A DNA stretch of 64,000 nt from Tessaracoccus caeni (lineage in GTDB: Bacteria > Actinomycetota > Actinomycetes > Propionibacteriales > Propionibacteriaceae), in the NCBI RefSeq assembly GCF_029211185.1, contig NZ_JARGDO010000001.1:221414-285413 (forward strand), in the 5' to 3' direction. The notes beneath the pieces were generated by a model. It saw nothing but the letters and a program-made list of their open reading frames with translations, searched no databases and was not told where the DNA came from. The position numbers and the translations under genes are program-made. Of this stretch, positions 1 to 64,000 are shown piece after piece; within the stretch, counting starts at the first letter, position 1, and each line of letters opens with the position of its first letter.

Positions 1-733
1 CGCCGTCGAGGGCGAGGCCGAGATCGGCCCCCTCGGCCACGACCCGTTCCTTGAGCGAGCCCATGTGCGTGGAGCCGCAGTTGTCGTTGATGTTGAGGCC
101 GTCCGGATCCGCATGCATCGGGATCACGGTGGCTCCCTGGGCCGCGAAGGCCTCGAGCGCGGTCACCGACGCGGCGCCGTTCGCGCAGTCGATGACCACC
201 TTGAGCCCCTCCAGGCTGGCGTCCTCGCCCAGCGACGCCACGAGGTGCGCCACGTAGGTGTCGACGGCGCCCAGATCGGAGCGGACCCGACCGACGCGGT
301 CGCCGGTGGGGCGGGTCCATTCCTCGCCCATCCGGGCCTCGATCGCATCCTCGAGGTAGTCGTCGAGCTTGACGCCACCGCGGGAGAAGAACTTGATGCC
401 ATTGTCGGGCATGGGGTTGTGCGAGGCGGAGATCATCACGCCCAGGTCTGCGTTCAGCTCATCCACCAGGTAGGCGACGGCGGGAGTCGGCAGCACGCCG
501 AGCCGGATCACGTCCACGCCTGCCGACGCGAGGCCTGCGATCACCGCGGCCTCCAGGAACTCGCCGCTGGCCCGGGGATCCCGTCCGACGACCGCGAACG
601 GTCGAGCCGCCTTCAGGGCCCCGGCCTCACCCAGGATGTGGGCTGCCGCCACGGAAAGGTCAACAGCCAGTTCCGCAGTGAGATCAACATTCGCTTTGCC
701 GCGCACCCCATCGGTGCCGAAGAGACGTGCCAT
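1..733 (-). CDS. glmM: Phosphoglucosamine mutase, C-terminus cut off by the window edge
   Basis: The protein converts glucosamine-6-phosphate to glucosamine-1-phosphate for UDP-GlcNAc and peptidoglycan synthesis in the cytoplasm. The ATG at 731-733 opens a frame beginning [12 protein letters not shown], the typical family N-terminus, and the frame stays open for 244 codons to position 1. The phosphoserine loop ISASHNP is at residues 101-107, so Ser104 should be the phosphorylated serine (it aligns with Ser102 of E. coli GlmM). The sugar-binding and metal domains at the C-terminus lie outside the window. It follows rpsI on the same strand, the usual rplM-rpsI-glmM order of actinobacteria, but an rpsI terminator lies between them. 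No clear ribosome binding site is visible. Confidence 0.95.
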
Positions 734-820
734 GAGACGCGAGCCTACAACCGCGCACTCGGATTGAGCGAATCCCGACGGCCGACAACGAGGCGCGGAG
801 TGGCTATCCAGAAACGCAGA

Positions 821-850
821 ACACCCGCCCCGCGGGTGCGGGACGGGTGT
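821..850 (-). terminator. Terminator after rpsI
   Basis: An inverted repeat with arms ACACCCG...CGGGTGT, one internal mismatch and a second CCCGC/GCGGG block encloses a loop of about four bases. It sits 14 bases past the rpsI stop, and the minus strand continues into a T-containing stretch. It most likely ends the rplM-rpsI transcript before glmM. Confidence 0.7.
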
Positions 851-864
851 GCTTGAGGCAAAAA

Positions 865-1389
865 TCAGCGCTTGCTGTACTGAGGAGCCTTACGCGCCTT
901 CTTGAGACCGGCCTTCTTGCGTTCCTTGATGCGAGCATCGCGGGTCAGCAGTCCGGCCTTCTTCAGCGCGGGGCGGCTGGCCTCGGTGTCGATGGCGTTC
1001 AGCGCACGGGCGATGCCGAGACGCAGGGCGCCGGCCTGGCCGGTGATGCCACCGCCATGGATGCGGCAGATCACGTCATAGGAGCCCTCGAGGCCGGCAA
1101 CGACGAACGGGTCGTTGATCAGCTGCTGGTGCACCTTGTTCGGGAAGTAGGAATCGAGCGAGCGGCCGTTGACCTTCCACTGGCCGGAGCCGGGGATCAG
1201 GCGGACGCGGGCCACGGCCTGCTTGCGGCGGCCGGTGGCGCTGCCCGGGGCAACGACGGCGGGACGATCGCCCAGGCCGGCGGCGACAGCCGGGGCCGAA
1301 TCGGAACGATAGGCGATCTCGCGATCCTGGTCGTCGGTGAACGGCGTGATGTCGTCGGCGACGGTCTCGTCAACAATCTCTGTGGTCAT
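865..1389 (-). CDS. rpsI: 30S ribosomal protein S9
   Basis: S9 binds the 3' major domain of 16S rRNA, and its C-terminal tail reaches the P-site tRNA. The C-terminal half carries the family core ([21 protein letters not shown], then the basic tail ending in QYSKR). About 50 acidic N-terminal residues precede the core, an extension common in actinobacterial S9. I chose ATG at 1387-1389 (MTTEIVDE). A GTG nine codons upstream (1416) overlaps the rplM stop as GTGA and is an equally possible start. It is co-transcribed with rplM. Confidence 0.95.
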
Positions 1390-1412
1390 TTGTGTACTCG
1401 CGCTCTCGTGGC

Positions 1413-1856
1413 TCACTGGGCGATCTGGGTGATCTGGTACGACTGCGGCTGCTGCGCGGCGTGCGGGTGCTCCGGGCCGGAGTAGACCTTGAGCTTGCCC
1501 ATCAGCTGGCGCGACAGCTTGTTCTTAGGCAGCATGCCCCAGACCGCACGCTCGACTGCCTTGCGGGGATCCTTCTCCAGCAGCTCGCCGATGGAGACGG
1601 ACTTCAGCCCGCCCGGACGGCCGGAGTGGGAGTAGCGCATCGAATCGGCGCGCTTGTTACCGGTCAGGGCGATCTTCGAAGCATTGACGACGATGACGAA
1701 GTCTCCGCCGTCGACATGCGGGGCGAAGGTGGCCTTGTGCTTACCGCGAAGCAGGGTCGCGGCAGTCACCGCGAGACGACCGAGCACGACGTCTTCGGCA
1801 TCGATCACATGCCAGTTCCGGGCGATTTCGCCTGGCTTTGGGGTGTACGTAGACAC
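1413..1856 (-). CDS. rplM: 50S ribosomal protein L13
   Basis: L13 is an early 23S rRNA-binding protein. The 147-residue product has the family pattern [15 protein letters not shown] near residue 15, a central HVDGGDFV block and the GMLPKN segment. The GTG start has a purine-rich GAATGGAAG stretch upstream. It is first gene of the rplM-rpsI pair. In relatives this pair usually lies just after rplQ-truA, but here it is about 15 kb away from rplQ and truA is on the other strand. Confidence 0.97.
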
Positions 1857-2099
1857 GGACGCAGACCAACTTCCATTCGTTTACTTCAAACTCGAAAGGT
1901 TGAGCACCTGCCTCCGCCGAATAACCCGGGGCACGCGGTGCGCAACGCCTACCAACCTTACTTCGTGGACCACGGATGGTCAAAACGGAGGCTGTGCGGC
2001 GCCGGGTAGTCTACCCGATCGGCAGGCGGACATGGCACCGATCCACATTAACTGGGGGGCGCGTTACACCGCTGACTAGGCAAGCGGTAGCGTCTGTGC
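1857..2099. promoter_or_regulatory. Divergent promoter region of rplM and the EF-G-like gene
   Basis: This 243-base gap separates two genes read away from each other, so it should hold both promoters. I see no convincing -10/-35 pair, hairpin or operator, and the stretch lacks a plausible coding frame. Confidence 0.4.
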
Positions 2100-4184
2100 A
2101 TGGCCTCAAAGTCGAGTTCGCAGATCACTGTCAGTTCCCCCGACGACATCCGCAATGTCGTCCTCGTGGGCGGAAGCGGTTCCGGCAAGACGACGCTGTT
2201 CGAGCACTTATTGCGTGCTCGCGTCGAGGGCTACCGGGGAGAGAAACAGACGGCGGAGCGCGCGGCCTCGCTGACGCTCGCGTCCATCCCAGCTGTCAAG
2301 GTGCAGATCAACCTGCTGGACGCCCCGGGCCACCCCGACTATGTGGGCGAGCTTCGAGCCGGCCTGCGCGCCGCCGATGCCGCGGTGTTCGTGGTTCCTG
2401 CCGGCGAGGACATCGACCCGGTCACGGTGACGCTGTGGCAGGAATGCGATCAGGTGCATCTGCCGCGCATCGTCGCCATCACCAAGCTGGATCAGGGCAG
2501 GGCGTCATTCGAGCAGATGGTCGAGACCTGCCGGGCCACCTTCGGCGAAGAGACCATACCGGCGCTGATCCCGCTCGTGGTGAACGGCGAGAACGTCGGC
2601 AACCTGTCGCTGCTGAACAAGCGGGCGCACGACTACTCCTCTGGCGCCCGCGTGTCACGCGATGCCACCGACGAGGAGATGGAGCTCATCGAGGAACGCC
2701 GCGCACCACTGCTCGAGGCGATCATCACCGAGATCCAGGACGACGACCTGCTGGAGCGCTATCTGGAGGGCGAGGAGATCGCCGTCGAGGAGACCCACAA
2801 GGCCTTGGGCCTCGCGGTGGCGAGCGGCCGCTTCTTCCCTTTGATGCCCACTCACACCACCTCCGATAAGGGCACCGAGGAGCTGCTGCGCTGGATCGAG
2901 GGCGGCTTCCCGTCGCCATCCATGCACGGCCTGCCCACCGCCACCACCCCGGTCGGGGCCAGGCTTCCCGACCTCGTCTGCGATCCCGACGCGCAGCTCG
3001 TGGCCCAGGTGATCCGCACCACCTCCGATCCGTACTCCGGCCGCACCTCCCTGGTGCGCGTATTCTCCGGCACGCTCCGCGTCGACGAGGTGGTGCACGT
3101 CTCCGGGCACCGCGAGCTCTTCGGAGCGGGAGTCGATCCGCTGCATCCCGATCACGACGACGACGAGCGCATCGGCCCCATGACCGCCCCGTCCGGATTG
3201 GAGTTCATCCCCAAGACGACGGCGATCGCGGGCGAGATCGTTCAGGTCACCAAGCTGGCGCATGCCGAGACCTCCGACACCCTGTCCGCGGTCGAACGCC
3301 CTGCGGTGATCCTGCCCTGGAGCCTTCCCAAGCCGCTGCTGCCCGTCGCCGTCCGAGCCACCAGCCGGGGCGACGAGGACAAGCTCGCGGGAGCGTTGCA
3401 TCGGATCTCCGTCGAGGATCCGACGGTGCGCCTGGAGCGCAACGCCGAGACCGAGCAGCAGCTGCTCTGGGTGATGGGCCAAGCCCACAAGGATCTCCTG
3501 ATCGCCCGGCTCACCGAACGTTTCAACGTGCAACTCGCGGAAGAAGAGGTGCGCGTCGCGCTGCGCGAGACCTTCCTCACGCCCGCGAAGGGCCTCGGCC
3601 GCAACGTGAAGCAGTCGGGCGGCCATGGTCAGTACGCCGTCTGCAACATCGACGTCGAGCCTCTCCCCCGCGGGTCCGGCTTCGAGTTCGTGGACAAGGT
3701 GGTGGGCGGCGCCGTGCCCCGCGCCTACATCGGCTCCGTGCAGTCCGGCCTCGAGCAGCAGCTGAAGCAGGGCACCGTCTTCGGCAAGCCCATGGTCGAC
3801 GTGCGGGTCACCCTCCATGACGGCAAGGCGCACTCGGTGGACTCCTCCGACATGGCGTTCCAGGTGGCGGGCTCCCTGGCGCTTCGCGACGCGGCCTCCT
3901 CGCCAGGCGCCGTCGGCCTGCTCGAACCGATCGATCTGGTGAGGGTCACCGTCAGCAGCGAGTTCCTCGGCCCCGTGCTCACCGATCTCGCCTCGCGCCG
4001 CGGCCAGGTGCTCGGCAGCGACATGGACGAGGCCGGCCGCTCGATCATCGAGGCTCTGGTGCCGCAGCTCGGCTTGGTCCGCTACCCGATCGACCTGCGA
4101 GGGTTGGCCCAGGGCAGCGGCTCGTTCACCCGCGAGTTCCACGCCTACGAGCTGATGCCGCAGGAGCTGTGGCCGAAGGACTGA
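2100..4184 (+). CDS. Elongation factor G-like GTPase (EF-G2 type)
   Basis: This is a 694-residue translational GTPase with the five-domain EF-G layout. The P-loop is GGSGSGKTT (residues 24-32), where classical EF-G has AHxDxGKTT. The G3 motif DAPGH is at 74-78, and the G4 motif TKLD (128-131) replaces NKxD. Domain IV carries the GGHGQYAV segment and the C-terminal domain V is complete. Such EF-G paralogs occur widely in actinobacteria and their role is not settled. The canonical fusA, normally beside rpsG and tuf, is not in this window. The gene stands alone, begins without a clear Shine-Dalgarno sequence and ends at a strong terminator. Confidence 0.9.
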
Positions 4185-4199
4185 CACCCGTCCAGGTCA

Positions 4200-4235
4200 G
4201 AGGAAGGCCCCGCCCAACCGGGCGGGGCCTTCCTC
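4200..4235. terminator. Strong bidirectional terminator
   Basis: A perfect 16-bp stem (right arm GGGCGGGGCCTTCCTC) with an AACC loop lies between the stop of the EF-G-like gene and the stop of the convergent holin-family gene. Its symmetry suits termination from both sides. Confidence 0.9.
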
Positions 4236-4255
4236 TGTGGCGCTTCTTCCGAGGG

Positions 4256-4648
4256 TCAGCCGGCGCGCGTCGAGTACTTGTCGGTGTTGAAGATGGCGTT
4301 CAGCACTCCGGAGACGATGCTGACGATGATCGACCCCCAGACCGCGGGCCAGAACCCATCGACATAGAACCCGATGCCGACCAGACCGCTGACCCAGGCC
4401 GCGAACTCCAGCAGCAGGGCGTTGATCACCACGAGGAACAACCCGAAGGTGAGCACCACCAGGCAGAGTCCCAACGCCTGGGCGAAGGGCTTGATCAGCG
4501 CATTCACGACGCCGATGACGATGGCCACCACGGCCAACGAGAACACCTTCTCGCCGGTGGTGGCGGCATACAGATGGATACCGGGCACCAGCCAAGTGGC
4601 AGCCCAGACGCCGCCGGCCGTCGCGACGGTGCGGAGCACGAATTCCAT
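4256..4648 (-). CDS. Phage holin family (YvlD-like) membrane protein
   Basis: The 130-residue protein has four hydrophobic segments and matches the Phage_holin_4_2/YvlD pattern, with a conserved NALIKPF motif near residues 49-55 and ALLLEFAAW in the third helix. Despite the family name these are ordinary bacterial inner-membrane proteins, and nothing phage-like surrounds it. It starts 8 bases after the stop of the YccF gene, so the two form an operon. Its function is unknown; a link to envelope stress is only a possibility from other bacteria. Confidence 0.8.
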   Translation of the reverse strand: MEFVLRTVATAGGVWAATWLVPGIHLYAATTGEKVFSLAVVAIVIGVVNALIKPFAQALGLCLVVLTFGLFLVVINALLLEFAAWVSGLVGIGFYVDGFWPAVWGSIIVSIVSGVLNAIFNTDKYSTRAG

Positions 4649-4656
4649 GATGCGCC

Positions 4657-5067
4657 TCAGAACGAGTGCAGGGGGCGCTCGGTGGGAATGAGCGACCCAC
4701 GATCGACGATCCGCTTACCGAACGGGAAGCAGGACACGGGGATCATCTTGAGGCTCACCGCGGCGTTGGCGATGCCGACGATGGTGAGGGTCTGCCCGAC
4801 CGCGGCGACGATGTGCAGCAGCGCCAGCCACCATCCGGCGATGATGAACCAGATGCCGTTCATCAGAGCCGATCCCGCGCCGGCGCCGGGCTTGCGCACC
4901 ACCGCCTTGCCGAACGGCCAGATCACGTAGCGAGCCATCCGGAACGACGCCACCCCCACCGGGATGGTGACGATCAGGATGCATGCCAGTACGCCGGCCA
5001 AGAAATATCCGAGTCCGAGCCAGAGCCCGCCGAACAGGAACCAGATCAGATTGAGCAGGAAACGCAT
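4657..5067 (-). CDS. YccF domain-containing membrane protein
   Basis: The 136-residue protein has two copies of the YccF motif (NLIWFLFGGLWLGLGYF near residues 6-22 and NGIWFIIAGWWLALLHI near 70-86), each followed by a GxxxxxA/S-F-R/K-type basic stretch. This fits the YccF family of inner-membrane proteins. Four membrane segments are predicted by eye. It is the first gene of a two-gene unit with the downstream holin-family protein, and its 5' end faces trmB. No biochemical role is established for the family. Confidence 0.85.
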   Translation of the reverse strand: MRFLLNLIWFLFGGLWLGLGYFLAGVLACILIVTIPVGVASFRMARYVIWPFGKAVVRKPGAGAGSALMNGIWFIIAGWWLALLHIVAAVGQTLTIVGIANAAVSLKMIPVSCFPFGKRIVDRGSLIPTERPLHSF

Positions 5068-5131
5068 GTCACACCTTCCATCAGCTTGTTTCCCACGATA
5101 CTTCCCAGCTCAATCCCGCTAGCCTTGTTCG

Positions 5132-5863
5132 GTGCAGTCTGTGGAAACCGAGACCCTGAAGCGGCGGGGCAAGCGCGAGGTGGTGAGCTTCGTGCGCCGC
5201 AGCGCACGCATGAACGACTCCCAGTCCAAGGCGTGGGAGCGGTACAGCGACGAGTTCGTCATCGACATCCCCCAGGAGGAAAAGTCCACCTCCATCGCCC
5301 GTGAGGCCGCCGTCGATTGGGCGACGGAGTTCGGCTGCGAGGCGCCCCTGATCGTCGAGATCGGCTGCGGCAACGGCGAGTCCCTGGTGCCCATGGCAGC
5401 AGGCCGCCCGGAGGCGAACGTGATCGCGTTCGAGGTGTTCCAGCCAGCCGTGGCATCCATGCTCGGCAAGATCGGACGTGCCGGCGTCGACAACGTGAGG
5501 ATCGCCATGGTCGACGGTGCGCAGGCGCTGGACCGGCTCTTCGACGACGGCACGATCGAAGAACTCTGGACCTTCTTCGCCGACCCCTGGCACAAGAAGC
5601 GCCACAACAAGCGCCGCTTGGTGTCGTCGTCGTTCGGCGACCTCGTCGCGCGCAAGCTCGCACCCGGAGGGGTCTGGCGGCTGGCCACCGACTGGGAGGA
5701 CTACGCGCTCTGGATGCGCGAGCAGCTGGACGACCACCCCGCGTTGAGGAACGAACACGACGGCTGGGCGCCACGCCTCGCCGAGCGTCCCGTCACCAAG
5801 TACGAGGCCAAGGGACTGGCCGCGGGGCGGACGGTGTACGACCTGAGCTACCGGCGGCCATGA
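5132..5863 (+). CDS. trmB: tRNA (guanine46-N7)-methyltransferase
   Basis: TrmB makes m7G46 in the variable loop of tRNAs using S-adenosylmethionine. The SAM-binding loop EIGCGNGES is at residues 76-84 and the family signature DPWHKKRHNKRR at 151-162; the C-terminal TKYEAKG is also typical. Length (243) is normal. The start is GTG at 5132, with a second in-frame GTG three codons on. Its stop overlaps the truA start as ATGA, so trmB, truA and the following methyltransferase are translationally coupled into one RNA-modification operon. Confidence 0.95.
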   Translation: MQSVETETLKRRGKREVVSFVRRSARMNDSQSKAWERYSDEFVIDIPQEEKSTSIAREAAVDWATEFGCEAPLIVEIGCGNGESLVPMAAGRPEANVIAFEVFQPAVASMLGKIGRAGVDNVRIAMVDGAQALDRLFDDGTIEELWTFFADPWHKKRHNKRRLVSSSFGDLVARKLAPGGVWRLATDWEDYALWMREQLDDHPALRNEHDGWAPRLAERPVTKYEAKGLAAGRTVYDLSYRRP

Positions 5864-6675
5864 TGCGGTGGCGGATCGACCTCGCCTACGACGGCACCGA
5901 CTTCCATGGCTGGGCGCGCCAACCAGGGCTGCGCACGGTGCAAGGTGTGCTCGAGGAGTGGATTCCCCGGGTACTGCGTCTCGAGGAGGCCCCGGAGCTC
6001 ACCGTCGCCGGCCGCACGGATGCGGGCGTGCACGCGCGCGGCCAGGTCTGCCACGTCGACCTGCCCGATGATCCCGAACTCGGCCCGACGCTGCTGCGTC
6101 GCCTCCAGCGCGTGCTTCCCGCCGATGTCGTGGTGCGCGACGTGACGGCGGCCCCCGAAGGCTTCGACGCGCGGTTCTCCGCGATCTGGCGCCGCTACTG
6201 CTACCGGGTGATCGGCTCGGATCTGGCGCTGGACCCGCTGCAGCGCCACCACATCGTCGCGCTGCGCCGTCCACTGGATGTCGAGATCCTGAACGAGGCC
6301 GCCCAGACGCTGCTCGGCCTGCGTGACTTCGCACCGTTCTGCAAGGCCCGCGACGGCGCCACCACCATCCGCGAACTCCGCGACTTCCACGCGGAACAGC
6401 GCCCGGACGGGGTCGTGGAGATCCATCTGCTCGCCGACGCCTTCTGCCATTCCATGGTGCGCTCGCTGGTGGGCGCCACCACCGCGGTGGCCGAGGGACG
6501 CCGCGACCTCACCTGGCTGCGGCGCGTCGCGATCGCACCAAAACGGCATACCGAGGTCGGCGTCATGCCCGCGCATGGCCTCACGCTCGAGCAGGTCGGG
6601 TATCCAGCCGACCATCTGCTCGCCGAGCGCGCTCTGGAGTCCAGGGCGCTGCGCACCTTGGAGGAGACCCCATGA
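5860..6675 (+). CDS. truA: tRNA pseudouridine(38-40) synthase
   Basis: TruA isomerises uridines 38-40 in the anticodon arm. The catalytic motif GRTDAGVHA is at residues 51-59, with Asp54 as the nucleophile, preceded by the YDGTDFHGW motif. I place the start at ATG 5860, overlapping the trmB stop; an adjacent ATG at 5863 is equally possible. The reading frame is open far upstream inside trmB, but that part encodes nothing TruA-like. In most actinobacteria truA follows rplQ on the same strand; here it lies about 11 kb away on the opposite strand. Confidence 0.96.
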   Translation: MMRWRIDLAYDGTDFHGWARQPGLRTVQGVLEEWIPRVLRLEEAPELTVAGRTDAGVHARGQVCHVDLPDDPELGPTLLRRLQRVLPADVVVRDVTAAPEGFDARFSAIWRRYCYRVIGSDLALDPLQRHHIVALRRPLDVEILNEAAQTLLGLRDFAPFCKARDGATTIRELRDFHAEQRPDGVVEIHLLADAFCHSMVRSLVGATTAVAEGRRDLTWLRRVAIAPKRHTEVGVMPAHGLTLEQVGYPADHLLAERALESRALRTLEETP

Positions 6676-7277
6676 GCCACTATTTCGAGAACACCGACGC
6701 CCCCCTCGTCACCCGCACGATCACCGCCACCGTGTTCGACAACGAGCTGGACTTCCTCACCGCCGGCGGCGTGTTTTCCGGCTCGCGACTCGACCTCGGC
6801 ACCTCTGTGCTGCTGCGCGAAGTCGATCCGCCCATGGACGGGCGGGTGCTGGATCTCGGGTGCGGCTTCGGCCCGATCGCCGTGGGACTCGCCGTCGCCG
6901 AACCCGGGATCACCGTCGACGCCATCGACGTCAACGAGCGCGCCGTCGAGCTGACCCGCCGCAACGCCGAACGGCACGGCGTCGCCGATCGGGTGCACCC
7001 CATGACGCCCGACGAGGTGCCCGACGACCGCCACTACCAGGAGATCTGGTCGAACCCACCCATCCGGATCGGGAAGCAGGCGCTGCACGAGCTGCTGCTC
7101 ACCTGGTTGCCTCGCTTGGAGGACGACGGAGTGGCCTGGCTGGTCGTCGGAAAGAACCTCGGTGCCGACTCCCTGCAGGGCTGGTTGAGCGATCAAGGTT
7201 GGCCCACAGAGAAACTCGCCTCCGCCAAGGGCTTCCGCGTGTTCAAGGTCTCCCGGGGGCTACCTGAGCGTGGCTAG
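6672..7277 (+). CDS. Class I SAM-dependent methyltransferase (RsmC/MTS-type)
   Basis: The 201-residue protein has a Rossmann SAM-binding loop [10 protein letters not shown] (61-70) and the N6/N2-methyltransferase motif NPPI (128-131), the pattern of the MTS/RsmC-like family that methylates rRNA guanines. It starts at ATG 6672, overlapping the truA stop as ATGA, so it belongs to the trmB-truA operon. An RNA substrate is likely from context but the exact nucleotide cannot be told from sequence. Confidence 0.85.
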
Positions 7278-7335
7278 GATGGCTGAGGAAGGCGCGGACA
7301 CACGCGCCCGGACAGCCAGGAGAAGAGGAAGCACT

Positions 7336-7950
7336 ATGACCTACACCCTGCCCGAACTCGACTACGACTACAGCGCCCTTGCACCGCACATCGCGCCGGA
7401 GATCATGGAGCTGCATCACAGCAAGCACCATCAGGCTTACGTGACGGGGGCCAACACCGCTCTGGAGCAGTTGGCCGAGGCTCGCGAGTCCGGCAACTTC
7501 GGCGCCATCAACAAGCTGGAGAAGGATCTGGCCTTCCACCTCGGCGGCCACATCAACCACTCCACCTTCTGGAAGAACATGTCGCCAGACGGCGGCGGTC
7601 AGCCGGAGGGCGAGGTCAAGGCCGCCATCGAGGAGTTCTTCGGCTCCTTCGACGGCTTCAAGGGCCAGTTCAACGCCGTCGCCAACGGCATCCAGGGCTC
7701 CGGCTGGTCGATGCTGGTGTGGGATACCTTGGGCCAGCGTCTGAACATCAACCAGCTGTTCGATCAGCAGGGCAACCTGCCGGCCGGCCAGATCCCCGTC
7801 CTGCAGCTCGACATGTGGGAGCACGCCTTCTACCTGCAGTACAAGAACGTGAAGGGCGACTACGTCACCGCGTGGTGGAATGTGGTCAGCTGGAACGACG
7901 TCGCGCAGCGACTGGAAAAGGCCAAGGCGGCTTCCGCCGCTCTCGCCTGA
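7336..7950 (+). CDS. sodA: Superoxide dismutase, Fe/Mn family
   Basis: The enzyme dismutates superoxide to oxygen and hydrogen peroxide in the cytoplasm. The ATG at 7336 follows a good AGAAGAGGAAG ribosome binding site; the longer open frame from 7270 adds an unrelated leader. Metal ligands are His27 (in MELHHSKHH), His75 (in HINHSTFW), and Asp159 and His163 (in DMWEHAFY). The second-sphere position that is His in the mycobacterial iron enzyme (YDHQ) is Gln here (FDQQ), a change seen in manganese or cambialistic enzymes. Length of 204 residues is typical. A hairpin follows the stop. Confidence 0.96.
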
Positions 7951-7962
7951 TCTCAGCGAAGA

Positions 7963-7987
7963 ACCGGCAGGGTGTCTCCCTGCCGGT
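7963..7987 (+). terminator. Terminator after sodA
   Basis: A 10-bp perfect stem ACCGGCAGGG / CCCTGCCGGT with a five-base loop starts 12 bases after the sodA stop and is followed by CTTCC. It separates sodA from the convergent response regulator gene. Confidence 0.75.
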
Positions 7988-8035
7988 CTTCCGCCAGAAT
8001 CGATAAGGATGGCTCACGGTTTCCGTGGGCCATTC

Positions 8036-8566
8036 TTATCGCTTCTGATCACCTCGGCTCGCCGTGCTCACGACTCGTCGAAGGCCCCCTAGGATCCTGC
8101 CTTGCGAACCCGGCGCGACAGTCGCGTCGGGGAGATAGTGCGGGCTCACCTCGGGCGACATGACGTGGAACCCGGCCGCGGCCGCCTCGATCGCCGCCAG
8201 ATAGTTCGACAGCTTCGCGTCCTTGAAGAGGAACCCGCTGACTCCGGCCTCGGCAAGCTCCTGGGCCGGCACCTCCGCCCCAGAGGTGATCAAGATCACC
8301 TTCGGCGCGTTTTCTCTTGACGTCAGCTGCTGCGCCACCTTCACACCGCATTGCCCCGGCATCTTGATATCGACCAGCCAGACGTCGATCTCACCTTCGA
8401 AAGCGAGAGCCACGCTCGACTCGGTGGTCGTGATGACCAGATCCATCGACGGCGCGAGTTCGAGCGTGCTCTTCAGCACGCCGAGCGCCAAGGCGTCATC
8501 GTCGCAGACGCCGACCTTCAACCGAACTCTCGCCGACTCAAAGGCAGACTGATCTTGCATGTCCAT
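8036..8566 (-). CDS. Receiver-only response regulator
   Basis: The 176-residue protein holds a CheY-like receiver domain: acidic cluster DDD at 22-24, phospho-acceptor Asp66 in WLVDIKMPG, a Ser in the LITSGA strand and Lys in FLFKDAK. After about residue 140 there is only a 35-residue basic tail, with no LuxR/NarL helix-turn-helix, and the DNA beyond the stop runs straight to sodA. It starts 11 bases after a GGGGG stretch and its first 49 bases overlap the end of the upstream kinase gene, so the kinase and regulator are coupled. Its output is unknown: protein-protein signalling, sequestration, or a truncated former transcription factor. Confidence 0.85.
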   Translation of the reverse strand: MDMQDQSAFESARVRLKVGVCDDDALALGVLKSTLELAPSMDLVITTTESSVALAFEGEIDVWLVDIKMPGQCGVKVAQQLTSRENAPKVILITSGAEVPAQELAEAGVSGFLFKDAKLSNYLAAIEAAAAGFHVMSPEVSPHYLPDATVAPGSQGRILGGLRRVVSTASRGDQKR

Positions 8567-9612
8567 GACCCATTAACCCCCTTCGATTGGATCGACCCTC
8601 CTACAGCGCCAGCGCGGGCCTGCATTCCGGTGATCCCCATCCCGAGGCCCTTCCCTGAACCTCGGGTGCCCCCCAATGTATTAACGATAATAATAGCGAC
8701 ATTCGCGGGGGTAACTTCAACCTCCACACGGCAAGGTCCGCGACTATTTCCGTGTTTCACGACGTTATGTAGCGCTTCGGCCACAATACGTCCCGCCGCG
8801 AGGTCCACGTCGGGGGGAAGACGCACGATCCCGGGCCGCTCCTCCTCCACGATGAACCCAAGGCGCGTCAGCTCCTCAAGCCCTTTCGCGAGTGCGTCCT
8901 CGAAGGTGACGGGACTGGCCATCGCGCCTCGTCCCCCGTTCGCCAGCACCCTGGTGGCCTCTCGAAGCGCCTGATTGGCCGCTCGGGCACGATCAGCCAT
9001 ACGCTCCAGATCCTCCGTCGACGCACCACCCGTCGCCACGGCGAGGTCGGCATACCGGGACAGCAGCATCAGCTCGCGACAGACGGAGTCGTGCAGTTCT
9101 GTCGCGAGCGCCGCGTGGTCCGCCATGAACCGGGCAGTGACACGCGCCTCGGCCGCACGATCAGCCGCCCGCACGCCCAATCCGACAGCCCACAGCACCG
9201 CTGATAGAACCACCCAGCCGCCCACGATACGCACGCTCTCCGACGCCGTCGGATCACCGCGCACGGCGTTCATCGCGTGCCAACTGCCCAGGATCACCAC
9301 CGACGTGCTCAGCAACGCCGCCCATGCGAGGTGGTTGTGTCGCACGGCCGTGATCACGATGATCAAACTGAGATACAGCGACACCAGTTGCATGCCGAGG
9401 CCGAGAAACGGATTCAGCACCAGGAGAAGGAGCGCAAGGAGAACCCCTGCCCTCGTTCTCCGCTGTGCCAGCATGAGTGGAATCAACAGCAGCAGATCGG
9501 TGCTCGTTCCACCCCAAGGGGCACTGCCGGCGCTGACGAGCGACGCCAAGGCGACGAGCACTCCCAACGAGATTTCCAGGCCACCGGCTTTGAACCACGC
9601 CCTTGTACTCAC
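8518..9612 (-). CDS. Sensor histidine kinase, NarL/DesK type (first paralog)
   Basis: The 364-residue kinase has five or six N-terminal membrane segments with no large extracellular domain, a HisKA_3 dimerisation motif ELHDSV with the phospho-accepting His174, and a HATPase_c domain with N-box EALHNVVKHGN (Asn283). I chose GTG at 9610-9612 because it places the histidine at residue 174 exactly as in the neighbouring paralog; GTG codons at 9636 and 9666 are alternatives. It lies 16 bases downstream of the second kinase and overlaps the response regulator. It presumably phosphorylates that regulator. Confidence 0.88.
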   Translation of the reverse strand: MSTRAWFKAGGLEISLGVLVALASLVSAGSAPWGGTSTDLLLLIPLMLAQRRTRAGVLLALLLLVLNPFLGLGMQLVSLYLSLIIVITAVRHNHLAWAALLSTSVVILGSWHAMNAVRGDPTASESVRIVGGWVVLSAVLWAVGLGVRAADRAAEARVTARFMADHAALATELHDSVCRELMLLSRYADLAVATGGASTEDLERMADRARAANQALREATRVLANGGRGAMASPVTFEDALAKGLEELTRLGFIVEEERPGIVRLPPDVDLAAGRIVAEALHNVVKHGNSRGPCRVEVEVTPANVAIIIVNTLGGTRGSGKGLGMGITGMQARAGAVGGSIQSKGVNGSWTCKISLPLSRREFG

Positions 9613-9628
9613 AAGGAGCAACTCTACG

Positions 9629-10717
9629 TCACGCACCGTCCTGGGAGTGGGGCAACCACGCCTCACAGACCCATGACTCCTTCACCGGACGCGAATCCAG
9701 ACGGCCTCCGACCGCGGCGGCCCTGGCTTTCGCCGCAGAGAGCCCCACTCCGACGCCGGTGTCACCCGACCGCTCGCGCAGTGCATTGATCACCGTCAGC
9801 TCCCAGGCCTCTCCGGTCTGCTCGACGACCACGGTGCACGGGGCTTCAGTGCCCCCATGGCTCCGAACGTTGTGTAGTGCCTCGGCGATGATCCTCGCGG
9901 CGACCGCCGCGACGTCAGAGCGCAGCTCGCCGTGCCCTTGCTCGATCGCCTCCACAGAGAACCCCGCCCGTTTCAGCTCCCGGACGCCATGCGCAAGCGC
10001 CTGACTCGGGTTCATCTCCGACGCCGACGTCGACTTCAAGCCCTCAGCGAGCGCCCAGGTGGCTTGCCGGAGCGCCTGCTCCGCGGATCGAGCCCTGTCG
10101 GCGATCTCCTGCAGCGCTTCGGGATCCGCGACCCCTGACTCCCTGACCGCATCGGCCTGACGGGCCAACCGACTCAAGTCTCGGCTCACCGAGCCATGCA
10201 GTTCGGCGGCCAGCGCGGTCTGCTGGGCGTGGAAGCGTGACTCCACCCGGTCTGCCGCTGCTCGGGAGGCGTACCGGATGGCCAACCCACCACCCCAGAC
10301 GATGGCGGCGAGGCCGAGCCAGGAGACCAGCACGATCCCCAGGCCTCCCGTCACCACCTCGGGTTCGAACGGGCGCAGGCTCGCCCACACCCCCACCGCG
10401 ACGCCCGCGATCGTGATGACGACCGCGAGCGGGAACTCGTCGCGCCGGATGGCCGTGATGCAGGGAATCATGCAGAGATACAGCGAAAGGCCCGAGAACT
10501 CGGGGTCGACGAACGGCACCAATACCGCAACGAGGATCGCCATGCCCACGCCGATGCGCAGCCACCGTAGCGAGACGAGGATGGCGGCGACCGCGAGCAG
10601 ATCCATCGCAGTACTCGGCCACGGGAAGCGGTGAGCGCTCGCAAGCGAAATGATCGCGAGCACCAATCCAACGGTGGCCTCAAGCCAGCCCGCCTGGATC
10701 CACTTCAACGATCTCAC
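9629..10717 (-). CDS. Sensor histidine kinase, NarL/DesK type (second paralog)
   Basis: This 362-residue protein is a paralog of the downstream kinase along its whole length: polytopic N-terminus, H-box and HATPase_c domain. Its H-box reads ELHGSV, so the histidine (His174) is kept but the adjacent acidic residue, which helps catalysis in HisKA_3 kinases, is Gly. The ATPase N-box EALHNVRSHGG retains Asn. The GTG at 10715-10717 was chosen by alignment with the paralog; the frame is open 30 codons further up. It may be a poor kinase that works as a heterodimer partner or phosphatase. The 5' end faces the small secreted-peptide gene across about 120 bases. Confidence 0.85.
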   Translation of the reverse strand: MRSLKWIQAGWLEATVGLVLAIISLASAHRFPWPSTAMDLLAVAAILVSLRWLRIGVGMAILVAVLVPFVDPEFSGLSLYLCMIPCITAIRRDEFPLAVVITIAGVAVGVWASLRPFEPEVVTGGLGIVLVSWLGLAAIVWGGGLAIRYASRAAADRVESRFHAQQTALAAELHGSVSRDLSRLARQADAVRESGVADPEALQEIADRARSAEQALRQATWALAEGLKSTSASEMNPSQALAHGVRELKRAGFSVEAIEQGHGELRSDVAAVAARIIAEALHNVRSHGGTEAPCTVVVEQTGEAWELTVINALRERSGDTGVGVGLSAAKARAAAVGGRLDSRPVKESWVCEAWLPHSQDGA

Positions 10718-10836
10718 GCCGCTATCGTAGCGAGCCCCCTCTGGCCCCTCCTTCGCGGTAGGGCTTCTTGACGCTCCTGACCGGCCACATGCCGAGACGG
10801 ACAGCATCGGCGCCCCTCTTCACGCAGGCTAGGACC

Positions 10837-10980
10837 ATGAAGAACGCAATACTCGCCCTGTTACTGCTAGTCGGCCTCGTGGTCGTGCCCCAGCCGGCTC
10901 ACGCCGCCGAGGTCGACGTCGCGCCGCAGGCCTGGTGCGATCGCTGGTGGATACTGCCCTGGTGCCGCAACGCCGAGTAG
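10837..10980 (+). CDS. Small secreted peptide with a Trp-rich two-cysteine loop
   Basis: A 47-codon gene starts at ATG 10837 after an AGGACC ribosome binding site. Residues 1-23 form a textbook signal peptide: MKN, a run of Leu/Val, then a PQPAHA cleavage region. The predicted mature part is about 24 residues, beginning AEVDVAPQ and containing CDRWWILPWC, two cysteines eight residues apart around three tryptophans. A disulfide-closed loop is plausible. It reads divergently from two histidine kinases and ends 4 bases before the stop of a convergent glycosyltransferase gene. I recognise no family. A signalling peptide sensed by the adjacent kinases is an inference from position; a bacteriocin-like or structural role is also possible. 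Confidence 0.65.
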   Translation: MKNAILALLLLVGLVVVPQPAHAAEVDVAPQAWCDRWWILPWCRNAE

Positions 10981-10984
10981 ACCG

Positions 10985-12262
10985 TCAGACTGGCTGCGTG
11001 CGAGGGATCTGCTCGGCGCGCGCTCCCAGAAGGATCACGGCGACGAGGCTCCACAACAGCACGGCGTCGCCGGTGAGGTGCTGATACCACGTCCACTCCA
11101 ACTCGGCCAGCTTCCTCCGCGGCCACCACCAATACGGCGTCGCGAGGAAGATGACGACACCGAGGCCTCCCATCCATATCCAGACCCGCCCCGAGCCATT
11201 CAGCGCCCACAGCACCATCAAGGTGATCAGCGGCCATGCCCAGATCCAGTGGTGGCTCCAAGACACCGGCGAGCAGAAAAGGGCAGCGAAGCCCACCACG
11301 ACGCCGGCGACGACTCGCTGCCCGCTGCGCAGCAACCGCCATGCGCTCCAAGCGACGATCAGGCCCGCGACTAGTGACACGCCGAACCAGAGGAGGGTCG
11401 GCGTGGTGCCGTCCGTACCGAAGCGAGCGAGCGCGCCGTTGATCGATTGGTTCGACGCGTAGGCCGCGCCGCCGATCCGACCGGTGTTGAATACCACTTC
11501 GGTCCAGTACCGATGAGACTCGGCAGGCATCGCCAGGTGACCGATACCCGTGAAGAGCAGGAACGACGCCACCGTGCGCAGCATCGAACGCCAATCGCCT
11601 CGCAGGAAGAAGAACAGCAGGAAGACGGCTGGGGTCAGCTTGATCGCAATGGCCAGGCCCACCAGGGCTCCGCTCCACCACCGACGTCGCTCAGAACTCA
11701 CGTCGGCCAGCACCAGCGCGGTGAGGATGATGTTGACCTGTCCGAAGAGGAAGGTCTCCCGCACGGGACCGAACCAGAGGCCCACGGTGAAGGCGATCAT
11801 CATCACCAGCGTGATATCGCGCTGCGTCACGCCCTTGGGCAGCAGCGCAGCGAGGGGAGTACGTCGCTCGATCAGACGAGCGATCCACCAGAGGCAGGCC
11901 ATCGAGCCCAGCGTCAACAACAGGGATCCCACCCAGAGCGGGATCATCGCGAAGGCGCTGAACAGCACGGCGGCGATCGGCGGGTAGGTGAAGGGAAGCA
12001 GCGCGCCCTGGCTCAGCGGTGGCATCGCGCCGTAGAGCGGGCCCCCTTCCAGGAAAACCTGGCCGCCCGTGCGATAGACGTCGAAGTCGATCCGGTAGGG
12101 CATGAAAACCCGTCCCGGCGGATAGACCGCCCACGAGACCACGCTGAGGATGAGCAGGACAATGGTCGTCACCCGGGTCACGGGGGATCGAAGCACGCGA
12201 AGCACGGTGGAAGGCGACCAATCTCTAGATGTCAATAGTGACGTGCCGGGATATCGGCGCAA
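10985..12262 (-). CDS. Polytopic GT87-family mannosyltransferase (DUF2029)
   Basis: The protein (up to 425 residues) has about ten membrane helices and the pattern of glycosyltransferase family 87, enzymes that use polyprenyl-phosphate-mannose to build alpha-1,2-mannosyl branches on the outer face of the membrane. The first extracytoplasmic loop holds RIDFDVYRTGG, with the expected acidic catalytic residue, and FLFGQVNI is the second conserved block. The start is uncertain: TTG at 12262 gives the longest frame, GTG at 12205 (57 bases shorter) also leaves a complete protein, and neither has a good ribosome binding site. It follows a GT4 enzyme by about 30 bases, suggesting a shared glycan or lipoglycan pathway. 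Confidence 0.82.
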   Translation of the reverse strand: MRRYPGTSLLTSRDWSPSTVLRVLRSPVTRVTTIVLLILSVVSWAVYPPGRVFMPYRIDFDVYRTGGQVFLEGGPLYGAMPPLSQGALLPFTYPPIAAVLFSAFAMIPLWVGSLLLTLGSMACLWWIARLIERRTPLAALLPKGVTQRDITLVMMIAFTVGLWFGPVRETFLFGQVNIILTALVLADVSSERRRWWSGALVGLAIAIKLTPAVFLLFFFLRGDWRSMLRTVASFLLFTGIGHLAMPAESHRYWTEVVFNTGRIGGAAYASNQSINGALARFGTDGTTPTLLWFGVSLVAGLIVAWSAWRLLRSGQRVVAGVVVGFAALFCSPVSWSHHWIWAWPLITLMVLWALNGSGRVWIWMGGLGVVIFLATPYWWWPRRKLAELEWTWYQHLTGDAVLLWSLVAVILLGARAEQIPRTQPV

Positions 12263-12292
12263 ACGACGTTAGCACCGCCCGCGAGTCGAGAC

Positions 12293-13378
12293 CTATCCGA
12301 CGGAGGCGTGCAGCGTGAGCATCCGCTCCACGGCGCGTCCCCAGCTGTAACTCTCCGCGCGTGCCCGAGCCGCCGCCCGGAAGTCGGAACCGAGGCGCGG
12401 CAGCAAGGACTCGACGGCGTCCGCCAGTGACACGGCGTCGGGCGCCCCGTGCGCGCCGCTCGTCGCGTCCACCACCTCATGCGCTCCCCCGCGATTCGAC
12501 GTCACCACTGGCGTGCCGCAGGCCAGCGCCTCGAGCACCGCGAGCCCGAAGGTCTCCGCGGGGCACACCGACAACGAGAGATCATGGCCGACGAAGGCGC
12601 TTGCCACCTCTTCACGTTCGGCGAGAAATCCCATGAAGCGCACCGGGGTATCGCCCGCAAGCTTGGCCAATGCGGCGCGGTCCGGGCCTGTTCCGTACAT
12701 GTCCAGCCGGAGCCTGTGCCCTCGTCGATGGAGCTCCACGGCCGTTTCGACGGCCAACTGCGGGCTCTTCTCGTGGCTGAGCCGCCCGACGTAGCAGAGC
12801 TTGAGCACCCCGTCGTCGATCGGCGCGCCATGGCGAGGGTGGAACGTACAAAGGTCCACCCCCAGCGGCACCAGCTCCACCCGTCCCGGAACGGAGCGGA
12901 ACTCCTCGGCCGCGAATCGGCTGGTCACCACCACGGCATCGAAACGCGACGCCAGCCGCCTGTTCAGCGCTCCCACGCCTGCCCTGACGCCAGGCCCCCA
13001 ACGCAGCCACATGGCCAGCATGTCGGTGAGCCGTTCGTGGCTGAACAGCACCGATCCCACTCCATGGCGCCGCGCCCACTCTCCCGCGCCGGTCAGGGTC
13101 CACTTGTCGCTCACCTCGATGCTGGTGGGCCTGAACCGGCGCAGCACCTCCGTCGCACGCCAGGGGCGCACGACCATCCGGTACTGCTCGGACACTTTCG
13201 GCGACGCGATCGTAGCGATCAGCCCGCGCTCCGTCTCGACGACCTGGTCGCGCTCGCCGGGGATGATCAGCAGCCGCTCGTGCCCCGCCTCCACGTACCC
13301 TTTGCCGAGTTCCTCGATCGCAACCCGCATACCTCCCGAGGTCGGCGAGACGAAGTTGGCGAGTTGAGCGATGCGCAT
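12293..13378 (-). CDS. Glycosyltransferase family 4 (GT-B fold)
   Basis: The 361-residue protein begins MRIAQLANFVSPTSGGMR, the GT-B nucleotide-sugar enzyme start with its glycine-rich loop, and has the C-terminal donor-binding block YVGRLSHEKSPQ and the EX7E motif in PAETFGLAVLEAL. GT4 enzymes of this type add sugars to lipids such as phosphatidylinositol mannosides or to small acceptors. ATG 13378 is preceded by GGGTGG; the frame extends 13 codons further up without family similarity. It precedes the GT87 gene in the same direction, so both probably act on one cell-envelope glycan. The acceptor cannot be read from sequence. Confidence 0.87.
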   Translation of the reverse strand: MRIAQLANFVSPTSGGMRVAIEELGKGYVEAGHERLLIIPGERDQVVETERGLIATIASPKVSEQYRMVVRPWRATEVLRRFRPTSIEVSDKWTLTGAGEWARRHGVGSVLFSHERLTDMLAMWLRWGPGVRAGVGALNRRLASRFDAVVVTSRFAAEEFRSVPGRVELVPLGVDLCTFHPRHGAPIDDGVLKLCYVGRLSHEKSPQLAVETAVELHRRGHRLRLDMYGTGPDRAALAKLAGDTPVRFMGFLAEREEVASAFVGHDLSLSVCPAETFGLAVLEALACGTPVVTSNRGGAHEVVDATSGAHGAPDAVSLADAVESLLPRLGSDFRAAARARAESYSWGRAVERMLTLHASVG

Positions 13379-13472
13379 CCACCCATTGAAACACGTCTCG
13401 CGGCCGCACTCCGCCACGCTCTTTGAGGTGCGACGAGCTCTGCGAGGAGCGTCGAAGAGAGCGTGACTGCTC

Positions 13473-14264
13473 CTAGTCGAGCAGGGTGCGGTCGGAGAGG
13501 GTCGCTCCCTTGATCTTCCCGAACTCCTCGAGCAGCTGTTCAGCCGTGATCGACTTCTTGGCTTCCTCGTCCACCTCGAGAACGACGCGGCCCTCGTGCA
13601 TCATGATCAGGCGATTGCCCAGCTCGATGGCCTGGTGCATGTTGTGGGTCACCATGAGCGCGGTGAGGTTGTGCTCCCCCACCATCTCGCCGGTGAGCCG
13701 AGTGATCAGCTCCGCACGCGACGGATCCAGCGCGGCCGTGTGCTCGTCCAGCAGCAGAATCGACGGACGTGTGTGAGCGGCCATCAACAGGCTCAGCGCC
13801 TGGCGCTGCCCACCGGAGAGCATGCCGACGCGCATCTCCAACCTGTTCTCCAGCCCCAGATCGAGCTGCTCCAGCGCATGGCGGTACTCCTCGCGCTTCG
13901 CCTTGGTCACGGCGAGGCCGAGGCCACGGCGCTTGCCTCGGGCGAATGCGATCGAGAGGTTCTCCTCGATGGTCAGGTGCGGTGACGTGCCGGCCATCGG
14001 ATCCTGGAAGACGCGCGCCACCCAGCGAGCACGCTGATGCTCGGGCGTGCGAGTGACGTTCTTACCGTCGATGACGACGGTGCCACCCTCGGGCAGGTAG
14101 CGCCCTGAGATCACGTTCAGCATGGTGGACTTGCCCGCGCCGTTGGAGCCGATGACGGTGACGAAGTCGCCCTCGTTCAGCCGCAGCGAGAGCGAGTCGA
14201 GCGCGGTGCGCTCGTTGACGGTGCCGGGGAAGAACCGCTTTGTGACGTTGTTGAGCTCGAGCAT
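13473..14264 (-). CDS. ABC importer ATP-binding protein
   Basis: The 263-residue ATPase has Walker A GSNGAGKST (39-47), signature LSGGQ (149-153), Walker B ILLLDE (169-174) and the H-loop in MVTHNMHQA. It starts at ATG 14264, sharing one base with the stop of the permease gene and preceded by an AGGGAAGG ribosome binding site; the longer frame above this ATG is the permease read out of frame. It is the last gene of an importer operon with a branched-chain-type permease and two binding proteins. This PF04392-type system in other bacteria imports tryptophan or related compounds (the TrpXYZ type). Confidence 0.92.
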   Translation of the reverse strand: MLELNNVTKRFFPGTVNERTALDSLSLRLNEGDFVTVIGSNGAGKSTMLNVISGRYLPEGGTVVIDGKNVTRTPEHQRARWVARVFQDPMAGTSPHLTIEENLSIAFARGKRRGLGLAVTKAKREEYRHALEQLDLGLENRLEMRVGMLSGGQRQALSLLMAAHTRPSILLLDEHTAALDPSRAELITRLTGEMVGEHNLTALMVTHNMHQAIELGNRLIMMHEGRVVLEVDEEAKKSITAEQLLEEFGKIKGATLSDRTLLD

Positions 14265-15166
14265 CAGACCTTCCCTCCCACGGCCTGCGCCTTGGCAGCC
14301 CGACGCTTCACCCGCACTTGTTTCAGCGGCCCGAAGTTGGGCAGCACCAGCGCCACGACCACCAGCACCGCCGAGATCAGCTTCATATCGTTCGGGTTGA
14401 GGCCGACGCTGAGCGCGGCCTGGATGATGGCCCGGTAGATCACCGAGCCCAGGATGGCGGCCAACACGGCCTGCCACACGTTGGTCATGCCGAAGATGGC
14501 CTGGCCGATGATCACCGACGCGAGGCCCGCGACGATCAGGCCGATACCCATCGAGATGTCGGCGTATCCGTTGTACTGGGCCACCCAGGAGCCGCACAGC
14601 GCGACCAGACCGTTGGACAAGGCGAGGCCGACGACCTTCGTCTTGCCGGTCGCGATGCCTTGTGAGCGGGCCATCAGCTCATTGTCTCCGGTGGCCCGCA
14701 GCGCGACGCCGTAGTTGGTGCCGAGGAAGAAATAGAGCACCAGCCCGATGATCGCCACCCAGACCGCGAAGGAACCGACCGAGACCCACGTGGCGAGCAG
14801 TTTCTCCTCCCGCATTCCGGTGAACATGGTGGTTTCGCGCAGCAGCGGCAAGTTCGCCTTGCCCATGATGCGCAGGTTGATCGAGTAGAGGGCGATCTGG
14901 GTGAGGATGCCGGCCAGCAGCGGGTTGATGTTGCCCCAGACGTGGAGCAATCCCGTGATCACGCCCGCGAGGAGGCCTGCGATCACCGCGGCCACGATCG
15001 CCACCTGGAACGGCACCCCATTGACGATGAGGATGGCGGTGACGGCGGCTCCCGTGGTGAAGGAGCCGTCGACGGTCAGGTCTGGGAAATCGAGCACGCG
15101 GTAGGTCAGGTACACGCCCAACGCCATCACGGCGTAGAGCAGGCCTACCTCGAGGGCGATGATCAT
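14264..15166 (-). CDS. ABC importer permease (BPD_transp_2 family)
   Basis: The 300-residue protein has eight or nine membrane helices and the BPD_transp_2 pattern of branched-chain amino acid and ribose permeases, including the cytoplasmic coupling segment GVALRATGDNELMARSQGI near residues 155-173. It starts 10 bases after the stop of the nearest binding-protein gene and overlaps the ATPase gene by one base. Only one permease gene is present, so the transporter should be a homodimer in the membrane. Confidence 0.92.
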   Translation of the reverse strand: MIIALEVGLLYAVMALGVYLTYRVLDFPDLTVDGSFTTGAAVTAILIVNGVPFQVAIVAAVIAGLLAGVITGLLHVWGNINPLLAGILTQIALYSINLRIMGKANLPLLRETTMFTGMREEKLLATWVSVGSFAVWVAIIGLVLYFFLGTNYGVALRATGDNELMARSQGIATGKTKVVGLALSNGLVALCGSWVAQYNGYADISMGIGLIVAGLASVIIGQAIFGMTNVWQAVLAAILGSVIYRAIIQAALSVGLNPNDMKLISAVLVVVALVLPNFGPLKQVRVKRRAAKAQAVGGKV

Positions 15167-15176
15167 GGGAGCAGCC

Positions 15177-16220
15177 TCAGAACTTCTTGGTCGCGCGGGA
15201 GAGGATCGACTCCGGCAGAGTGATGCCCTGCTTGGCGGCGCCGGCCTCGTTCACGAACAGGTCGAACTCTTTCTGGGTCTCCACCGGAACCTCGCTGGCC
15301 GGCGTGCCGCCGAGCAGCTTGAGCATGATCGTGGCGGCATCGCGCCCCTGCTGGGTGTAGTTCACGGAGAGCCCGGCCGCAGCACCACGCTCCATGGTCG
15401 ACTCGTCGGACGCGAACACCGCCTTGCCCTTGCCCTCGGCAACCTCGAGGACGGACTCGGCCGCGGACACCACGACGTTGTCGGTGGGGATCAGGTAGAC
15501 GTCCGCTTCGAGCGACTCGGCAGCCTGCTTCACCTCGGCGCTGTTGGTGACCGTCACGGTCTTGATCTCGAGTCCCAGATCGGCGGCGTGCTTCTCGGCC
15601 TCTGCCACCTGAACCTCGGAGTTCACCTCACCCGAGGAGTACACGATGCCGACGGACTTGGTCTCCGGCAGCGCCTCGAGGATCAGCTCCAGCTGCTCCT
15701 TCATCGGATTGAGGTCGGAAGCCCCGGTGACGTTGGCGTCCGGCGCGTCCCAGCTCGCGGTGAGGCCGGCAGCAACCGGATCGGTCACGGCGGAGAACAC
15801 GATGGGACGGTCGTCGATCACGCTGGCCAGGGCCTGAGCCGGAGGGGTCGCGATGCCGTAGAAGCCGTCGTAGTCCGAGGACGCGAAAGTGCCGGCGATG
15901 CTGGTAAGGGTGCCCTGGTCCGCCTGCGGGTTCTGCACGTCGATGGTGAGGTTCTTCCCCTCCTCGTACCCGGCCTCCTTCATGCCCTCGACGAAGCCCG
16001 CGTAGGCCGCGTCGAGCGCGGGGTGGGTGACGAAAACGATCGCACCGATCTTGATCGACTCCGGCAGCCCGCCTTCGGTCGGGTCTCCGCTCGGCGCACC
16101 GGTCGCGGTGCCCGGAGCCCCGGGGGTCTCCGGCGCTTCGGGGGTGGCGTTGCCTCCGCACGCGGTGAGCGCCAGGGCGCCGGCCGCGAGGGTGGCCATG
16201 ATGGTGGCCTTGATCTTCAT
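15177..16220 (-). CDS. ABC transporter substrate-binding lipoprotein (second copy)
   Basis: The 347-residue protein has a lipoprotein signal peptide with lipobox LTAC (Cys21), a Gly/Pro/Thr linker of about 40 residues, and an ABC_sub_bind (PF04392) domain starting IKIGAIVFVTHPALDAA. Shared blocks ATPPAQALA and DRPIVFSAVTDP also occur in the neighbouring binding protein. It lies directly upstream of the permease in an operon order binding protein 1, binding protein 2, permease, ATPase. The ligand is probably an aromatic amino acid or a hydrophobic small molecule, from family precedent only. Confidence 0.92.
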   Translation of the reverse strand: MKIKATIMATLAAGALALTACGGNATPEAPETPGAPGTATGAPSGDPTEGGLPESIKIGAIVFVTHPALDAAYAGFVEGMKEAGYEEGKNLTIDVQNPQADQGTLTSIAGTFASSDYDGFYGIATPPAQALASVIDDRPIVFSAVTDPVAAGLTASWDAPDANVTGASDLNPMKEQLELILEALPETKSVGIVYSSGEVNSEVQVAEAEKHAADLGLEIKTVTVTNSAEVKQAAESLEADVYLIPTDNVVVSAAESVLEVAEGKGKAVFASDESTMERGAAAGLSVNYTQQGRDAATIMLKLLGGTPASEVPVETQKEFDLFVNEAGAAKQGITLPESILSRATKKF

Positions 16221-16309
16221 AATTCTCCTTGCGTATGTGGCAGGGCTTCGTTGGATGTGTAGCTGCCGCGCGGGCGCGAAGCAGGGACTCTGCGGGAACT
16301 CCCCAGAGA

Positions 16310-17314
16310 CTATTCGACGATGCGGTCGGCCTTGGCGAGCGTCTCCGGCGAGATCTCCACGCCCATCCGCTTGGCCGCCTCAGGGTTGACGGTGAACTCG
16401 AGCGACTCCTGGATCTCGACCGGCGTCACGGCGATGTCGGAGCCGTCGATGATCTTCAGGAGCAGACGTGCGGTCTGCTTGCCCTGGGCCTTGTAGTCGG
16501 TGGCGAGGGTCGCCGCTGCACCGCGGTCGACCGAGTCGGCGTCGGAGGTGAACAGCAGTCGCTGGTTCTTCTCGGCCACCTGCACCATGGACTCGATGCC
16601 GCTCACGACGTTGTTGTCGTTACCGACGTAATAGGCGTCTACGTCGAGCGACTCGGCGGCCTGCGCGATCTCGGACGAGTTGATCACCGGGGCGGTCTTC
16701 ACCTCGATGCCCTTGGCGGCCGCGGCTTCGGTCATCATGTCGGCCTGAATCTCGGCGTTCACCTCGGACGAGGTGTAGACGATGCCGATGGTCTTGATAT
16801 CCGGCACCAACTCCAGGAGGTATTCGAGCTGACGGTCGGCAGGGATCTGGTCGGAAGTGCCCGTGACGTTGCCGCCTGGCGCCTCCATCGACTCCACCAG
16901 ACCGGCAGCGACCGGATCCGTCACCGAGGCGAACACGATCGGGCGATCGGCGATGGTCTGCGCGAGCGCCTGCGCAGGGGGCGTGGCGATCGCGACGAAG
17001 TATCCGTGATCGCTGGACGCGTACGTGTTCGCGATGTTGGTGAGGGTCTGCTGGTCGCCCTGCGGATTCTGGAACTCGAGCGTCAGATTCTCGCCCTCGA
17101 CGTAGCCGGCTTCGGCCAGCCCCTCCTTCACGCCCTCGAAGACGGCGTCCAGCGACGGGTGCGAGACGATCGTGACCGCACCGATCGACACCTGCTCCTT
17201 CGCCGACTCGCCGGTGGTCGGACTTCCGCCGGCCGTGGGCGTAGCGGACGGGCTCGAACAGCCGGCGGCCAAGACAGTGGCGGCCAGAATCCCGGCCAGC
17301 ACAGCGCGCTTCAT
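16310..17314 (-). CDS. ABC transporter substrate-binding lipoprotein (first copy)
   Basis: The 334-residue protein is a paralog of the next gene: lipobox LAAGC (Cys19), short Ser/Thr-rich linker, then the same ABC_sub_bind fold with IVSHPSLDAVFEG and DRPIVFASVTDPVAAG. It is first in the importer operon. The two binding proteins differ across the ligand-binding lobes, so they may feed one permease with different ligands. The upstream 115 bases include a TTGATATCAA palindrome (17390-17399) that could be part of a promoter or a regulator site. Confidence 0.92.
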   Translation of the reverse strand: MKRAVLAGILAATVLAAGCSSPSATPTAGGSPTTGESAKEQVSIGAVTIVSHPSLDAVFEGVKEGLAEAGYVEGENLTLEFQNPQGDQQTLTNIANTYASSDHGYFVAIATPPAQALAQTIADRPIVFASVTDPVAAGLVESMEAPGGNVTGTSDQIPADRQLEYLLELVPDIKTIGIVYTSSEVNAEIQADMMTEAAAAKGIEVKTAPVINSSEIAQAAESLDVDAYYVGNDNNVVSGIESMVQVAEKNQRLLFTSDADSVDRGAAATLATDYKAQGKQTARLLLKIIDGSDIAVTPVEIQESLEFTVNPEAAKRMGVEISPETLAKADRIVE

Positions 17315-17430
17315 TGACGTCTCCTCATCGCATTGGTGTCGGGAACACCCTACAGAGCACCTCCGACGGCCCCCACCCCGCCACCGCCTTTGATATCAAG
17401 TCGATACATTCTCGGGCCCTGAAACACGAA

Positions 17431-17454
17431 GAAGGGGCCCTTTCGGGCCCCTTC
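17431..17454 (-). terminator. Terminator of the alpha operon after rplQ
   Basis: A 10-bp perfect stem GAAGGGGCCC / GGGCCCCTTC with a four-base loop lies 23 bases past the rplQ stop; the minus strand continues TTCGTGTTTC. It separates the ribosomal transcript from the ABC importer operon. Confidence 0.85.
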
Positions 17455-17476
17455 TCCTAACGCATACAGCCTCAGA

Positions 17477-17968
17477 TCACTTGGCTTCTTCCGAGGCCTC
17501 GTCGGCGGCGGCGGTCTCCTCCGCGGCCTCCTCGATCTGCGCCTTGACCTCGTCGGCCTTGGCGGTGGCGGCCGGCGCGGTGCGGCCCTTGTTCGAGCGC
17601 GACTGCTCCACCGTCTCGGTGATGATCTCGATCACGGCCATGGGGGCGTTGTCGCCCTTGCGGTTGCCGATCTTGGTGATCCGGGTGTAGCCACCCTCGC
17701 GATCCTTGAGGGTGGGCGCGATCTCCTCGAACAGCACGGCCACGGTGTCGCGGTCGATGATGTCCTTGAGCACCAGACGACGCGAGTGCAGATCGCCGCG
17801 CTTGGCCTTGGTGATCAGCTTCTCGGCCAGCGGCTGCACGCGGCGAGCCTTGGTCTCGGTGGTGGTGACGCGGCCGTGCTCGAAGAGCTGGCTGGCCAGG
17901 TTACGCAGGATGATGCGCTCGTGGGTGGGGGTGCCGCCCAGGCGAGGGCCCTTGGTTGGCTTCGGCAT
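17477..17968 (-). CDS. rplQ: 50S ribosomal protein L17
   Basis: L17 sits near the exit tunnel of the large subunit. The first 115 residues are the family core ([21 protein letters not shown] and [19 protein letters not shown]). A 45-residue Ala/Glu-rich acidic tail follows, an extension common in actinobacterial L17. It is the last gene of the alpha operon, directly after rpoA. truA, which usually follows, has moved. Confidence 0.97.
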
Positions 17969-18022
17969 TTCTCTATCTCCAGGTGTGAATGATTCAGTGC
18001 GAGCCGTGGCTCGCCGGGCGGG

Positions 18023-19045
18023 TCAGTACTGCTCGGTCTCCGCGAAGTCAACGTCTTCGTCGTTGTCCTCGTCATAGCGCTCGATGGCCTGCATAGGGTC
18101 GAAGCCAGGGTTCGAGTCGCGGAGGGCGAGGCCCAGGGTGGCCAGGGTCTCCTTCACCTCGTCGATGGACTTGGAACCGAAGTTGCGGATGTCCAGCAGA
18201 TCCTCTTCGCTGCGGGCAACGAGCTCGCCCACGGTGTGGATCCCCTCGCGCTTGAGGCAGTTGTAGGAACGAACCGACAGCTCGAGATCCTCGACGGGGA
18301 GGCTCAGCGACTCCGCGATCTGCTCGTCGACGGGCGACGGGCCGATCTCGATGCCCTCGGCCTCGACGTTGAGCTCACGGGCGAGCCCGAACAGCTCGAC
18401 CAGGGTGCGACCGGCCGACGCGACGGCGTCGCGCGGGGCGATCGAGGCCTTGGTCTCGACGTCGATGATGAGGCGATCGAAGTCGGTGCGCTGGGCCACG
18501 CGGGTGGCCTCCACCTTGTAGGTCACCTTCAGCACCGGGGAGTAGATCGAGTCCACGGGAATGCGGCCGATCTCGGCCTCGGGGTTCTTGTTGAGCACCG
18601 AGGACACGTAGCCGCGGCCACGCTCCACCACGAGCTCCATCTCCAGCCGACCGTTCTCGTTCAGCGTGGCGATGTGCAGCTCGGGGTTGTGGATCTCGAC
18701 GCCGGCCGGGGGCTGGATGTCGCCCGCGGTGACGGCGCCCGCACCTGCCTTGCGCAGGTACATGACCACGGGCTCGTCCTCCTCGGAGGAGAGCACCAGG
18801 CCCTTGAGGTTGAGGATGATCTCGGTGACATCCTCGACGACACCGGGGATGGTGGAGAACTCGTGCTGGTTACCCTCGATCTTGATGCTGGTCACCGAGG
18901 CGCCAGGGATCGACGAAAGCAGGGTGCGACGCAGCGAGTTGCCGAGGGTGTAGCCGAAGCCGGGCTCCAGCGGTTCGATGATGAACCGGGAGCGCTGCTC
19001 GGAGACGACCTCTTCCGACAGGGTGGGACGCTGAGTGATGAGCAT
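18023..19045 (-). CDS. rpoA: RNA polymerase alpha subunit
   Basis: The 340-residue protein has the N-terminal dimerisation and assembly domain ([21 protein letters not shown], residues about 26-46), a linker near 225-245 and the C-terminal DNA-binding domain ([20 protein letters not shown], then [12 protein letters not shown]). A short acidic tail ends the protein. It lies between rpsD and rplQ, the standard alpha-operon position, and the ATG is preceded by GGAAGGAAACC. Confidence 0.98.
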
Positions 19046-19144
19046 GTAGGTTTCCTTCCCGCACCAACCGCTATTTGATGGTGCGAACTAAAAGGGGATA
19101 TGCAGGTGGGCCGCCCGGAAGCCGGCCGGCCCACCGGAGCCCTG

Positions 19145-19750
19145 CTACTTGGAGTAGAGCTCGACGATCATCTGCTCCTGAACGTCCACCACGATCTGCT
19201 CGCGGACGGGGAGCTGGTGCACGAGGATGCGCATCCGGTTGGGACGGGCCTCCAGCCACGCCGGAACGGAACGCTCGTGATGGGTCTCACGGGCGACCAC
19301 CAGCGGGTGCAGGTTCATCGACTTCTCAGCGACGTCGACGATGTCCTTGCCCTGGACGCGGTAGCTGGGGATGTTCACCCGCTGACCGTTGACCAGGAAG
19401 TGGCCGTGCACGATCAGCTGACGAGCCTGACGGCGGGTGGAGGCGAACCCAGCGCGGTACACGACGTTGTCGAGACGCGACTCGAGGATGCGCAGCAGGT
19501 TGTCGCCGGTCTTGCCGGAGAGGCGAGCGGCCTCCTCGTAGTAACGACGGAACTGCTTCTCTAGCACGCCGTAGGCGAAACGAGCCTTCTGCTTCTCCTT
19601 CATCTGCAGCGAGTACTCGGAGTCCTTGGTGCGGCCGCGGCCATGCACACCCGGGGGGTACGGACGACGCTCGAACGCCTTGTCGTTGCCGACGAGATCG
19701 GTGCCGAGACGACGAGACTTCTTGGTAATGGGGCCGGTGTAGCGAGCCAT
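19145..19750 (-). CDS. rpsD: 30S ribosomal protein S4
   Basis: S4 nucleates 16S rRNA 5'-domain assembly. The 201-residue protein has the S4 RNA-binding domain (RLDNVVYRAGFASTRRQARQ, about residues 92-111). The N-terminal region lacks the four cysteines of the zinc-binding form, so this is the zinc-free type. It lies between rpsK and rpoA. Confidence 0.98.
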   Translation of the reverse strand: MARYTGPITKKSRRLGTDLVGNDKAFERRPYPPGVHGRGRTKDSEYSLQMKEKQKARFAYGVLEKQFRRYYEEAARLSGKTGDNLLRILESRLDNVVYRAGFASTRRQARQLIVHGHFLVNGQRVNIPSYRVQGKDIVDVAEKSMNLHPLVVARETHHERSVPAWLEARPNRMRILVHQLPVREQIVVDVQEQMIVELYSK

Positions 19751-19782
19751 GTTGTCTTACCTTCTTTCTTCTTCTCGGGCGA

Positions 19783-20190
19783 TCAGACGCGACGACGCTT
19801 GGGCGGACGGCAGCCGTTGTGCGGCACCGGGGTCACGTCGGAGATCGCGCCGACCTCGAGACCGACGGCACCCAGCGAGCGGATGGCGGTCTCACGGCCG
19901 GAGCCGGGGCCCTTGACGAAGACGTCGACCTTCTTCATGCCGTGCTCCATGGCGCGACGGCCGGCGGCCTCAGCGGCCATCTGAGCGGCGAACGGGGTGG
20001 ACTTGCGCGAGCCCTTGAAACCGACGGTGCCCGCGGAGGCCCATGAGATCACAGCGCCCGTGGGATCGGTGATCGTGATGATGGTGTTGTTGAAGGTGCT
20101 CTTGATATGCGCCTCGCCGGCCAGCACATTCTTCTTTTCCTTGCGGCGCACCTTGGTCTTGGCGGCCGCCTTCCGGCTTGCAGTAGCCAT
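19783..20190 (-). CDS. rpsK: 30S ribosomal protein S11
   Basis: S11 forms part of the platform beside the mRNA exit. The 135-residue product has a short Lys/Arg-rich N-terminus, then [20 protein letters not shown] and the conserved C-terminal [18 protein letters not shown]. The ribosome binding site AGGAGAAAAA precedes ATG 20190. Downstream of rpsM in the alpha operon. Confidence 0.98.
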
Positions 20191-20231
20191 AAGTGATTTT
20201 TCTCCTGAGTCCTAAACGCTCAACCGTGAGG

Positions 20232-20606
20232 TCAGCGAGCCTTCTTCTTGCCGGCCACGGCCTTCTTCTTGCCCTTGCGGGTGCGCGCGTTGGTACGCGT
20301 ACGCTGCCCACGCACGGGAAGACCGCTGCGGTGACGACGGCCCTGGTAGTTGCCGATCTCGACCTTGCGGCGGATGTCGGCGGCGACGCTACGGCGGAGG
20401 TCGCCCTCGATCTCGTAGTTGCCTTCGATGTGGTCACGCAGCGCGACGAGCTGATCGTCGGTGAGCTGGTGGACACGGAGATCGCCGCTGATTTCAGTGG
20501 CGGCGAGGGTTTCGGCGGCACGGGTCTTGCCGATGCCGAAGATGTAGGTGAGCGCAACCTCCAGGCGCTTTTCGCGCGGGAGATCGACGCCAACGAGGCG
20601 TGCCAT
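20232..20606 (-). CDS. rpsM: 30S ribosomal protein S13
   Basis: S13 bridges the subunits and contacts P-site tRNA. The 124-residue protein begins [21 protein letters not shown] and contains the helix-hairpin-helix [13 protein letters not shown]; its basic tail ends [16 protein letters not shown] 20606 has GAAAGGTACC upstream. A 239-base gap separates it from rpmJ. Confidence 0.98.
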
Positions 20607-20845
20607 CAGGCGGTACCTTTCATAGGTTTCGATCCAGGACTCTCGTCCGGTTGAGGACCGCGAAGGTGTGTGGCGCGACGCGTCCCCCCGCCCGAGTGGC
20701 GTGAGGGCCTTGGCCTTCGTCCAAGGGTGTGGGCCGGAGCGGACTCCGACCTTTTGCGTTCACGTTGCTGTGTAGTTGTCGGCGGCTTCGGAGTGTGACC
20801 TCCTGCACCGCGATGCTCTGCTCGCTCCCGAGCCTCAGCCCAGGG

Positions 20846-20959
20846 TCAGCCCTGGCGCTGCTTGTGGCGCGGGTTCTCGCAGATCACCATCACACGACCG
20901 TGCCGGCGGATGACCTTGCACTTGTCGCAGATCTTCTTGACGCTCGGCTGAACCTTCAT
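20846..20959 (-). CDS. rpmJ: 50S ribosomal protein L36
   Basis: A 37-residue gene begins [20 protein letters not shown] and ends [10 protein letters not shown]. The zinc ligands Cys11, Cys14, Cys27 and His32 are all present, so this is the zinc-binding form, unlike the zinc-free S4 of the same operon. It lies between infA and rpsM as expected. The ATG at 20957-20959 follows AAAAGGTTGC. A terminator-like hairpin after infA suggests that rpmJ starts a new transcript. Confidence 0.97.
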
Positions 20960-21144
20960 CGAGCAACCTTTTCAATCGGCGACTGGGCAGCACTGTGCCC
21001 AATCTTTGTGGTGGATAATCGTCGAGCCGTGACGACCCGCAGTACAGGACCGAGGGCAGACACGACCGACGAGCCACTTTACTGGATGCCGACGCCGATC
21101 CCAAATCCCGGAGCCCGAGGCCGAGCCTCGCGAAAATGCAAAGA

Positions 21145-21170
21145 TGCGCCCGGCCTGAAGGCCGGACGCA
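21145..21170 (-). terminator. Hairpin after infA, probable terminator
   Basis: A stem TGCG.CCGGCC / GGCCGG.CGCA with one mismatch and a TGAA loop starts 20 bases after the infA stop, and the minus strand continues TCTTTGCATTTTC. It would end the infA message and separate it from the rpmJ-rplQ unit. Confidence 0.7.
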
Positions 21171-21189
21171 TTGCGTCAGAGGACTGGAC

Positions 21190-21411
21190 TCACTTGTGCC
21201 GGTAAACGATCCGGCCGCGGGTCAGGTCGTAGGGCGACAGTTCGACGACCACCCGGTCGGCGGGCAGGATCCGGATGTAGTGCTGGCGCATCTTGCCGGA
21301 GATCGTCGTGAGGACTTTGTGACCGTTGGCCAGCTCCACGCGGAACATCGCGTTGGGCAGGGCCTCGACCACGGTTCCCTCGAGTTCGAGGGCGCCTTCC
21401 TTCTTAGCCAT
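21190..21411 (-). CDS. infA: Translation initiation factor IF-1
   Basis: IF-1 is an OB-fold protein that covers the ribosomal A site during initiation. The 73-residue product begins [20 protein letters not shown] and ends [13 protein letters not shown], full length for the family. It is separated from map, its usual upstream neighbour, by about 11 kb of sugar-utilisation genes. Confidence 0.98.
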
Positions 21412-21542
21412 AAACTCTCATTCGTCGTCTTTCGGGGAGGAGACGGACGTCTCCGCCTGTGTCATAATACCGGGCGCCCTCGTGGCGCCCCAAATCACCC
21501 CTCCCCTCCGTAGCAGCGCGAGGGCCCCTTAGGCTGATCCTT

Positions 21543-21821
21543 ATGGACTACTACGCCGTGAGCTACGTCTACCGCGACGACAAGGAATCGCTCGACAAGA
21601 TCCGACCGGAGCACCGCGCCTTCTTGGGGTCGCTGTCTCAGATGGTCGCCTCCGGTCCGCTGCCCGACACCTCCCCCAGCCACGCGCTGCTGATCCTGCG
21701 CGGCGAGAGCGCGGCAGAGATCGAGCAGGCCCTCGACGCGGACCCCTTCAAGCTGGCCGACCTCATCGCCGAACGCCACATCGAGAAGTGGCTTCCCGTG
21801 ATCGGGGTCTTCGCCGGCTGA
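21543..21821 (+). CDS. YciI family protein
   Basis: The 92-residue protein has the small YciI ferredoxin-like fold, with the conserved RPEHRAFL (His near residue 26) and a DADPF motif near residue 65, the putative active-site His-Asp pair of the family. Its biochemical role is unknown. It lies alone on the plus strand between infA and the convergent GH94-type gene, whose stop is 12 bases away. Confidence 0.85.
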   Translation: MDYYAVSYVYRDDKESLDKIRPEHRAFLGSLSQMVASGPLPDTSPSHALLILRGESAAEIEQALDADPFKLADLIAERHIEKWLPVIGVFAG

Positions 21822-21833
21822 GGCGCGTTCGCG

Positions 21834-24800
21834 TCACAGCGTGACGACGCGCAGCTTTCTGGCGCCCCGAAGGTCGTCCGCGCTCACCGTGACCCCGGCC
21901 GTTCGGTACGGGTTGGCCAGGGCTCGCATGGGCACCGGCCTCCCGTCCACCTCGACGACCAAGAGGCCGTGCCCCTTCTCACCTGGCACGATCTCTACCT
22001 CGAGCGGACCGCCGAGCACGGGAAGCCGGGCGCCGACCGTACCCAGCTGAGGATCGAGGACCGGGTCTATCTCGATCTCACGAGCCGCGTGCCGGATGCC
22101 GAGCATGCGTTGGGTGAGGATCTCCAGAAACAGCCCCGGTCCGGACGAATACACCCGCCACCCCGCCTCGAGGGGCACCTCACCGGCCAATGCCCGGCGA
22201 TAGTCGTCGGCGGCCTCGTAGCGATCCGCGAATGCCGCGTCCGAACTGGACGAGTACGCATTCACCTGACGGGGCATCGCGCTCGGCACCAGCTCTTCGA
22301 TCCCGACGGGCACCGCACGAGCCATCGCACGCAGCAGTGCGGGCCCGTCGCCGATCCGCGCCAGCGCCTCCGCGTACCGGATGTGCGCATGCAGATACAT
22401 CAGGCCGATCTCCCGACCGAAGAAGCTGGCGGCCTCCGCCCGTCGAAACACCGTCATCGGGCCGCCGCGGTAGGCAACCGGCCGGTCGAACAGCCGCGCG
22501 CCGTCCGGACCGGTCAGGTGCTGCTCGATCAGGCTCAGGTGACGCGTCGCCTCCTCGATGGTGAGCAGGTCGCCGGAGATCGCGTGGATCATGGGCAGCA
22601 AGGAGTAGGTCAGGCCCGTTTCGTCGTCACGAGGATGGATGAGCGGACGGAACCGCCCCGGCCCCTCAGCGACCCCGTAGCCGGCGAGCACGCCGTCGAG
22701 CAGCAACCAGTTCCGGAGCTGCTCCTTGCTCGCCTCGACGAAGGCCAGCGATCGCTGCGCAACCTCGGGCGAGGCAGTCGCGAGCCCTGCCGCCAGCCGT
22801 CCCAGCGCCTCGATCTGCAGGACGACCGTCCAGGTCGAGACCATGCGCTGGGTGAGCTCGGAGTTCGCGGGCTGCAGGGAGTCGTTCCAATCGCCATGAC
22901 CGTAAGCCGGTAGCGAGGTGCCGTCGATGAAGGTCGACTCGATGAGGTCGAGGGCTCGCCCGACGTGTTCGATCAGCGACGCCGACCGGCCAGGGGCATC
23001 GCCGAACGCGACCATCGCGTCCAGAACCGACGTGTCCCCGGTGGCACCGAGATACTGCCCGAGCGCGAGCAGCGGCCAATAGACCACGTCGCCGTGGGGT
23101 TCTTCCGCAGCCCGGGTGAAGCCGGGCAGGAACTCGATCGCCTGGGACCAGTCTCCTCGCGCGCGCTGCGCGCCGAAGACGGTGATCAGCAGGTCGCGCC
23201 ACGCCGCATGCTCTCCCCATGATCGCAGCAGGCCGACCGGCCCCTGCGCGACGTCCCTCGTTCCCCAGGCGCCCCCGGTGTGCTGCTCCAGCCCTCGGGG
23301 CGACAGGTAGTGGACGATGGCGTCGTGGGCGTACCAACCTGTCATCTGATCGATCCGCGACAGCAGGTCGGATGCGGGTCCGGGCGACGCGCTCCGAACG
23401 GCGACGCTCGTATGCACGTCATCCCAGCCGCAGTCCTCGACGCTTCGGCTCTCACCTTGGCTCTGGGTCGTTCGGGGCAGCAAGGACACTGACCACTGCC
23501 TCATCGGAGCGACGGCTACGGTGACGATCGGCTCCCCCCTGCCTGAGCCGTCGGCGAAAAGCGGGCCGTCGTCGGCCACCACGGCGCCGTCGGGCACCAG
23601 GATCTCGAGGCGCGCCTCCTCATTGGCAGCGCGCGCGAGTGAGCCTTCGGGCGCCGCGACGATGACGCTCACCCCATTTACCGCGACCGGCCCGAGCGCA
23701 CCGGGGGCCCCGCTCCAGTCGAACGACAACGCCACCATGGCGGGCACCGGCTCGCCGACGAGCGCGGAGACGGCGACGACGCAACGTCCATCGGGACCGG
23801 GCGCACCGGTGCTGACCTGCAGCAGGTGCCCGCCCGTCGCATACCACCACGTCGCCTTGTCCACCCCCGACAGCCATGCCGACGGTGTCCCCAGGAGCTG
23901 CCAGCCCCGCCCAAGGTCCACCAGTATCCGAAGGCCGTGGATTCGGCCGATGCCGAGCGGCGTGAGGCGCGAGGAGAGGATCCTCCCCCGCGCTGCGTGC
24001 CCCTGCGTCAGATGCGTGCAGAAGCCACCGTCCATCCACACGGTGCTGGTCACGTCGTGTTCGTCCGGGGTAAGGCCACCGAGCGGGCGCAGGATCTGCC
24101 CGTGCGGACGCAGCACGATCGCCTGTTTCGCGGCGGTGACGAGGAGGTCGCCGTCGGCGGTGAACCATCCGAGCGTCCGGCCGTCGACGATCTCGGGGTG
24201 TCGGCGCTCCCCCGGAACCAAGCGGGACAGTTCTTCGTCACTGAGGGCTCGCACCGGTAGGTAGGCGGCCTCTCGCCCGACCAGGCTCTCGGAGGCCTCG
24301 TCCACCGGGGCCTGGACGGGGTGCTCGACGTCTGCCTTCAACGCGAGCGACGTCGCACGAGCCGCGTCCGAAGCGGTCGTGGCCTCGGGGTGGTCGTCGA
24401 GGTGGATCAGGAAGAAGCCCCCACGCCACCGCTCACCCGGGCGGAGCGTGATCGCCTCGGTCTGCAGCGCAGCGAGCGCGTGTTCGTGCTGAAGGCGCTC
24501 GCTGGGAAGATCGCGTCGGAGGCCCGGCCACGGAGCCCCTTCCGGCAGGCCGCGCCCCAAGAGCTGCAGCGCGTCCGTGGCCCACGCGACGCACGGCGTG
24601 TAGCTGCCCAGAAGTGCCCACGGCGTTCGAGGACCGGGCATGTTCTGCCTGATCGCCAGTCCCGTGCCTCGGTCTCCCAGGTCGAGCGGCGTCACATCCA
24701 GGTACTGGCTGGGATAGAGACGGTTGGCTTCCAGCACCTCTGGTGGGCTCAACGACGGATCCTCGACGCAGAGCAGATCGAACTCCACCGGCTCCGATCG

Positions 24801-25016
24801 GAGATTGGTGACGAGGATCTCCGTGGACCACCCCGACTCCTGCGCCTCGCGCCGCCAGGTCCATCGCAGACCCTCGGCGACCCCCGAACGACGCCGCGAG
24901 AGATCCATCGGCCGCCACAGCGACTCCTCGCCATCCACGCGTTCGCGGAGCCAGAGCCCCGCCAATCCGTCCTCCAGCGGAGTGGAGGGGTGCAACGGTG
25001 CAAGCAGATCGGCCAT
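21834..25016 (-). CDS. GH94-type oligosaccharide phosphorylase, probably 1,2-beta-oligoglucan phosphorylase
   Basis: The 1,060-residue cytoplasmic protein has a long beta-rich N-terminal half and an (alpha/alpha)6 catalytic half. The GH94 catalytic motif GDWND is at residues 708-712, inside YGHGDWNDSL, and GGAWGTRDVAQGP lies upstream where GH94 enzymes have their substrate loop. The C-terminal beta-sandwich carries GWRVYSSGPGLF. Its length is that of 1,2-beta-oligoglucan phosphorylases rather than the roughly 800 residues of cellobiose phosphorylases, and its neighbours (LacI, sugar importer, GH3) match the Listeria innocua beta-1,2-glucan locus from memory. Such enzymes split beta-1,2-glucans with phosphate, releasing glucose-1-phosphate. 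No signal peptide is present. A LacI-type operator lies 10 bases upstream of the ATG. Confidence 0.78.
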   Translation of the reverse strand: MADLLAPLHPSTPLEDGLAGLWLRERVDGEESLWRPMDLSRRRSGVAEGLRWTWRREAQESGWSTEILVTNLRSEPVEFDLLCVEDPSLSPPEVLEANRLYPSQYLDVTPLDLGDRGTGLAIRQNMPGPRTPWALLGSYTPCVAWATDALQLLGRGLPEGAPWPGLRRDLPSERLQHEHALAALQTEAITLRPGERWRGGFFLIHLDDHPEATTASDAARATSLALKADVEHPVQAPVDEASESLVGREAAYLPVRALSDEELSRLVPGERRHPEIVDGRTLGWFTADGDLLVTAAKQAIVLRPHGQILRPLGGLTPDEHDVTSTVWMDGGFCTHLTQGHAARGRILSSRLTPLGIGRIHGLRILVDLGRGWQLLGTPSAWLSGVDKATWWYATGGHLLQVSTGAPGPDGRCVVAVSALVGEPVPAMVALSFDWSGAPGALGPVAVNGVSVIVAAPEGSLARAANEEARLEILVPDGAVVADDGPLFADGSGRGEPIVTVAVAPMRQWSVSLLPRTTQSQGESRSVEDCGWDDVHTSVAVRSASPGPASDLLSRIDQMTGWYAHDAIVHYLSPRGLEQHTGGAWGTRDVAQGPVGLLRSWGEHAAWRDLLITVFGAQRARGDWSQAIEFLPGFTRAAEEPHGDVVYWPLLALGQYLGATGDTSVLDAMVAFGDAPGRSASLIEHVGRALDLIESTFIDGTSLPAYGHGDWNDSLQPANSELTQRMVSTWTVVLQIEALGRLAAGLATASPEVAQRSLAFVEASKEQLRNWLLLDGVLAGYGVAEGPGRFRPLIHPRDDETGLTYSLLPMIHAISGDLLTIEEATRHLSLIEQHLTGPDGARLFDRPVAYRGGPMTVFRRAEAASFFGREIGLMYLHAHIRYAEALARIGDGPALLRAMARAVPVGIEELVPSAMPRQVNAYSSSSDAAFADRYEAADDYRRALAGEVPLEAGWRVYSSGPGLFLEILTQRMLGIRHAAREIEIDPVLDPQLGTVGARLPVLGGPLEVEIVPGEKGHGLLVVEVDGRPVPMRALANPYRTAGVTVSADDLRGARKLRVVTL

Positions 25017-25025
25017 GACGCAAAC

Positions 25026-25039
25026 TGTAAGCGCTTACC
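25026..25039. promoter_or_regulatory. LacI-family operator in front of the GH94-type gene
   Basis: The palindrome GTAAGCGCTTAC (25027-25038) lies 10 bases upstream of the GH94-type start and about 85 bases upstream of the divergent lacI-type gene. The same 12 bases recur at 26200-26211. The central CG with flanking dyad is typical of LacI/CcpA-class operators, so the local LacI protein is the likely ligand. Confidence 0.85.
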
Positions 25040-25121
25040 TAACGCCGAGGCAACGCTCCCCCTAGCGCCAAACAGCTAAGCTCATCCCAGCCAGGACGGC
25101 ACGCGACAGCATGGGAGACCA

Positions 25122-26159
25122 ATGACGGAGGCACCAGGAGGAAACACCGGGCGCAAGACCATCTACGAGGTGGCCGACGCCGCGGGTGTGTCCATCGCTA
25201 CGGTCTCCCGCGTGCTCAGCAAGCCCGAGGTGGTCTCCCCCGCCACCAGGGAGCGCGTGCTGCGCGCCGTCGAGGATCTCAACTACGTGCCCGACGGCGC
25301 CGCGCGTGCCCTCGCAGCCCGCAACAACGAGGCCTATGGTCTGGCCTTGCCGGAACTGAGCGGCCCCTACTACGCCGAACTGCTCACCGGCTTCGAGGCC
25401 GCGGCCGCGACCTATGAGGCGAGCGTCATGGTGATGCTCACCAACGGCAAGAAGAACGCCGACGCCATGGTGCGCCGGCTCGCGGGGAGGGTCGACGCGC
25501 TGGCCGTCATGGGCAACGTCCGCGTCAAGGCCACCACGCTCGAGGCGATCCGCCGCAAGATCCCCGTCGTCACCTTTGCTGGAGACCACCACGAAGGAAT
25601 CGAGGACTTCTCCACCGAGAACCTCGCCAGCGCGAAGGAGCTGACGAGCCACCTCCTCGACACTCACGCCCGCCGAGACCTCCTCTTCCTCGGCGACCCC
25701 AGCGTCGCACCCGACCTCCATGAGCGATACAGAGGTTTCGTCGAAGCGCACGAGGAGCGCGACCTCAGCCCGCGGGATCCCGTGCCCTGCCTGCCACACG
25801 AAGCAGGGGGCGAGCGAATCGGCGCCATTCTCGCGGACAGCCTGACCTCAGGGCTCATCCGAACCGACGGATTGGTGTGCGCCAACGACGAGCTCGCCCT
25901 CCCCGTCTTGCGCGCCCTGAAGAAGAGCGGCGTTCGCATCCCGGACGACATCTCCGTCACCGGGTGGGACGATGTCTTCGCCGCCCGCTACCTCTCCCCC
26001 GCGTTGACGACGGTCCGCCAGCCCGTGCGCGACCTCGGCCATCTGGTCGTCGAGAGATTCCAGCAACTGCTCGGCTCCTCACCCGAGACCGACAGCAAGC
26101 ACCGACTCCCGACCGCCGTCGTGTACCGACAGTCCTGCGGCTGCCCCGAGCCGAACTGA
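25122..26159 (+). CDS. LacI family transcriptional regulator
   Basis: The 345-residue protein has the LacI helix-turn-helix at about residues 12-33 (TIYEVADAAGVSIATVSRVL), the hinge helix DGAARALA near 58-65, and a periplasmic-binding-protein-like effector domain ending in the GWDD motif (ISVTGWDDVFAARY). It sits between the GH94-type gene and the importer genes, with a palindromic operator on each side. It presumably represses both transcripts until an oligosaccharide binds. ATG 25122 is preceded by GGGAGACCA. Confidence 0.93.
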   Translation: MTEAPGGNTGRKTIYEVADAAGVSIATVSRVLSKPEVVSPATRERVLRAVEDLNYVPDGAARALAARNNEAYGLALPELSGPYYAELLTGFEAAAATYEASVMVMLTNGKKNADAMVRRLAGRVDALAVMGNVRVKATTLEAIRRKIPVVTFAGDHHEGIEDFSTENLASAKELTSHLLDTHARRDLLFLGDPSVAPDLHERYRGFVEAHEERDLSPRDPVPCLPHEAGGERIGAILADSLTSGLIRTDGLVCANDELALPVLRALKKSGVRIPDDISVTGWDDVFAARYLSPALTTVRQPVRDLGHLVVERFQQLLGSSPETDSKHRLPTAVVYRQSCGCPEPN

Positions 26160-26198
26160 CCCCTCTTGCACTCCTCTCCGGGGTCAGGTACCATCAAA

Positions 26199-26212
26199 TG
26201 TAAGCGCTTACA
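26199..26212. promoter_or_regulatory. LacI-family operator in front of the sugar importer operon
   Basis: TGTAAGCGCTTACA is a perfect 14-base palindrome about 92 bases upstream of the binding-protein ATG. It shares its 12-base core with the site at 25027-25038. The spacing is right for an operator overlapping or just downstream of the importer promoter. Confidence 0.88.
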
Positions 26213-26304
26213 CGCGCGACATTTGGTCGAGGCTCAACGACGTCCCTCGGGGAACCCACACCTTGACGTCGCAGAACCACCGGCCCGAACACACAGGAGG
26301 AAAC

Positions 26305-27597
26305 ATGCGACGCGGCCTAACCTTCGTTGCTCTAGCGGCCGGTGCGGCAGTCATGCTCAGCGCCTGCGGCCGTGCGGATGACAACCCCACAGGCGGCGAG
26401 AGCCCCGCCCCCGTGCAATCTGTCGACACGGAGAATGCTTCCGGCACTCTCGACGTGTGGGCGATGGGCGCGGAGGGCGAGAAGCTGCCCGAGCTGGTGA
26501 AGGAATTCACCGACGCCAATCCCAACATCACCGTCAACGTCACCGCGGTCCCCTGGGACTCCGCCCACGACAAGTTCGTCAACTCGATCACGGCCGGAAC
26601 CACGCCGGACGTGGCGATGGTCGGCACCACCTGGATGGGCGAGTTCGCCGGCATGGACGCCCTGGATCCGACCCCCAGCTCCATCGACTCGAGCGTCTTC
26701 TTCGAGGGCGCGCACAACACCACCGTCGTCAACGGCACCTCGTACGGCGTGCCGTGGTACGTCGAGACGCGACTCGTCTACTACCGCACCGACATTCTCG
26801 CCGCCGCGGGAGTCTCGGCCGTCCCGACGGATCAGGACGAGTTCAAGGCCATGGCGGCCTCCCTCAAGGGCCAGGACGGCGTGAAGTGGGGCATCAGCCT
26901 GCAGCCGGGCCAGACCGGATCCTGGCAGACCGTGCTTCCCTTCGCCTGGTCGCGCGGAGCATCCGTCGCCAGCGACGACGCGTACACCTTCAACACGCCG
27001 GAGATGGTGGCGGCCGTCGACTACTTCGGCTCCTACTTCGCCGACGGCATCGCCGATCCGCAGCCGCCGGCCGGCCAGACGGAGGCCGACTTCGTGGGAG
27101 GCGCGGTGCCCATGTTCGTCTCCGGTCCTTGGATGATGAGCATCATCGAGGATTACGCCGCCACGGGCGGGGACGACGACTTCGCGTCCAAGTACGACGT
27201 CGCGCCGATCCCGAGTTCCGGCGGCGCCACCAGCAGCTCCTTCATCGGCGGATCGAACCTGGCCGTGTTCAAGGGCACCGAGAGCCGCGATGCGGCATGG
27301 GCGCTCGTGGACTGGCTGAGCCAGCCCGAGACCCAGATCAAGTGGTACAACCTGACCAGCGACCTGCCCTCGGTTCAGGCGGCCTGGGATGACCAGGTTC
27401 TGGCCGGCGACGAGAAGCTCTCCAAGTTCGGCGACCAGCTGCTCACCGCTCAGGCACCGCCCTCCTTCCCGTCGTGGGAGCAGGTCGCGGAGAGCTTCGA
27501 CGGCGAGATCGAGAAGGTCGCGAAACAGGGACTGTCCGGCCAGGACGCCATGACGGCGGCCCAGGCGCAGGCCGATTCGATCGGCACAGGTCAGTAG
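26305..27597 (+). CDS. Sugar ABC transporter substrate-binding lipoprotein
   Basis: The 430-residue lipoprotein has lipobox MLSAC (Cys21) and then a family-1 extracellular solute-binding domain (LDVWAMGAEGEKLPELVKEF, WYVETRLVYYRTD, PMFVSGPWMMS). ATG 26305 follows the strong site CAGGAGGAAAC; the frame upstream is open but not signal-peptide-like. In this operon it should bind an oligosaccharide outside the membrane and pass it to the two following permeases. By analogy with the Listeria locus the ligand would be a beta-1,2-glucooligosaccharide. Confidence 0.92.
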   Translation: MRRGLTFVALAAGAAVMLSACGRADDNPTGGESPAPVQSVDTENASGTLDVWAMGAEGEKLPELVKEFTDANPNITVNVTAVPWDSAHDKFVNSITAGTTPDVAMVGTTWMGEFAGMDALDPTPSSIDSSVFFEGAHNTTVVNGTSYGVPWYVETRLVYYRTDILAAAGVSAVPTDQDEFKAMAASLKGQDGVKWGISLQPGQTGSWQTVLPFAWSRGASVASDDAYTFNTPEMVAAVDYFGSYFADGIADPQPPAGQTEADFVGGAVPMFVSGPWMMSIIEDYAATGGDDDFASKYDVAPIPSSGGATSSSFIGGSNLAVFKGTESRDAAWALVDWLSQPETQIKWYNLTSDLPSVQAAWDDQVLAGDEKLSKFGDQLLTAQAPPSFPSWEQVAESFDGEIEKVAKQGLSGQDAMTAAQAQADSIGTGQ

Positions 27598-27599
27598 CC

Positions 27600-28544
27600 A
27601 TGTCGGCCACCGCAGCGACTCCGTCGGCACGCGCCGGCAGGAATCGCGCCCGCTCCTCCGGAGGGCCCAGCGCCAAGATGGAGGAGCGGGCGGGGTGGAT
27701 CTTCACCCTGCCGTTCCTGCTGCTGTTCCTGGTCTTCACCGCATGGCCGGTGGTGCAGTCGATCTTCTTCTCGCTGACCGACATCCGCAACCGCGACTTG
27801 CGCACCCCTTTCGCCGTGAACTTCGTCGGGCTCGAGCAGTACGCGAAAGCGCTTGCCGATCCGATCTTCCAGCAAGCGGCACTGAACACCGGCATCTTTG
27901 TCGTGGTCGGCGTACCACTCACCCTCGCAGTGGCACTGGCAGCGGCTATCGCGCTGAACAACGGCATCACCAAACTCAGAGCGGTCTTCCGGCTCGGCTT
28001 CTACACCCCGGTGATCACGTCGATCGTCGCCGTGGCGGTGGTGTGGCGCTTCCTGCTGAACCCCGAGAGCGGTCTGGTCAACACCGTCCTCGGCTGGGTC
28101 GGCATCGACGGACCGAACTGGCTCGGCTCGACCACCTGGGCGATGCCCTCGCTGATCGCGATGGCCGTGTGGCGCAACTTCGGCACCTCGATGATCATCT
28201 TCCTCGCCGGCCTCCAGTCGGTGCCCGTGGAGTTGCATGAGGCGGCGTCCCTCGACGGCGCCGGCGCGTGGCAGCGATTCCTCAACGTCACGCTTCCCAT
28301 CCTGAGGCCGACGGTGCTCTTCGTCTCCGTCACCACGGTCATCGGCTATCTGCAGTTCTTCGAGGAGCCGTTCGTCATGACCAGCGGCGGTCCGTTGAAC
28401 TCGACGATCTCGGCGTCGATGTACACCTATCAGCAGTTCAGCTTCGGCAACTACGGCTTCGCCGCCGCGCTGAGCTATCTGATCTTCCTGGTGATCGCGA
28501 TCATCACGCTGCTCCAGTTCAAGTTCCTCGGTAAGGAGGACTGA
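27600..28544 (+). CDS. Sugar ABC transporter permease (MalF-like)
   Basis: The 314-residue protein has six membrane helices and the carbohydrate permease signature with the EAA loop ELHEAASLDGAGAWQRF near residues 212-228. The ATG at 27600 lies 2 bases after the stop of the binding-protein gene; the longer open frame overlaps that gene and is not meaningful. No ATPase gene is in the locus, so a shared MsiK-like ATPase elsewhere is expected, as is usual in actinobacteria and Listeria. Confidence 0.93.
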   Translation: MSATAATPSARAGRNRARSSGGPSAKMEERAGWIFTLPFLLLFLVFTAWPVVQSIFFSLTDIRNRDLRTPFAVNFVGLEQYAKALADPIFQQAALNTGIFVVVGVPLTLAVALAAAIALNNGITKLRAVFRLGFYTPVITSIVAVAVVWRFLLNPESGLVNTVLGWVGIDGPNWLGSTTWAMPSLIAMAVWRNFGTSMIIFLAGLQSVPVELHEAASLDGAGAWQRFLNVTLPILRPTVLFVSVTTVIGYLQFFEEPFVMTSGGPLNSTISASMYTYQQFSFGNYGFAAALSYLIFLVIAIITLLQFKFLGKED

Positions 28545-28547
28545 GTC

Positions 28548-29378
28548 ATGCTGACAAAAGCCGGCTTCCGCCAACGCTGGTGGCTCTATCTCATCCTGAC
28601 GGTCGCGTTGGTCGTCGTCATCACGCCATTCGCTTGGATGGTGCTCGGCGCGTTCAAGACGAGCGCCGAGCTGCGCCAAGTGCCTCCCACCTGGTGGCCG
28701 GAGAGCCCCACGCTGACGAATTTCACGGACCTCTTCAGCCGACTCTCCTTCGACGTCTACTTCCGCAACTCCATCATCGTCGCCAGCGTCGTCACCGCGG
28801 GCAACCTGCTCTTCTGCTCGATGGTGGGCTACGCGCTGGCGATGCTGGAGTTCCGGGGCAAGAAGGTGATCTTCTTCCTCATCATGGGAACTCTCATGAT
28901 CCCCGGTGTGGTGACCTTCGTCCCGCTGTTCGTCCTGGTGGCGAACATGGGCCTGATCAACACCTTGCCGGGCTTGTTCCTCCCGTTCCTGGTGGGACCG
29001 TTCGGGGTGTTCATGATGCGCCAGTTCATCAGCGGACTGCCGCGAGAGCTCATCGAGGCCGCGCGCATCGACGGCACCGGCGAGATCCAGATCTTCCTGA
29101 GGGTCATCCTTCCGCTGCTCGGGCCGGCCTTGGCCACCCTCGGCATCCTGACCTTCCTCGGAAGCTGGAACAACTTCCTCTGGCCGTTGGTCGTCGCGCA
29201 GACGAACGACACCTATACCCTTCCCGTAGCGCTCGCGCTCTATTCGACGGGTCAGAACCAGACGGAGTACGGCCTGCTGATGGCCGGAGCGACCATCGTG
29301 GTGCTTCCCGTGCTGGTGGTGTTCTTGATCTTCCAGCGCCGGTTCATCCAGGGCATCGCGACGACCGGCATCAAGTGA
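28548..29378 (+). CDS. Sugar ABC transporter permease (MalG-like)
   Basis: The 276-residue protein has six membrane helices and the EAA loop ELIEAARIDGTGEIQIF near residues 166-182. It is the partner of the preceding permease, starting 3 bases after its stop with a GGAGG ribosome binding site inside the upstream gene's last codons. The length is normal for the MalG class. Confidence 0.93.
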   Translation: MLTKAGFRQRWWLYLILTVALVVVITPFAWMVLGAFKTSAELRQVPPTWWPESPTLTNFTDLFSRLSFDVYFRNSIIVASVVTAGNLLFCSMVGYALAMLEFRGKKVIFFLIMGTLMIPGVVTFVPLFVLVANMGLINTLPGLFLPFLVGPFGVFMMRQFISGLPRELIEAARIDGTGEIQIFLRVILPLLGPALATLGILTFLGSWNNFLWPLVVAQTNDTYTLPVALALYSTGQNQTEYGLLMAGATIVVLPVLVVFLIFQRRFIQGIATTGIK

Positions 29379-29423
29379 TCCGCTCTCACCGATAGCTCTG
29401 CACCCACGACCAGGAGAACCCAC

Positions 29424-31238
29424 GTGACACACCCGACCTTCACCACCGATCCCCACGGAATCGTCTTCCGCGACCTGAACCGCAACGGGGTGATGGATCC
29501 CTACGAGGATCCGCGCCTTCCCGTCGCCGAACGCGTGGCGGATCTCCTCGGCAGGCTCTCACTGCCCGAGAGGATCGGCCTCATGTTCCAGACCGTCATC
29601 GAGGCGGGGCCGGACGGATCGGTGGTGGAGGGGCCGGGCGCGATCAGCAAGACGGCCACCTCCACGGTCGTCAAGGACAAGCTGGTCAACCACTTCAACG
29701 TGCATCTGCTTCGCGACGCTGGCGCGGCGGCTCGATGGCACAACGCCGTCCAGGCGATCGCCGAGCAGACTCCCCACGGCATTCCTGTGACGATCTCCAG
29801 CGATCCTCGTCACTCCTTCGCCGAGAACGCCGGCGCGAGCTTCTCTGCGGGCTGCTTCTCACAGTGGCCCGAGATGCTCGGCCTGGGCGCCCTGCGCGAT
29901 CCCGACCTGGTGCGACGGTTCGCCGACATCGCTCGCCAGGAGTACATCGCGGTCGGCATTCGCGCCGCCCTGCACCCCACCCTGGACCTGGCCACCGAGC
30001 CTCGCTGGGCGCGCCAGGCACAGACCTTCGGGCAGAATCCCGAGGTCGTCACGGCGCTCGGCGTCGCGTACATCGCCGGCATGCAAGGGCGACAGCTGGG
30101 AACGGGGAGCGTCGCCTGCACGGCCAAGCACTTCCCCGGCGGCGGCACCGTCAAGGGCGGCGAGGACTCGCACTTCCCCTACGGCGCTGAGCAGGTGTAC
30201 CCGAGCCAGAGCCAGGAAGCGCACTTGCAGCCCTTCCCTGCGGCGATCGCGGCCGGGGTGAGCGCGATCATGCCCTACTACTCCAAGCCGATCGGCCTGC
30301 GTCTCCGTGGCATCGACGCCGACGAGGTGGGCTTCGGCTACAACCGCCCCATCGTGACCGAGCTGCTGCGTCGCGAGCTGGGCTACGACGGTGTCGTGCT
30401 CTCGGACTGGGAGCTCGTCAACGACAACCACGTGGGCGATCAGGTGCTCGCGGCCCGGGCCTGGGGCGTCGAACACCTCGATACCCACGGCCGGATGGAA
30501 CGCCTCCTCGAGGCGGGCTGCGACCAGTTCGGCGGCGAGGAATGCGTCTCGGTCCTCGCCGACCTCGTCGCCCAGGGCAGGGTGGGTGAAGCGCGAATCG
30601 ACGAGTCCGTGCGACGCCTTCTCACGGTCAAGTTCCAGCTGGGACTCTTCGACAACCCCTATGTCGACGAGCAGCACGCGATGGAGATCGTCGGCAGCTC
30701 CCTGTTCCGCGCGGAGGGGCACCGGGCTCAGGCGGCGTCGGTGACGGTGCTGCGGGGCCACGACGTGCTGCCCCTGACCGGCACGCGCAGCGTCTACGTC
30801 GAGGGGATGTCGACGGAGGCCGCGTCGCGCTTGGGCACCGTCGTGAACACTCCGGAGGAAGCCGGCCTCGCGGTGATTCGGCTTCGCGCTCCCTGGGAGC
30901 CTCGCGACGAGCTGTTCCTTGAGGCCTGGTTCCACCAGGGCTCGCTGGAGTTCCAGCCGGGCCTGGCGCACCGGCTCGCGCGGATCGCGCGGCATTGCCC
31001 GGTGCTCGTCGACGTCTTCCTCGATCGCCCGGCCGTAATCACTCCCCTCCTCGACGTCGCCTCGGTGCTCACGGCGAACTACGGCACCAGCGACGACGCC
31101 CTGGTCGACGCGCTGACAGGCGTCGTTCCTCCCGTGGGGGTGCTTCCCTTCGATCTGCCCCGCTCGATGCAGGACGTCCGCGATCACCCGGAGGACCAGG
31201 TGGGCTTGGAGGATCCCCTGTTCGCGGCTCCGCGCTGA
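29424..31238 (+). CDS. Glycoside hydrolase family 3 beta-glucosidase
   Basis: The 604-residue cytoplasmic enzyme has a GH3 (beta/alpha)8 domain, with nucleophile Asp328 in GVVLSDWEL and the substrate-binding KHFPGGG motif, followed by a shortened second domain. The start NRNGVMDPYEDPRLPVAERV is typical of a GH3 subfamily that includes bacterial beta-1,2-glucosidases acting on sophorose. No signal peptide is present, so it should act on imported di- or oligosaccharides with the GH94-type enzyme. GTG 29424 follows an AGGAGAACC ribosome binding site. Its stop is 5 bases from the stop of the convergent peptidase gene. The linkage specificity is inferred, not proven. Confidence 0.88.
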   Translation: MTHPTFTTDPHGIVFRDLNRNGVMDPYEDPRLPVAERVADLLGRLSLPERIGLMFQTVIEAGPDGSVVEGPGAISKTATSTVVKDKLVNHFNVHLLRDAGAAARWHNAVQAIAEQTPHGIPVTISSDPRHSFAENAGASFSAGCFSQWPEMLGLGALRDPDLVRRFADIARQEYIAVGIRAALHPTLDLATEPRWARQAQTFGQNPEVVTALGVAYIAGMQGRQLGTGSVACTAKHFPGGGTVKGGEDSHFPYGAEQVYPSQSQEAHLQPFPAAIAAGVSAIMPYYSKPIGLRLRGIDADEVGFGYNRPIVTELLRRELGYDGVVLSDWELVNDNHVGDQVLAARAWGVEHLDTHGRMERLLEAGCDQFGGEECVSVLADLVAQGRVGEARIDESVRRLLTVKFQLGLFDNPYVDEQHAMEIVGSSLFRAEGHRAQAASVTVLRGHDVLPLTGTRSVYVEGMSTEAASRLGTVVNTPEEAGLAVIRLRAPWEPRDELFLEAWFHQGSLEFQPGLAHRLARIARHCPVLVDVFLDRPAVITPLLDVASVLTANYGTSDDALVDALTGVVPPVGVLPFDLPRSMQDVRDHPEDQVGLEDPLFAAPR

Positions 31239-31243
31239 GGGAG

Positions 31244-32380
31244 CTACTTCACGTCCTTCGACGGCGAGGTCCAGGTATTGCACTCGGACAGTGACGTGGC
31301 GTACAGCCCGCGGAAGCCCCAGAAGTCGTTGGCCTTGTTGCTGCCGTGGGTGCCGTCGTCGACCACCTGCTCGTGCTTGAGCTCAAGCTCGTCGTAGTAC
31401 TCCTCGTCCATCACGAAGGAGTCGTCGCGACCGATCATGCCCTGGCCGAAGCAGGTGGCCTGCAACTCCGAGCGGCGGATGATCTCGTCGTCGTTGCCCA
31501 GGTAGTACATGGCCTCGAAGAACCCTGCCTGCGCCTGCAAGTGATGGCCGTACTCGTGGGCGGCCATGTCCTTCATGCCGAACAGCTGGAAGGTGCCCCA
31601 GTCCAGCGTGCCCTGGCCGAAGTAGATCGCTCCCCCGTCGGCTGAGCAGTAGAAGGCGGGAGCCTCCACGTATCCGCAGGCCGACGAGACGCCGTCGCCG
31701 GAGTAGAAGTGCACGGGGATGTCCTGGGTGCTGAAGCCGAGTTCGCGCTGCACGTCCTTCCACGCTCGCTGGATGCACGCCATCTGCTGCGTGACGTAGT
31801 CCTGCATCTCGGCGTACTCGAAGGCGTAGCGGGGCGGCGGACATCCGGTGTGGGCGGGAAACTGGGCGCTGTAGAGGACGCTGGTCTGCACCACCACCCA
31901 GTTCGGGTCGCTGGAGTTGGCCGGCGGGATCTCCGGCCACTCGCGCTCCGGCAGATCCCAGCCCGGAGGCCGGGGATCGGCGTCCGGCTCCTCGCCGGGA
32001 GGTTGCATGACGGGCGGGTCGGGGTCGGGCTCCTCGGCCGGCGGCACCGAGACCACTGGCGGGGAAGGTCGAACGGTCGGTTCGTCGTCGATGTCGGGAA
32101 GCAGCATTCCCATCACCGTCAGCACGCCGAAACCGAAAAGCGCGAGTCCGCCGAGGGCGACCAGAAGGCCGACCACCCAGCCACCACGACGACGCCTGGG
32201 CGGAGGAGGCTGCCAGGACGGTGGGGCCGCATGGCGCGGGTACGGGGGTGGAGGAAACTGCTGAGGTGCGACGAAGCGCGGAGTCGGAGCCTGCGGCGGC
32301 GGCCATCCGACGCCCCAGCCCGGCTGCGCCGGTGGACGACGCGGACCTTCCGGAGGGAGGAAGCTCGGACGCTCGCTCAC
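31244..32380 (-). CDS. Neutral zinc metallopeptidase (YpfJ/PF04228 family)
   Basis: The 378-residue protein has a Pro-rich cytoplasmic N-terminus, one membrane helix at about residues 68-94, a Pro/Asp/Glu-rich linker to 160 and an extracytoplasmic peptidase domain with HEYGHH (275-280), the zinc-binding HEXXH. Paired cysteines in the domain could form disulfides. GTG 32380 overlaps the stop of the DUF1707 gene (GTGA), so the two are coupled. Substrates are unknown. Confidence 0.9.
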   Translation of the reverse strand: MSERPSFLPPEGPRRPPAQPGWGVGWPPPQAPTPRFVAPQQFPPPPYPRHAAPPSWQPPPPRRRRGGWVVGLLVALGGLALFGFGVLTVMGMLLPDIDDEPTVRPSPPVVSVPPAEEPDPDPPVMQPPGEEPDADPRPPGWDLPEREWPEIPPANSSDPNWVVVQTSVLYSAQFPAHTGCPPPRYAFEYAEMQDYVTQQMACIQRAWKDVQRELGFSTQDIPVHFYSGDGVSSACGYVEAPAFYCSADGGAIYFGQGTLDWGTFQLFGMKDMAAHEYGHHLQAQAGFFEAMYYLGNDDEIIRRSELQATCFGQGMIGRDDSFVMDEEYYDELELKHEQVVDDGTHGSNKANDFWGFRGLYATSLSECNTWTSPSKDVK

Positions 32381-32754
32381 AAGAACATCAACACCGCGAT
32401 CAGCACAGAGAGCACCATCAGCAGCGCAACAGCCCCGACACCGATCACCACGGCCGGCATCACGACGCTGCGGCCCTGCTTGACCACCCCTGGCGGTGCG
32501 GACTGCGACTCGACGATGGCAGGAGTGGACGCCACCGGGCCCGGCAGCTGCTCCACCACGGGGATCAGATCGCCGAGCGTGGTGGCGGCGTACACGATGT
32601 CGAGATTCTCCAGATACCGTTCCTGGGTCAGATCCCCGCGCTCGAAGGCGTCATTGAGGCGGCTGGTCAGGGCCTCGCGTTCGGCGTCGTCCACGGCCGC
32701 ATCTGCCTGAGCACGATACTTCGACGACGGCGGCAGCTGAATCATGGCATCCAT
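32377..32754 (-). CDS. DUF1707 domain-containing membrane protein
   Basis: The 125-residue protein begins with a DUF1707 (SHOCT-like) domain, residues about 15-65: DDAEREALTSRLNDAFERG, an E-R-Y-L stretch and the closing ATTLGDLIPVVEQLP. A linker and one C-terminal membrane helix (98-122) follow. Actinobacterial proteins of this layout are common and uncharacterised. It is translationally coupled to the downstream metallopeptidase. An alternative ATG lies three codons in. Confidence 0.85.
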   Translation of the reverse strand: MDAMIQLPPSSKYRAQADAAVDDAEREALTSRLNDAFERGDLTQERYLENLDIVYAATTLGDLIPVVEQLPGPVASTPAIVESQSAPPGVVKQGRSVVMPAVVIGVGAVALLMVLSVLIAVLMFL

Positions 32755-32800
32755 GCTAACGGCAATCGCAAGCTCGGACGTCCCCCTCGCCTACCCTCGC

Positions 32801-33631
32801 TCAGTCGGACAGGGCGCCGAACGGCACGCCGAGGGCGCGCAGCCGCGCCTCTCCCCCGTCGGGCTCAGTCAGCACCCATACGCCGGAGGCGGTGATCGCG
32901 ACGGTGTTCTCCCAATGCGATCCCCGCGACCCGTCCGCGCTGAGCACGCTCCATTCGTCGTCTGCCACGACGGTGCGCCGGGTGCCGCGCGTGATCATCG
33001 GCTCGATGGCCAGCGTGACCCCAGGATCGAGACGGGGCGTGCGGGCGAGGCTGCGATGCCAGTTGGGCACGTCGGGCTCCATGTGCATCTCGGTGCCGAT
33101 CCCATGACCGGTGTACTCGCGCAGGATGCCGTACGACTCGGGGGCGCGCCGGATGGCGGTCTCGATCGCGCGGGACACGTCGGCCACCTTGTTGCCCGGC
33201 CGCATCGCCGACGCACCTGCCCAGAACGACTGCTCGGAGACGGCGATCATGGCCGCATCCGCGGACTCCCCATTCCCGACGATGATCGTCCGGGCGGCGT
33301 CACCGTGCCAGCCGTCGACAATCGCCCCGAAGTCGATCGAGACCACGTCGCCGTCGGCGAGCGGCCTGGCATCGGGAATGCCGTGCAGCAGGGTGTCATT
33401 GACCGAGATGCAGGCCACCGCAGGAAACGGTGGGCCGTAGTCGCCGCCATAGCCGAAGAAGGACGACACGGCACCGCGCTGCTCCAGCACGTCACGTCCG
33501 ACGGCGTCGATCTCCGCCGTGGTGATTCCCACACGCGCCGCGTCGATCATCGCGGCCAGCCCCTCGGCCACGACCAGACCGGCCTTGCGCATCAGCTTCA
33601 GCTGCTGCGGGGTCTTGCGATCAATGCTCAT
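32801..33631 (-). CDS. map: Type I methionine aminopeptidase
   Basis: The enzyme removes N-terminal Met from nascent proteins. The 276-residue protein has the pita-bread fold motifs: [20 protein letters not shown] with metal-binding aspartates near 98-109, [11 protein letters not shown] with a metal-binding His, and VTLAIEPM with a Glu ligand. Its start overlaps the adk stop (ATGA). The gene usually precedes infA; here DUF1707, peptidase and sugar genes intervene. Confidence 0.96.
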
Positions 33632-34218
33632 CCGCGCCGGGGAGACGTCTTCAGGAAGTCATCGAGCTGGGCGAACATGCGCTCCCTGATCTCGTCGATG
33701 CTTCCGGTGCCGTCGACCTCGACGAGCAGGCCTTTCATCTCGTAGTGGATCAGCAGGGGCGCGGTCTGGCCCGCGTAGACCTCCATGCGCCGACGGATCG
33801 TGTCCTCGTTGTCGTCAGCCCGGCCCTCCTTGGCTGCCCGAGCGAGCAGGCGCGCCACCAGCACGTCGGGCTCGACGTAGAGCGAGACCACGGCGTCGAG
33901 GGCCAGCCCCTGCTCGGCGAGGTGGCTGTCGAGGAAATGCACCTGGTGCATGGTGCGGGGGAAGCCGTCGAGAAGGAAGCCGCCCTCGCAATCCGGCTCT
34001 GCGATGCGGGCGGCGACGATCTCCTCGGTGACATCGTCGGGCACGTACTCCCCCGCGTCGATCAGCTTCTTCACCTCGATGCCCAAGGGCGTCTGGTTCC
34101 GAATGTTGTCGCGGAAGATCTCGCCGGTGGAGATGGCGGGTACCCCGTAGTACTGCGCCAAGTCGTTGGCCTGGGTGCCCTTCCCGGCACCAGGCGCACC
34201 CATGATCAGAAATTTCAT
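33628..34218 (-). CDS. adk: Adenylate kinase, short-lid form
   Basis: The 196-residue enzyme interconverts ATP + AMP and 2 ADP. P-loop GAPGAGKGT is at residues 7-15, the NMP-binding segment STGEIFRD near 31, and LLDGFPRT near 82. The lid is short and has no zinc cysteines. Translationally coupled on both sides: its ATG overlaps the secY stop and its stop overlaps the map start. Confidence 0.97.
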
Positions 34219-35531
34219 CTAAGGAAGCCCTCGTATCTACGCTGTTGTAGCTGGCTCTCGATGCGCTTGACCGTATCGAGACCGACGCCCACCATGATAA
34301 GGATCGAGGTGCCGCCGAAGGGGAAATTCTGGTTGGCTCCCACCAGCACGAACGCGATGGTCGGGATCAGCGCGACGACCGCGAGGTAGAGCGAGCCGGG
34401 GGCCGTGAGCCGCGACAGGACGTACGCGAGGTAGCGCTCGGTGGGCTTGCCGGCGCGGATGCCCGGGATGAAGCCGCCGTACTTCTTCATGTTGTCCGAG
34501 ACTTCCTCCGGGTTGAAGGTGATCGAGACGTAGAAGTACGCGAAGGCGACGATCAGCACGAACTGCAGCAGGTTGTAGGCCCACGAGAACTGGCCGCTCG
34601 TGCCGCCGAGGTTCTGGGCGATCCAGAGGCCCACGGCGCTATCGGGCTGGAACGTGCTGTAGAGGATGGGCAGGTAGAGGATCGAGCTGGCGAAGATGAC
34701 GGGGATCACGCCTGCCTGGTTGACCTTCAGGGGGATGTAGGTGGTCGATCCGCCGACCAGGCGACGACCCACCATGCGCTTGGCATACTGCACCGGGATG
34801 CGACGCTGTCCCTGTTCGATGAAGATCACGCCCAGCATGACGAGCAGACCCACGCCGATCACGGCGAAGAACATGAACCAACCGACCGCGCCGGGGTTCT
34901 GCTGCTTGACGTACCACAGACCCGACGGGAAGGACGCCGCGATCTGGGTGAAGATCATGATGGACATGCCGTTGCCGACGCCGCGGTCGGTGATCAGTTC
35001 GCCCATCCACATGATGATCGCGGTGCCCGCGGTCATGATCAGCACCATCGTGACCAGCGGGAACAGCTCCTCGGTGTAGAGGACGCCGGGGCACCCGCTG
35101 AACAGCTGTCCGGTGCGAGCGAGCGTGACGAACGCCGACGCGTTCAGCACCGCGAGGACCAGCGTCAGGTACCGCGTGTACTCGGTGATCTTCGCCTGCC
35201 CCGACGCGCCCTCCTTCTTGAGGGCCTCGAGCTTCGGGATCACCACCGTCATCAGCTGCATGATGATCGACGACGTGATGTACGGCATGATGCCCAGCGC
35301 GAAGATCGTCAGCTGAAGCAGCGCACCACCCGAGAACAGGGTGATCATGTTGTAGAGCCCAGCCTGAGCACCCTGGGTGGCGAGCGCCACGCACTCACCC
35401 ACGCGCGCCATGTTCACATTGGGCGTCGGGATGGTGGAGCCCAATCGGAACACGGCGAGGACGCCCAGGGTGAAGAAGATCTTCTTACGCAGATCCGGTG
35501 TTCGGAACGCGTTGAGGAAGGCGGAAATCAT
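34215..35531 (-). CDS. secY: Protein translocase subunit SecY
   Basis: The 438-residue protein has ten membrane helices and the family signatures [18 protein letters not shown] (near residue 70) and the cytoplasmic loop [12 protein letters not shown] near 240. It forms the membrane channel with SecE and SecG. It heads a secY-adk-map unit separated from rplO by a 20-bp hairpin. ATG 35531 opens [17 protein letters not shown]. Confidence 0.98.
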
Positions 35532-35674
35532 CCGGCACTACTTTCGTCTACTCGCTTTTTGGGCGCGCGCAACAGCGCACGACAACCATGGCAGCATACC
35601 CCGCTCCGGCAACAGCCCCCAAAAACGGCGGATGCGTCCACGATGCGTGCGCCGACGCGCCGAAGAGGTACAGA

Positions 35675-35718
35675 AAGCGCCTGGGGGCGGCAGGTCTCCC
35701 TGCCGCCCCCAGGCGCTT
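35675..35718 (-). terminator. Strong hairpin between rplO and secY
   Basis: Two perfect 20-bp arms (left 35675-35694, right 35699-35718, rich in GGGGGCGG/CCGCCCCC) enclose a TCTC loop, 15 bases past the rplO stop; the minus strand continues TTCTGTACC. This is the strongest stem in the ribosomal cluster, so secY-adk-map probably has its own promoter in the remaining 140 bases. Confidence 0.88.
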
Positions 35719-35732
35719 GTTCGAGTTGTTGC

Positions 35733-36173
35733 TCAGGCCACCGTCGCGGAGCCGCCCGCCGCAGCGAGCTTCTCCTTCGCGGAGCCGGAGAACGCATCGG
35801 CGGTGACGTCGAGCTTGACGTCGAGTTCGCCGGAACCGAGAACCTTCACCGGACGACCGGCGCGCACGGCGCCAGCCTTGACCAGGTCGGCCACGGTAAC
35901 CTCGCCGCCCTTGGGGAACAGCTCGGCCAGCGTGGCGACGTTCACCACCTGGTACTCAACCCGGAAGGGGTTCTTGAAGCCCTTGAGCTTGGGGATGCGC
36001 ATATGCATCGGCATCTGCCCACCCTCGAAGCCCTCGGGCACGTTCTTGCGCGCTCCGGTGCCCTTGGTGCCCCGGCCCGCGGTCTTGCCCTTGGAGCCCT
36101 CACCGCGACCCACGCGGGTCTTGGCGGTCTTGGCACCCGGAGCAGGACGCAGATCATGAATCTTCAGCGCCAT
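35733..36173 (-). CDS. rplO: 50S ribosomal protein L15
   Basis: L15 has a Gly/Lys-rich extended N-terminus ([31 protein letters not shown]) and a globular C-terminal half containing the [14 protein letters not shown] segment. At 146 residues it is full length. It is the last gene of the spc ribosomal operon and follows rpmD by one base. Confidence 0.98.
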
Positions 36174-36174
36174 G

Positions 36175-36357
36175 TCACTTGACCTCTTCCACGGTAACGA
36201 GATGGGCGACCGTGCGGATCATGCCGATGACCTCGGGACGATCCTCACGAACGACCGAGTCGCCGATCTTCTTCAGACCCAGGGTGCGGAGGGTGGCGCG
36301 CTGGTTCTGCTTGCTGCCCACCAGGCCCCTCTTCTGGGTGATCTTCAGCTCTGCCAT
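36175..36357 (-). CDS. rpmD: 50S ribosomal protein L30
   Basis: The 60-residue protein begins [20 protein letters not shown] and has the L30 fold pattern [18 protein letters not shown]. It sits between rpsE and rplO, sharing one base with the rpsE stop. Confidence 0.97.
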
Positions 36358-36962
36358 CAGTTGCGTCCCTCCTGAGCCGCGCGCAGCAGACCCGCGGGGG
36401 CCACACGCTCGACGGGCAGGCCGCGACGGTTCGCGATCTGCTGGGGGGTCTCCAGCTGCTTCAGCGCGGCAACGGTGGCATGCACCACGTTGATCGCGTT
36501 GGCGGAGCCGAGCGACTTCGACAGGACGTCATGAACGCCCGCGCACTCCAGCACGGCGCGAGCCGAGCCACCGGCGATGACACCGGTACCGGGGCTCGCC
36601 GGACGCAGCAGCACGACGCCGCCGGCCTTCTCGCCCTGGACGGGGTGCGGGATGGTGCGCTGGATCAGCGGCACGCGGAAGAAGTTCTTCTTGGCCTCTT
36701 CCACGCCCTTGGCGATGGCAGCCGGAACTTCCTTCGCCTTGCCGTAGCCGACGCCGACCATGCCTTCGCCGTCGCCCACCACTACGAGAGCGGTGAAGCT
36801 GAAGCGACGGCCGCCCTGCACGACCTTGGCGACGCGGTTGATGGCAACCACGCGCTCCAGGTACTGGTTCTTCTCTTCCTTGGCAGCCTGGCCACGACGA
36901 TCGTCACGGCCACGACGTTCACCGTGAGCACCGCCACCGCGGCGCTGCTGGGTTTCACTCAT
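36357..36962 (-). CDS. rpsE: 30S ribosomal protein S5
   Basis: S5 helps mRNA unwinding and decoding fidelity. The 201-residue protein starts at ATG 36962 after AAGGGAACACG; the frame upstream is rplR read out of frame. A basic Gly/Arg-rich N-terminus of about 30 residues precedes the double-stranded RNA-binding domain ([18 protein letters not shown]) and the C-terminal [14 protein letters not shown] block. Confidence 0.97.
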
Positions 36963-36987
36963 CGTGTTCCCTTTTCCTTTCGTCGGG

Positions 36988-37371
36988 TCAGAAGCTGAGG
37001 CCGGCCTCGCGGGCCGAATCAGCCAGGGCCGCCAGGCGGCCGGTGTACTTGTTGCCTGCGCGGTCGAAGACGACCTGCTCGATGCCGGCGGCCTTGGCGC
37101 GCTCGGCAACCAGGGCGCCCACCTTGCGGGCCTTCTCCGACTTGTCCGCCTCGAGGGCGCGCAGGTCGGCCTCCATGGTGGACGCCGACACGAGGGTACG
37201 ACCCTGCACATCGTCGATCACCTGAACGAACAGGTGACGCGAGGAGCGGGTGACCACCATGCGGGGACGCTCGGCGGAACCGTTGATGCGCTTGCGGCCA
37301 CGCAGCTGACGACGCGAACGCGACGCCTGCTTGGGAGCCAGCGACTTCTTGGTGCTTAGCGAGATAGCCAT
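36988..37371 (-). CDS. rplR: 50S ribosomal protein L18
   Basis: L18 binds 5S rRNA. The 127-residue product has the basic N-terminus, [20 protein letters not shown], and ends [20 protein letters not shown]...GLSF. One-base overlap with rplF upstream. Confidence 0.98.
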
Positions 37372-37913
37372 TACTTGCCAGCCTTTCCAGCCTTGCGGCG
37401 GATCTGCTCGCCCTGGTACTTGATGCCCTTGCCCTTGTACGGCTCGGGCTTGCGGAGCTTGCGGATGTTGGCCGCAGTCTCGCCGACGAGCTGCTTGTCG
37501 ATGCCCTCGACCGAGAACCGGGTGGGGGTCTCGACGGTGAACGTGATGCCCTCCGGCGCGTTGATGACGACGGGGTGCGAGTAGCCCAGAGCGAACTCGA
37601 GCTGCGACGGGCCCTTGGCCACCACACGGTAGCCGACGCCGACGATCTCGAGCTTCTTCGTGTAGCCCTCGGTGACACCGACGATCATGTTCGCAACGAG
37701 AGTGCGGGTAAGACCGTGCAGGGAACGGCTCTGACGCTCGTCGTTGGGACGAGTGACCTCGAGCTGGCCCTCAGCGTTCTTATCGATAGCGATGGGCTCA
37801 GCGACGGTGAGCGTCAGCGAACCCTTGGGGCCCTTGACGTCGACCTGCTGGCCATCGAGCTTGACATCCACACCGGACGGAACGGTGATAGGGAGCCTGC
37901 CAATACGCGACAT
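37371..37913 (-). CDS. rplF: 50S ribosomal protein L6
   Basis: The 180-residue L6 begins [20 protein letters not shown], contains the two L6 domains and ends with the signature [14 protein letters not shown]. It lies near the sarcin-ricin loop and factor-binding site. ATG 37913 has AGGAGGAAGAG upstream. Confidence 0.98.
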
Positions 37914-37939
37914 ATTCTCTTCCTCCTATCCCTGCCCGG

Positions 37940-38344
37940 TCACCAGACGTAGGCGAGCACTTCGCCGCCCACGGACTTGGCTTTGGCTTCCTTGTCGGTC
38001 AGCAGACCCTGCGACGTCGAGATGATCGCGATACCAAGACCGCCGAGCACCTTCGGCAGCGCCGTGGCCTTCGCGTAGACGCGCAGACCGGGCTTGCTGA
38101 TGCGACGCAGGCCCGCGATCGAACGCTCGCGGGAATCGCCGTACTTCAGGACGACCTTGAGAACGTCGCCGACCTGGCCCTCGACCTGGGTCAGCTCGAA
38201 GTCCTCGATGTAGCCCTCTTGCTTAAGGATCTTGGCGATGCCCACCTTGATCTTGGACGCAGGCATGGTCGCCTCGTCCTTGTACGCCTGGTTGGCGTTG
38301 CGCACACGCGTGAGCATGTCTGCGATTGGATCAGTCATTGTCAT
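37940..38344 (-). CDS. rpsH: 30S ribosomal protein S8
   Basis: S8 binds the central domain of 16S rRNA and in E. coli represses the spc operon. The 134-residue protein begins [15 protein letters not shown] and ends with [26 protein letters not shown]-type block typical of the family. Two ATGs, 38344 and 38338, are possible; AGAGG lies upstream. Confidence 0.97.
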
Positions 38345-38418
38345 GACTTGTTTGCCTCTTTCTCGCGCCGGTTTCCGGGAGCCGGACCTGTCGCGTATTG
38401 ATCAGTAGGTGGGGCTGG

Positions 38419-38604
38419 TCACCACGACGACTTGGTCACGCCCGGCAGTTCGCCGGCATGTGCCATCTCGCGCAGGCAGACTCGGCACAGGCCGAACTTG
38501 CGGTAGACCGAGTGGGGCCGCCCGCACTTCTGGCAGCGGGTGTAGGCACGCACGCCGAACTTGGGCTTGCGGGACTGCTTGACCTTGAGTGCTGTCTTAG
38601 CCAT
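38419..38604 (-). CDS. rpsZ: 30S ribosomal protein S14, zinc-binding type Z
   Basis: The 61-residue short S14 has a zinc ribbon with Cys24, Cys27, Cys40 and Cys43 (CQKCGRP and CRVCLRE). This zinc-dependent form is the housekeeping copy in the spc operon of many Gram-positives. It follows rplE by 9 bases. Confidence 0.98.
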
Positions 38605-38613
38605 CGCTTAAGC

Positions 38614-39243
38614 TCACTTCTTCTTCTTGGCGTAGTAGGCGGGACCGCGCTTCGACTTGGCCTTCTTGGGGTCGTCGACGGCCTTGAACGGGAAGCCCAG
38701 GTGCTTCAGCAGCGCCCGGCCCTCAGCGTCGTTGGTGGCGGAGGTCACGAACGTGATGTCCATGCCGCGCACGCGATCGATCTTGTCCTGATCGATCTCG
38801 AGGAACATGACCTGCTCGTTGAGACCGAAGGTGTAGTTGCCGTTGCCGTCGAACTGGGCGCCGTTGAGGCCGCGGAAGTCGCGGATACGGGGCAGCGCCA
38901 GGGTCAGCAGGCGGTCAGCGAACTCCCACATGCGATCGCCACGAAGGGTGACGTGGCAGCCGATGGGCATGCCCTCGCGCAGCTTGAACTGAGCGATGGA
39001 CTTGCGGGCGCGGGTCACCTGGGGCTTCTGGCCGGTGATGGCGGTCAGGTCGCGGATGGCGCCGTCGATGATCTTGGAGTCGCGAGCAGCCTCGCCGACA
39101 CCCATGTTCACGACGACCTTCACCAGGCCCGGGATCTGCATCACGTTGTCGTAGGAGAACTCCTGCTGGAGAGCAGGCACGATCTCCGAACGGTACTTCT
39201 GCTTCAGCCGCGGCAAAGCGGTGGTGGTTGCGGTGGCGCTCAT
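38614..39243 (-). CDS. rplE: 50S ribosomal protein L5
   Basis: L5 binds 5S rRNA and contacts P-site tRNA. The 209-residue protein has [20 protein letters not shown] near residue 35 and [20 protein letters not shown] near 112. Its ATG overlaps the rplX stop by one base. The C-terminus is extended by about 20 residues ([20 protein letters not shown]), a tail common in actinobacteria. Confidence 0.98.
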
Positions 39244-39614
39244 CAGATCTCCTCCCCCGTCTTGCGCGCGATGCGCACCGAACGGAAGGCCTTGTACTCC
39301 GAACCGTCAGGACGACGCTTGGTGACCTCGACGCGCTTGTAGCCGACGCGGGTCACCACGTCCTTGCCGTCGACCTTGGTCACGAGCTGCACGTTGGACA
39401 CGTGGATCGGGGCCTCGGAGGTGATCACGCCGCCTTCGATCCGGCGGCCGTTGGCGCCCTGCGCCTCGCGGCGGTGACGCTTGACCAGGTTGACACCCTG
39501 AACGGTGACGCGCTGGTCCTCGGGGTAGACGGCGATGATCTCGCCGATGGCACCCTTGTCCTTGCCGGAGATGACCTTGACGCGGTCACCCTTCTTGACA
39601 TGGAGCGAATTCAT
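39243..39614 (-). CDS. rplX: 50S ribosomal protein L24
   Basis: The 123-residue protein starts [20 protein letters not shown], the KOW RNA-binding motif of L24, and has [12 protein letters not shown] near residue 38. It initiates 50S assembly. It begins 1 base after the rplN stop and overlaps rplE. Confidence 0.98.
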
Positions 39615-39615
39615 C

Positions 39616-39984
39616 TCAGATCACCTCCGGGGCGAGCGAGACGATGCGCATGAACTTCTTCTCGCGCAGCTCACGGGCGACGGGGCCGAAGATGCGGGTA
39701 CCGCGGGGTTCCCCGTCGGCCTTGAGGATCACGGCGGCGTTCTCGTCGAACTTGATGTAGGAACCGTCGGCGCGGCGACGCTCCTTCTTGGTGCGGACGA
39801 CGACGGCCTTGACCACGTCGCCCTTCTTGACGTTGCCGCCAGGGATCGCGTCCTTGACGGTGGCGACGATCGTGTCGCCGAGGTAGGCATAGCGGCGTCG
39901 GGATCCACCGAGAACACGGATGCAAAGGATCTCCTTGGCACCAGTGTTGTCGGCGATCTTAAGCCGCGACTCCTGCTGGATCAT
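39616..39984 (-). CDS. rplN: 50S ribosomal protein L14
   Basis: The 122-residue L14 begins [20 protein letters not shown] and carries the family block [23 protein letters not shown] 39984 follows AAGGAGAAGTA; the longer frame above it is not L14-like. It is the first gene of the spc transcript here: a 200-base gap and then an ABC transporter gene precede it instead of rpsQ. Confidence 0.98.
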
Positions 39985-40184
39985 TACTTCTCCTTGTCTC
40001 GCCGGTTCCGGTAAAAGGCCTTGCGAAACTAGAAACGGTCCCCCTGGATTTTGCCAGAAGGCAGCCACCAAGCTCGATGGAGATGGTGACCATGCGCCCG
40101 GGAGAGGTCCCCTCGAGAGAGGGCTCAGACCCAAGACAACTTCGACAGTCTATCCCACCGCACCTGAGCGACGAAATCAGCACC

Positions 40185-43100
40185 CTACTCGCTGCGGAGG
40201 GCTTCGACGGGGTCCTTACGGGAGGCGGCCGTCGACGGGATCAAGCCGGCGAGCGCGGTGAGGGTCATGCTGATCAGCACCAGGATGCCGGCGGCTGCCA
40301 GCGGCAGCTGGGCGATGTTGGGCACGTCGAAGTTGGCGTAGACGATTGCGTTGGCGGGGATCGTCAGCAAGAAGGTGATGGTGACGCCGAGGGCGCCGGC
40401 GACGAAGCCGACGATCAGCGTCTCGGCGTTGAACACACGACGGATGTCGCGCTTGCTGGCGCCGATGGAGCGAAGGATGCCGATCTCCTTCTTGCGTTCC
40501 AGCACCGAGATATAGGTGATGACGCCGATCATGATCGACGAGACGACCAGCGAGATGGCGACGAAGGCGATCAGGATGTTGCTGATCATGTTGACGATCT
40601 CCGTCACCGAGCTCATCAGCACCCCGACGATGTCGGTGTAAGTGACCACCTGATCCTCGCTGCCCGCACCCCGCATGCGGTCGTTGTACTCGTCGAGGAT
40701 CCGGGTGACCTCGCCCTTCGACTCGAAGTCGCGCGGATAGATGTCGATGCGCGAGGGGTCGTCGAAGTCGGCGTAGCCGAGCTTGCGGAGGTTGCTCTCA
40801 AGGCTGGCCGTCTGGGTGGTGGCCACCGACATCAGCAGCTGCGCCACCTGCTCCGGACTGCGCTCCATCTTGAAGGCCTCCATGAAGGCCTCCTGATCGA
40901 CGCCCATCGCCTCGCCCATGTTCTTGGCGAGATCCCCCATGTTGGACTCCAGCGCCGAGCCGATCTGGTCGCCCAGCGCAGACGCCAGCTGGGAGCCGAC
41001 ATCCTCCATGTAGACGGCCATGACCTTCTGCATGTAGTCGCCAAGGACTCCCTGCAGCTGGCTCTGGATGGCGTCGGTGTTGATGTAGGAACGCGCCTCC
41101 CCCAGCAACGCCTTCCCCGCGTCGGACTCCAGGAAGGCCGTGAAGTTCTTCTGCGCGTCGGTGGGATCGAGCCCCTTCTCGATGGTGAAGACGAGATAGC
41201 CCTGGATCAGCCGCTCGACGAGGCCGGCGTTGGGATCAGGGGTCAGCGCGTCGGCGATGCCGAGCAGCTCCTGGCCTTCTTCGGAGGCCACGAACTCGGG
41301 AAGCGTGGTGGTCGGATCGACGGGGTCCAGTTCGTTCTCCAGCGCGAACGCGACGTAGCCCTGCAGCACGGCGTCGAGTTGCTCGGTATCGAGCCCCTCT
41401 CCAGCTGAGGCGATCAGCGCCTGCCCGTCGGGGGATGCCAGGAACACCGGGAGGTTCGTCGCGACGTCGACCGGATCCAGGCCGTTGGCGGCGGCGAAGG
41501 CCGCGTAGCCCTCGCCGAGCTGCGTCAGGATGAGCCCGAGTTGCTCGGGATCGATCGTCGGCATGGGCTGGTCTGTGTCAGGCTCCTGGGTGCCGGGCTG
41601 CTCGGCATCCGGGTCGGGTTCGGGAAGCTGGATGATGTCGGCCAGATCGAGGCCGGCGATGATGCCGTCGAGGTCGAGCGCCGGCATCTTGGACGGATCG
41701 ATCTGAATGTCGGCCAGGCTGAGGTCCATCCCCGAGAAGCCGGACTCCAGGCCTGACATGTCGAGCTTCAGCTTCGACTGGTCGAAGGTGAACGCCTTCG
41801 CGATCTTCTTCTCGTCGATGGTGAACATCGATGCGAAGTCGAACTCCTCCTGGTCGGGCTCCTCGCCGAAGCGCCGTCCCGTGAAGACGTCGGTGTCCGT
41901 CGCGTCGAGCTGGCTGCGCGCGATCTCCGAGCGCGCCGCCCGATCGATGACCTCGGTGGTGAGCGCGCGCGTGTAGTAGATGCCGGGTTGGAGGCGCGCC
42001 GAGTCGTCGGTGGGTTTGACGATGCCCGCCACTCGGAGTTCGTCGCCTTCCTCGACGAGATCCTTGACGTACCCCTTGTCGCCCTTGCGGTCGGTCCACA
42101 CGTCGAATTCGTCGTCGTAGGTGTAGAAGTCGGCGGCGTCCACCAGCGTGAAGGTGACGTCCATGATCTCTTCGTAGCTGACGTTCAATGGCGGGCCCGG
42201 CGGCTCGACCTTCTCCTCGTCGATCACCTGGCGGACCATCTCGTCCAGCTCTGCGGGATCGCGCAGGCCCATGGCGTAGAGGCCGAAGTCGCTGAACCCG
42301 CCGCTGGGGGTGAGCACGATGAGGGTCTCGTCGGCGGCGGTGGGCCACTGGCCGGCAACCAGTTCGAAGTGGGAGTCGATCAGGGAGCGGTCCTCCATCA
42401 ACTCGTGGAAGACGTTGGTGCTCATCGACGCCGACAGCATGGAGTTGGCCGACATCCCGCCGAAGCCGAGGGAATCGAAACTCGTGTCGGGATTGATCTG
42501 GCGGGCCCCGTCCGACGTGTCCGACGCGAAGATCTGCGGCGAGACGTCATAGGCGTACTGGATCGAGTTGACGTGGCTGTCGATGCCTCCGCCGTTGGTG
42601 TCGAGGAAGTGCTTCAACGACTCGAGATCGTTCGTGCCGACGCTGGAGAACATCTTCGAGATCGCCTGCACCTCGCGCACATGACCGGGTTTGGTCTCTC
42701 GCGTCCCCGAGACCTCCTGGACCATGCCGGACGACGAGGCGAGCATGGCGGTCATGTCCATGCCCTGGCGTTGGATGCTCAGCGGATAGAGCGAGAGCGT
42801 GTCCTCTTCCACACCCTTGATGTATGAGTTGACGCCGTTGGCCAGGGCAAGGATCGCCGCGATGCCGATGATCCCGATGCTGCCGGCGAAGGCCGTCATC
42901 AAGGTGCGGCCCTTCTTCGTCATCAGGTTGTTGAAGGAGAGCGCGATGGCGGTGAGGAAGGACATGCTGGTGCGACGTGCCGGCCGCCCGTCGCGCTCGT
43001 CGCTGGCATGCGGATAGTAAGGATGGCTGTCGTCGGAGATGACGCCGTCGCTCAGGTGCACGATGCGGGTCGCGTACTCCGCCGCGAGCTCCGGGTTGTG

Positions 43101-43691
43101 GGTGACCATGATCACTAGGCGGTCCTTGGCGATGCTGGTGAGCAGCGCCATGATCTGAACGCTGGTCTTGGAGTCCAGCGCACCGGTCGGCTCGTCGGCG
43201 AGCAGGATCTCCGGATCGTTGACCAGGGCGCGAGCGATCGCCACCCGCTGCATCTGGCCGCCGGAGAGCTGATTGGGCCGCTTATGGACGTGGTCACCGA
43301 GGCCAACCTCATCCAGCGCCGCCTTGGCGCGCTCGCGGCGCTCCGCGCGGGAGACGCCCGCCAACGTGAGCGCCAACTCGACGTTCGCCAGCACGCTCTG
43401 GTGCGGAATCAGGTTATAGCTCTGGAAGACGAAGCCGATGCGGTTGTTGCGGTAGGTATCCCAGTCACGATCGCGGTAGCGCTCCGTCGCGATACCGTCG
43501 ATGATGAGGTTGCCGGAGTCGTAGTGGTCGAGGCCGCCGACGATGTTGAGCAGCGTCGTCTTGCCGGAGCCCGACGGCCCGAGGATCGCCACGAACTCGT
43601 TGTCCCGAAAGGCGATGGAGACATCGTTGAGGGCGACCTGGGTGAAATCGCCGGTGGTGTACGACTTGCGGACATCTCTGAGTTCAAGCAT
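40185..43691 (-). CDS. Fused ABC transporter ATPase-permease with FtsX domain and a large repeat-containing ectodomain
   Basis: The 1,168-residue protein joins a LolD/MacB-type ATPase (Walker [10 protein letters not shown] 38-46, LSGGQ 142-146, Walker B ILLADE 162-167) to a permease with one membrane helix near 260-288, an extracytoplasmic region of about 700 residues and three C-terminal helices with an FtsX domain ([20 protein letters not shown]). The ectodomain holds three tandem repeats of about 50 residues (roughly 720-870), each with a GY-x-x-F core followed by LDP. This MacB-like architecture acts as a mechanotransmitter in efflux or cell-wall control, not as an importer. The gene stands between rpsQ and rplN in the ribosomal cluster, on its own transcript. 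Its substrate is unknown. Confidence 0.9.
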
Positions 43692-44029
43692 TCGGGATCT
43701 TTCTGAACCGGCTCATCCCGGTTTCGCTGCAGCGCCTGCCAGCATACGACGTTGTATCAAACGAGCTGACTCCGGGCGGGAATAACATGCGCGCACGACG
43801 AAGCTGAAGCGTGTAACGCGGGGGCCGTGGCTCCGTTGCCGCAGCCCCCGGGATCTACTGCCAACGCTAGCGTGCGGGCCCACCTCCTGGCAGTAGCTGA
43901 AGGTATCGATTCGACAACAAATTACCCACAGCCTCCGCTCCCTCAGGGGAAACCATCGACAGGGAACATACGACGAGGACCGCCCCGCATCGCGGGACGG
44001 TCCTCGTCTTGTCTTGGCTTACGCCGAGA
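43692..44029. other. 338-base gap between rpsQ and the ABC gene
   Basis: The gap holds the rpsQ terminator (43972-44008), a weaker GC-rich inverted repeat near 43818-43851 (CGGGGGC / GCCCCCG arms) and an imperfect palindrome ATACGACGTTGTAT at 43744-43757, about 55 bases upstream of the ABC gene, which could be a repressor site. No coding frame is convincing. Confidence 0.5.
43972..44008 (-). terminator. Terminator of the S10 operon after rpsQ
   Basis: A stem GACGAGGACCG.CCCGC / GCGGG.CGGTCCTCGTC with one mismatch and an ATC loop lies 21 bases past the rpsQ stop. It ends the S10 transcript and isolates the following ABC gene. Confidence 0.85.
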
Positions 44030-44299
44030 TCACTTGGCGCGCTCGACGATCTCCACCAGGCGCCAGCGCTTCTGCGCGGACAGCGGGCGGGTCTCCATGA
44101 CGCGCACGCGGTCGCCGATGCCGGCCTCGTTCTGCTCGTCGTGGGCCTTGAGACGCGACGACTTAGTCATGACCTTGCCGTAGAGCGGGTGCTTGACCCG
44201 ATCCTCGACGAGGACGACGATCGTCTTGTCCATCTTGTCGGACACGACGACGCCCTGGAGCACCTTACGGCGCCCGCGCTCGGTCTGGGTTTCACTCAT
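44030..44299 (-). CDS. rpsQ: 30S ribosomal protein S17
   Basis: The 89-residue OB-fold protein contains [20 protein letters not shown] and [16 protein letters not shown], both typical of S17, and ends VEIVERAK. It follows rpmC by 2 bases and is the last gene of the S10 operon. rplN, its usual partner downstream, lies 4 kb away behind an ABC transporter gene. Confidence 0.98.
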
Positions 44300-44301
44300 G
44301 G

Positions 44302-44535
44302 TCAGTTCTCCTCCGTGACGGGCTCATCCTCGATGTGGAGGTTGCGCTCCTGCAGCACGGTGTAGACGCGGGCGATGTCCTTGCGGACCTCGCGCAGCCG
44401 CCCGTGCGACTCGAGCTGGCCGGTAGCCGCCTGGAAGCGGAGACCGAACAGTTCCTCCTTCAGCTCAACGACCTTCGCGTTGAGCTGGTCACGAGACAGG
44501 CCGCGCAGCTCGTGAGCCTTCAGTGCCTTGCTCAT
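44302..44535 (-). CDS. rpmC: 50S ribosomal protein L29
   Basis: The 77-residue helical hairpin protein has [20 protein letters not shown] and [20 protein letters not shown]. Its start shares one base with the rplP stop. It sits at the peptide exit site, where nascent-chain factors dock. Confidence 0.97.
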
Positions 44536-44954
44536 CAGATATCACCTGCTTCGCGCTTGATGAAGCGCGCCTTGAACGGGAGCTTGTGGATGGCGAGCCG
44601 CATGGCCTCGCGAGCCACCTCCTCCGGCACGCCGGAGAGCTCGAACAGCACGCGACCCGGCTTGATGTTGGCCACCCACCACTCGGGGGAGCCCTTGCCG
44701 GAGCCCATGCGGGTCTCGGCGGGCTTCTTGGTCAACGGGCGATCCGGGTAGACGTTGATCCACACCTTGCCGCCACGCTTGATGTGACGGGTCATGGCGA
44801 TACGAGCCGCCTCGATCTGACGGTTGGTCAGGTAGGAGGACTCGAGCGCCTGGATGCCGTACTCGCCGAAGGCCAGCTTGGTGCCGCCCTTGGCCGCACC
44901 GTCACGCTTGGGATGGTGCTGCTTACGGAACTTAACGCGACGAGGAATCAGCAT
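44535..44954 (-). CDS. rplP: 50S ribosomal protein L16
   Basis: The 139-residue L16 begins [19 protein letters not shown] and has [20 protein letters not shown] and the C-terminal [20 protein letters not shown]. It organises the A-site region. It follows rpsC by 3 bases. Confidence 0.98.
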
Positions 44955-44957
44955 GAC

Positions 44958-45770
<813 letters not shown>

Positions 45771-45771
45771 G

Positions 45772-46173
45772 TCAGGCTCCCTTCGTCTCGCGGGGTTCGA
45801 CGACAACGGTGATGTGCGACCCACGCTTGAGGATCCGGCTGGCGGAACCCTTGGCGCGGGGGCGGATCCGACGCAGGGTGACACCCTCGTCGACGAACGC
45901 CTTGGAGATGTAGAGATCCTCGGCGCGCAGGCCCTCAGCCGACTCGGCGTTGGCCACAGCGGAGGCCACCACCTTGTAGGCGGGCTCGGAGGCCGCCTGC
46001 GGGGCGAACTTCAAGGCCACCAGGGCGTCCTTGACGTCCATGCCGCGGACCAGGTCGATGACCCGGCGGACCTTGGTGGGGCTCATCCGGACGTGGCGCG
46101 CGATGGCGTACGAGCCAGGACGATCCCCGAGCAGGGTCTCGCGACGACGGCTGTTGCCGTTCTCGTTGCTCAT
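45772..46173 (-). CDS. rplV: 50S ribosomal protein L22
   Basis: L22 reaches into the exit tunnel. The 133-residue protein has [20 protein letters not shown] near residue 25 and the tunnel hairpin [20 protein letters not shown] near 100-119. It lies between rpsS and rpsC; AAGGAATTG precedes its ATG. Confidence 0.98.
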
Positions 46174-46201
46174 TGTTGAATCAATTCCTTTTCTCGTTGC
46201 C

Positions 46202-46483
46202 TCAGCGGCGACGCGACTTCTTGTCGTCCTTCACGTGCCCCTTGAAGGTGCGCGTGGGAGCGAACTCGCCCAGCTTGTGACCGATCATGGACTCGGTGAT
46301 GAACACCGGGACGTGCTTGCGACCGTCGTGCACGGCGATGGTGTGACCCAGCATGTCCGGCACGATCATCGAACGACGCGACCACGTCTTGATCACGTTC
46401 TTGGTGCCCTTTTCGTTCTGGGCGTCCACCTTCTTGATCAGGTGGTCGTCGACGAAGGGACCCTTCTTAAGGCTGCGTGGCAT
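46202..46483 (-). CDS. rpsS: 30S ribosomal protein S19
   Basis: The 93-residue S19 begins [20 protein letters not shown] and contains [20 protein letters not shown]. It pairs with S13 in the head of the small subunit. Between rplB and rplV. Confidence 0.98.
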
Positions 46484-46501
46484 TGTTCCTGACTCTCCCT
46501 A

Positions 46502-47338
46502 TCAGCGCTTCTTGCCGGTCTTGCGACGACGCACGATCAGGCGGTTGCTGGCCTTGTTCTTGTCGCGGGTGCGGCCCTCGGGCTTGCCCCACGGCGACAC
46601 CGGGTGACGGCCACCGGAGGTGCGACCCTCGCCACCACCGTGCGGGTGGTCGACGGGGTTCATCACGACACCGCGGACGGTCGGGCGGATGCCCTTCCAG
46701 CGGTTGCGGCCGGCCTTGCCCCAGTTGATGTTCGACTGCTCGGCGTTGCCCACCGTGCCGATCGTGGCGCGGCAGCGCACGTCGACCATGCGCATTTCGC
46801 CCGAGGGCATGCGCAGGGTGGCGTACTTGCCCTCGCGGGCGACCAGCTGGATGGAGGTGCCGGCGGAACGACCGAGCTTTGCGCCGCCACCGGGACGCAG
46901 CTCCACGCAGTGCACCGTGGTGCCGACGGGGATCTGACGCAGCTCCAGGTTGTTGCCCGGCTTGATGTCCGAGCCCTCACCGGAGGAGATGACGGTGCCC
47001 TGAGCCAGGTTGTTCGGGGCGATGATGTAGCGCTTCTCACCATCGAAGTAGTGCAGCAGCGCGATACGGGCGGTGCGGTTGGGGTCATACTCGATGTGAG
47101 CGACCTTGGCCGGCACGCCGTCCTTGTCGTAACGCTTGAAGTCGATGATGCGGTACGCCTGCTTGTGACCGCCGCCGATGTGGCGGGTGGTGATGCGGCC
47201 GGTGTTGTTCCGGCCGCCGGTCTTCGGCTTGGGGACCAGCAGCGACTTCTCCGGCGTCGAACGAGTGATCTCGGCGAAGTCCGAGACACTGGAGCCGCGG
47301 CGACCGGGCGTCGTGGGCTTGTACTTACGGATACCCAT
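46502..47338 (-). CDS. rplB: 50S ribosomal protein L2
   Basis: The 278-residue L2 begins [20 protein letters not shown] and carries the peptidyl-transferase-proximal block [20 protein letters not shown] near residue 222, including the conserved His of the GGG loop region. It bridges 23S domains and the subunits. Confidence 0.98.
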
Positions 47339-47369
47339 GAGGTTTAGCTTCCTTCCTCAGCCAGCGCGG

Positions 47370-47681
47370 TCAGTCGACCGGTCCGGAGAAGATGTCGATG
47401 CGGTCGCCCTCGGCCACCGTGACGATTGCACGCTTGGTGTCGACCTTCTTGCCGAGGCCGAACCGGGTGCGACGCGTCTTGCCGCGGCGGTTGAGGGTGT
47501 TGACGGAGACGACCTTGACCTTGAAGATCTGCTCGATGGCGATCTTGATCTCGGTCTTGTTCGCCTGCGGAGCGACGACGAAGGTGTACTTGTTCTCGTC
47601 GAGGAGGTTGTACGTCTTCTCGCTCACGACGGGACGCAGGATGATGTCGCGAGGATCGCGAATCTTCAGCGGCGCGGTCAC
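47370..47681 (-). CDS. rplW: 50S ribosomal protein L23
   Basis: The 103-residue protein has [20 protein letters not shown] and ends with [19 protein letters not shown] followed by a short strand. L23 is the docking point for trigger factor and SRP. Its start overlaps the rplD stop (4 bases). Confidence 0.97.
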
Positions 47682-48334
47682 TTGTCCTTCTCCTCAGAGT
47701 TGTTGGGGCCGGCGAGGAAGGCGGCCAGCGCGGCCTCCGTGAACACGACCTTGTCGTTGACCAGCACGTCGTAGGCGTTCAGCTGATCGACGGCGAGCGC
47801 GTGCACCTCGGCGAGGTTGCGCACCGACAGCCAGGCCACGTCCTCGGAGCGGTCGAGCACGACCAGCACCTTGGTGACGTCGCCGATGGCGTTCAGCGCG
47901 CTCAGGGCCTGCTTGGTGGAAGGGGTCTCCCCCGCCACGAGCGCCTTGAGCACGTAGATCTGGCCGTCGCGAGCCCGGTCGGACAGTGCGCCACGCAGGG
48001 CGGCGGCCACCATCTTCTTGGGGGTGCGCTGCGAGTAGTCACGCGGCTTGGGGCCGTGCACCACGCCGCCACCGGTCCACTGGGGAGCGCGACGGGAGCC
48101 GTGACGAGCGCGGCCGGTGCCCTTCTGACGCCAGGGCTTGGCGCCACCGCCGCGGACCTCGCCGCGGGTCTTGGTGGAGTGAGTGCCCTGACGAGCGGCC
48201 GCGAGCTGAGCCACGACGACCTGATGGATCAGGGGGATGTTGGTCTGCGCGTCGAACACCTCGGCGGGAAGGTCGACCTTGCCGGCCTTCTTGCCCTTGG
48301 CGTCGATCACGTCGACGGAGAGATTCTCGCTCAT
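47678..48334 (-). CDS. rplD: 50S ribosomal protein L4
   Basis: L4 contacts the exit tunnel and, in E. coli, represses the S10 operon. The 218-residue protein has the basic loop [20 protein letters not shown] and [17 protein letters not shown] at about 52-90, then [20 protein letters not shown]. It overlaps rplC (4 bases) and rplW. Confidence 0.98.
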
Positions 48335-48987
48335 GCTGCGCCACCCTTCTTGGCCGCGGTACGCACGACGACCAGCGAACCGGCGTTGCCGGGGACCGCA
48401 CCGCGGACCAGCAGCAGGCCGCGCTCAGCGTCGACGGCGTGGATCTTGAGGTTCTGCACGGTCACCTTGGCGTTGCCCATGCGGCCGGCCATGCGCAGGC
48501 CCTTGAACACGCGACCGGGGGTCGCGCAGCCACCGATGGAGCCCGGCGAGCGGTGCTTGCGGTGCACACCGTGCGAGGCGCGCAGGCCCTTGAAGCCGTG
48601 GCGCTTCATGACGCCGGCGGTGCCCTTGCCCTTGGAGGTGCCGGTCACGTCGACGATCTCGCCGCCTTCGAAGATCTCGGCGGTCAGCTCCTGGCCCAGC
48701 TCGAACTCGGAGGCGTTGGCGGTACGCAGCTCGACGAGGTTCTTGCGGGGGGTCACATCTGCCTTGGCGAAATGGCCGGCGGCGGGCTTGGTGACCTTCT
48801 TGGCCTTGATCGCACCGAAGCCGAGCTGCACGGCGTTGTAGCCGTCGGTCTCGGGGGTGCGGACCTGGGTCACGACACAGGGTCCGGCCTGGATCACGGT
48901 GACCGGAACCAGACGGTTGTTCTCATCCCAAAGCTGGGTCATGCCGAGCTTGGTGCCCAGGATGCCCTTCACATTACGTTCACTCAT
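48331..48987 (-). CDS. rplC: 50S ribosomal protein L3
   Basis: The 218-residue L3 begins [20 protein letters not shown] and contains [20 protein letters not shown], the conserved tip near the peptidyl-transferase centre. I chose ATG 48987, which has GAGG about 9 bases upstream; a GTG at 49002 would overlap rpsJ. Confidence 0.97.
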
Positions 48988-48998
48988 GTTCTCAGACC

Positions 48999-49310
48999 TC
49001 ACGGAAGCTTGATCTCGATATCGACGCCCGCAGGAAGGTCCAGACGCATGAGCGAGTCGACCGTCTTAGGCGTGGGGTCGAGAATGTCGATGAGACGCTT
49101 GTGCGTGCGCATCTCGAAGTGCTCGCGGCTGTCCTTGTACTTGTGGGGCGAACGGATGACACAGAACACGTTCTTCTCGGTGGGCAGCGGCACGGGGCCA
49201 GCCACCTTTGCACCGGTGCGAGTCACAGTATCGACGATCTTGCGCGCCGAGCTGTCGATGACCTCATGGTCATACGCCCGCAGCCTGATGCGGATCTTTT
49301 GTCCCGCCAC
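48999..49310 (-). CDS. rpsJ: 30S ribosomal protein S10
   Basis: The 103-residue protein begins [20 protein letters not shown] and ends [15 protein letters not shown], full length. S10 also pairs with NusB/NusG in antitermination. GTG 49310 follows AAGAAGGAACA. It heads the S10 operon; no tuf gene precedes it, unlike the usual str-S10 arrangement. Confidence 0.98.
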
Positions 49311-49774
49311 AGTTGTTCCTTCTTCTCGTCCCTATTTACCTGGAAGTTCCAGAGGGGTAAAACCCCTTGTCACTCCGACCCCCGAGGTCGGGAGTGTCGC
49401 GCCTATGCCGCGTACTTGAGCCGCCTCCCAGGATCTCCCTGAGTGGCCGGACCTCGCGCTTGGGCACTTGCTCGACCTCGTTTGGGGGCCTGCCGCGACG
49501 ACGACGCATCACAGCCACCCCCGCGGAGCAACCTGACTATCTTGTCACGTCTGTTCCAGTGATCCAAATCCGGCCCCATATCGCCCTCCTCCCCCCGACC
49601 CCCTGCCCCGGAAAATCGGCCAGTGGCCGATTTTGCGGCGTCCAGTGCCGAAAAGCGGCCACAACCCGCCCGGCCATCCGGGCGTACCGCCCTGGTGCCC
49701 GGGACGGCGCCCGCCGAAAGATGAGGACCAGTCGATCCACCGAGAGCCGGTGGACTCACACCGGAGGAGACCAC
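49311..49774. promoter_or_regulatory. Intergenic region with the S10 operon leader
   Basis: This 464-base divergent gap precedes rpsJ on one side and a membrane protein gene on the other. Two inverted repeats lie in the rpsJ leader: CACTCC-GACC / GGTC-GGAGTG at 49371-49396 and AGGGG / CCCCT at 49353-49367. They could form leader structures or an autoregulatory site for L4. A 60-codon minus-strand frame (49336-49518) has no recognisable similarity and is not called. Confidence 0.5.
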
Positions 49775-50458
49775 ATGTCCACCTATCTTTCCGACGCCGA
49801 GGCAGCACCGACGGCCGACGCCCCCACTCGCTCCCCACGGCTGTGGGCATGGGCGGGGGTCGCGGCAGGCGCACTGGGCATCGCGACGATCCAGGCGTCG
49901 ATGGCCGGATCCGTGAACTGGGAGACGACGGCGGGAGACGCCGAGAAGATGATGGCCGATGCTGCGACGAAGCAGATCACCTACATCGTCTTCCACGTGC
50001 TGGCATCGCTGACCCTGCTCTTGCTGCCCGTCTTCGGCGCCGGCCTGGAACGACGCCTCGCCGCCCGCGGCCCGTCTGGGACGCTGCACGGCCAGGTGGC
50101 GCTGGCCGGGACGTTGCTGACCGCCTGCGCGCTGCTGCTCGGCAGTGGCCTGGACACGCAGTTCGCCCTCGGCCTGTCGGACCCGTCGTTCTACGTGCCT
50201 GAGTCGGCCGCCTTCTACACCGACTGGGTCGCCACCATCCCCTGGGTGTGGCTGGGCATGGGTCTTCCGGCGCTCGCCGTCTCGGCCGCGTCGCTGCGCC
50301 ACGGCACGGCCCCACGCTGGATCGGCGTGCTGTCGCTGGTCTTCGGCCTGCTCATCATCGTCTCCGGGGCGTCGCCCCTCCAGTACCTTGCCGGTTTCAT
50401 CGGCCCGGTGTGGGTGTTGCTGGCCTCGCTCGGCTTCGCCCTGGGCGACCGTCGATGA
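49775..50458 (+). CDS. Polytopic membrane protein of unknown function
   Basis: The 227-residue protein starts at ATG 49775 after GGAGGAGACC and has about six membrane helices, with short charged loops. I recognise no enzymatic motif. It lies 26 bases upstream of a histidine kinase gene and probably shares its transcript, so it may be the sensed component or an accessory to that two-component system. The open frame extends far upstream, but only the part from 49775 has membrane-protein character. Confidence 0.75.
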   Translation: MSTYLSDAEAAPTADAPTRSPRLWAWAGVAAGALGIATIQASMAGSVNWETTAGDAEKMMADAATKQITYIVFHVLASLTLLLLPVFGAGLERRLAARGPSGTLHGQVALAGTLLTACALLLGSGLDTQFALGLSDPSFYVPESAAFYTDWVATIPWVWLGMGLPALAVSAASLRHGTAPRWIGVLSLVFGLLIIVSGASPLQYLAGFIGPVWVLLASLGFALGDRR

Positions 50459-50484
50459 GCAACGACGAGCAATAGGGTGCATCC

Positions 50485-52461
50485 ATGAAGGACACGTCCC
50501 ACCGCTACCCCGGTCGACCTCGCGCGGCGATCGGGGTAGCGGTGTGCGCGTTCCTCCCTGCCATCGCGGGCGGGGCATTGCAGGCCGCCAGCCGGACGCC
50601 GATCACCCCGGACGTCCTTTTCCTGGTAGTCGACGTGATGGTCGGCCTGGTCTACGGCACCGTGAGCGCGGTGATTCTCAGTCGGCGCAGCCATCCGGTG
50701 GCGTGGCTCGTCGCACTGGCAGCGGTCGGGGCAGGCGTCGCCGCGTTCGGAGGGGGCTGGGCATCGTTCGCGATGACCCACCCGACCGCCCCGGATCCGG
50801 CCCTGGCATTCAGCCTCTTCGGCACCGCATGGGTTCCGGGGACGCTGTCGCTGTTCCTCGTCGTGCCTTGGTTGGTACGCGACCATCCACTGACCCCCGG
50901 GGCGTGGGGCGGCGTCGTCATCGGCGCGGCGACCGCCTTGATCTTCAGCGTCCAGCGCTTGCTCTTCCCGATGTCGGACAACTCCCCTCTGATCGTCGCG
51001 GTCGTCCTGGTCGGACTCGCCACCGCCGTCGCCGTAGCCTGGCGCCATCGACGCGGCCCGGTCGGCGAACGCGCAGGCCTCGGCCTGCTCGCGATCGGCA
51101 CCGCCGTGATGGCCCTGTCCTTTCTGCCCCTCGTGCTCATTCCCTACACCGAAGAGTCGGTGCTGCTGCTCGTGCCGATCTCCCACCTCGCATGCCAGGC
51201 GGTGTTTCCTGGTGCGCTGCTGGTGACGATGCTGCGCAATCGGCTCTGGGGAATCGACCTCGCCGTGAGCAGGGCCGTGATCGCCGGGCTGCTGACCCTC
51301 GGCCTGGTCGCCGTCTATGCGAGCCTCGCTTGGCTCGCGTCGGTGCTGGTCGGAAGCTCGGTCGTGGCGCAGGCCGTGGCCGCGATCGGCGTGGTGCTCG
51401 CCGTGCAGCCCATCCGACGGTGGCTGGAGCAGCGCGTGCGGCGGCTGGTGTGGGGTGAGGCCGCTTCGCCCGGGCGCGCGGCGTTGAGCATCGGCGCCTC
51501 GCTGTCTGCCGTTGCGGGTGGCGAGGAACTCCTCGACCGGCTGGCCGCCGCCGTCGGCGATGCCCTTCGTCTCGAGTCGGTCCGTCTGACGTTGCCCGGC
51601 CCGGCCGAGTCCGCGGGCACCTGGGGCAGGCCGACGAGCGCCCCGATCGAACGCTCGGTCCATCGGGCCGATGGCTCAGCTCTTGGATGGCTCGCCCTGA
51701 CGGCACGACCGGGCGAGCGGCTGGACCGCCGCAGCCTCGACGCCCTCGAGCACCTGCAGCCGGTGCTCGCCGTCGGCCTCGACCTGATGCGCGCCCGCGA
51801 CGCCGCAACCCGGGCTCGACTGGAGGAGCGTCGCCTCATCCGCCGCGAGCTGCACGACGGGATCGGACCCTGGCTGTCAGGCCTGCGCCTGGGCCTTCAA
51901 GGCGCCCGCAACACGCTGCACACCGACCCCGCCACCGCCGACGTCGTACTCCAGGCGCTGCAGGACGAGGTGGCCCAGCGGGTTCACGATGTCCGTCTTC
52001 TATCGCGCAGCCTGCTTCCTCCCGTGCTCGAGGAACGGGGACTGGAGGCCGCCTTGGCCGAGTTGGCGGCACGTCACGCTGAAACGGGCTTCACGATGAC
52101 CGTGGCCGTGAGCAGCGAGCTGGCCCGGACCCCTCATCTGCTGGCGAAGCTGGATGCCCGGGTCGCCGCGGCGGCCTACGCGGTGATCTCGGAGTCCACG
52201 CTCAACGCCGCACGGCACTCGGGCGCCCCGGAGGCCGTCACCGAGCTGGGGCTGCTCGACGATGACGGGCCGCGCCTCATCATCATCTGCCGCGACGACG
52301 GGGCCGGCCGTTCGCCCGACGCCGCCGACGGCATCGGCACCCGATCGATGCGGGAACGCACGGAGGAACTGGGTGGCTTTGTCCTCATACAATCGGGCCC
52401 AGGCGGCGGCACCACGGTGCGCGCCGAGTTGCCCCTCACCTCAGCCGGAGTCCCCCGATGA
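50485..52461 (+). CDS. Sensor histidine kinase, NarL type, with a large membrane domain and GAF-like segment
   Basis: The 658-residue kinase has nine or ten N-terminal membrane helices (to about residue 310), a GAF-like linker domain near 330-430, the HisKA_3 H-box RRELHDGIG with His457, and HATPase_c with N-box ESTLNAARHSGA. The G-box GDGIGTRSMRERTEELGG-type segment closes the ATPase. The stop overlaps the start of the response regulator (ATGA), so the pair is coupled. The membrane domain suggests sensing of a lipid or membrane state, but the signal is unknown. Confidence 0.92.
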   Translation: MKDTSHRYPGRPRAAIGVAVCAFLPAIAGGALQAASRTPITPDVLFLVVDVMVGLVYGTVSAVILSRRSHPVAWLVALAAVGAGVAAFGGGWASFAMTHPTAPDPALAFSLFGTAWVPGTLSLFLVVPWLVRDHPLTPGAWGGVVIGAATALIFSVQRLLFPMSDNSPLIVAVVLVGLATAVAVAWRHRRGPVGERAGLGLLAIGTAVMALSFLPLVLIPYTEESVLLLVPISHLACQAVFPGALLVTMLRNRLWGIDLAVSRAVIAGLLTLGLVAVYASLAWLASVLVGSSVVAQAVAAIGVVLAVQPIRRWLEQRVRRLVWGEAASPGRAALSIGASLSAVAGGEELLDRLAAAVGDALRLESVRLTLPGPAESAGTWGRPTSAPIERSVHRADGSALGWLALTARPGERLDRRSLDALEHLQPVLAVGLDLMRARDAATRARLEERRLIRRELHDGIGPWLSGLRLGLQGARNTLHTDPATADVVLQALQDEVAQRVHDVRLLSRSLLPPVLEERGLEAALAELAARHAETGFTMTVAVSSELARTPHLLAKLDARVAAAAYAVISESTLNAARHSGAPEAVTELGLLDDDGPRLIIICRDDGAGRSPDAADGIGTRSMRERTEELGGFVLIQSGPGGGTTVRAELPLTSAGVPR

Positions 52462-53129
52462 ATGACATTCCGATTCAGATCACGCTGATCGACGACCACC
52501 CGGTCTTCCGGATCGGCATGACCGCGCTGCTGAACTCGCTGCCCGGGATCGTGGTGGTCGCCCAGGCCGACAGCGCCGCCGCGGCCCGCGCCTTGTTCGA
52601 TGCCGAGCACGCCACCGACGTCGTCCTGCTGGATCTCGACCTCGGCGACGGTTCCGGAATCGACGTCGCACGGGATCTCCTGGCTCGTCGCCCGGACTGC
52701 AAGATCCTCGTCGTGACGATGCACGAGGACGACGACGCCGTGGTGGCCGCCGTGCGCGCGGGTGCCCGCGGCTTTCTGGTGAAGTCGTCGCCACCCGAGG
52801 CCGTCGAGCGTGCGGTTCGCGCGGTGGCCGCGGGAGAGATGATCCTCTCCCCCGCCGTCGCGGAGCGTGCGATGTCCTATCTGCTCGGCGGCCACCGCAC
52901 GGCCAGGGTTCCGTTTCCGGAGTTGACGACGCGGGAACGCGAGGTGCTGGACCTGGTGGCCCACGGCCTGGACAACGCGACCATCGCCCACCGCCTCGCG
53001 GTGAGCCCTAAGACAGTGCGCAACACCCTGGCCACCGTGTTGGCGAAGCTATCGCTACGCGACCGAGCCGCCGCGATCGTGCGCGCCCGCGCCGAAGGAC
53101 TCGGCGGGGGCGCGCCTCCTATCGGCTGA
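52458..53129 (+). CDS. Response regulator, NarL/LuxR family
   Basis: The 223-residue regulator has a receiver domain (acidic pair Asp12-Asp13, phospho-acceptor Asp59 in VVLLDLDLGDG, Lys in FLVKSSPPEA) and a C-terminal LuxR helix-turn-helix (LTTREREVLDLVAHGLDNAT and SPKTVRNTLATVLAKL). It should bind DNA as a dimer when phosphorylated by the upstream kinase. Its last 11 bases overlap the end of the convergent sulP gene. Confidence 0.94.
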   Translation: MNDIPIQITLIDDHPVFRIGMTALLNSLPGIVVVAQADSAAAARALFDAEHATDVVLLDLDLGDGSGIDVARDLLARRPDCKILVVTMHEDDDAVVAAVRAGARGFLVKSSPPEAVERAVRAVAAGEMILSPAVAERAMSYLLGGHRTARVPFPELTTREREVLDLVAHGLDNATIAHRLAVSPKTVRNTLATVLAKLSLRDRAAAIVRARAEGLGGGAPPIG

Positions 53130-54774
53130 CGGCCATCGCGGCGTCGCGTTCGCGCGCCACATGCGAACGGGCGTGCTCCAGGGCCGGCGCCAGGTGCGGG
53201 AACAGGTGCTTTTGATGCCGCAGCGCCTTCATCACCCCGAGCCGCTCGAACAGGCCCTTGTGACTGGGCAGTACTCCCTTGATAAGCACGGTCACGCCGC
53301 GTCGCTCCAGGGCGGTGACCATCTCGCCGAGCGTGTGCGCGCCCGTCGCGTCGACCACCTGCAATTGCGACATCGCAAGGATCACGACGGAGACTCCCTG
53401 CTGCCCGGTGACCGCCTCGGAGACGCGGTCAGCCGCAGCGAACATCAAAGGCCCCTTGATCCGCAGCAGCGCGATCTTGTCGTCGCCGTCGACGGGCTCG
53501 CCGGGTAGTTCCTCTCGCCGCACTCCGGCGGCGCGAGCGAGCGACCTCACCGCAAAGAAGCCGGCCACGACCACCCCGATGATGACGGCGAAGATCAGAT
53601 CGACGGAGATGGTGACGACGGCGGTCACGACGAAGGCCAGGGCGTCGGGCTTGGTGGAACGCAGGATGCTCATCGCGGTTCGGCGCTGCACCATCCGTAG
53701 CGCGGTCATCATCAGCACTCCCGCGAGAGCGGCCAGCGGCACCATCCCCACGGGCGCTGCGGCGAACAGAATGATGGCGAGCAGCACCACGGAATGAAAA
53801 CCCGCCGCGACGCGCGTGCGCGCACCGGCCCGTAGGTTCACGGCGGTGCGGGCGATGGCGCCCGTCGCCGGCATGCCGCCGAAGAGGCCGGCTCCGATCG
53901 ATGCCAGGCCTTGGCCGACCAGTTCCCGATCGGCCTCGTAGCGACCCTTGGACGACATCGACGCCGCGACCCGCACGGACAGCAGCGACTCGATGCCGGC
54001 CAGCGCCGCGACGGTGAGCGCCGGCAGCGCCAACTCGCCCAGCAGGCCGAGGCTGACCGACGGAAGCACCGGAGCGGGCAGGGAATGGGGCAGTTCGCCG
54101 ATGACCGCCAGCGGCGCACCCGCCAAGGTAGTGACGGTCGTGGCCACGATGATCCCGACGAGCGAGGCAGGGATGCTCCGATGAATCCTAGGAAGGCCCA
54201 GCATGCACGCCACCACGATCGCCACGCAGAGGAGGGCCCATAGCGCGTAGTCGAGCTCGAGCCGGGTCACCGACTGCAGGGCGGCGACGATCACGTTCGT
54301 CGAGAGCTCGCCCTCCGCCCCGGTGAGGGCGGGAACCTGCTGCAAGAAGATGATGGCCGCGATGCCGAGCGTGAAGCCCTCGATCACCGGCCAGGGGATC
54401 AGCGCCACCGCGCGCCCCATCCGCGCGATGCCGGTGATAAGCAGGATGAGGCCGGCCATCAGACTGAGCAGGGCGACGGCCCCGATGCCATGGGCGGCGA
54501 CGATGGGAGCGAGCACGACCACCATGGCGCCCGTCGGCCCGGAGACCTGGATGTGCGAACCGCCGAAGACCGCGGCAACGAAACCTGCCACGACGGCAGT
54601 GACGATGCCGGCCTCGGCACCAGCCCCGGAGGAGATGCCGAACCCCAGCGCCAACGGCAGCGCGACGATGCCGACGGTGAGGCCCGCCATCAGGTCGGCC
54701 CGCCAAGATCGGGACAGCTCTGCATAGTCGGATCGGCGCGGAAGCAGGCCGCGTAGGTGGGGCAGAGCGCTCAT
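53119..54774 (-). CDS. SulP family inorganic anion transporter with STAS domain
   Basis: The 551-residue protein has the SulP membrane domain (about 10-14 helices, SWRADLMAGLTVGIVALPLA near residue 22, FGGSHIQVSGPTGAMVV near 70) and a C-terminal STAS domain at about 440-540. SulP proteins move sulfate, bicarbonate or dicarboxylates; the substrate here is not evident. It shares one base with the upstream ArsR-type gene, suggesting control by that regulator. Confidence 0.92.
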   Translation of the reverse strand: MSALPHLRGLLPRRSDYAELSRSWRADLMAGLTVGIVALPLALGFGISSGAGAEAGIVTAVVAGFVAAVFGGSHIQVSGPTGAMVVVLAPIVAAHGIGAVALLSLMAGLILLITGIARMGRAVALIPWPVIEGFTLGIAAIIFLQQVPALTGAEGELSTNVIVAALQSVTRLELDYALWALLCVAIVVACMLGLPRIHRSIPASLVGIIVATTVTTLAGAPLAVIGELPHSLPAPVLPSVSLGLLGELALPALTVAALAGIESLLSVRVAASMSSKGRYEADRELVGQGLASIGAGLFGGMPATGAIARTAVNLRAGARTRVAAGFHSVVLLAIILFAAAPVGMVPLAALAGVLMMTALRMVQRRTAMSILRSTKPDALAFVVTAVVTISVDLIFAVIIGVVVAGFFAVRSLARAAGVRREELPGEPVDGDDKIALLRIKGPLMFAAADRVSEAVTGQQGVSVVILAMSQLQVVDATGAHTLGEMVTALERRGVTVLIKGVLPSHKGLFERLGVMKALRHQKHLFPHLAPALEHARSHVARERDAAMAVSR

Positions 54775-55142
54775 CAGCCGACCTTCCGCGGAAGCGTCGG
54801 AAGCTCGGCCACCTCAGACAACTGCACGCTCTGCGCGTGCAGCACGTCGACGAGGAAACGCCGGGCAGACCCCAGCAACGCGATCACCTCGTCGGAGGCC
54901 ACCTTGTAGTAGACGTGGCTCGCGCGTCGATCGGAGACCACCACGCCGTGTCGGCGCAGCACAGCGAGGTGCTGGGAGAGGTGCGAGGCCTCCAAGCCGG
55001 TGTGCTCCTGAATGTCGGCGACGGTGTGCTCCCGGCCGTCGCAGAGCAGTTCAAGGATGTGGATGCGGATGGGATGCGCGAGGCCTTTGAAGAGGCCGGC
55101 CTTGACTTCGTACAGCGGACGCTGTGAGTTACTTAGCGGCAT
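54774..55142 (-). CDS. ArsR/SmtB-type winged-helix repressor
   Basis: The 122-residue protein has a winged helix: HPIRIHILELLCDGREHTVA, the recognition helix LEASHLSQHLAVLRRHGVVV and the wing RRASHVYYKVAS. No Cys-based metal site (no CxC in the recognition region) is visible, so the effector may be other than a metal. Its gene overlaps the sulP start by one base, so it likely regulates that transporter and itself. Confidence 0.9.
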   Translation of the reverse strand: MPLSNSQRPLYEVKAGLFKGLAHPIRIHILELLCDGREHTVADIQEHTGLEASHLSQHLAVLRRHGVVVSDRRASHVYYKVASDEVIALLGSARRFLVDVLHAQSVQLSEVAELPTLPRKVG

Positions 55143-55209
55143 GATGGATTCATCATATCGAAACCTCGCGGATTGGCGATGTTACGCTCTGCCAAGGAGG
55201 TGGACAGCG

Positions 55210-55374
55210 ATGAAGCCAGAGACACCACAAGGCCCAGACCACGGCGTCGAGACCGAGCCCACCTACTCGAACGCACTTATCGAACTCCACGCCAGGACGC
55301 GGACGGATCCGGTCGATCTTGAGCTGCCGGCGCGCCTCTACGACCACCCTCGGGTGTCTTTTGGAACGGATTGA
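55210..55374 (+). CDS. Small hypothetical protein with a strong ribosome binding site
   Basis: A 54-residue frame starts at ATG 55210, 8 bases after a full AGGAGG. The product is hydrophilic and acidic (begins MKPETPQGPDHG, ends HPRVSFGTD), has no signal peptide or membrane segment and matches nothing I know. It lies in the gap between the ArsR-type and aldo/keto reductase genes. The ribosome binding site is the only support. Confidence 0.4.
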   Translation: MKPETPQGPDHGVETEPTYSNALIELHARTRTDPVDLELPARLYDHPRVSFGTD

Positions 55375-55406
55375 CCGTCCCGCCTTACCTGGAACAACCC
55401 CAAAAA

Positions 55407-55433
55407 TGGGAGGGCCTGTCAGAACCTCCCAGC
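55407..55433. repeat. Palindromic repeat, copy 1
   Basis: The 27-base element begins TGGGAGGGCCTGTCAG and ends CCTCCCAGC. It matches the element at 58276-58302 in 25 of 27 positions, in the same orientation. Its arms TGGGAGG / CCTCCCA can fold. It lies about 90 bases upstream of the aldo/keto reductase start. Confidence 0.75.
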
Positions 55434-55523
55434 CGCCGGTAGCTCTGGAGTTGTCTTGAGGTACGACGACAAGCGCGGCATAGAAGTCGTCCACTCGACA
55501 TGCGCACGTAAGGAGACGAGAAA

Positions 55524-56387
55524 GTGGTTCTAGACCAGGCCTACACGCTGAACAATCGTGTGACTATCCCGAAGCTGGGGCTAGGCACCTGGATGATCGA
55601 CAACGACCAGGCTGCTGGTGCAGTCCGTGCGGCGGCCGAGATCGGTTACCGCCACTTCGACACTGCCGAGGGCTACGGCAACGAGCAGGGCGTCGGCGAG
55701 GGTATCCGCTCCTGCGGCCTGCCCCGCGATGAGGTGTTCGTCACCACCAAACTTGAGGCCGACTACAAGACCTACGCCGAAGCCAAAGCCGGGATCGAAG
55801 GATCGCTGCGCGATTTGGACATCGATTACATCGACCTGATGATCATCCACGCCCCCCAGCCCTGGGCACACTTCCGTGCCGACGACCACTACTTCGAGGG
55901 CAATCTCCAAGCCTGGAAAGCCCTCGAGGAGGCACATCAGGCCGGGAAGATCCGTGCGATCGGCGTGTCCAACTTCGAGCAGATCGATCTGGAGAACCTG
56001 TTGGCCAACGGCAGCGTCAAACCCACGGTCAACCAGATCCTGGCGCACATCAGCAACACCCCATTCGACGTGATCGGCTTCTGCCAGGACAACGGCATCC
56101 TGGTAGAGGCCTACTCCCCCATGGGACACGGCGAGATCCTGCACAACCCCACCATCGTCGAGATGGCTCAGCGCTACGGCGTCACGGTGGCGCAGCTGTG
56201 CATCCGTTATTGCCTCGAACTCGGCATGCTGCCCCTGCCCAAGACCGCCAATCCCGATCACATGCGCACCAACGCGCAGGTGGGCTTCACGATCTCCGCA
56301 GAGGACCTCGAGGATCTGAAGAATGTCACCCCCATCGAGAACTACGGCGATGCCAGCCAGTTCCCCGTCTACAGCGAACAGGTCTAG
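55524..56387 (+). CDS. Aldo/keto reductase
   Basis: The 287-residue NADPH-dependent reductase has the catalytic tetrad Asp46, Tyr51 (in HFDTAEGYGNE), Lys77 (in VTTKLE) and His109 (in MIIHAPQP). The family segments GVSNFEQ and the cofactor region LPKTANPDHM are present. GTG 55524 follows AAGGAGACGAG. The family fits 2,5-diketogluconate or aldehyde reductases; the substrate is unknown. The XRE regulator gene starts about 30 bases downstream on the same strand. Confidence 0.94.
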   Translation: MVLDQAYTLNNRVTIPKLGLGTWMIDNDQAAGAVRAAAEIGYRHFDTAEGYGNEQGVGEGIRSCGLPRDEVFVTTKLEADYKTYAEAKAGIEGSLRDLDIDYIDLMIIHAPQPWAHFRADDHYFEGNLQAWKALEEAHQAGKIRAIGVSNFEQIDLENLLANGSVKPTVNQILAHISNTPFDVIGFCQDNGILVEAYSPMGHGEILHNPTIVEMAQRYGVTVAQLCIRYCLELGMLPLPKTANPDHMRTNAQVGFTISAEDLEDLKNVTPIENYGDASQFPVYSEQV

Positions 56388-56422
56388 CCGGGATACTGGT
56401 TGTCTACTCAAGAGGGGTGGAG

Positions 56423-57283
56423 ATGAAGGACGAGGTACGGGAGTTTCTGGTCGCCCGGAGGGCGAGCGTGACCCCAGAGCAAGCGGGGCTCACCCGATAC
56501 GACGACGACCGGCGCGTGCCGGGACTGCGTCGCGAAGAAGTCGCGCAGCTCGCGGGTGTGAGCACCGACTACTACACGCGGCTCGAACGCGGCAACATCC
56601 GGGGCGCCTCAGACAGTGTGCTGGAAGCCATCGCCCGAGCGCTCCGGCTCACCGATGTGGAACGTGAGCATCTCTTCCGGCTCGCCCGCCCTGTCACATC
56701 TCCACCGCGGACAATGCCTCGGCGTGTGCGCCCGGCCATCCAGCGTCTGCTCGACTCGTTCACCACGCCCGCCGTGGTTTACGACATCACTCAGGAGATC
56801 ATTGCCTCGAACATGCTCGGCCGGGCACTGTTCGCACCACTGTTCGAGTCCGAGCGACCGAACATGGCGCGCTTCGCCTTCCTCGATTCACGAGCACCAC
56901 GCTTCTACAAGGACTGGCCGATGGCGTGCAGCCTCACCGCTGCGACGCTCCGCTTCGAGGTGGGAAAAGATCCCCTGAACGAGGAACTCACCGCTCTCAT
57001 CGGTGAGCTGTCCACCCGCAGCCCACAATTCCGTCGTGACTGGGCCGACCAGGACGTCCACGAACACCGCACCGGCAGCAAGGGCTACAACCATCCCGCC
57101 GTCGGCGAACTCGACCTGCACTTCGAGAACCTCGAGATGCCCGGCGAGCCTGGCCTTCAGATCCTCACCTACACCGCCGAGGACGGCAGCCCTTCAGCCA
57201 AAAAACTGGGGTTTCTAGCTGCTTGGGCCGCAGATCAGGTGCCCTGCAACTCCACCTCCCGCTCAGGAGAGACCGATGCGTAG
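56423..57283 (+). CDS. XRE-type regulator with MmyB-like ligand-binding domain
   Basis: The 286-residue protein has an N-terminal helix-turn-helix (VPGLRREEVAQLAGVSTDYY, TRLERGNIRGAS) and a C-terminal MLTR/MmyB-like sensory domain (RPAIQRLLDSFTTPAVVYDI, then HRTGSKGYNHPAVGELDLHF). Actinobacterial genes of this type often regulate a neighbouring oxidoreductase, so control of the aldo/keto reductase is plausible. ATG 56423 follows AGAGGGG; a GTG two codons earlier is an alternative. The last 21 bases overlap the convergent sulfatase-modifying-enzyme-type gene. Confidence 0.92.
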   Translation: MKDEVREFLVARRASVTPEQAGLTRYDDDRRVPGLRREEVAQLAGVSTDYYTRLERGNIRGASDSVLEAIARALRLTDVEREHLFRLARPVTSPPRTMPRRVRPAIQRLLDSFTTPAVVYDITQEIIASNMLGRALFAPLFESERPNMARFAFLDSRAPRFYKDWPMACSLTAATLRFEVGKDPLNEELTALIGELSTRSPQFRRDWADQDVHEHRTGSKGYNHPAVGELDLHFENLEMPGEPGLQILTYTAEDGSPSAKKLGFLAAWAADQVPCNSTSRSGETDA

Positions 57284-57982
57284 GCCGATGGTGTAGTCGG
57301 TCGACGCATAGAAGTAGCGATAAGTGGTGGTGAAGCGGTAGTCGTCGTTGTAGTAGAAGCTGCCGCCCCGCTTGATGTAGTTGTCGCTGGGCGTCGTGTT
57401 CTCGGGATCGGTCTGCGCCTCGCTCGGGTACGGCGCCGCATAGTCGGAGACCCACTCGTACACGTTGCCGCTCATGTCATAGAGGCCCAGCTCGTTGGGC
57501 TTCTTCTCCATCACCTTGTGCACGCTGTCGCCGTCGTCGCTGGTCCACCCCACCTCCGACAACGTGTCGCTACCCGCATAGGTGAAGCCCTGACTCTGGT
57601 TGCCGCCCTTGGCCGCGAACTCCCACTGGGCCTCGGTGAGCATGTGGAAGTTGCGATCGGCTGGAATGATGCCGGCCTCGTGGGCCTTCTCGTTGAGACG
57701 CTCGACGAACTCACGGCTGTCAGGCACCGTGATGCTAGCTACCGGATACGAAAGGTCCCCCTCATCGTGGCTGCCATCCATCACTTCGTCCCACAGCGCG
57801 ATCGTCACCTCCGTCTGGCCGATCAGGTACGGCGACAGCGTCACCTCATGCTCTCCCGCCTGATTGGCCACCTGCGTTCCACCACCAGCCGCGCGCTCGT
57901 CATCGCCCATGGTGAAGGTGCCGCCTTCCACCAGGATCATGGTGAACTCCACGCCGTTCAGGTCGTAGGTAGCAGTCTGCAA
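57263..57982 (-). pseudogene. Formylglycine-generating-enzyme-like domain, main part of a frameshifted lipoprotein
   Basis: This frame encodes an SUMF1/FGE-sulfatase (PF03781) domain: VEGGTFTMGDDERA, FHMLTEAQWEFAAKGG, GLYDMSGNVYEWVSDY and KRGGSFYY. It has no ATG start; TTG 57982 is the only one nearby, without a ribosome binding site. The frame is open upstream to 58033, overlapping the signal-peptide frame at 57990-58214. Removing one C from the C5 tract at 58022-58026 would join both into a single lipoprotein of about 310 residues. Catalytic cysteines of true formylglycine enzymes are not visible, so it is probably a binding or structural member of the fold. Frameshift, sequencing error and phase variation remain possible. 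Confidence 0.75.
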
Positions 57983-57989
57983 CCCGTCA

Positions 57990-58214
57990 TCAGTGGGTGT
58001 TTCTGTCGTCTCCGTTGCGCTGGGGGCTGGGATTCACGGGCGTGCTCTCCTTCGGGCTGCTCGTCTCTTCGGTGGGCTGAGGGGCCGGGCTGGGAATGCC
58101 GCTTCCCAACGGCTCCGCGGGCTCCGTCGGCATTGATGGCTTTGCACAACCCGACAAAGAAAGCCCGAGTACGGAGCCGAGGACGACTGTCGTCAGAAGT
58201 CTCTTGCTATTCAT
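57990..58214 (-). pseudogene. Lipoprotein signal peptide and linker, 5' part of the frameshifted gene
   Basis: The 74-residue frame begins MNSKRLLTTVVLGSVLGLSL and has lipobox SLSGC (Cys23), then a Pro/Ser/Thr-rich linker to its stop. Such a linker normally precedes a folded domain, and the FGE-like domain follows directly in another frame. The stop comes just after the frame leaves the C5 tract at 58022-58026. Read with the downstream frame it is the export half of one gene. Confidence 0.7.
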
Positions 58215-58270
58215 GCGGCGCTCTTCTCTTCTCCACGTTCACCGCGTCCCATACAACAGCACCCGAGCGT

Positions 58271-58306
58271 GGCACTGGGAGGGCCTGTCAGGCCCTCCCA
58301 GCAAGT
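58271..58306. repeat. Palindromic repeat, copy 2, with a long stem
   Basis: The core TGGGAGGGCCTGTCAGG-CCTCCCAGC at 58276-58302 is 25/27 identical to copy 1 at 55407-55433. Here the arms are perfect over 11 bp around a TGTCA loop, and GGCAC/GTGCC extends the stem. It resembles a terminator but lies upstream of the lipoprotein gene rather than downstream of an obvious one. Confidence 0.75.
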
Positions 58307-58320
58307 GCCCTTTCGCCTGC

Positions 58321-58380
58321 TACTCCGGGCGGAGTTCCAGTAGGCGGGCGTCGGAGCCGTCCTCGACGACCCATCTCGCG
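58321..58380 (-). pseudogene. Relic of the sugar dehydrogenase 3' end
   Basis: These 60 bases are 85% identical (51/60) to 59231-59290, the 3' end of the PQQ-type dehydrogenase gene. Read on the minus strand they encode VEDGSDARLLELRPE and then a stop, the same tail as the intact gene. Upstream sequence does not match, so it is a fragment left by duplication or recombination. Confidence 0.8.
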
Positions 58381-58435
58381 TGTTCTCTGAAGCACGCTGA
58401 CCCACACGATGATCTGTCGTCCCAACGATCTCCCG

Positions 58436-58529
58436 TTGGCGACATCGACGCGAAGGACACCGCCTTCACGGCGGCGTTGACTCGGCCGAGTAGCTCAGGC
58501 GGTGTCACCGCCTGGCGTACCGAGGTACT
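58436..58529 (-). pseudogene. Possible MFS transporter relic
   Basis: One minus-strand frame reads SVRQAVTPPELLGRVNAAVK then AVSFASMSPTG. The RQ..TP..LLGRVNA pattern is characteristic of the cytoplasmic loop of MFS exporters of the EntS type. The frame is closed just upstream by a stop and continues in frame into the dehydrogenase-tail relic, so only about 30 residues survive. Confidence 0.4.
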
Positions 58530-58574
58530 CTACAGGTTGAACAACCCTGTGCCCGCCCCGGCCACAGGCCCATA

Positions 58575-58900
58575 TCAGACACGCAGTCGCATGCGTTGGA
58601 TGGCTGCCTCTAGCGGATCGAGGTCGTCCTCCACTGTCGCCTGGATGACAGACAGGGAAGAAGTGAAGTAGCGATGCGCGAGATGATCGCGCATTCGAGC
58701 AACCTGTCGCCACGGCACCTGTGGCTCCGTCGCAGTCAATTCAGGGAGAGCGTCTTTACCGCCTCGCCGATCTCGATGAGGCGCATTCGAACCGCGTCGA
58801 GGACGAGCTCATCAGTGAGCGGCCCCCGGGTAACATGCGATCGAATAGCAGCGATCGCTTCAGAAATGCCGTCCAGCCGAGCGACATCGCGCCTGGTCAC
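58575..58900 (-). pseudogene. hepT: HepT-type HEPN toxin, frameshifted
   Basis: GTG 58900 overlaps the MntA-type stop (GTGA) and opens a DUF86/HEPN protein: MTRRDVARLDGISEAIAAI, MRLIEIGEAVKTLS. That frame stops at 58736. The alternate frame from about 58745 continues PELTATEPQVPWRQVARMRD and contains RDHLAHRY, exactly the RX4HXY ribonuclease motif of HepT, then ends at 58575. One extra C in the CCC run at 58744-58746 would give a single 108-residue protein. HepT is the RNase toxin of type VII modules, and the motif tyrosine is the residue AMPylated by MntA. The break is either true inactivation or a sequence error. Confidence 0.8.
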
Positions 58901-59220
58901 AACGGTACCAACTCGGGTTCGAGCGCAGCGCGGATCGCCGGACGCAAGTCGGCCTCAGGTACAAGGTCAACCTCCGTCCCCAAGACCTCCTGCAGATCGT
59001 CCACGACTCGCCCAAGCGTCAACAAGCCGATTCGCGACGGAAGATCAACGAGAAGGTCGACGTCGCTGCTCTCCACGTCTTCTCCTCGAGCGACGCTGCC
59101 GAAGAGGCGGACGTTCGTGACGCCGTACTCGGCCAACACGCGCAGCACTTCATCGCGACGCGCGGCAACAACTCGACCGATCGGCCCGGACAGCCGAGTG
59201 CTTTGGGATACCGCGCTCAT
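58897..59220 (-). CDS. mntA: MntA-type nucleotidyltransferase antitoxin
   Basis: The 107-residue protein is a minimal nucleotidyltransferase with the GSX10DXD motif: Gly41-Ser42 and Asp53/Asp55 in GSVARGEDVESSDVDLLVD, plus a later VDLVPE acidic strand. MntA antitoxins AMPylate their HEPN partner to neutralise it. It is translationally coupled with the downstream HEPN gene. The antitoxin is intact while the toxin frame is broken, the safe direction of decay. Confidence 0.85.
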   Translation of the reverse strand: MSAVSQSTRLSGPIGRVVAARRDEVLRVLAEYGVTNVRLFGSVARGEDVESSDVDLLVDLPSRIGLLTLGRVVDDLQEVLGTEVDLVPEADLRPAIRAALEPELVPL

Positions 59221-59229
59221 AGCCTGATT

Positions 59230-60444
59230 CTACTCCGGTCGTAACTCCAGGAGGCGGGCGTCGGAGCCGTCCTCGAGGAGCCAGATCGCGCCATCCGGGG
59301 CCTGGGCGACGGCGCGGATGCGGTTGTCCATCGGCCAGATCTCCTCGTCGACGGCGTCCTCGCTGTCCAGGTCGACGCGGATCAGCGCCTCGCCGGACAG
59401 CGCACCGAGGAAGGCGTCACCGCGCCAGTTCGGGAAGAGTTCACCGGAATAGATCATCAGCGAACCAGGCGAGACGCTCGGGTTCCAGAACGCCTTGGGC
59501 GCCTCGAAGCCGTCACCCTCCTCGTGGTCGGGAATCTCGCCGCCACCGTAGTGGGATCCATTCGAGGCCTCCGGCCAACCGTAGTTGCGCCCCGGCAGGA
59601 TGAGATTCAGCTCGTCGCCACCCTGCGGTCCCATCTCCGACGACCACAGCCGGCCCTCCGCGTCGAGCGCCAAGCCCAGCGGGTTGCGGTGCCCCATGGT
59701 GTAGAGCTGGTCGGTCACCGGCGCGCTACCGAAGGGGTTGTCGGGCGCCGGCTCGCCGTCCAGGGTCAGCCGCACGATGGCACCGAGATTGCTGGAGGGA
59801 TCCTGCGCCGGGTCCATCTCCTGCCGCTCCCCCGAACTGACGAACAGGTGCTCGCCGTCGATGAGCAGACGCAGCGAGAAGTGGCCGTTGCCGCTCAGCT
59901 TGGGGGTCTGCTCCCAGATCCGTTCGAGGTTCGTCAACGCTGCGGCGTCCACGTCGAGGGTCGCCTTTCCGACGACACCCCCGGTCTCGCCCGACCCGTC
60001 GGCCTCCACCCAGCTCACGTACACAGCACCGTCGGCGAGGAAGGTCGGGCCCGGAATGAGGTCGGCCAGCCCACCCTGGCCGCGGTCGACGACGTCGGGC
60101 ACCCCGGAGACCTCGCGCACGTCACCGCTGGCATCGCGCAGCTTGATCCGGCCCGGGCGCTCCGTGATCGCGAGGGTCTCCGTGCCGGGCAGGAAGGTCA
60201 TCGCCCACGGTTCGTCGAAGGTCCCGTGCTCGGTGACGACGAACTCGTGGGTGCCGCCCTCCTCCGGCGGCACGACCTCGGTCTCCGTCACGCTCGGGGT
60301 CGGCGACGGGAGACTCGGGGGCGTCGTCGCAGGCGACGGGGACGCGCTGGGTGTCCGGCTGTCGGTGGGTGTCGGCTCAAGCGGACTGGAGCAGGACACC
60401 ACCATCAAGACCAAGGCCAAGGGGGCCAGACGCACCACTCTCAT
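59230..60444 (-). CDS. PQQ-type sugar dehydrogenase lipoprotein (GSDH family)
   Basis: The 404-residue lipoprotein has lipobox VVSC (Cys18), a 35-residue Pro/Ser/Thr linker and a six-bladed beta-propeller of the glucose/sorbosone dehydrogenase family (PF07995), with blocks FDEPWAMTFLPG, LYTMGHRNPLGLAL, SEMGPQGGDELNLI and GRNYGWPEAS. It should act at the outer face of the membrane. Whether it binds PQQ or is an aldose dehydrogenase-like protein (YliI type) is undecided. A 60-base copy of its 3' end lies at 58321-58380. Its stop is 9 bases from the start of mntA on the same strand. Confidence 0.9.
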   Translation of the reverse strand: MRVVRLAPLALVLMVVSCSSPLEPTPTDSRTPSASPSPATTPPSLPSPTPSVTETEVVPPEEGGTHEFVVTEHGTFDEPWAMTFLPGTETLAITERPGRIKLRDASGDVREVSGVPDVVDRGQGGLADLIPGPTFLADGAVYVSWVEADGSGETGGVVGKATLDVDAAALTNLERIWEQTPKLSGNGHFSLRLLIDGEHLFVSSGERQEMDPAQDPSSNLGAIVRLTLDGEPAPDNPFGSAPVTDQLYTMGHRNPLGLALDAEGRLWSSEMGPQGGDELNLILPGRNYGWPEASNGSHYGGGEIPDHEEGDGFEAPKAFWNPSVSPGSLMIYSGELFPNWRGDAFLGALSGEALIRVDLDSEDAVDEEIWPMDNRIRAVAQAPDGAIWLLEDGSDARLLELRPE

Positions 60445-60502
60445 GTACCGACCGTACCCGGTCGTCGTAGTCGCCGGGGTGGATACCGGCGCCGGTGCGG
60501 CG

Positions 60503-61357
60503 TCAGTAGACGGTCAGCCCCCGGGCGGCGAAGATGTCGCGCACGTGCTTGGTCAGCTCGATCGACGGCGGCTGGGTGTCGCCGAGTTGGTAGGTCATGC
60601 CGATCTCGGCCCACTTGTCGCGCCCCATCTGGTGGAACGGCAGCACCTCGACGCGCGAGACGTGGCACAGCGACGCGGCGTAGTCGGCCACGCGCGCGAC
60701 GCTGTCCAGATCGTCGGTGAGGCCGGGAACCAGCACGTAGCGCACCCAGATCTCGCGCTCCAGCGCATCGAGGCGACGTCCGAAATCGAGAGTCGGCTGG
60801 AGGGTACGCCCGGTGACCCGCTTGTAGGTCTCCTCGTCGCCGGCCTTCACGTCCAGCAGCACCAGGTCGACGTCGGCCAGCAGCGCGTCGGTGGCGTTCT
60901 TGCCGAGGAAGCCCGAGGTGTCCAGCGCCGTGTGAATGCCGAACTCCTTGGCGCCCCGCAGGATCCGCGCGGCGAAGGCCGGCTGCTGCAGCACCTCTCC
61001 CCCGGACAGCGTGATGCCGCCGCGCGTAGCCCGGAACACGCCCCTGTAGCGGTAGATCCGCGCCAGCAGGTCGGTCGCCCGCACCGGAACACCGCGCCGG
61101 GCGCTCATGGTGTCGGGGTTGTGGCAGTACAGGCAACGCAGCGGACAGCCGGCGAAGAAGGTGGTCATCCGGGTGCCGGGACCGTCGACGGCGGTCACCA
61201 GCTCCCAGGAATGCACCAGGCCGATCTCACCAGTGCGGGTACCCATCAGCAGGGCGTGCCGGTCGGCGTCCTCCATGACGGGGATGCCACCGAGCATCCG
61301 GGCCGATGTGGCAGACGCCCCGGTCTGAGCCGGGGCGTCTGTGAGGCTGCTCGTCAC
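60503..61357 (-). CDS. pflA: Pyruvate formate-lyase activating enzyme
   Basis: This radical SAM enzyme makes the glycyl radical on PflB. The 4Fe-4S motif CX3CX2C is at Cys71, Cys75 and Cys78 (GCPLRCLYCHN), and GGITLSGGEVL is the SAM-binding GGE segment. The long frame starts at GTG 61357, one base after the pflB stop region. However, residues 5-15 lie on a perfect 12-bp hairpin (61312-61341), so the true start may be ATG 61297 or 61276. It is co-transcribed with pflB. Confidence 0.95.
   Translation of the reverse strand: MTSSLTDAPAQTGASATSARMLGGIPVMEDADRHALLMGTRTGEIGLVHSWELVTAVDGPGTRMTTFFAGCPLRCLYCHNPDTMSARRGVPVRATDLLARIYRYRGVFRATRGGITLSGGEVLQQPAFAARILRGAKEFGIHTALDTSGFLGKNATDALLADVDLVLLDVKAGDEETYKRVTGRTLQPTLDFGRRLDALEREIWVRYVLVPGLTDDLDSVARVADYAASLCHVSRVEVLPFHQMGRDKWAEIGMTYQLGDTQPPSIELTKHVRDIFAARGLTVY
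61312..61341 (-). terminator. Perfect hairpin at the pflB-pflA junction
   Basis: Arms CAGACGCCCCGG / CCGGGGCGTCTG enclose TCTGAG, starting 18 bases past the pflB stop. It has terminator strength but no T tract. It probably acts as an intercistronic attenuator or processing site that lowers pflA relative to pflB. Confidence 0.6.
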
Positions 61358-61358
61358 G

Positions 61359-63629
61359 TCAGACGGACTCGTGGAACGTCCGCGACAGCACGTCGAGCTG
61401 CTGCTCCCGCGTCAGCTTGACGAAGTTCACCGCGTAGCCGGAGACGCGGATGGTCAGCTGCGGGTACTTCTCGGGATTGTCCATCGCGTCGAGCAGGGTA
61501 TCGCGGTTCAGCACGTTGATGTTCGCGTGGTAGAGCCCCTCCCCCATTCCGGCGTCGAGGATGCCGACGAGGTTGGTGATCCGCTCCTGCTCCGTGCGGC
61601 CGAGCGCCGGCGGCGTGATGGTGTTGGTGAGCGAGATGCCGTCGAGGGCGTCGTCGTACTCCAGCTTTCCGACGCTCATCATGGAGGCGATCATGCCGTG
61701 CGTATCAGCGCCGTTCTCCGGGTTGGCACCCGGGGCGAACGGGGTGCCGGCGCGATGCCCCGACGGGAACGAGCCGGTGTTCTTGCCGTAGACCACGTTG
61801 GAGGTGATCGTCAGCACCGACTGGGTGGGGATCGCGTCGCGGTACAGCTTGAGCTTGCGGATCTTGTCCATGACGGTCTTGACCACCCGCTTGGCGATCT
61901 CGTCCGCGCGGTCGTCGTCGTTGCCGTAGCGGGGGAACTCGCCCTCGGTGATGTAGTCGATCACCAGGCCGGAATCGTCGCGCACCGGGGTGACGGTGGC
62001 GTACTTGATGGCCGATAGCGAGTCGGCGACGATCGACAGGCCGGCGATGCCGCAGCCGAGGGTGCGCACGATGAAGTCATCGTGCAGCGCCATCTCGATG
62101 GCCTCGTAGGCGTAGCGGTCGTGGCAGTAGTGGATGATGTTGAGCGCCTCGACGTAGGTGCCGACCACCCAGTCGAGCATGGCGTCGTACTTCGCCCAGA
62201 CGGTGTCGAACTCGAGCGGGCCGTCGCCGGTGATGGGCTCATAGCCCTGGACGATCTGCTTGCCGGTCATCTCGTCGCGACCGCCGTTGATGGCGTAAAG
62301 CAGGGCCTTCGCGCTGTTCAGACGCGCGCCGAAGAACTGCATCTGACGGCCGATCGCCATGGGCGAGACGCAGCAGGCGATGCCCGTATCGTCGCCCCAG
62401 TGGGCGCGGATCGCGGCGTCGGACTCGTACTGGATGGCTGAGGTCTCGATGGAGATCAGCGAGCAGAACTCCTTGTAGCCCTCGGGCAGCGCGGGATCCC
62501 AGTAGATGGTGATGTTGGGCTCGGGCGCGGGGCCGAGGTTGCGCAGGGTCTGCAGCAGCCGGAACGAGGTCTTGGTGACCAGCGTGCGGCCGTCCTCGGC
62601 GAAGCCGCCGTCGGACCAGGTGGCCCAGTAGGGATCCCCGGAGAAGATCTGGTCGTAGTCGATGGTGCGCAGGAACCGCACGATGCGCAGCTTGGTGACC
62701 ATCGCGTCGATGGCCTCCTGCGCCTCGGCCTCGGTGAGCAGGCCGGCGGCCATGTCACGCTCGGCGTAGATGTCGAAGAAGCCCGAGAGGCGGCCGATGC
62801 TCATGGCGGCGCCGTCCTGGCTCTTCACGGCGGCGAGGTAGGCGAAGTAGGTCCACTGGACCGCCTCGATGAAGTTACGGGCCGGGCGGCCCAGATCGAA
62901 GCCGTAGCTGGTGCCGAGGTTCTTCAGCTTCTTCAGCGCCTTGATCTGCTCGGCGTGCTCCTCGCGGTACAGCGCCCATTCCTCGCTGAACGGCAGCTCG
63001 TTGACGGCGTCCTTGTCGGCCTGCTTGGCCTGGATCAGCCGGTCGACGCCGTAGAGCGCGACGCGACGGTAGTCGCCGATGATGCGCCCACGGCCATAGG
63101 CGTCGGGAAGGCCGGTGATGATGTGCGAGCTGCGAGCGGCGCGGATGCGCGGGGTGTAGATATCGAAGACCGCCTCGTTGTGCGTCTTGCGGTACTTGGT
63201 GAAGATCTCCTTGACCCGCTCGTCGGGCTCCAGTCCGGCCTCGCGGATCGCGGTCTCGACCATGCGCCAGCCGCCGGCAGGGATCATCGCGCGCTTCAGC
63301 GGCACATCGGTCTGCAGGCCGACGATCACGTTGTCGTCCTCGCAGATGTAGCCGGCGGGGAAGGCGTCGATGTCGCCCGGGATGTGGGTCTCGACGTCGT
63401 AGACCCGCTTGGCCCGCTCGACGCTCAGGAACTCGCGCTGCAGCGTGTCCCACACGGTGAGGGTCTTGGCCGTCGGGCCCTCGAGAAAGCCGGCGTCGCC
63501 GGTGTAGGGGGTGAAGTTGGCGAGGATGAACTCGCGGACATCGACCCTCTCCTGCCACTCGCCGGGGGCAAAGCCTTCCCAGGGGTCTTCACGGAGGGTG
63601 TCGTCGCGGGTGAGGAACGAGGCGGTCAT
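61359..63629 (-). CDS. pflB: Formate acetyltransferase (pyruvate formate-lyase)
   Basis: The 756-residue glycyl-radical enzyme turns pyruvate and CoA into acetyl-CoA and formate under anaerobic conditions. The catalytic cysteines are Cys419-Cys420 (GIACCVSPM), aligned with Cys418-Cys419 of E. coli, and the radical Gly731 is in [12 protein letters not shown] 63629 follows AGGAGCACG; the frame extends above it without family similarity. The oxygen-sensitive enzyme beside a sodA elsewhere suggests a facultative or aerotolerant anaerobe. Confidence 0.97.
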
Positions 63630-63977
63630 CGTGCTCCTAAATAGAAAGATCTCCTGCTCGGCTGCACAAGTGCACCGCTGTTGACGACGCTTCGCTGAGG
63701 AACTCCCGACGTTCCCCATCGACCCACGTTGCCCTGCGATGTCGCCGGCGCCTGGCTTGATACTACATTGCGTAGGGTTAATCCAATAATCTTGGGTTCC
63801 ATAACTGCATAAAGCGTCATGGCGGACACCTGGAGAGGCATGGCCGCCGCTAGGCATACCTCGCGAACGGATTACACAACGGAGACGTCCCTAAATTTGG
63901 GGATCGCCCCGGAGCGCCTCGTTCCCTAGCCTTCCTAGAGCCTGTTTAGGCAAGCCTTACCTCATTCAAGGAGAGAC
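63630..63977. other. Divergent gap upstream of pflB with an iron box and a palindrome
   Basis: This 348-base gap serves pflB leftward and a truncated gene rightward. It holds a near-palindrome TCCCTAAATTTGGGGA (63888-63903) and the iron box at 63946-63964. I see no clear FNR-, Rex- or ArcA-type site for pflB. Confidence 0.55.
63946..63964. promoter_or_regulatory. DtxR/IdeR-type iron box
   Basis: TTAGGCAAGCCTTACCTCA matches the 19-base DtxR consensus (TTAGGTTAGSCTAACCTAA) at 15 positions, with the TTAGG/ACCT halves intact. It lies 13 bases before the ATG at 63978, a position where the iron-loaded repressor would block transcription or early elongation. Confidence 0.75.
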
Positions 63978-64000
63978 ATGACGCGTACCGGAACGTCACG
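63978..64000 (+). CDS. Start of an iron-regulated gene, cut off by the window edge
   Basis: ATG 63978 follows the strong site AAGGAGAGAC and encodes MTRTGTS before the window ends. Too little is visible to name a product. The iron box just upstream suggests a siderophore or iron-uptake component. Confidence 0.6.

Follow-up and report, generated by a model that had tools for sequence, protein, structure and literature searches.

The window analysed here is a 64,000-nucleotide stretch of Tessaracoccus caeni DNA. A first-pass annotation had described within it a 47-codon secreted-type peptide gene containing CDRWWILPWC, a divergent pair of kinases and a receiver-only regulator, and all of these elements are present. 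The peptide gene (10837-10980, plus strand; MKNAILALLLLVGLVVVPQPAHA/AEVDVAPQAWCDRWWILPWCRNAE) encodes a precursor whose signal-peptide-like leader has a 14-residue hydrophobic core and an AHA site, with a predicted signal peptide at residues 1-23 that would be cleaved after AHA (10837-10905) and a predicted disulfide ring, C34-DRWWILPW-C43 (10936-10965); signal peptide calls throughout are heuristic, made from core length and the AxA site rather than with a trained predictor. A divergent intergenic region of 119 nt (10718-10836), which presumably holds promoters for both sides, separates it from three minus-strand genes: the kinases K1 (9629-10717) and K2 (8518-9612) and the response regulator (8036-8566). 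Judged by homology, GTG at 10717 is a more likely start for K1 than ATG at 10807. The gene after the peptide lies on the opposite strand, as it does in L052, L054, L061, L063 and other loci, and no effector operon follows.

K1 and K2 are NarL/DesK-type (HisKA_3) histidine kinases, with HisKA_3 and HATPase_c matches that score under the Pfam cut-offs. They are about 41% identical and sisters in the kinase tree (support 100/97), K2 being a tandem duplicate of K1. Six residues of K1 (H174, E279, N283, N311, G325 and G338), which we take to be the phospho-accepting histidine and the N and G boxes, are invariant among 71 aligned family kinases. An AF2 model of K1 (pLDDT 89.6) is polytopic and has no extracellular domain, in agreement with the earlier description of polytopic NarL-type kinases without a large sensor domain. 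The best solved Foldseek matches of this model are DesK structures, which match in the catalytic half (chains of 179-219 residues, aligned to only part of the model), and among the matches listed the solved ones are soluble kinase parts. DesK and other NarL-type kinases are thus alike in the catalytic half, the difference being that here a peptide gene adjoins. No relative of the kinase was found on viral contigs and plasmids.

The first-pass annotation had proposed looking for a conserved peptide frame beside orthologous kinases, and a frame with a Cys pair does recur there. A first scan required only a charged hydrophobic leader, and the Cys motif emerged without being asked for. Among 80 family kinases, retrieved by similarity to kinase seeds that almost all bear a peptide (some listed relatives were left unfetched), 40 have an upstream leader-bearing small open reading frame with the ring motif C-x3-P-x2-P-x-C. 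The same was seen in 1 of 3200 dinucleotide shuffles, and the strict motif in none of the 29 best-scoring kinases outside the family, where both flanks were scanned (Fisher p 1.5e-7); these two controls rule out a chance open reading frame. A second control group (L017-L030) gave 0/14, but it is unclean, as L021 and L162, the latter one of the 80, are a single kinase and further entries may be family members, so the weight of the control rests on the 29 outsiders only. When looser rings and downstream positions were allowed, a partner peptide was found for 60 of 81 kinases from 48 genomes and nine genera, a set that includes four loci fetched for a peptide match (L244, L248, L256 and L259); near-copies (L057/L058 and L061/L063) remain in both sets. 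In six of these pairs the peptide is encoded downstream of the kinase, and in seven the ring departs from the P-x-C pattern. No recognised peptide lies beside the other 21 kinases, one of which is K2. Kinases with a peptide are spread over the kinase tree with 9 label changes, compared with a shuffle mean of 18.8, so the label is inherited and not random.

A peptide profile made from kinase-adjacent peptides, whose matches in those genomes are therefore not independent, finds the window peptide at E 5.5e-12 with that peptide included. In the window genome it has five matches at E<=0.01, all five of them in the profile and each adjoining a family kinase; the window and four further loci of this Tessaracoccus genome thus each have such a peptide next to a related kinase, an arrangement also found at many loci in Propionibacteriaceae. 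Among the matches listed from 394 sampled genomes of the class, those outside the family are weak (E 2.6e-4 or worse), and we rejected a spread beyond it, the loci that were read being mostly leaders of larger secreted proteins. As a separate observation, genome G433, from another family, has a peptide, a kinase and a regulator in a row; this peptide has no match in 38 relatives, and we treat it as a lead only.

The Cys pair is kept beside the kinase relatives; conservation of the tryptophans, which the first-pass annotation had likewise proposed to test, holds only in part, with W at ring position 6 in 17/42 and at position 7 in 22/42 strict rings. In the window ring, W replaces the first Pro of the family motif. 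Substitutions show coding constraint, so that the observation passes both of the checks that the first-pass annotation had named as able to refute it; pooled dN/dS is 0.24 for the ring and, for leader and linker together, 0.46 (16 pairs, some with a sequence in common). Pfam has no model for the window peptide at E<=1 (searched from the second codon), NCBIfam gave only irrelevant matches (E 0.21-0.56) for three peptides, and we found no library model or paper describing this peptide-kinase family, in line with the earlier statement that no described system with this exact combination was known.

After controlling for catalytic distance, ring distance is related to kinase sensor distance (partial r 0.30, 0/2000 permutations), and ring distance versus catalytic distance given sensor distance is about zero (p 0.54). 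The relation persists when each genus is left out in turn (p 0.003-0.013), but not when peptides are permuted only within genera (p 0.13). On these comparisons of sequence, the ring appears to track the membrane domain of the kinase and not its catalytic domain. This supports a ligand-receptor relation, and the sensing relation suggested in the first-pass annotation gains weight from it as an inference.

We hypothesize, and consider it fairly probable, that these loci form an undescribed family in which exported, disulfide-closed peptide ligands are sensed by membrane kinases that are mostly paired with a DNA-binding regulator. The peptide would be exported via its signal peptide and freed by signal peptidase, its two cysteines would close the ring outside the cell (CDRWWILPWC in the window), and the ring would bind the NarL/DesK-type kinase encoded next to it at the membrane domain; the kinase would then phosphorylate the neighbouring DNA-binding regulator. 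At typical loci this regulator may in turn target the divergent promoter, so that expression of the peptide rises along with that of the effector genes (autoinduction). The receptor in the window is presumably K1, with K2 as its duplicate.

It may instead be that the peptide stays anchored by its N-terminal helix and that its Cys loop regulates the adjacent kinase in cis, as MgrB, the anchored inhibitor of PhoQ in Gram-negative bacteria, does with a kinase of another class. The two systems have in common a small one-helix peptide with extracytoplasmic Cys (here a pair) beside a kinase, the peptides are of similar size, and co-variation with the kinase membrane domain fits an anchored regulator equally well. 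Among 58 distinct family peptides, a strict AxA site is present in only 30 and absent in 28, and six have cores of at least 18 residues, which could be anchors. Against this, the median core is 15 residues and 56 of the 58 have a Pro after residue 10 and before the ring, both of which resemble cleaved leaders; on core lengths, the family leaders look cleavable. Leader and linker also evolve faster than the ring, and five paralogous modules in one genome suit separate signals, so that an anchored regulator seems unlikely to us. Less likely still, and in our judgement improbable, is that the peptide acts as a small bacteriocin, with the kinase responding to it or to envelope stress so as to provide immunity or control the dose. 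Some loci do adjoin exporters, likely lipoproteins and small secreted proteins, and near L243 there is a match to TIGR01654, a bacteriocin-associated membrane protein family (E 1.4e-9; 37 bits, under the cut-off of 189). The better effector candidate in those cassettes, however, is another, larger secreted protein; the peptide is also found ahead of Tad pilus genes and, in the window, on its own, and a bacteriocin alone would not predict the co-variation of ring and sensor.

The family kinase is usually accompanied by a single full-length regulator. One follows downstream on the kinase strand, the only position covered by this count, in 65 of 85 surveyed kinase rows (4 rows are repeats), and 12 of the 18 remaining rows have one elsewhere nearby (both strands and both sides scanned). 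At L054, L055, L174, L176 and L182 no regulator was found in the DNA fetched around the locus. Ten family regulators were scanned; Response_reg was found in all ten, and GerE (LuxR HTH) reached its cut-off in seven. The window regulator has the receiver domain (Response_reg E 2.3e-14) and stops where its homologues continue into the DNA-binding region, as the first-pass annotation had seen. A search for a remnant of the lost region found nothing convincing (best E 0.011, within other genes), and none of the other surveyed rows has a receiver-only regulator, which is thus a peculiarity of the window locus; the same genome also encodes four full-length regulators. The gene combination singled out in the first-pass annotation is therefore present, but as a local state of the window, the usual system being one kinase with an adjacent full-length regulator; the duplicated kinase, truncated regulator and lack of an effector after the peptide make this locus atypical of its family. 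Since the regulator has no DNA-binding region, output would have to run either via other regulators in trans or via the receiver, serving as a phosphate sink or protein-binding switch. Alternatively, and compatibly with our main reading of the family, duplication and loss of the DNA-binding region may have left a decaying remnant, a view consistent with the truncation, the missing effector operon, the lost first ring proline and the two syntenic relatives (L054 and L055) without a regulator. We doubt this strongly: all frames of the locus are open, both kinases retain their catalytic residues, the receiver residues are kept in the alignment, and in those same two relatives peptide and kinase persist with no regulator within 12 kb.

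In some loci, same-strand genes after the peptide encode a MacB-type export cassette or a large secreted protein pair, and in one clade Tad pilus genes; MacB-type cassettes with small secreted proteins, the large protein pairs and the Tad genes are candidate effectors. A family-wide link to Tad was rejected, since of the 30 closest loci no more than 5 have the peptide, all of one kinase clade; CpaB-like genes match in 179/195 genomes. Peptide-kinase gaps show no excess of inverted repeats over single-base shuffles (6.12 vs 6.01 of 7 matches), the best in the window intergenic region having 5/7, and common 8-mers occur in up to 7 regions, which shuffles equal.

Peptide-kinase communication is best known in Bacillota. 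It is tempting to speculate, tentatively and at less than even confidence, that Propionibacteriaceae possess an old, widespread pheromone language built on the C-x3-P-x2-P-x-C ring, with five 'dialects' in the window genome, each with its own kinase and, at typical loci, its own effector genes; the peptide that heads Tad genes in one clade would then be a candidate for a competence pheromone of an actinobacterium. If the family works as we propose, Actinomycetota would gain defined, synthesisable signal peptides with candidate receptors, and there would be a handle on what turns on export cassettes, large secreted proteins and Tad pili within Propionibacteriaceae. As M. luteus lies outside Propionibacteriaceae and Tad pili have further roles, we regard the Tad link as a lead only.

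The analogy to ComD and AgrC drawn in the first-pass annotation survives insofar as a peptide-sensing kinase is supported; because the kinases are of NarL/DesK type, we take ComP to be the nearer functional analogue. In the ComX-ComP-ComA system of Bacillus a peptide signal acts through a polytopic NarL-type kinase and a LuxR-type regulator. Both protein types are common to the family, except that the window regulator lacks the LuxR part. ComX lacks a signal peptide and carries a prenyl group that ComQ adds to a Trp, whereas the family peptide combines a signal-peptide-like leader with a conserved pair of cysteines. Among neighbours mostly read by eye, no modifying enzyme was noticed beside the peptides, and the six window neighbours that were scanned are other things. 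With AgrD-AgrC-AgrA the family shares a membrane-only sensor and a cyclic peptide signal (the ring here being predicted); the Agr signal, however, is a thiolactone that AgrB produces, the kinase belongs to a different class and the regulator is of LytTR type. AgrB (PF04647) has no match in the window genome, a result with a weak control, as one of 14 control genomes matched, below the cut-off. The CSP/ComDE and Blp systems likewise comprise peptide, kinase and regulator and can control bacteriocins or competence, but their pheromones have a double-glycine leader and a C39 exporter; the family peptide has a signal-peptide-like leader instead, no GG can be read in the window leader, and the only C39 match in the window genome is on contig C66, with the module on C11.

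The locus at 8036-10980 holds all that the first-pass annotation had described there: a 47-codon peptide gene (10837-10980, + strand) with a signal-peptide-like leader and a product ending in CDRWWILPWCRNAE, two tandem kinases divergent from it, K1 (9629-10717, - strand) and K2 (8518-9612, - strand), and a regulator without a DNA-binding domain (8036-8566, - strand), in which the receiver is present and stops where relatives go on into the DNA-binding region. Both kinases score under the cut-offs of Pfam HisKA_3 and HATPase_c; eight columns are invariant in an alignment of 71 family kinases, including H174, E279, N283, N311, G325 and G338, which we take to represent the phospho-histidine, N-box and glycine-box. 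The AF2 model of K1 (pLDDT 89.6, pTM 0.67), for which soluble DesK structures are the top Foldseek matches, has short helices in the membrane and lacks an outer domain, in keeping with the earlier description of polytopic kinases lacking a large sensor; together with the positive-inside rule it suggests that the chain starts inside and crosses the membrane six times. In the kinase tree K1 and K2 pair as sisters (support 100/97), and to judge from this K2 is a local duplicate.

Kinase homologues were gathered by kinase similarity, and the DNA upstream of them was scanned for small ORFs whose leader is hydrophobic and charged, without requiring cysteines. This first scan returned divergent ORFs built like the window peptide in the same genome (contigs C44, C77, C2 and C11:118k) and in genomes of the same genus, with rings such as CDWWQFPWC, CDMAPWLPGC, CDLFPRFPGC and CRYFPTWPGC, as well as CDVAPFLPFC and CQVIPWMPMC from Tessaracoccus sp. 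OS52 and T. rhinocerotis. Further peptides that it had overlooked were recovered by a motif scan. When the 700 nt ahead of the kinase start and the first 100 nt beyond it were examined for short ORFs with a leader and a terminal motif, the strict motif C-x3-P-x2-P-x-C was found for 40/80 kinases and the looser C-x4-7-P-x-C for 46/80, compared with 1/3200 and 21/3200 dinucleotide shuffles, respectively, and with neither motif in the 1500-nt flanks, on both sides, of the 29 kinases that score best among those not in the family (0/29; Fisher p 1.5e-7); the recurrence of the peptide frame beside kinase homologues in other genomes, proposed earlier as a check, is thus borne out. Among 850 genomic tiles the strict motif occurred in 11, every one in the fetched loci L052-L070, and the loose motif in 17, 3 of them in unrelated loci. 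Once other Cys rings and downstream positions are allowed, 60/81 kinases are paired with a peptide, whose ring is strict in 45, loose in 8 and of another kind in 7 and whose gene is upstream and divergent in 42, upstream and co-directional in 12 and downstream in 6, although 40/80 is the cleaner figure because four of the 81 were fetched via peptide hits. Partner-bearing kinases occur throughout the kinase tree, and by our own count, based on genus codes, in 48 genomes of nine genera.

Coding constraint on the peptide gene, a point the first-pass annotation had left to be checked, is present: pooled dN/dS is 0.24 in the ring and 0.46 in leader plus linker (16 pairs of related peptides, some with common sequence). 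The commonest ring letters in 42 strict upstream pairs are C-D-[VL]-F-P-W-W-P-G-C, with L second-commonest at position 7. In these pairs ring distance follows the distance between kinase membrane halves when the catalytic half is allowed for (partial r 0.30, 0/2000 permutations), whereas the reverse test gives a correlation of about 0 (p 0.54). The co-variation stays when near-copies are removed (n=40, p 0.001), when each genus is dropped in turn (p 0.003-0.013) and under permutations inside catalytic-half clusters (p 0.009-0.022), and is lost when permutations are restricted to within genera (p 0.13).

Most likely, the peptide would be exported and closed by a disulfide, the ring would be sensed by the kinase membrane domain, and the divergent promoter would allow autoinduction. 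The chief alternative, less likely but still plausible, is that the peptide stays anchored in the membrane and regulates the kinase as MgrB does. The leaders look cleaved: their hydrophobic core has a median of 15 residues and reaches at least 18 in 6/58, 56/58 have a proline somewhere from residue 10 up to the ring, and a strict AxA site is present in 30/58. The module is best filed as a form of peptide-kinase signalling outside the ComX, Agr and CSP systems. AgrB, a feature of Agr, was not found in the window's genome, and its single match to C39, a feature of CSP systems, is on another contig than the module. The peptides tried gave no match in Pfam or NCBIfam, and no published description of such a system was found by title or start of abstract in mostly open-access journal papers, which agrees with the earlier remark that no such combination was known.

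A full-length regulator lies downstream on the same strand in 65/85 kinase rows (81 distinct kinases); 18 rows have none, one ends early at a contig boundary and one, that of the window's K2, shows just a receiver. For twelve of the 18 a regulator turns up at another place in the DNA fetched, either convergent or upstream, none was seen anywhere in the fetched loci L054, L055, L174, L176 and L182, and the remaining row is K1 itself. In the genus with code g8 (L276 and L277) the regulator gene is convergent to the kinase rather than behind it. Response_reg was found in 10/10 regulators scanned and the GerE (LuxR-type) cut-off was reached by 7/10; the L056 regulator scores under it, and those of L052 and L053, in the window's genome, have an aligned C-terminal region only, with no GerE match.

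The window locus is an atypical member of the family. Its peptide gene is met by a convergent GT87 glycosyltransferase gene and so is not followed by an effector operon, its syntenic relatives L054 and L055 keep peptide and kinase with no regulator within 12 kb, and its ring has W in place of the first proline. We therefore infer that its output must be in trans, perhaps via the four full-length regulators of sister modules in the same genome.

Variant Cys rings differing in size and proline positions (for example CKLLPPLC, CNLFPMFC, CEILPILWWC and CFVLKWWPAC) occur beside other-branch kinases in the flanks of L164, L172, L175, L176, L179 and L180. At L249 (G156:C280) two distinct ring peptides, CDILPWLPPC and CKHMPWLPGC, stand in tandem (4615-4722 and 4881-4991) upstream of a single kinase. 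The family kinases at L057 4971-6029, L058 4942-6000 and L059 5198-6256 (all + strand) form a clade in which regulators are full-length and no recognised peptide lies in the scanned flanks; the partner may have been lost or may be of an unrecognised kind. Outside the family, L313 (G433:C15:1-9000) has a secreted-type peptide with CLVWKVKMLC (1618-1782) immediately ahead of genes for a NarL-type kinase and a regulator, the three running in one direction; no counterpart of this peptide was found in 38 relatives.

Elsewhere, genes on the peptide strand follow the peptide. Export cassettes do so at L057/L058, L051 (ABC ATPase and MacB/FtsX by Pfam), L053 (MacB/FtsX) and L070 (FtsX). Pfam also supports a peptidoglycan-binding adaptor in L053 and in L058, and small secreted proteins of I36-like type in L053 and, under the cut-off, in L051; lipoproteins and HlyD-like character were assigned by eye. 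Close to a ring peptide, L243 1146-2756 matches TIGR01654 (bacteriocin-associated integral membrane protein) far under its cut-off. Two large proteins with secretion-type leaders follow the peptide at L262, L268 and L269; such pairs adjoin peptide-kinase modules in two genera (L052 6772-12001 and L262 1-5960), one protein of each having a weak SpvB-like Pfam match. Tad pilus genes follow at L270 (SAF/CpaB, T2SSE, two T2SSF and TadE by Pfam), L261 (SAF, T2SSE), L271 and L274 (the last two assigned by similarity to the L270/L261 genes), and also in genome G162, where the first gene is apparently frame-shifted. CpaB-like genes have matches in 179/195 genomes and a peptide at only 5/30 of the closest loci; the association with Tad genes is limited to a single clade. 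Between the Tad-linked peptide and kinase, L147 and L148 share a perfect inverted repeat around TTGGCCA (GTTGGCC-N9-GGCCAAC in L147), a possible regulator site.
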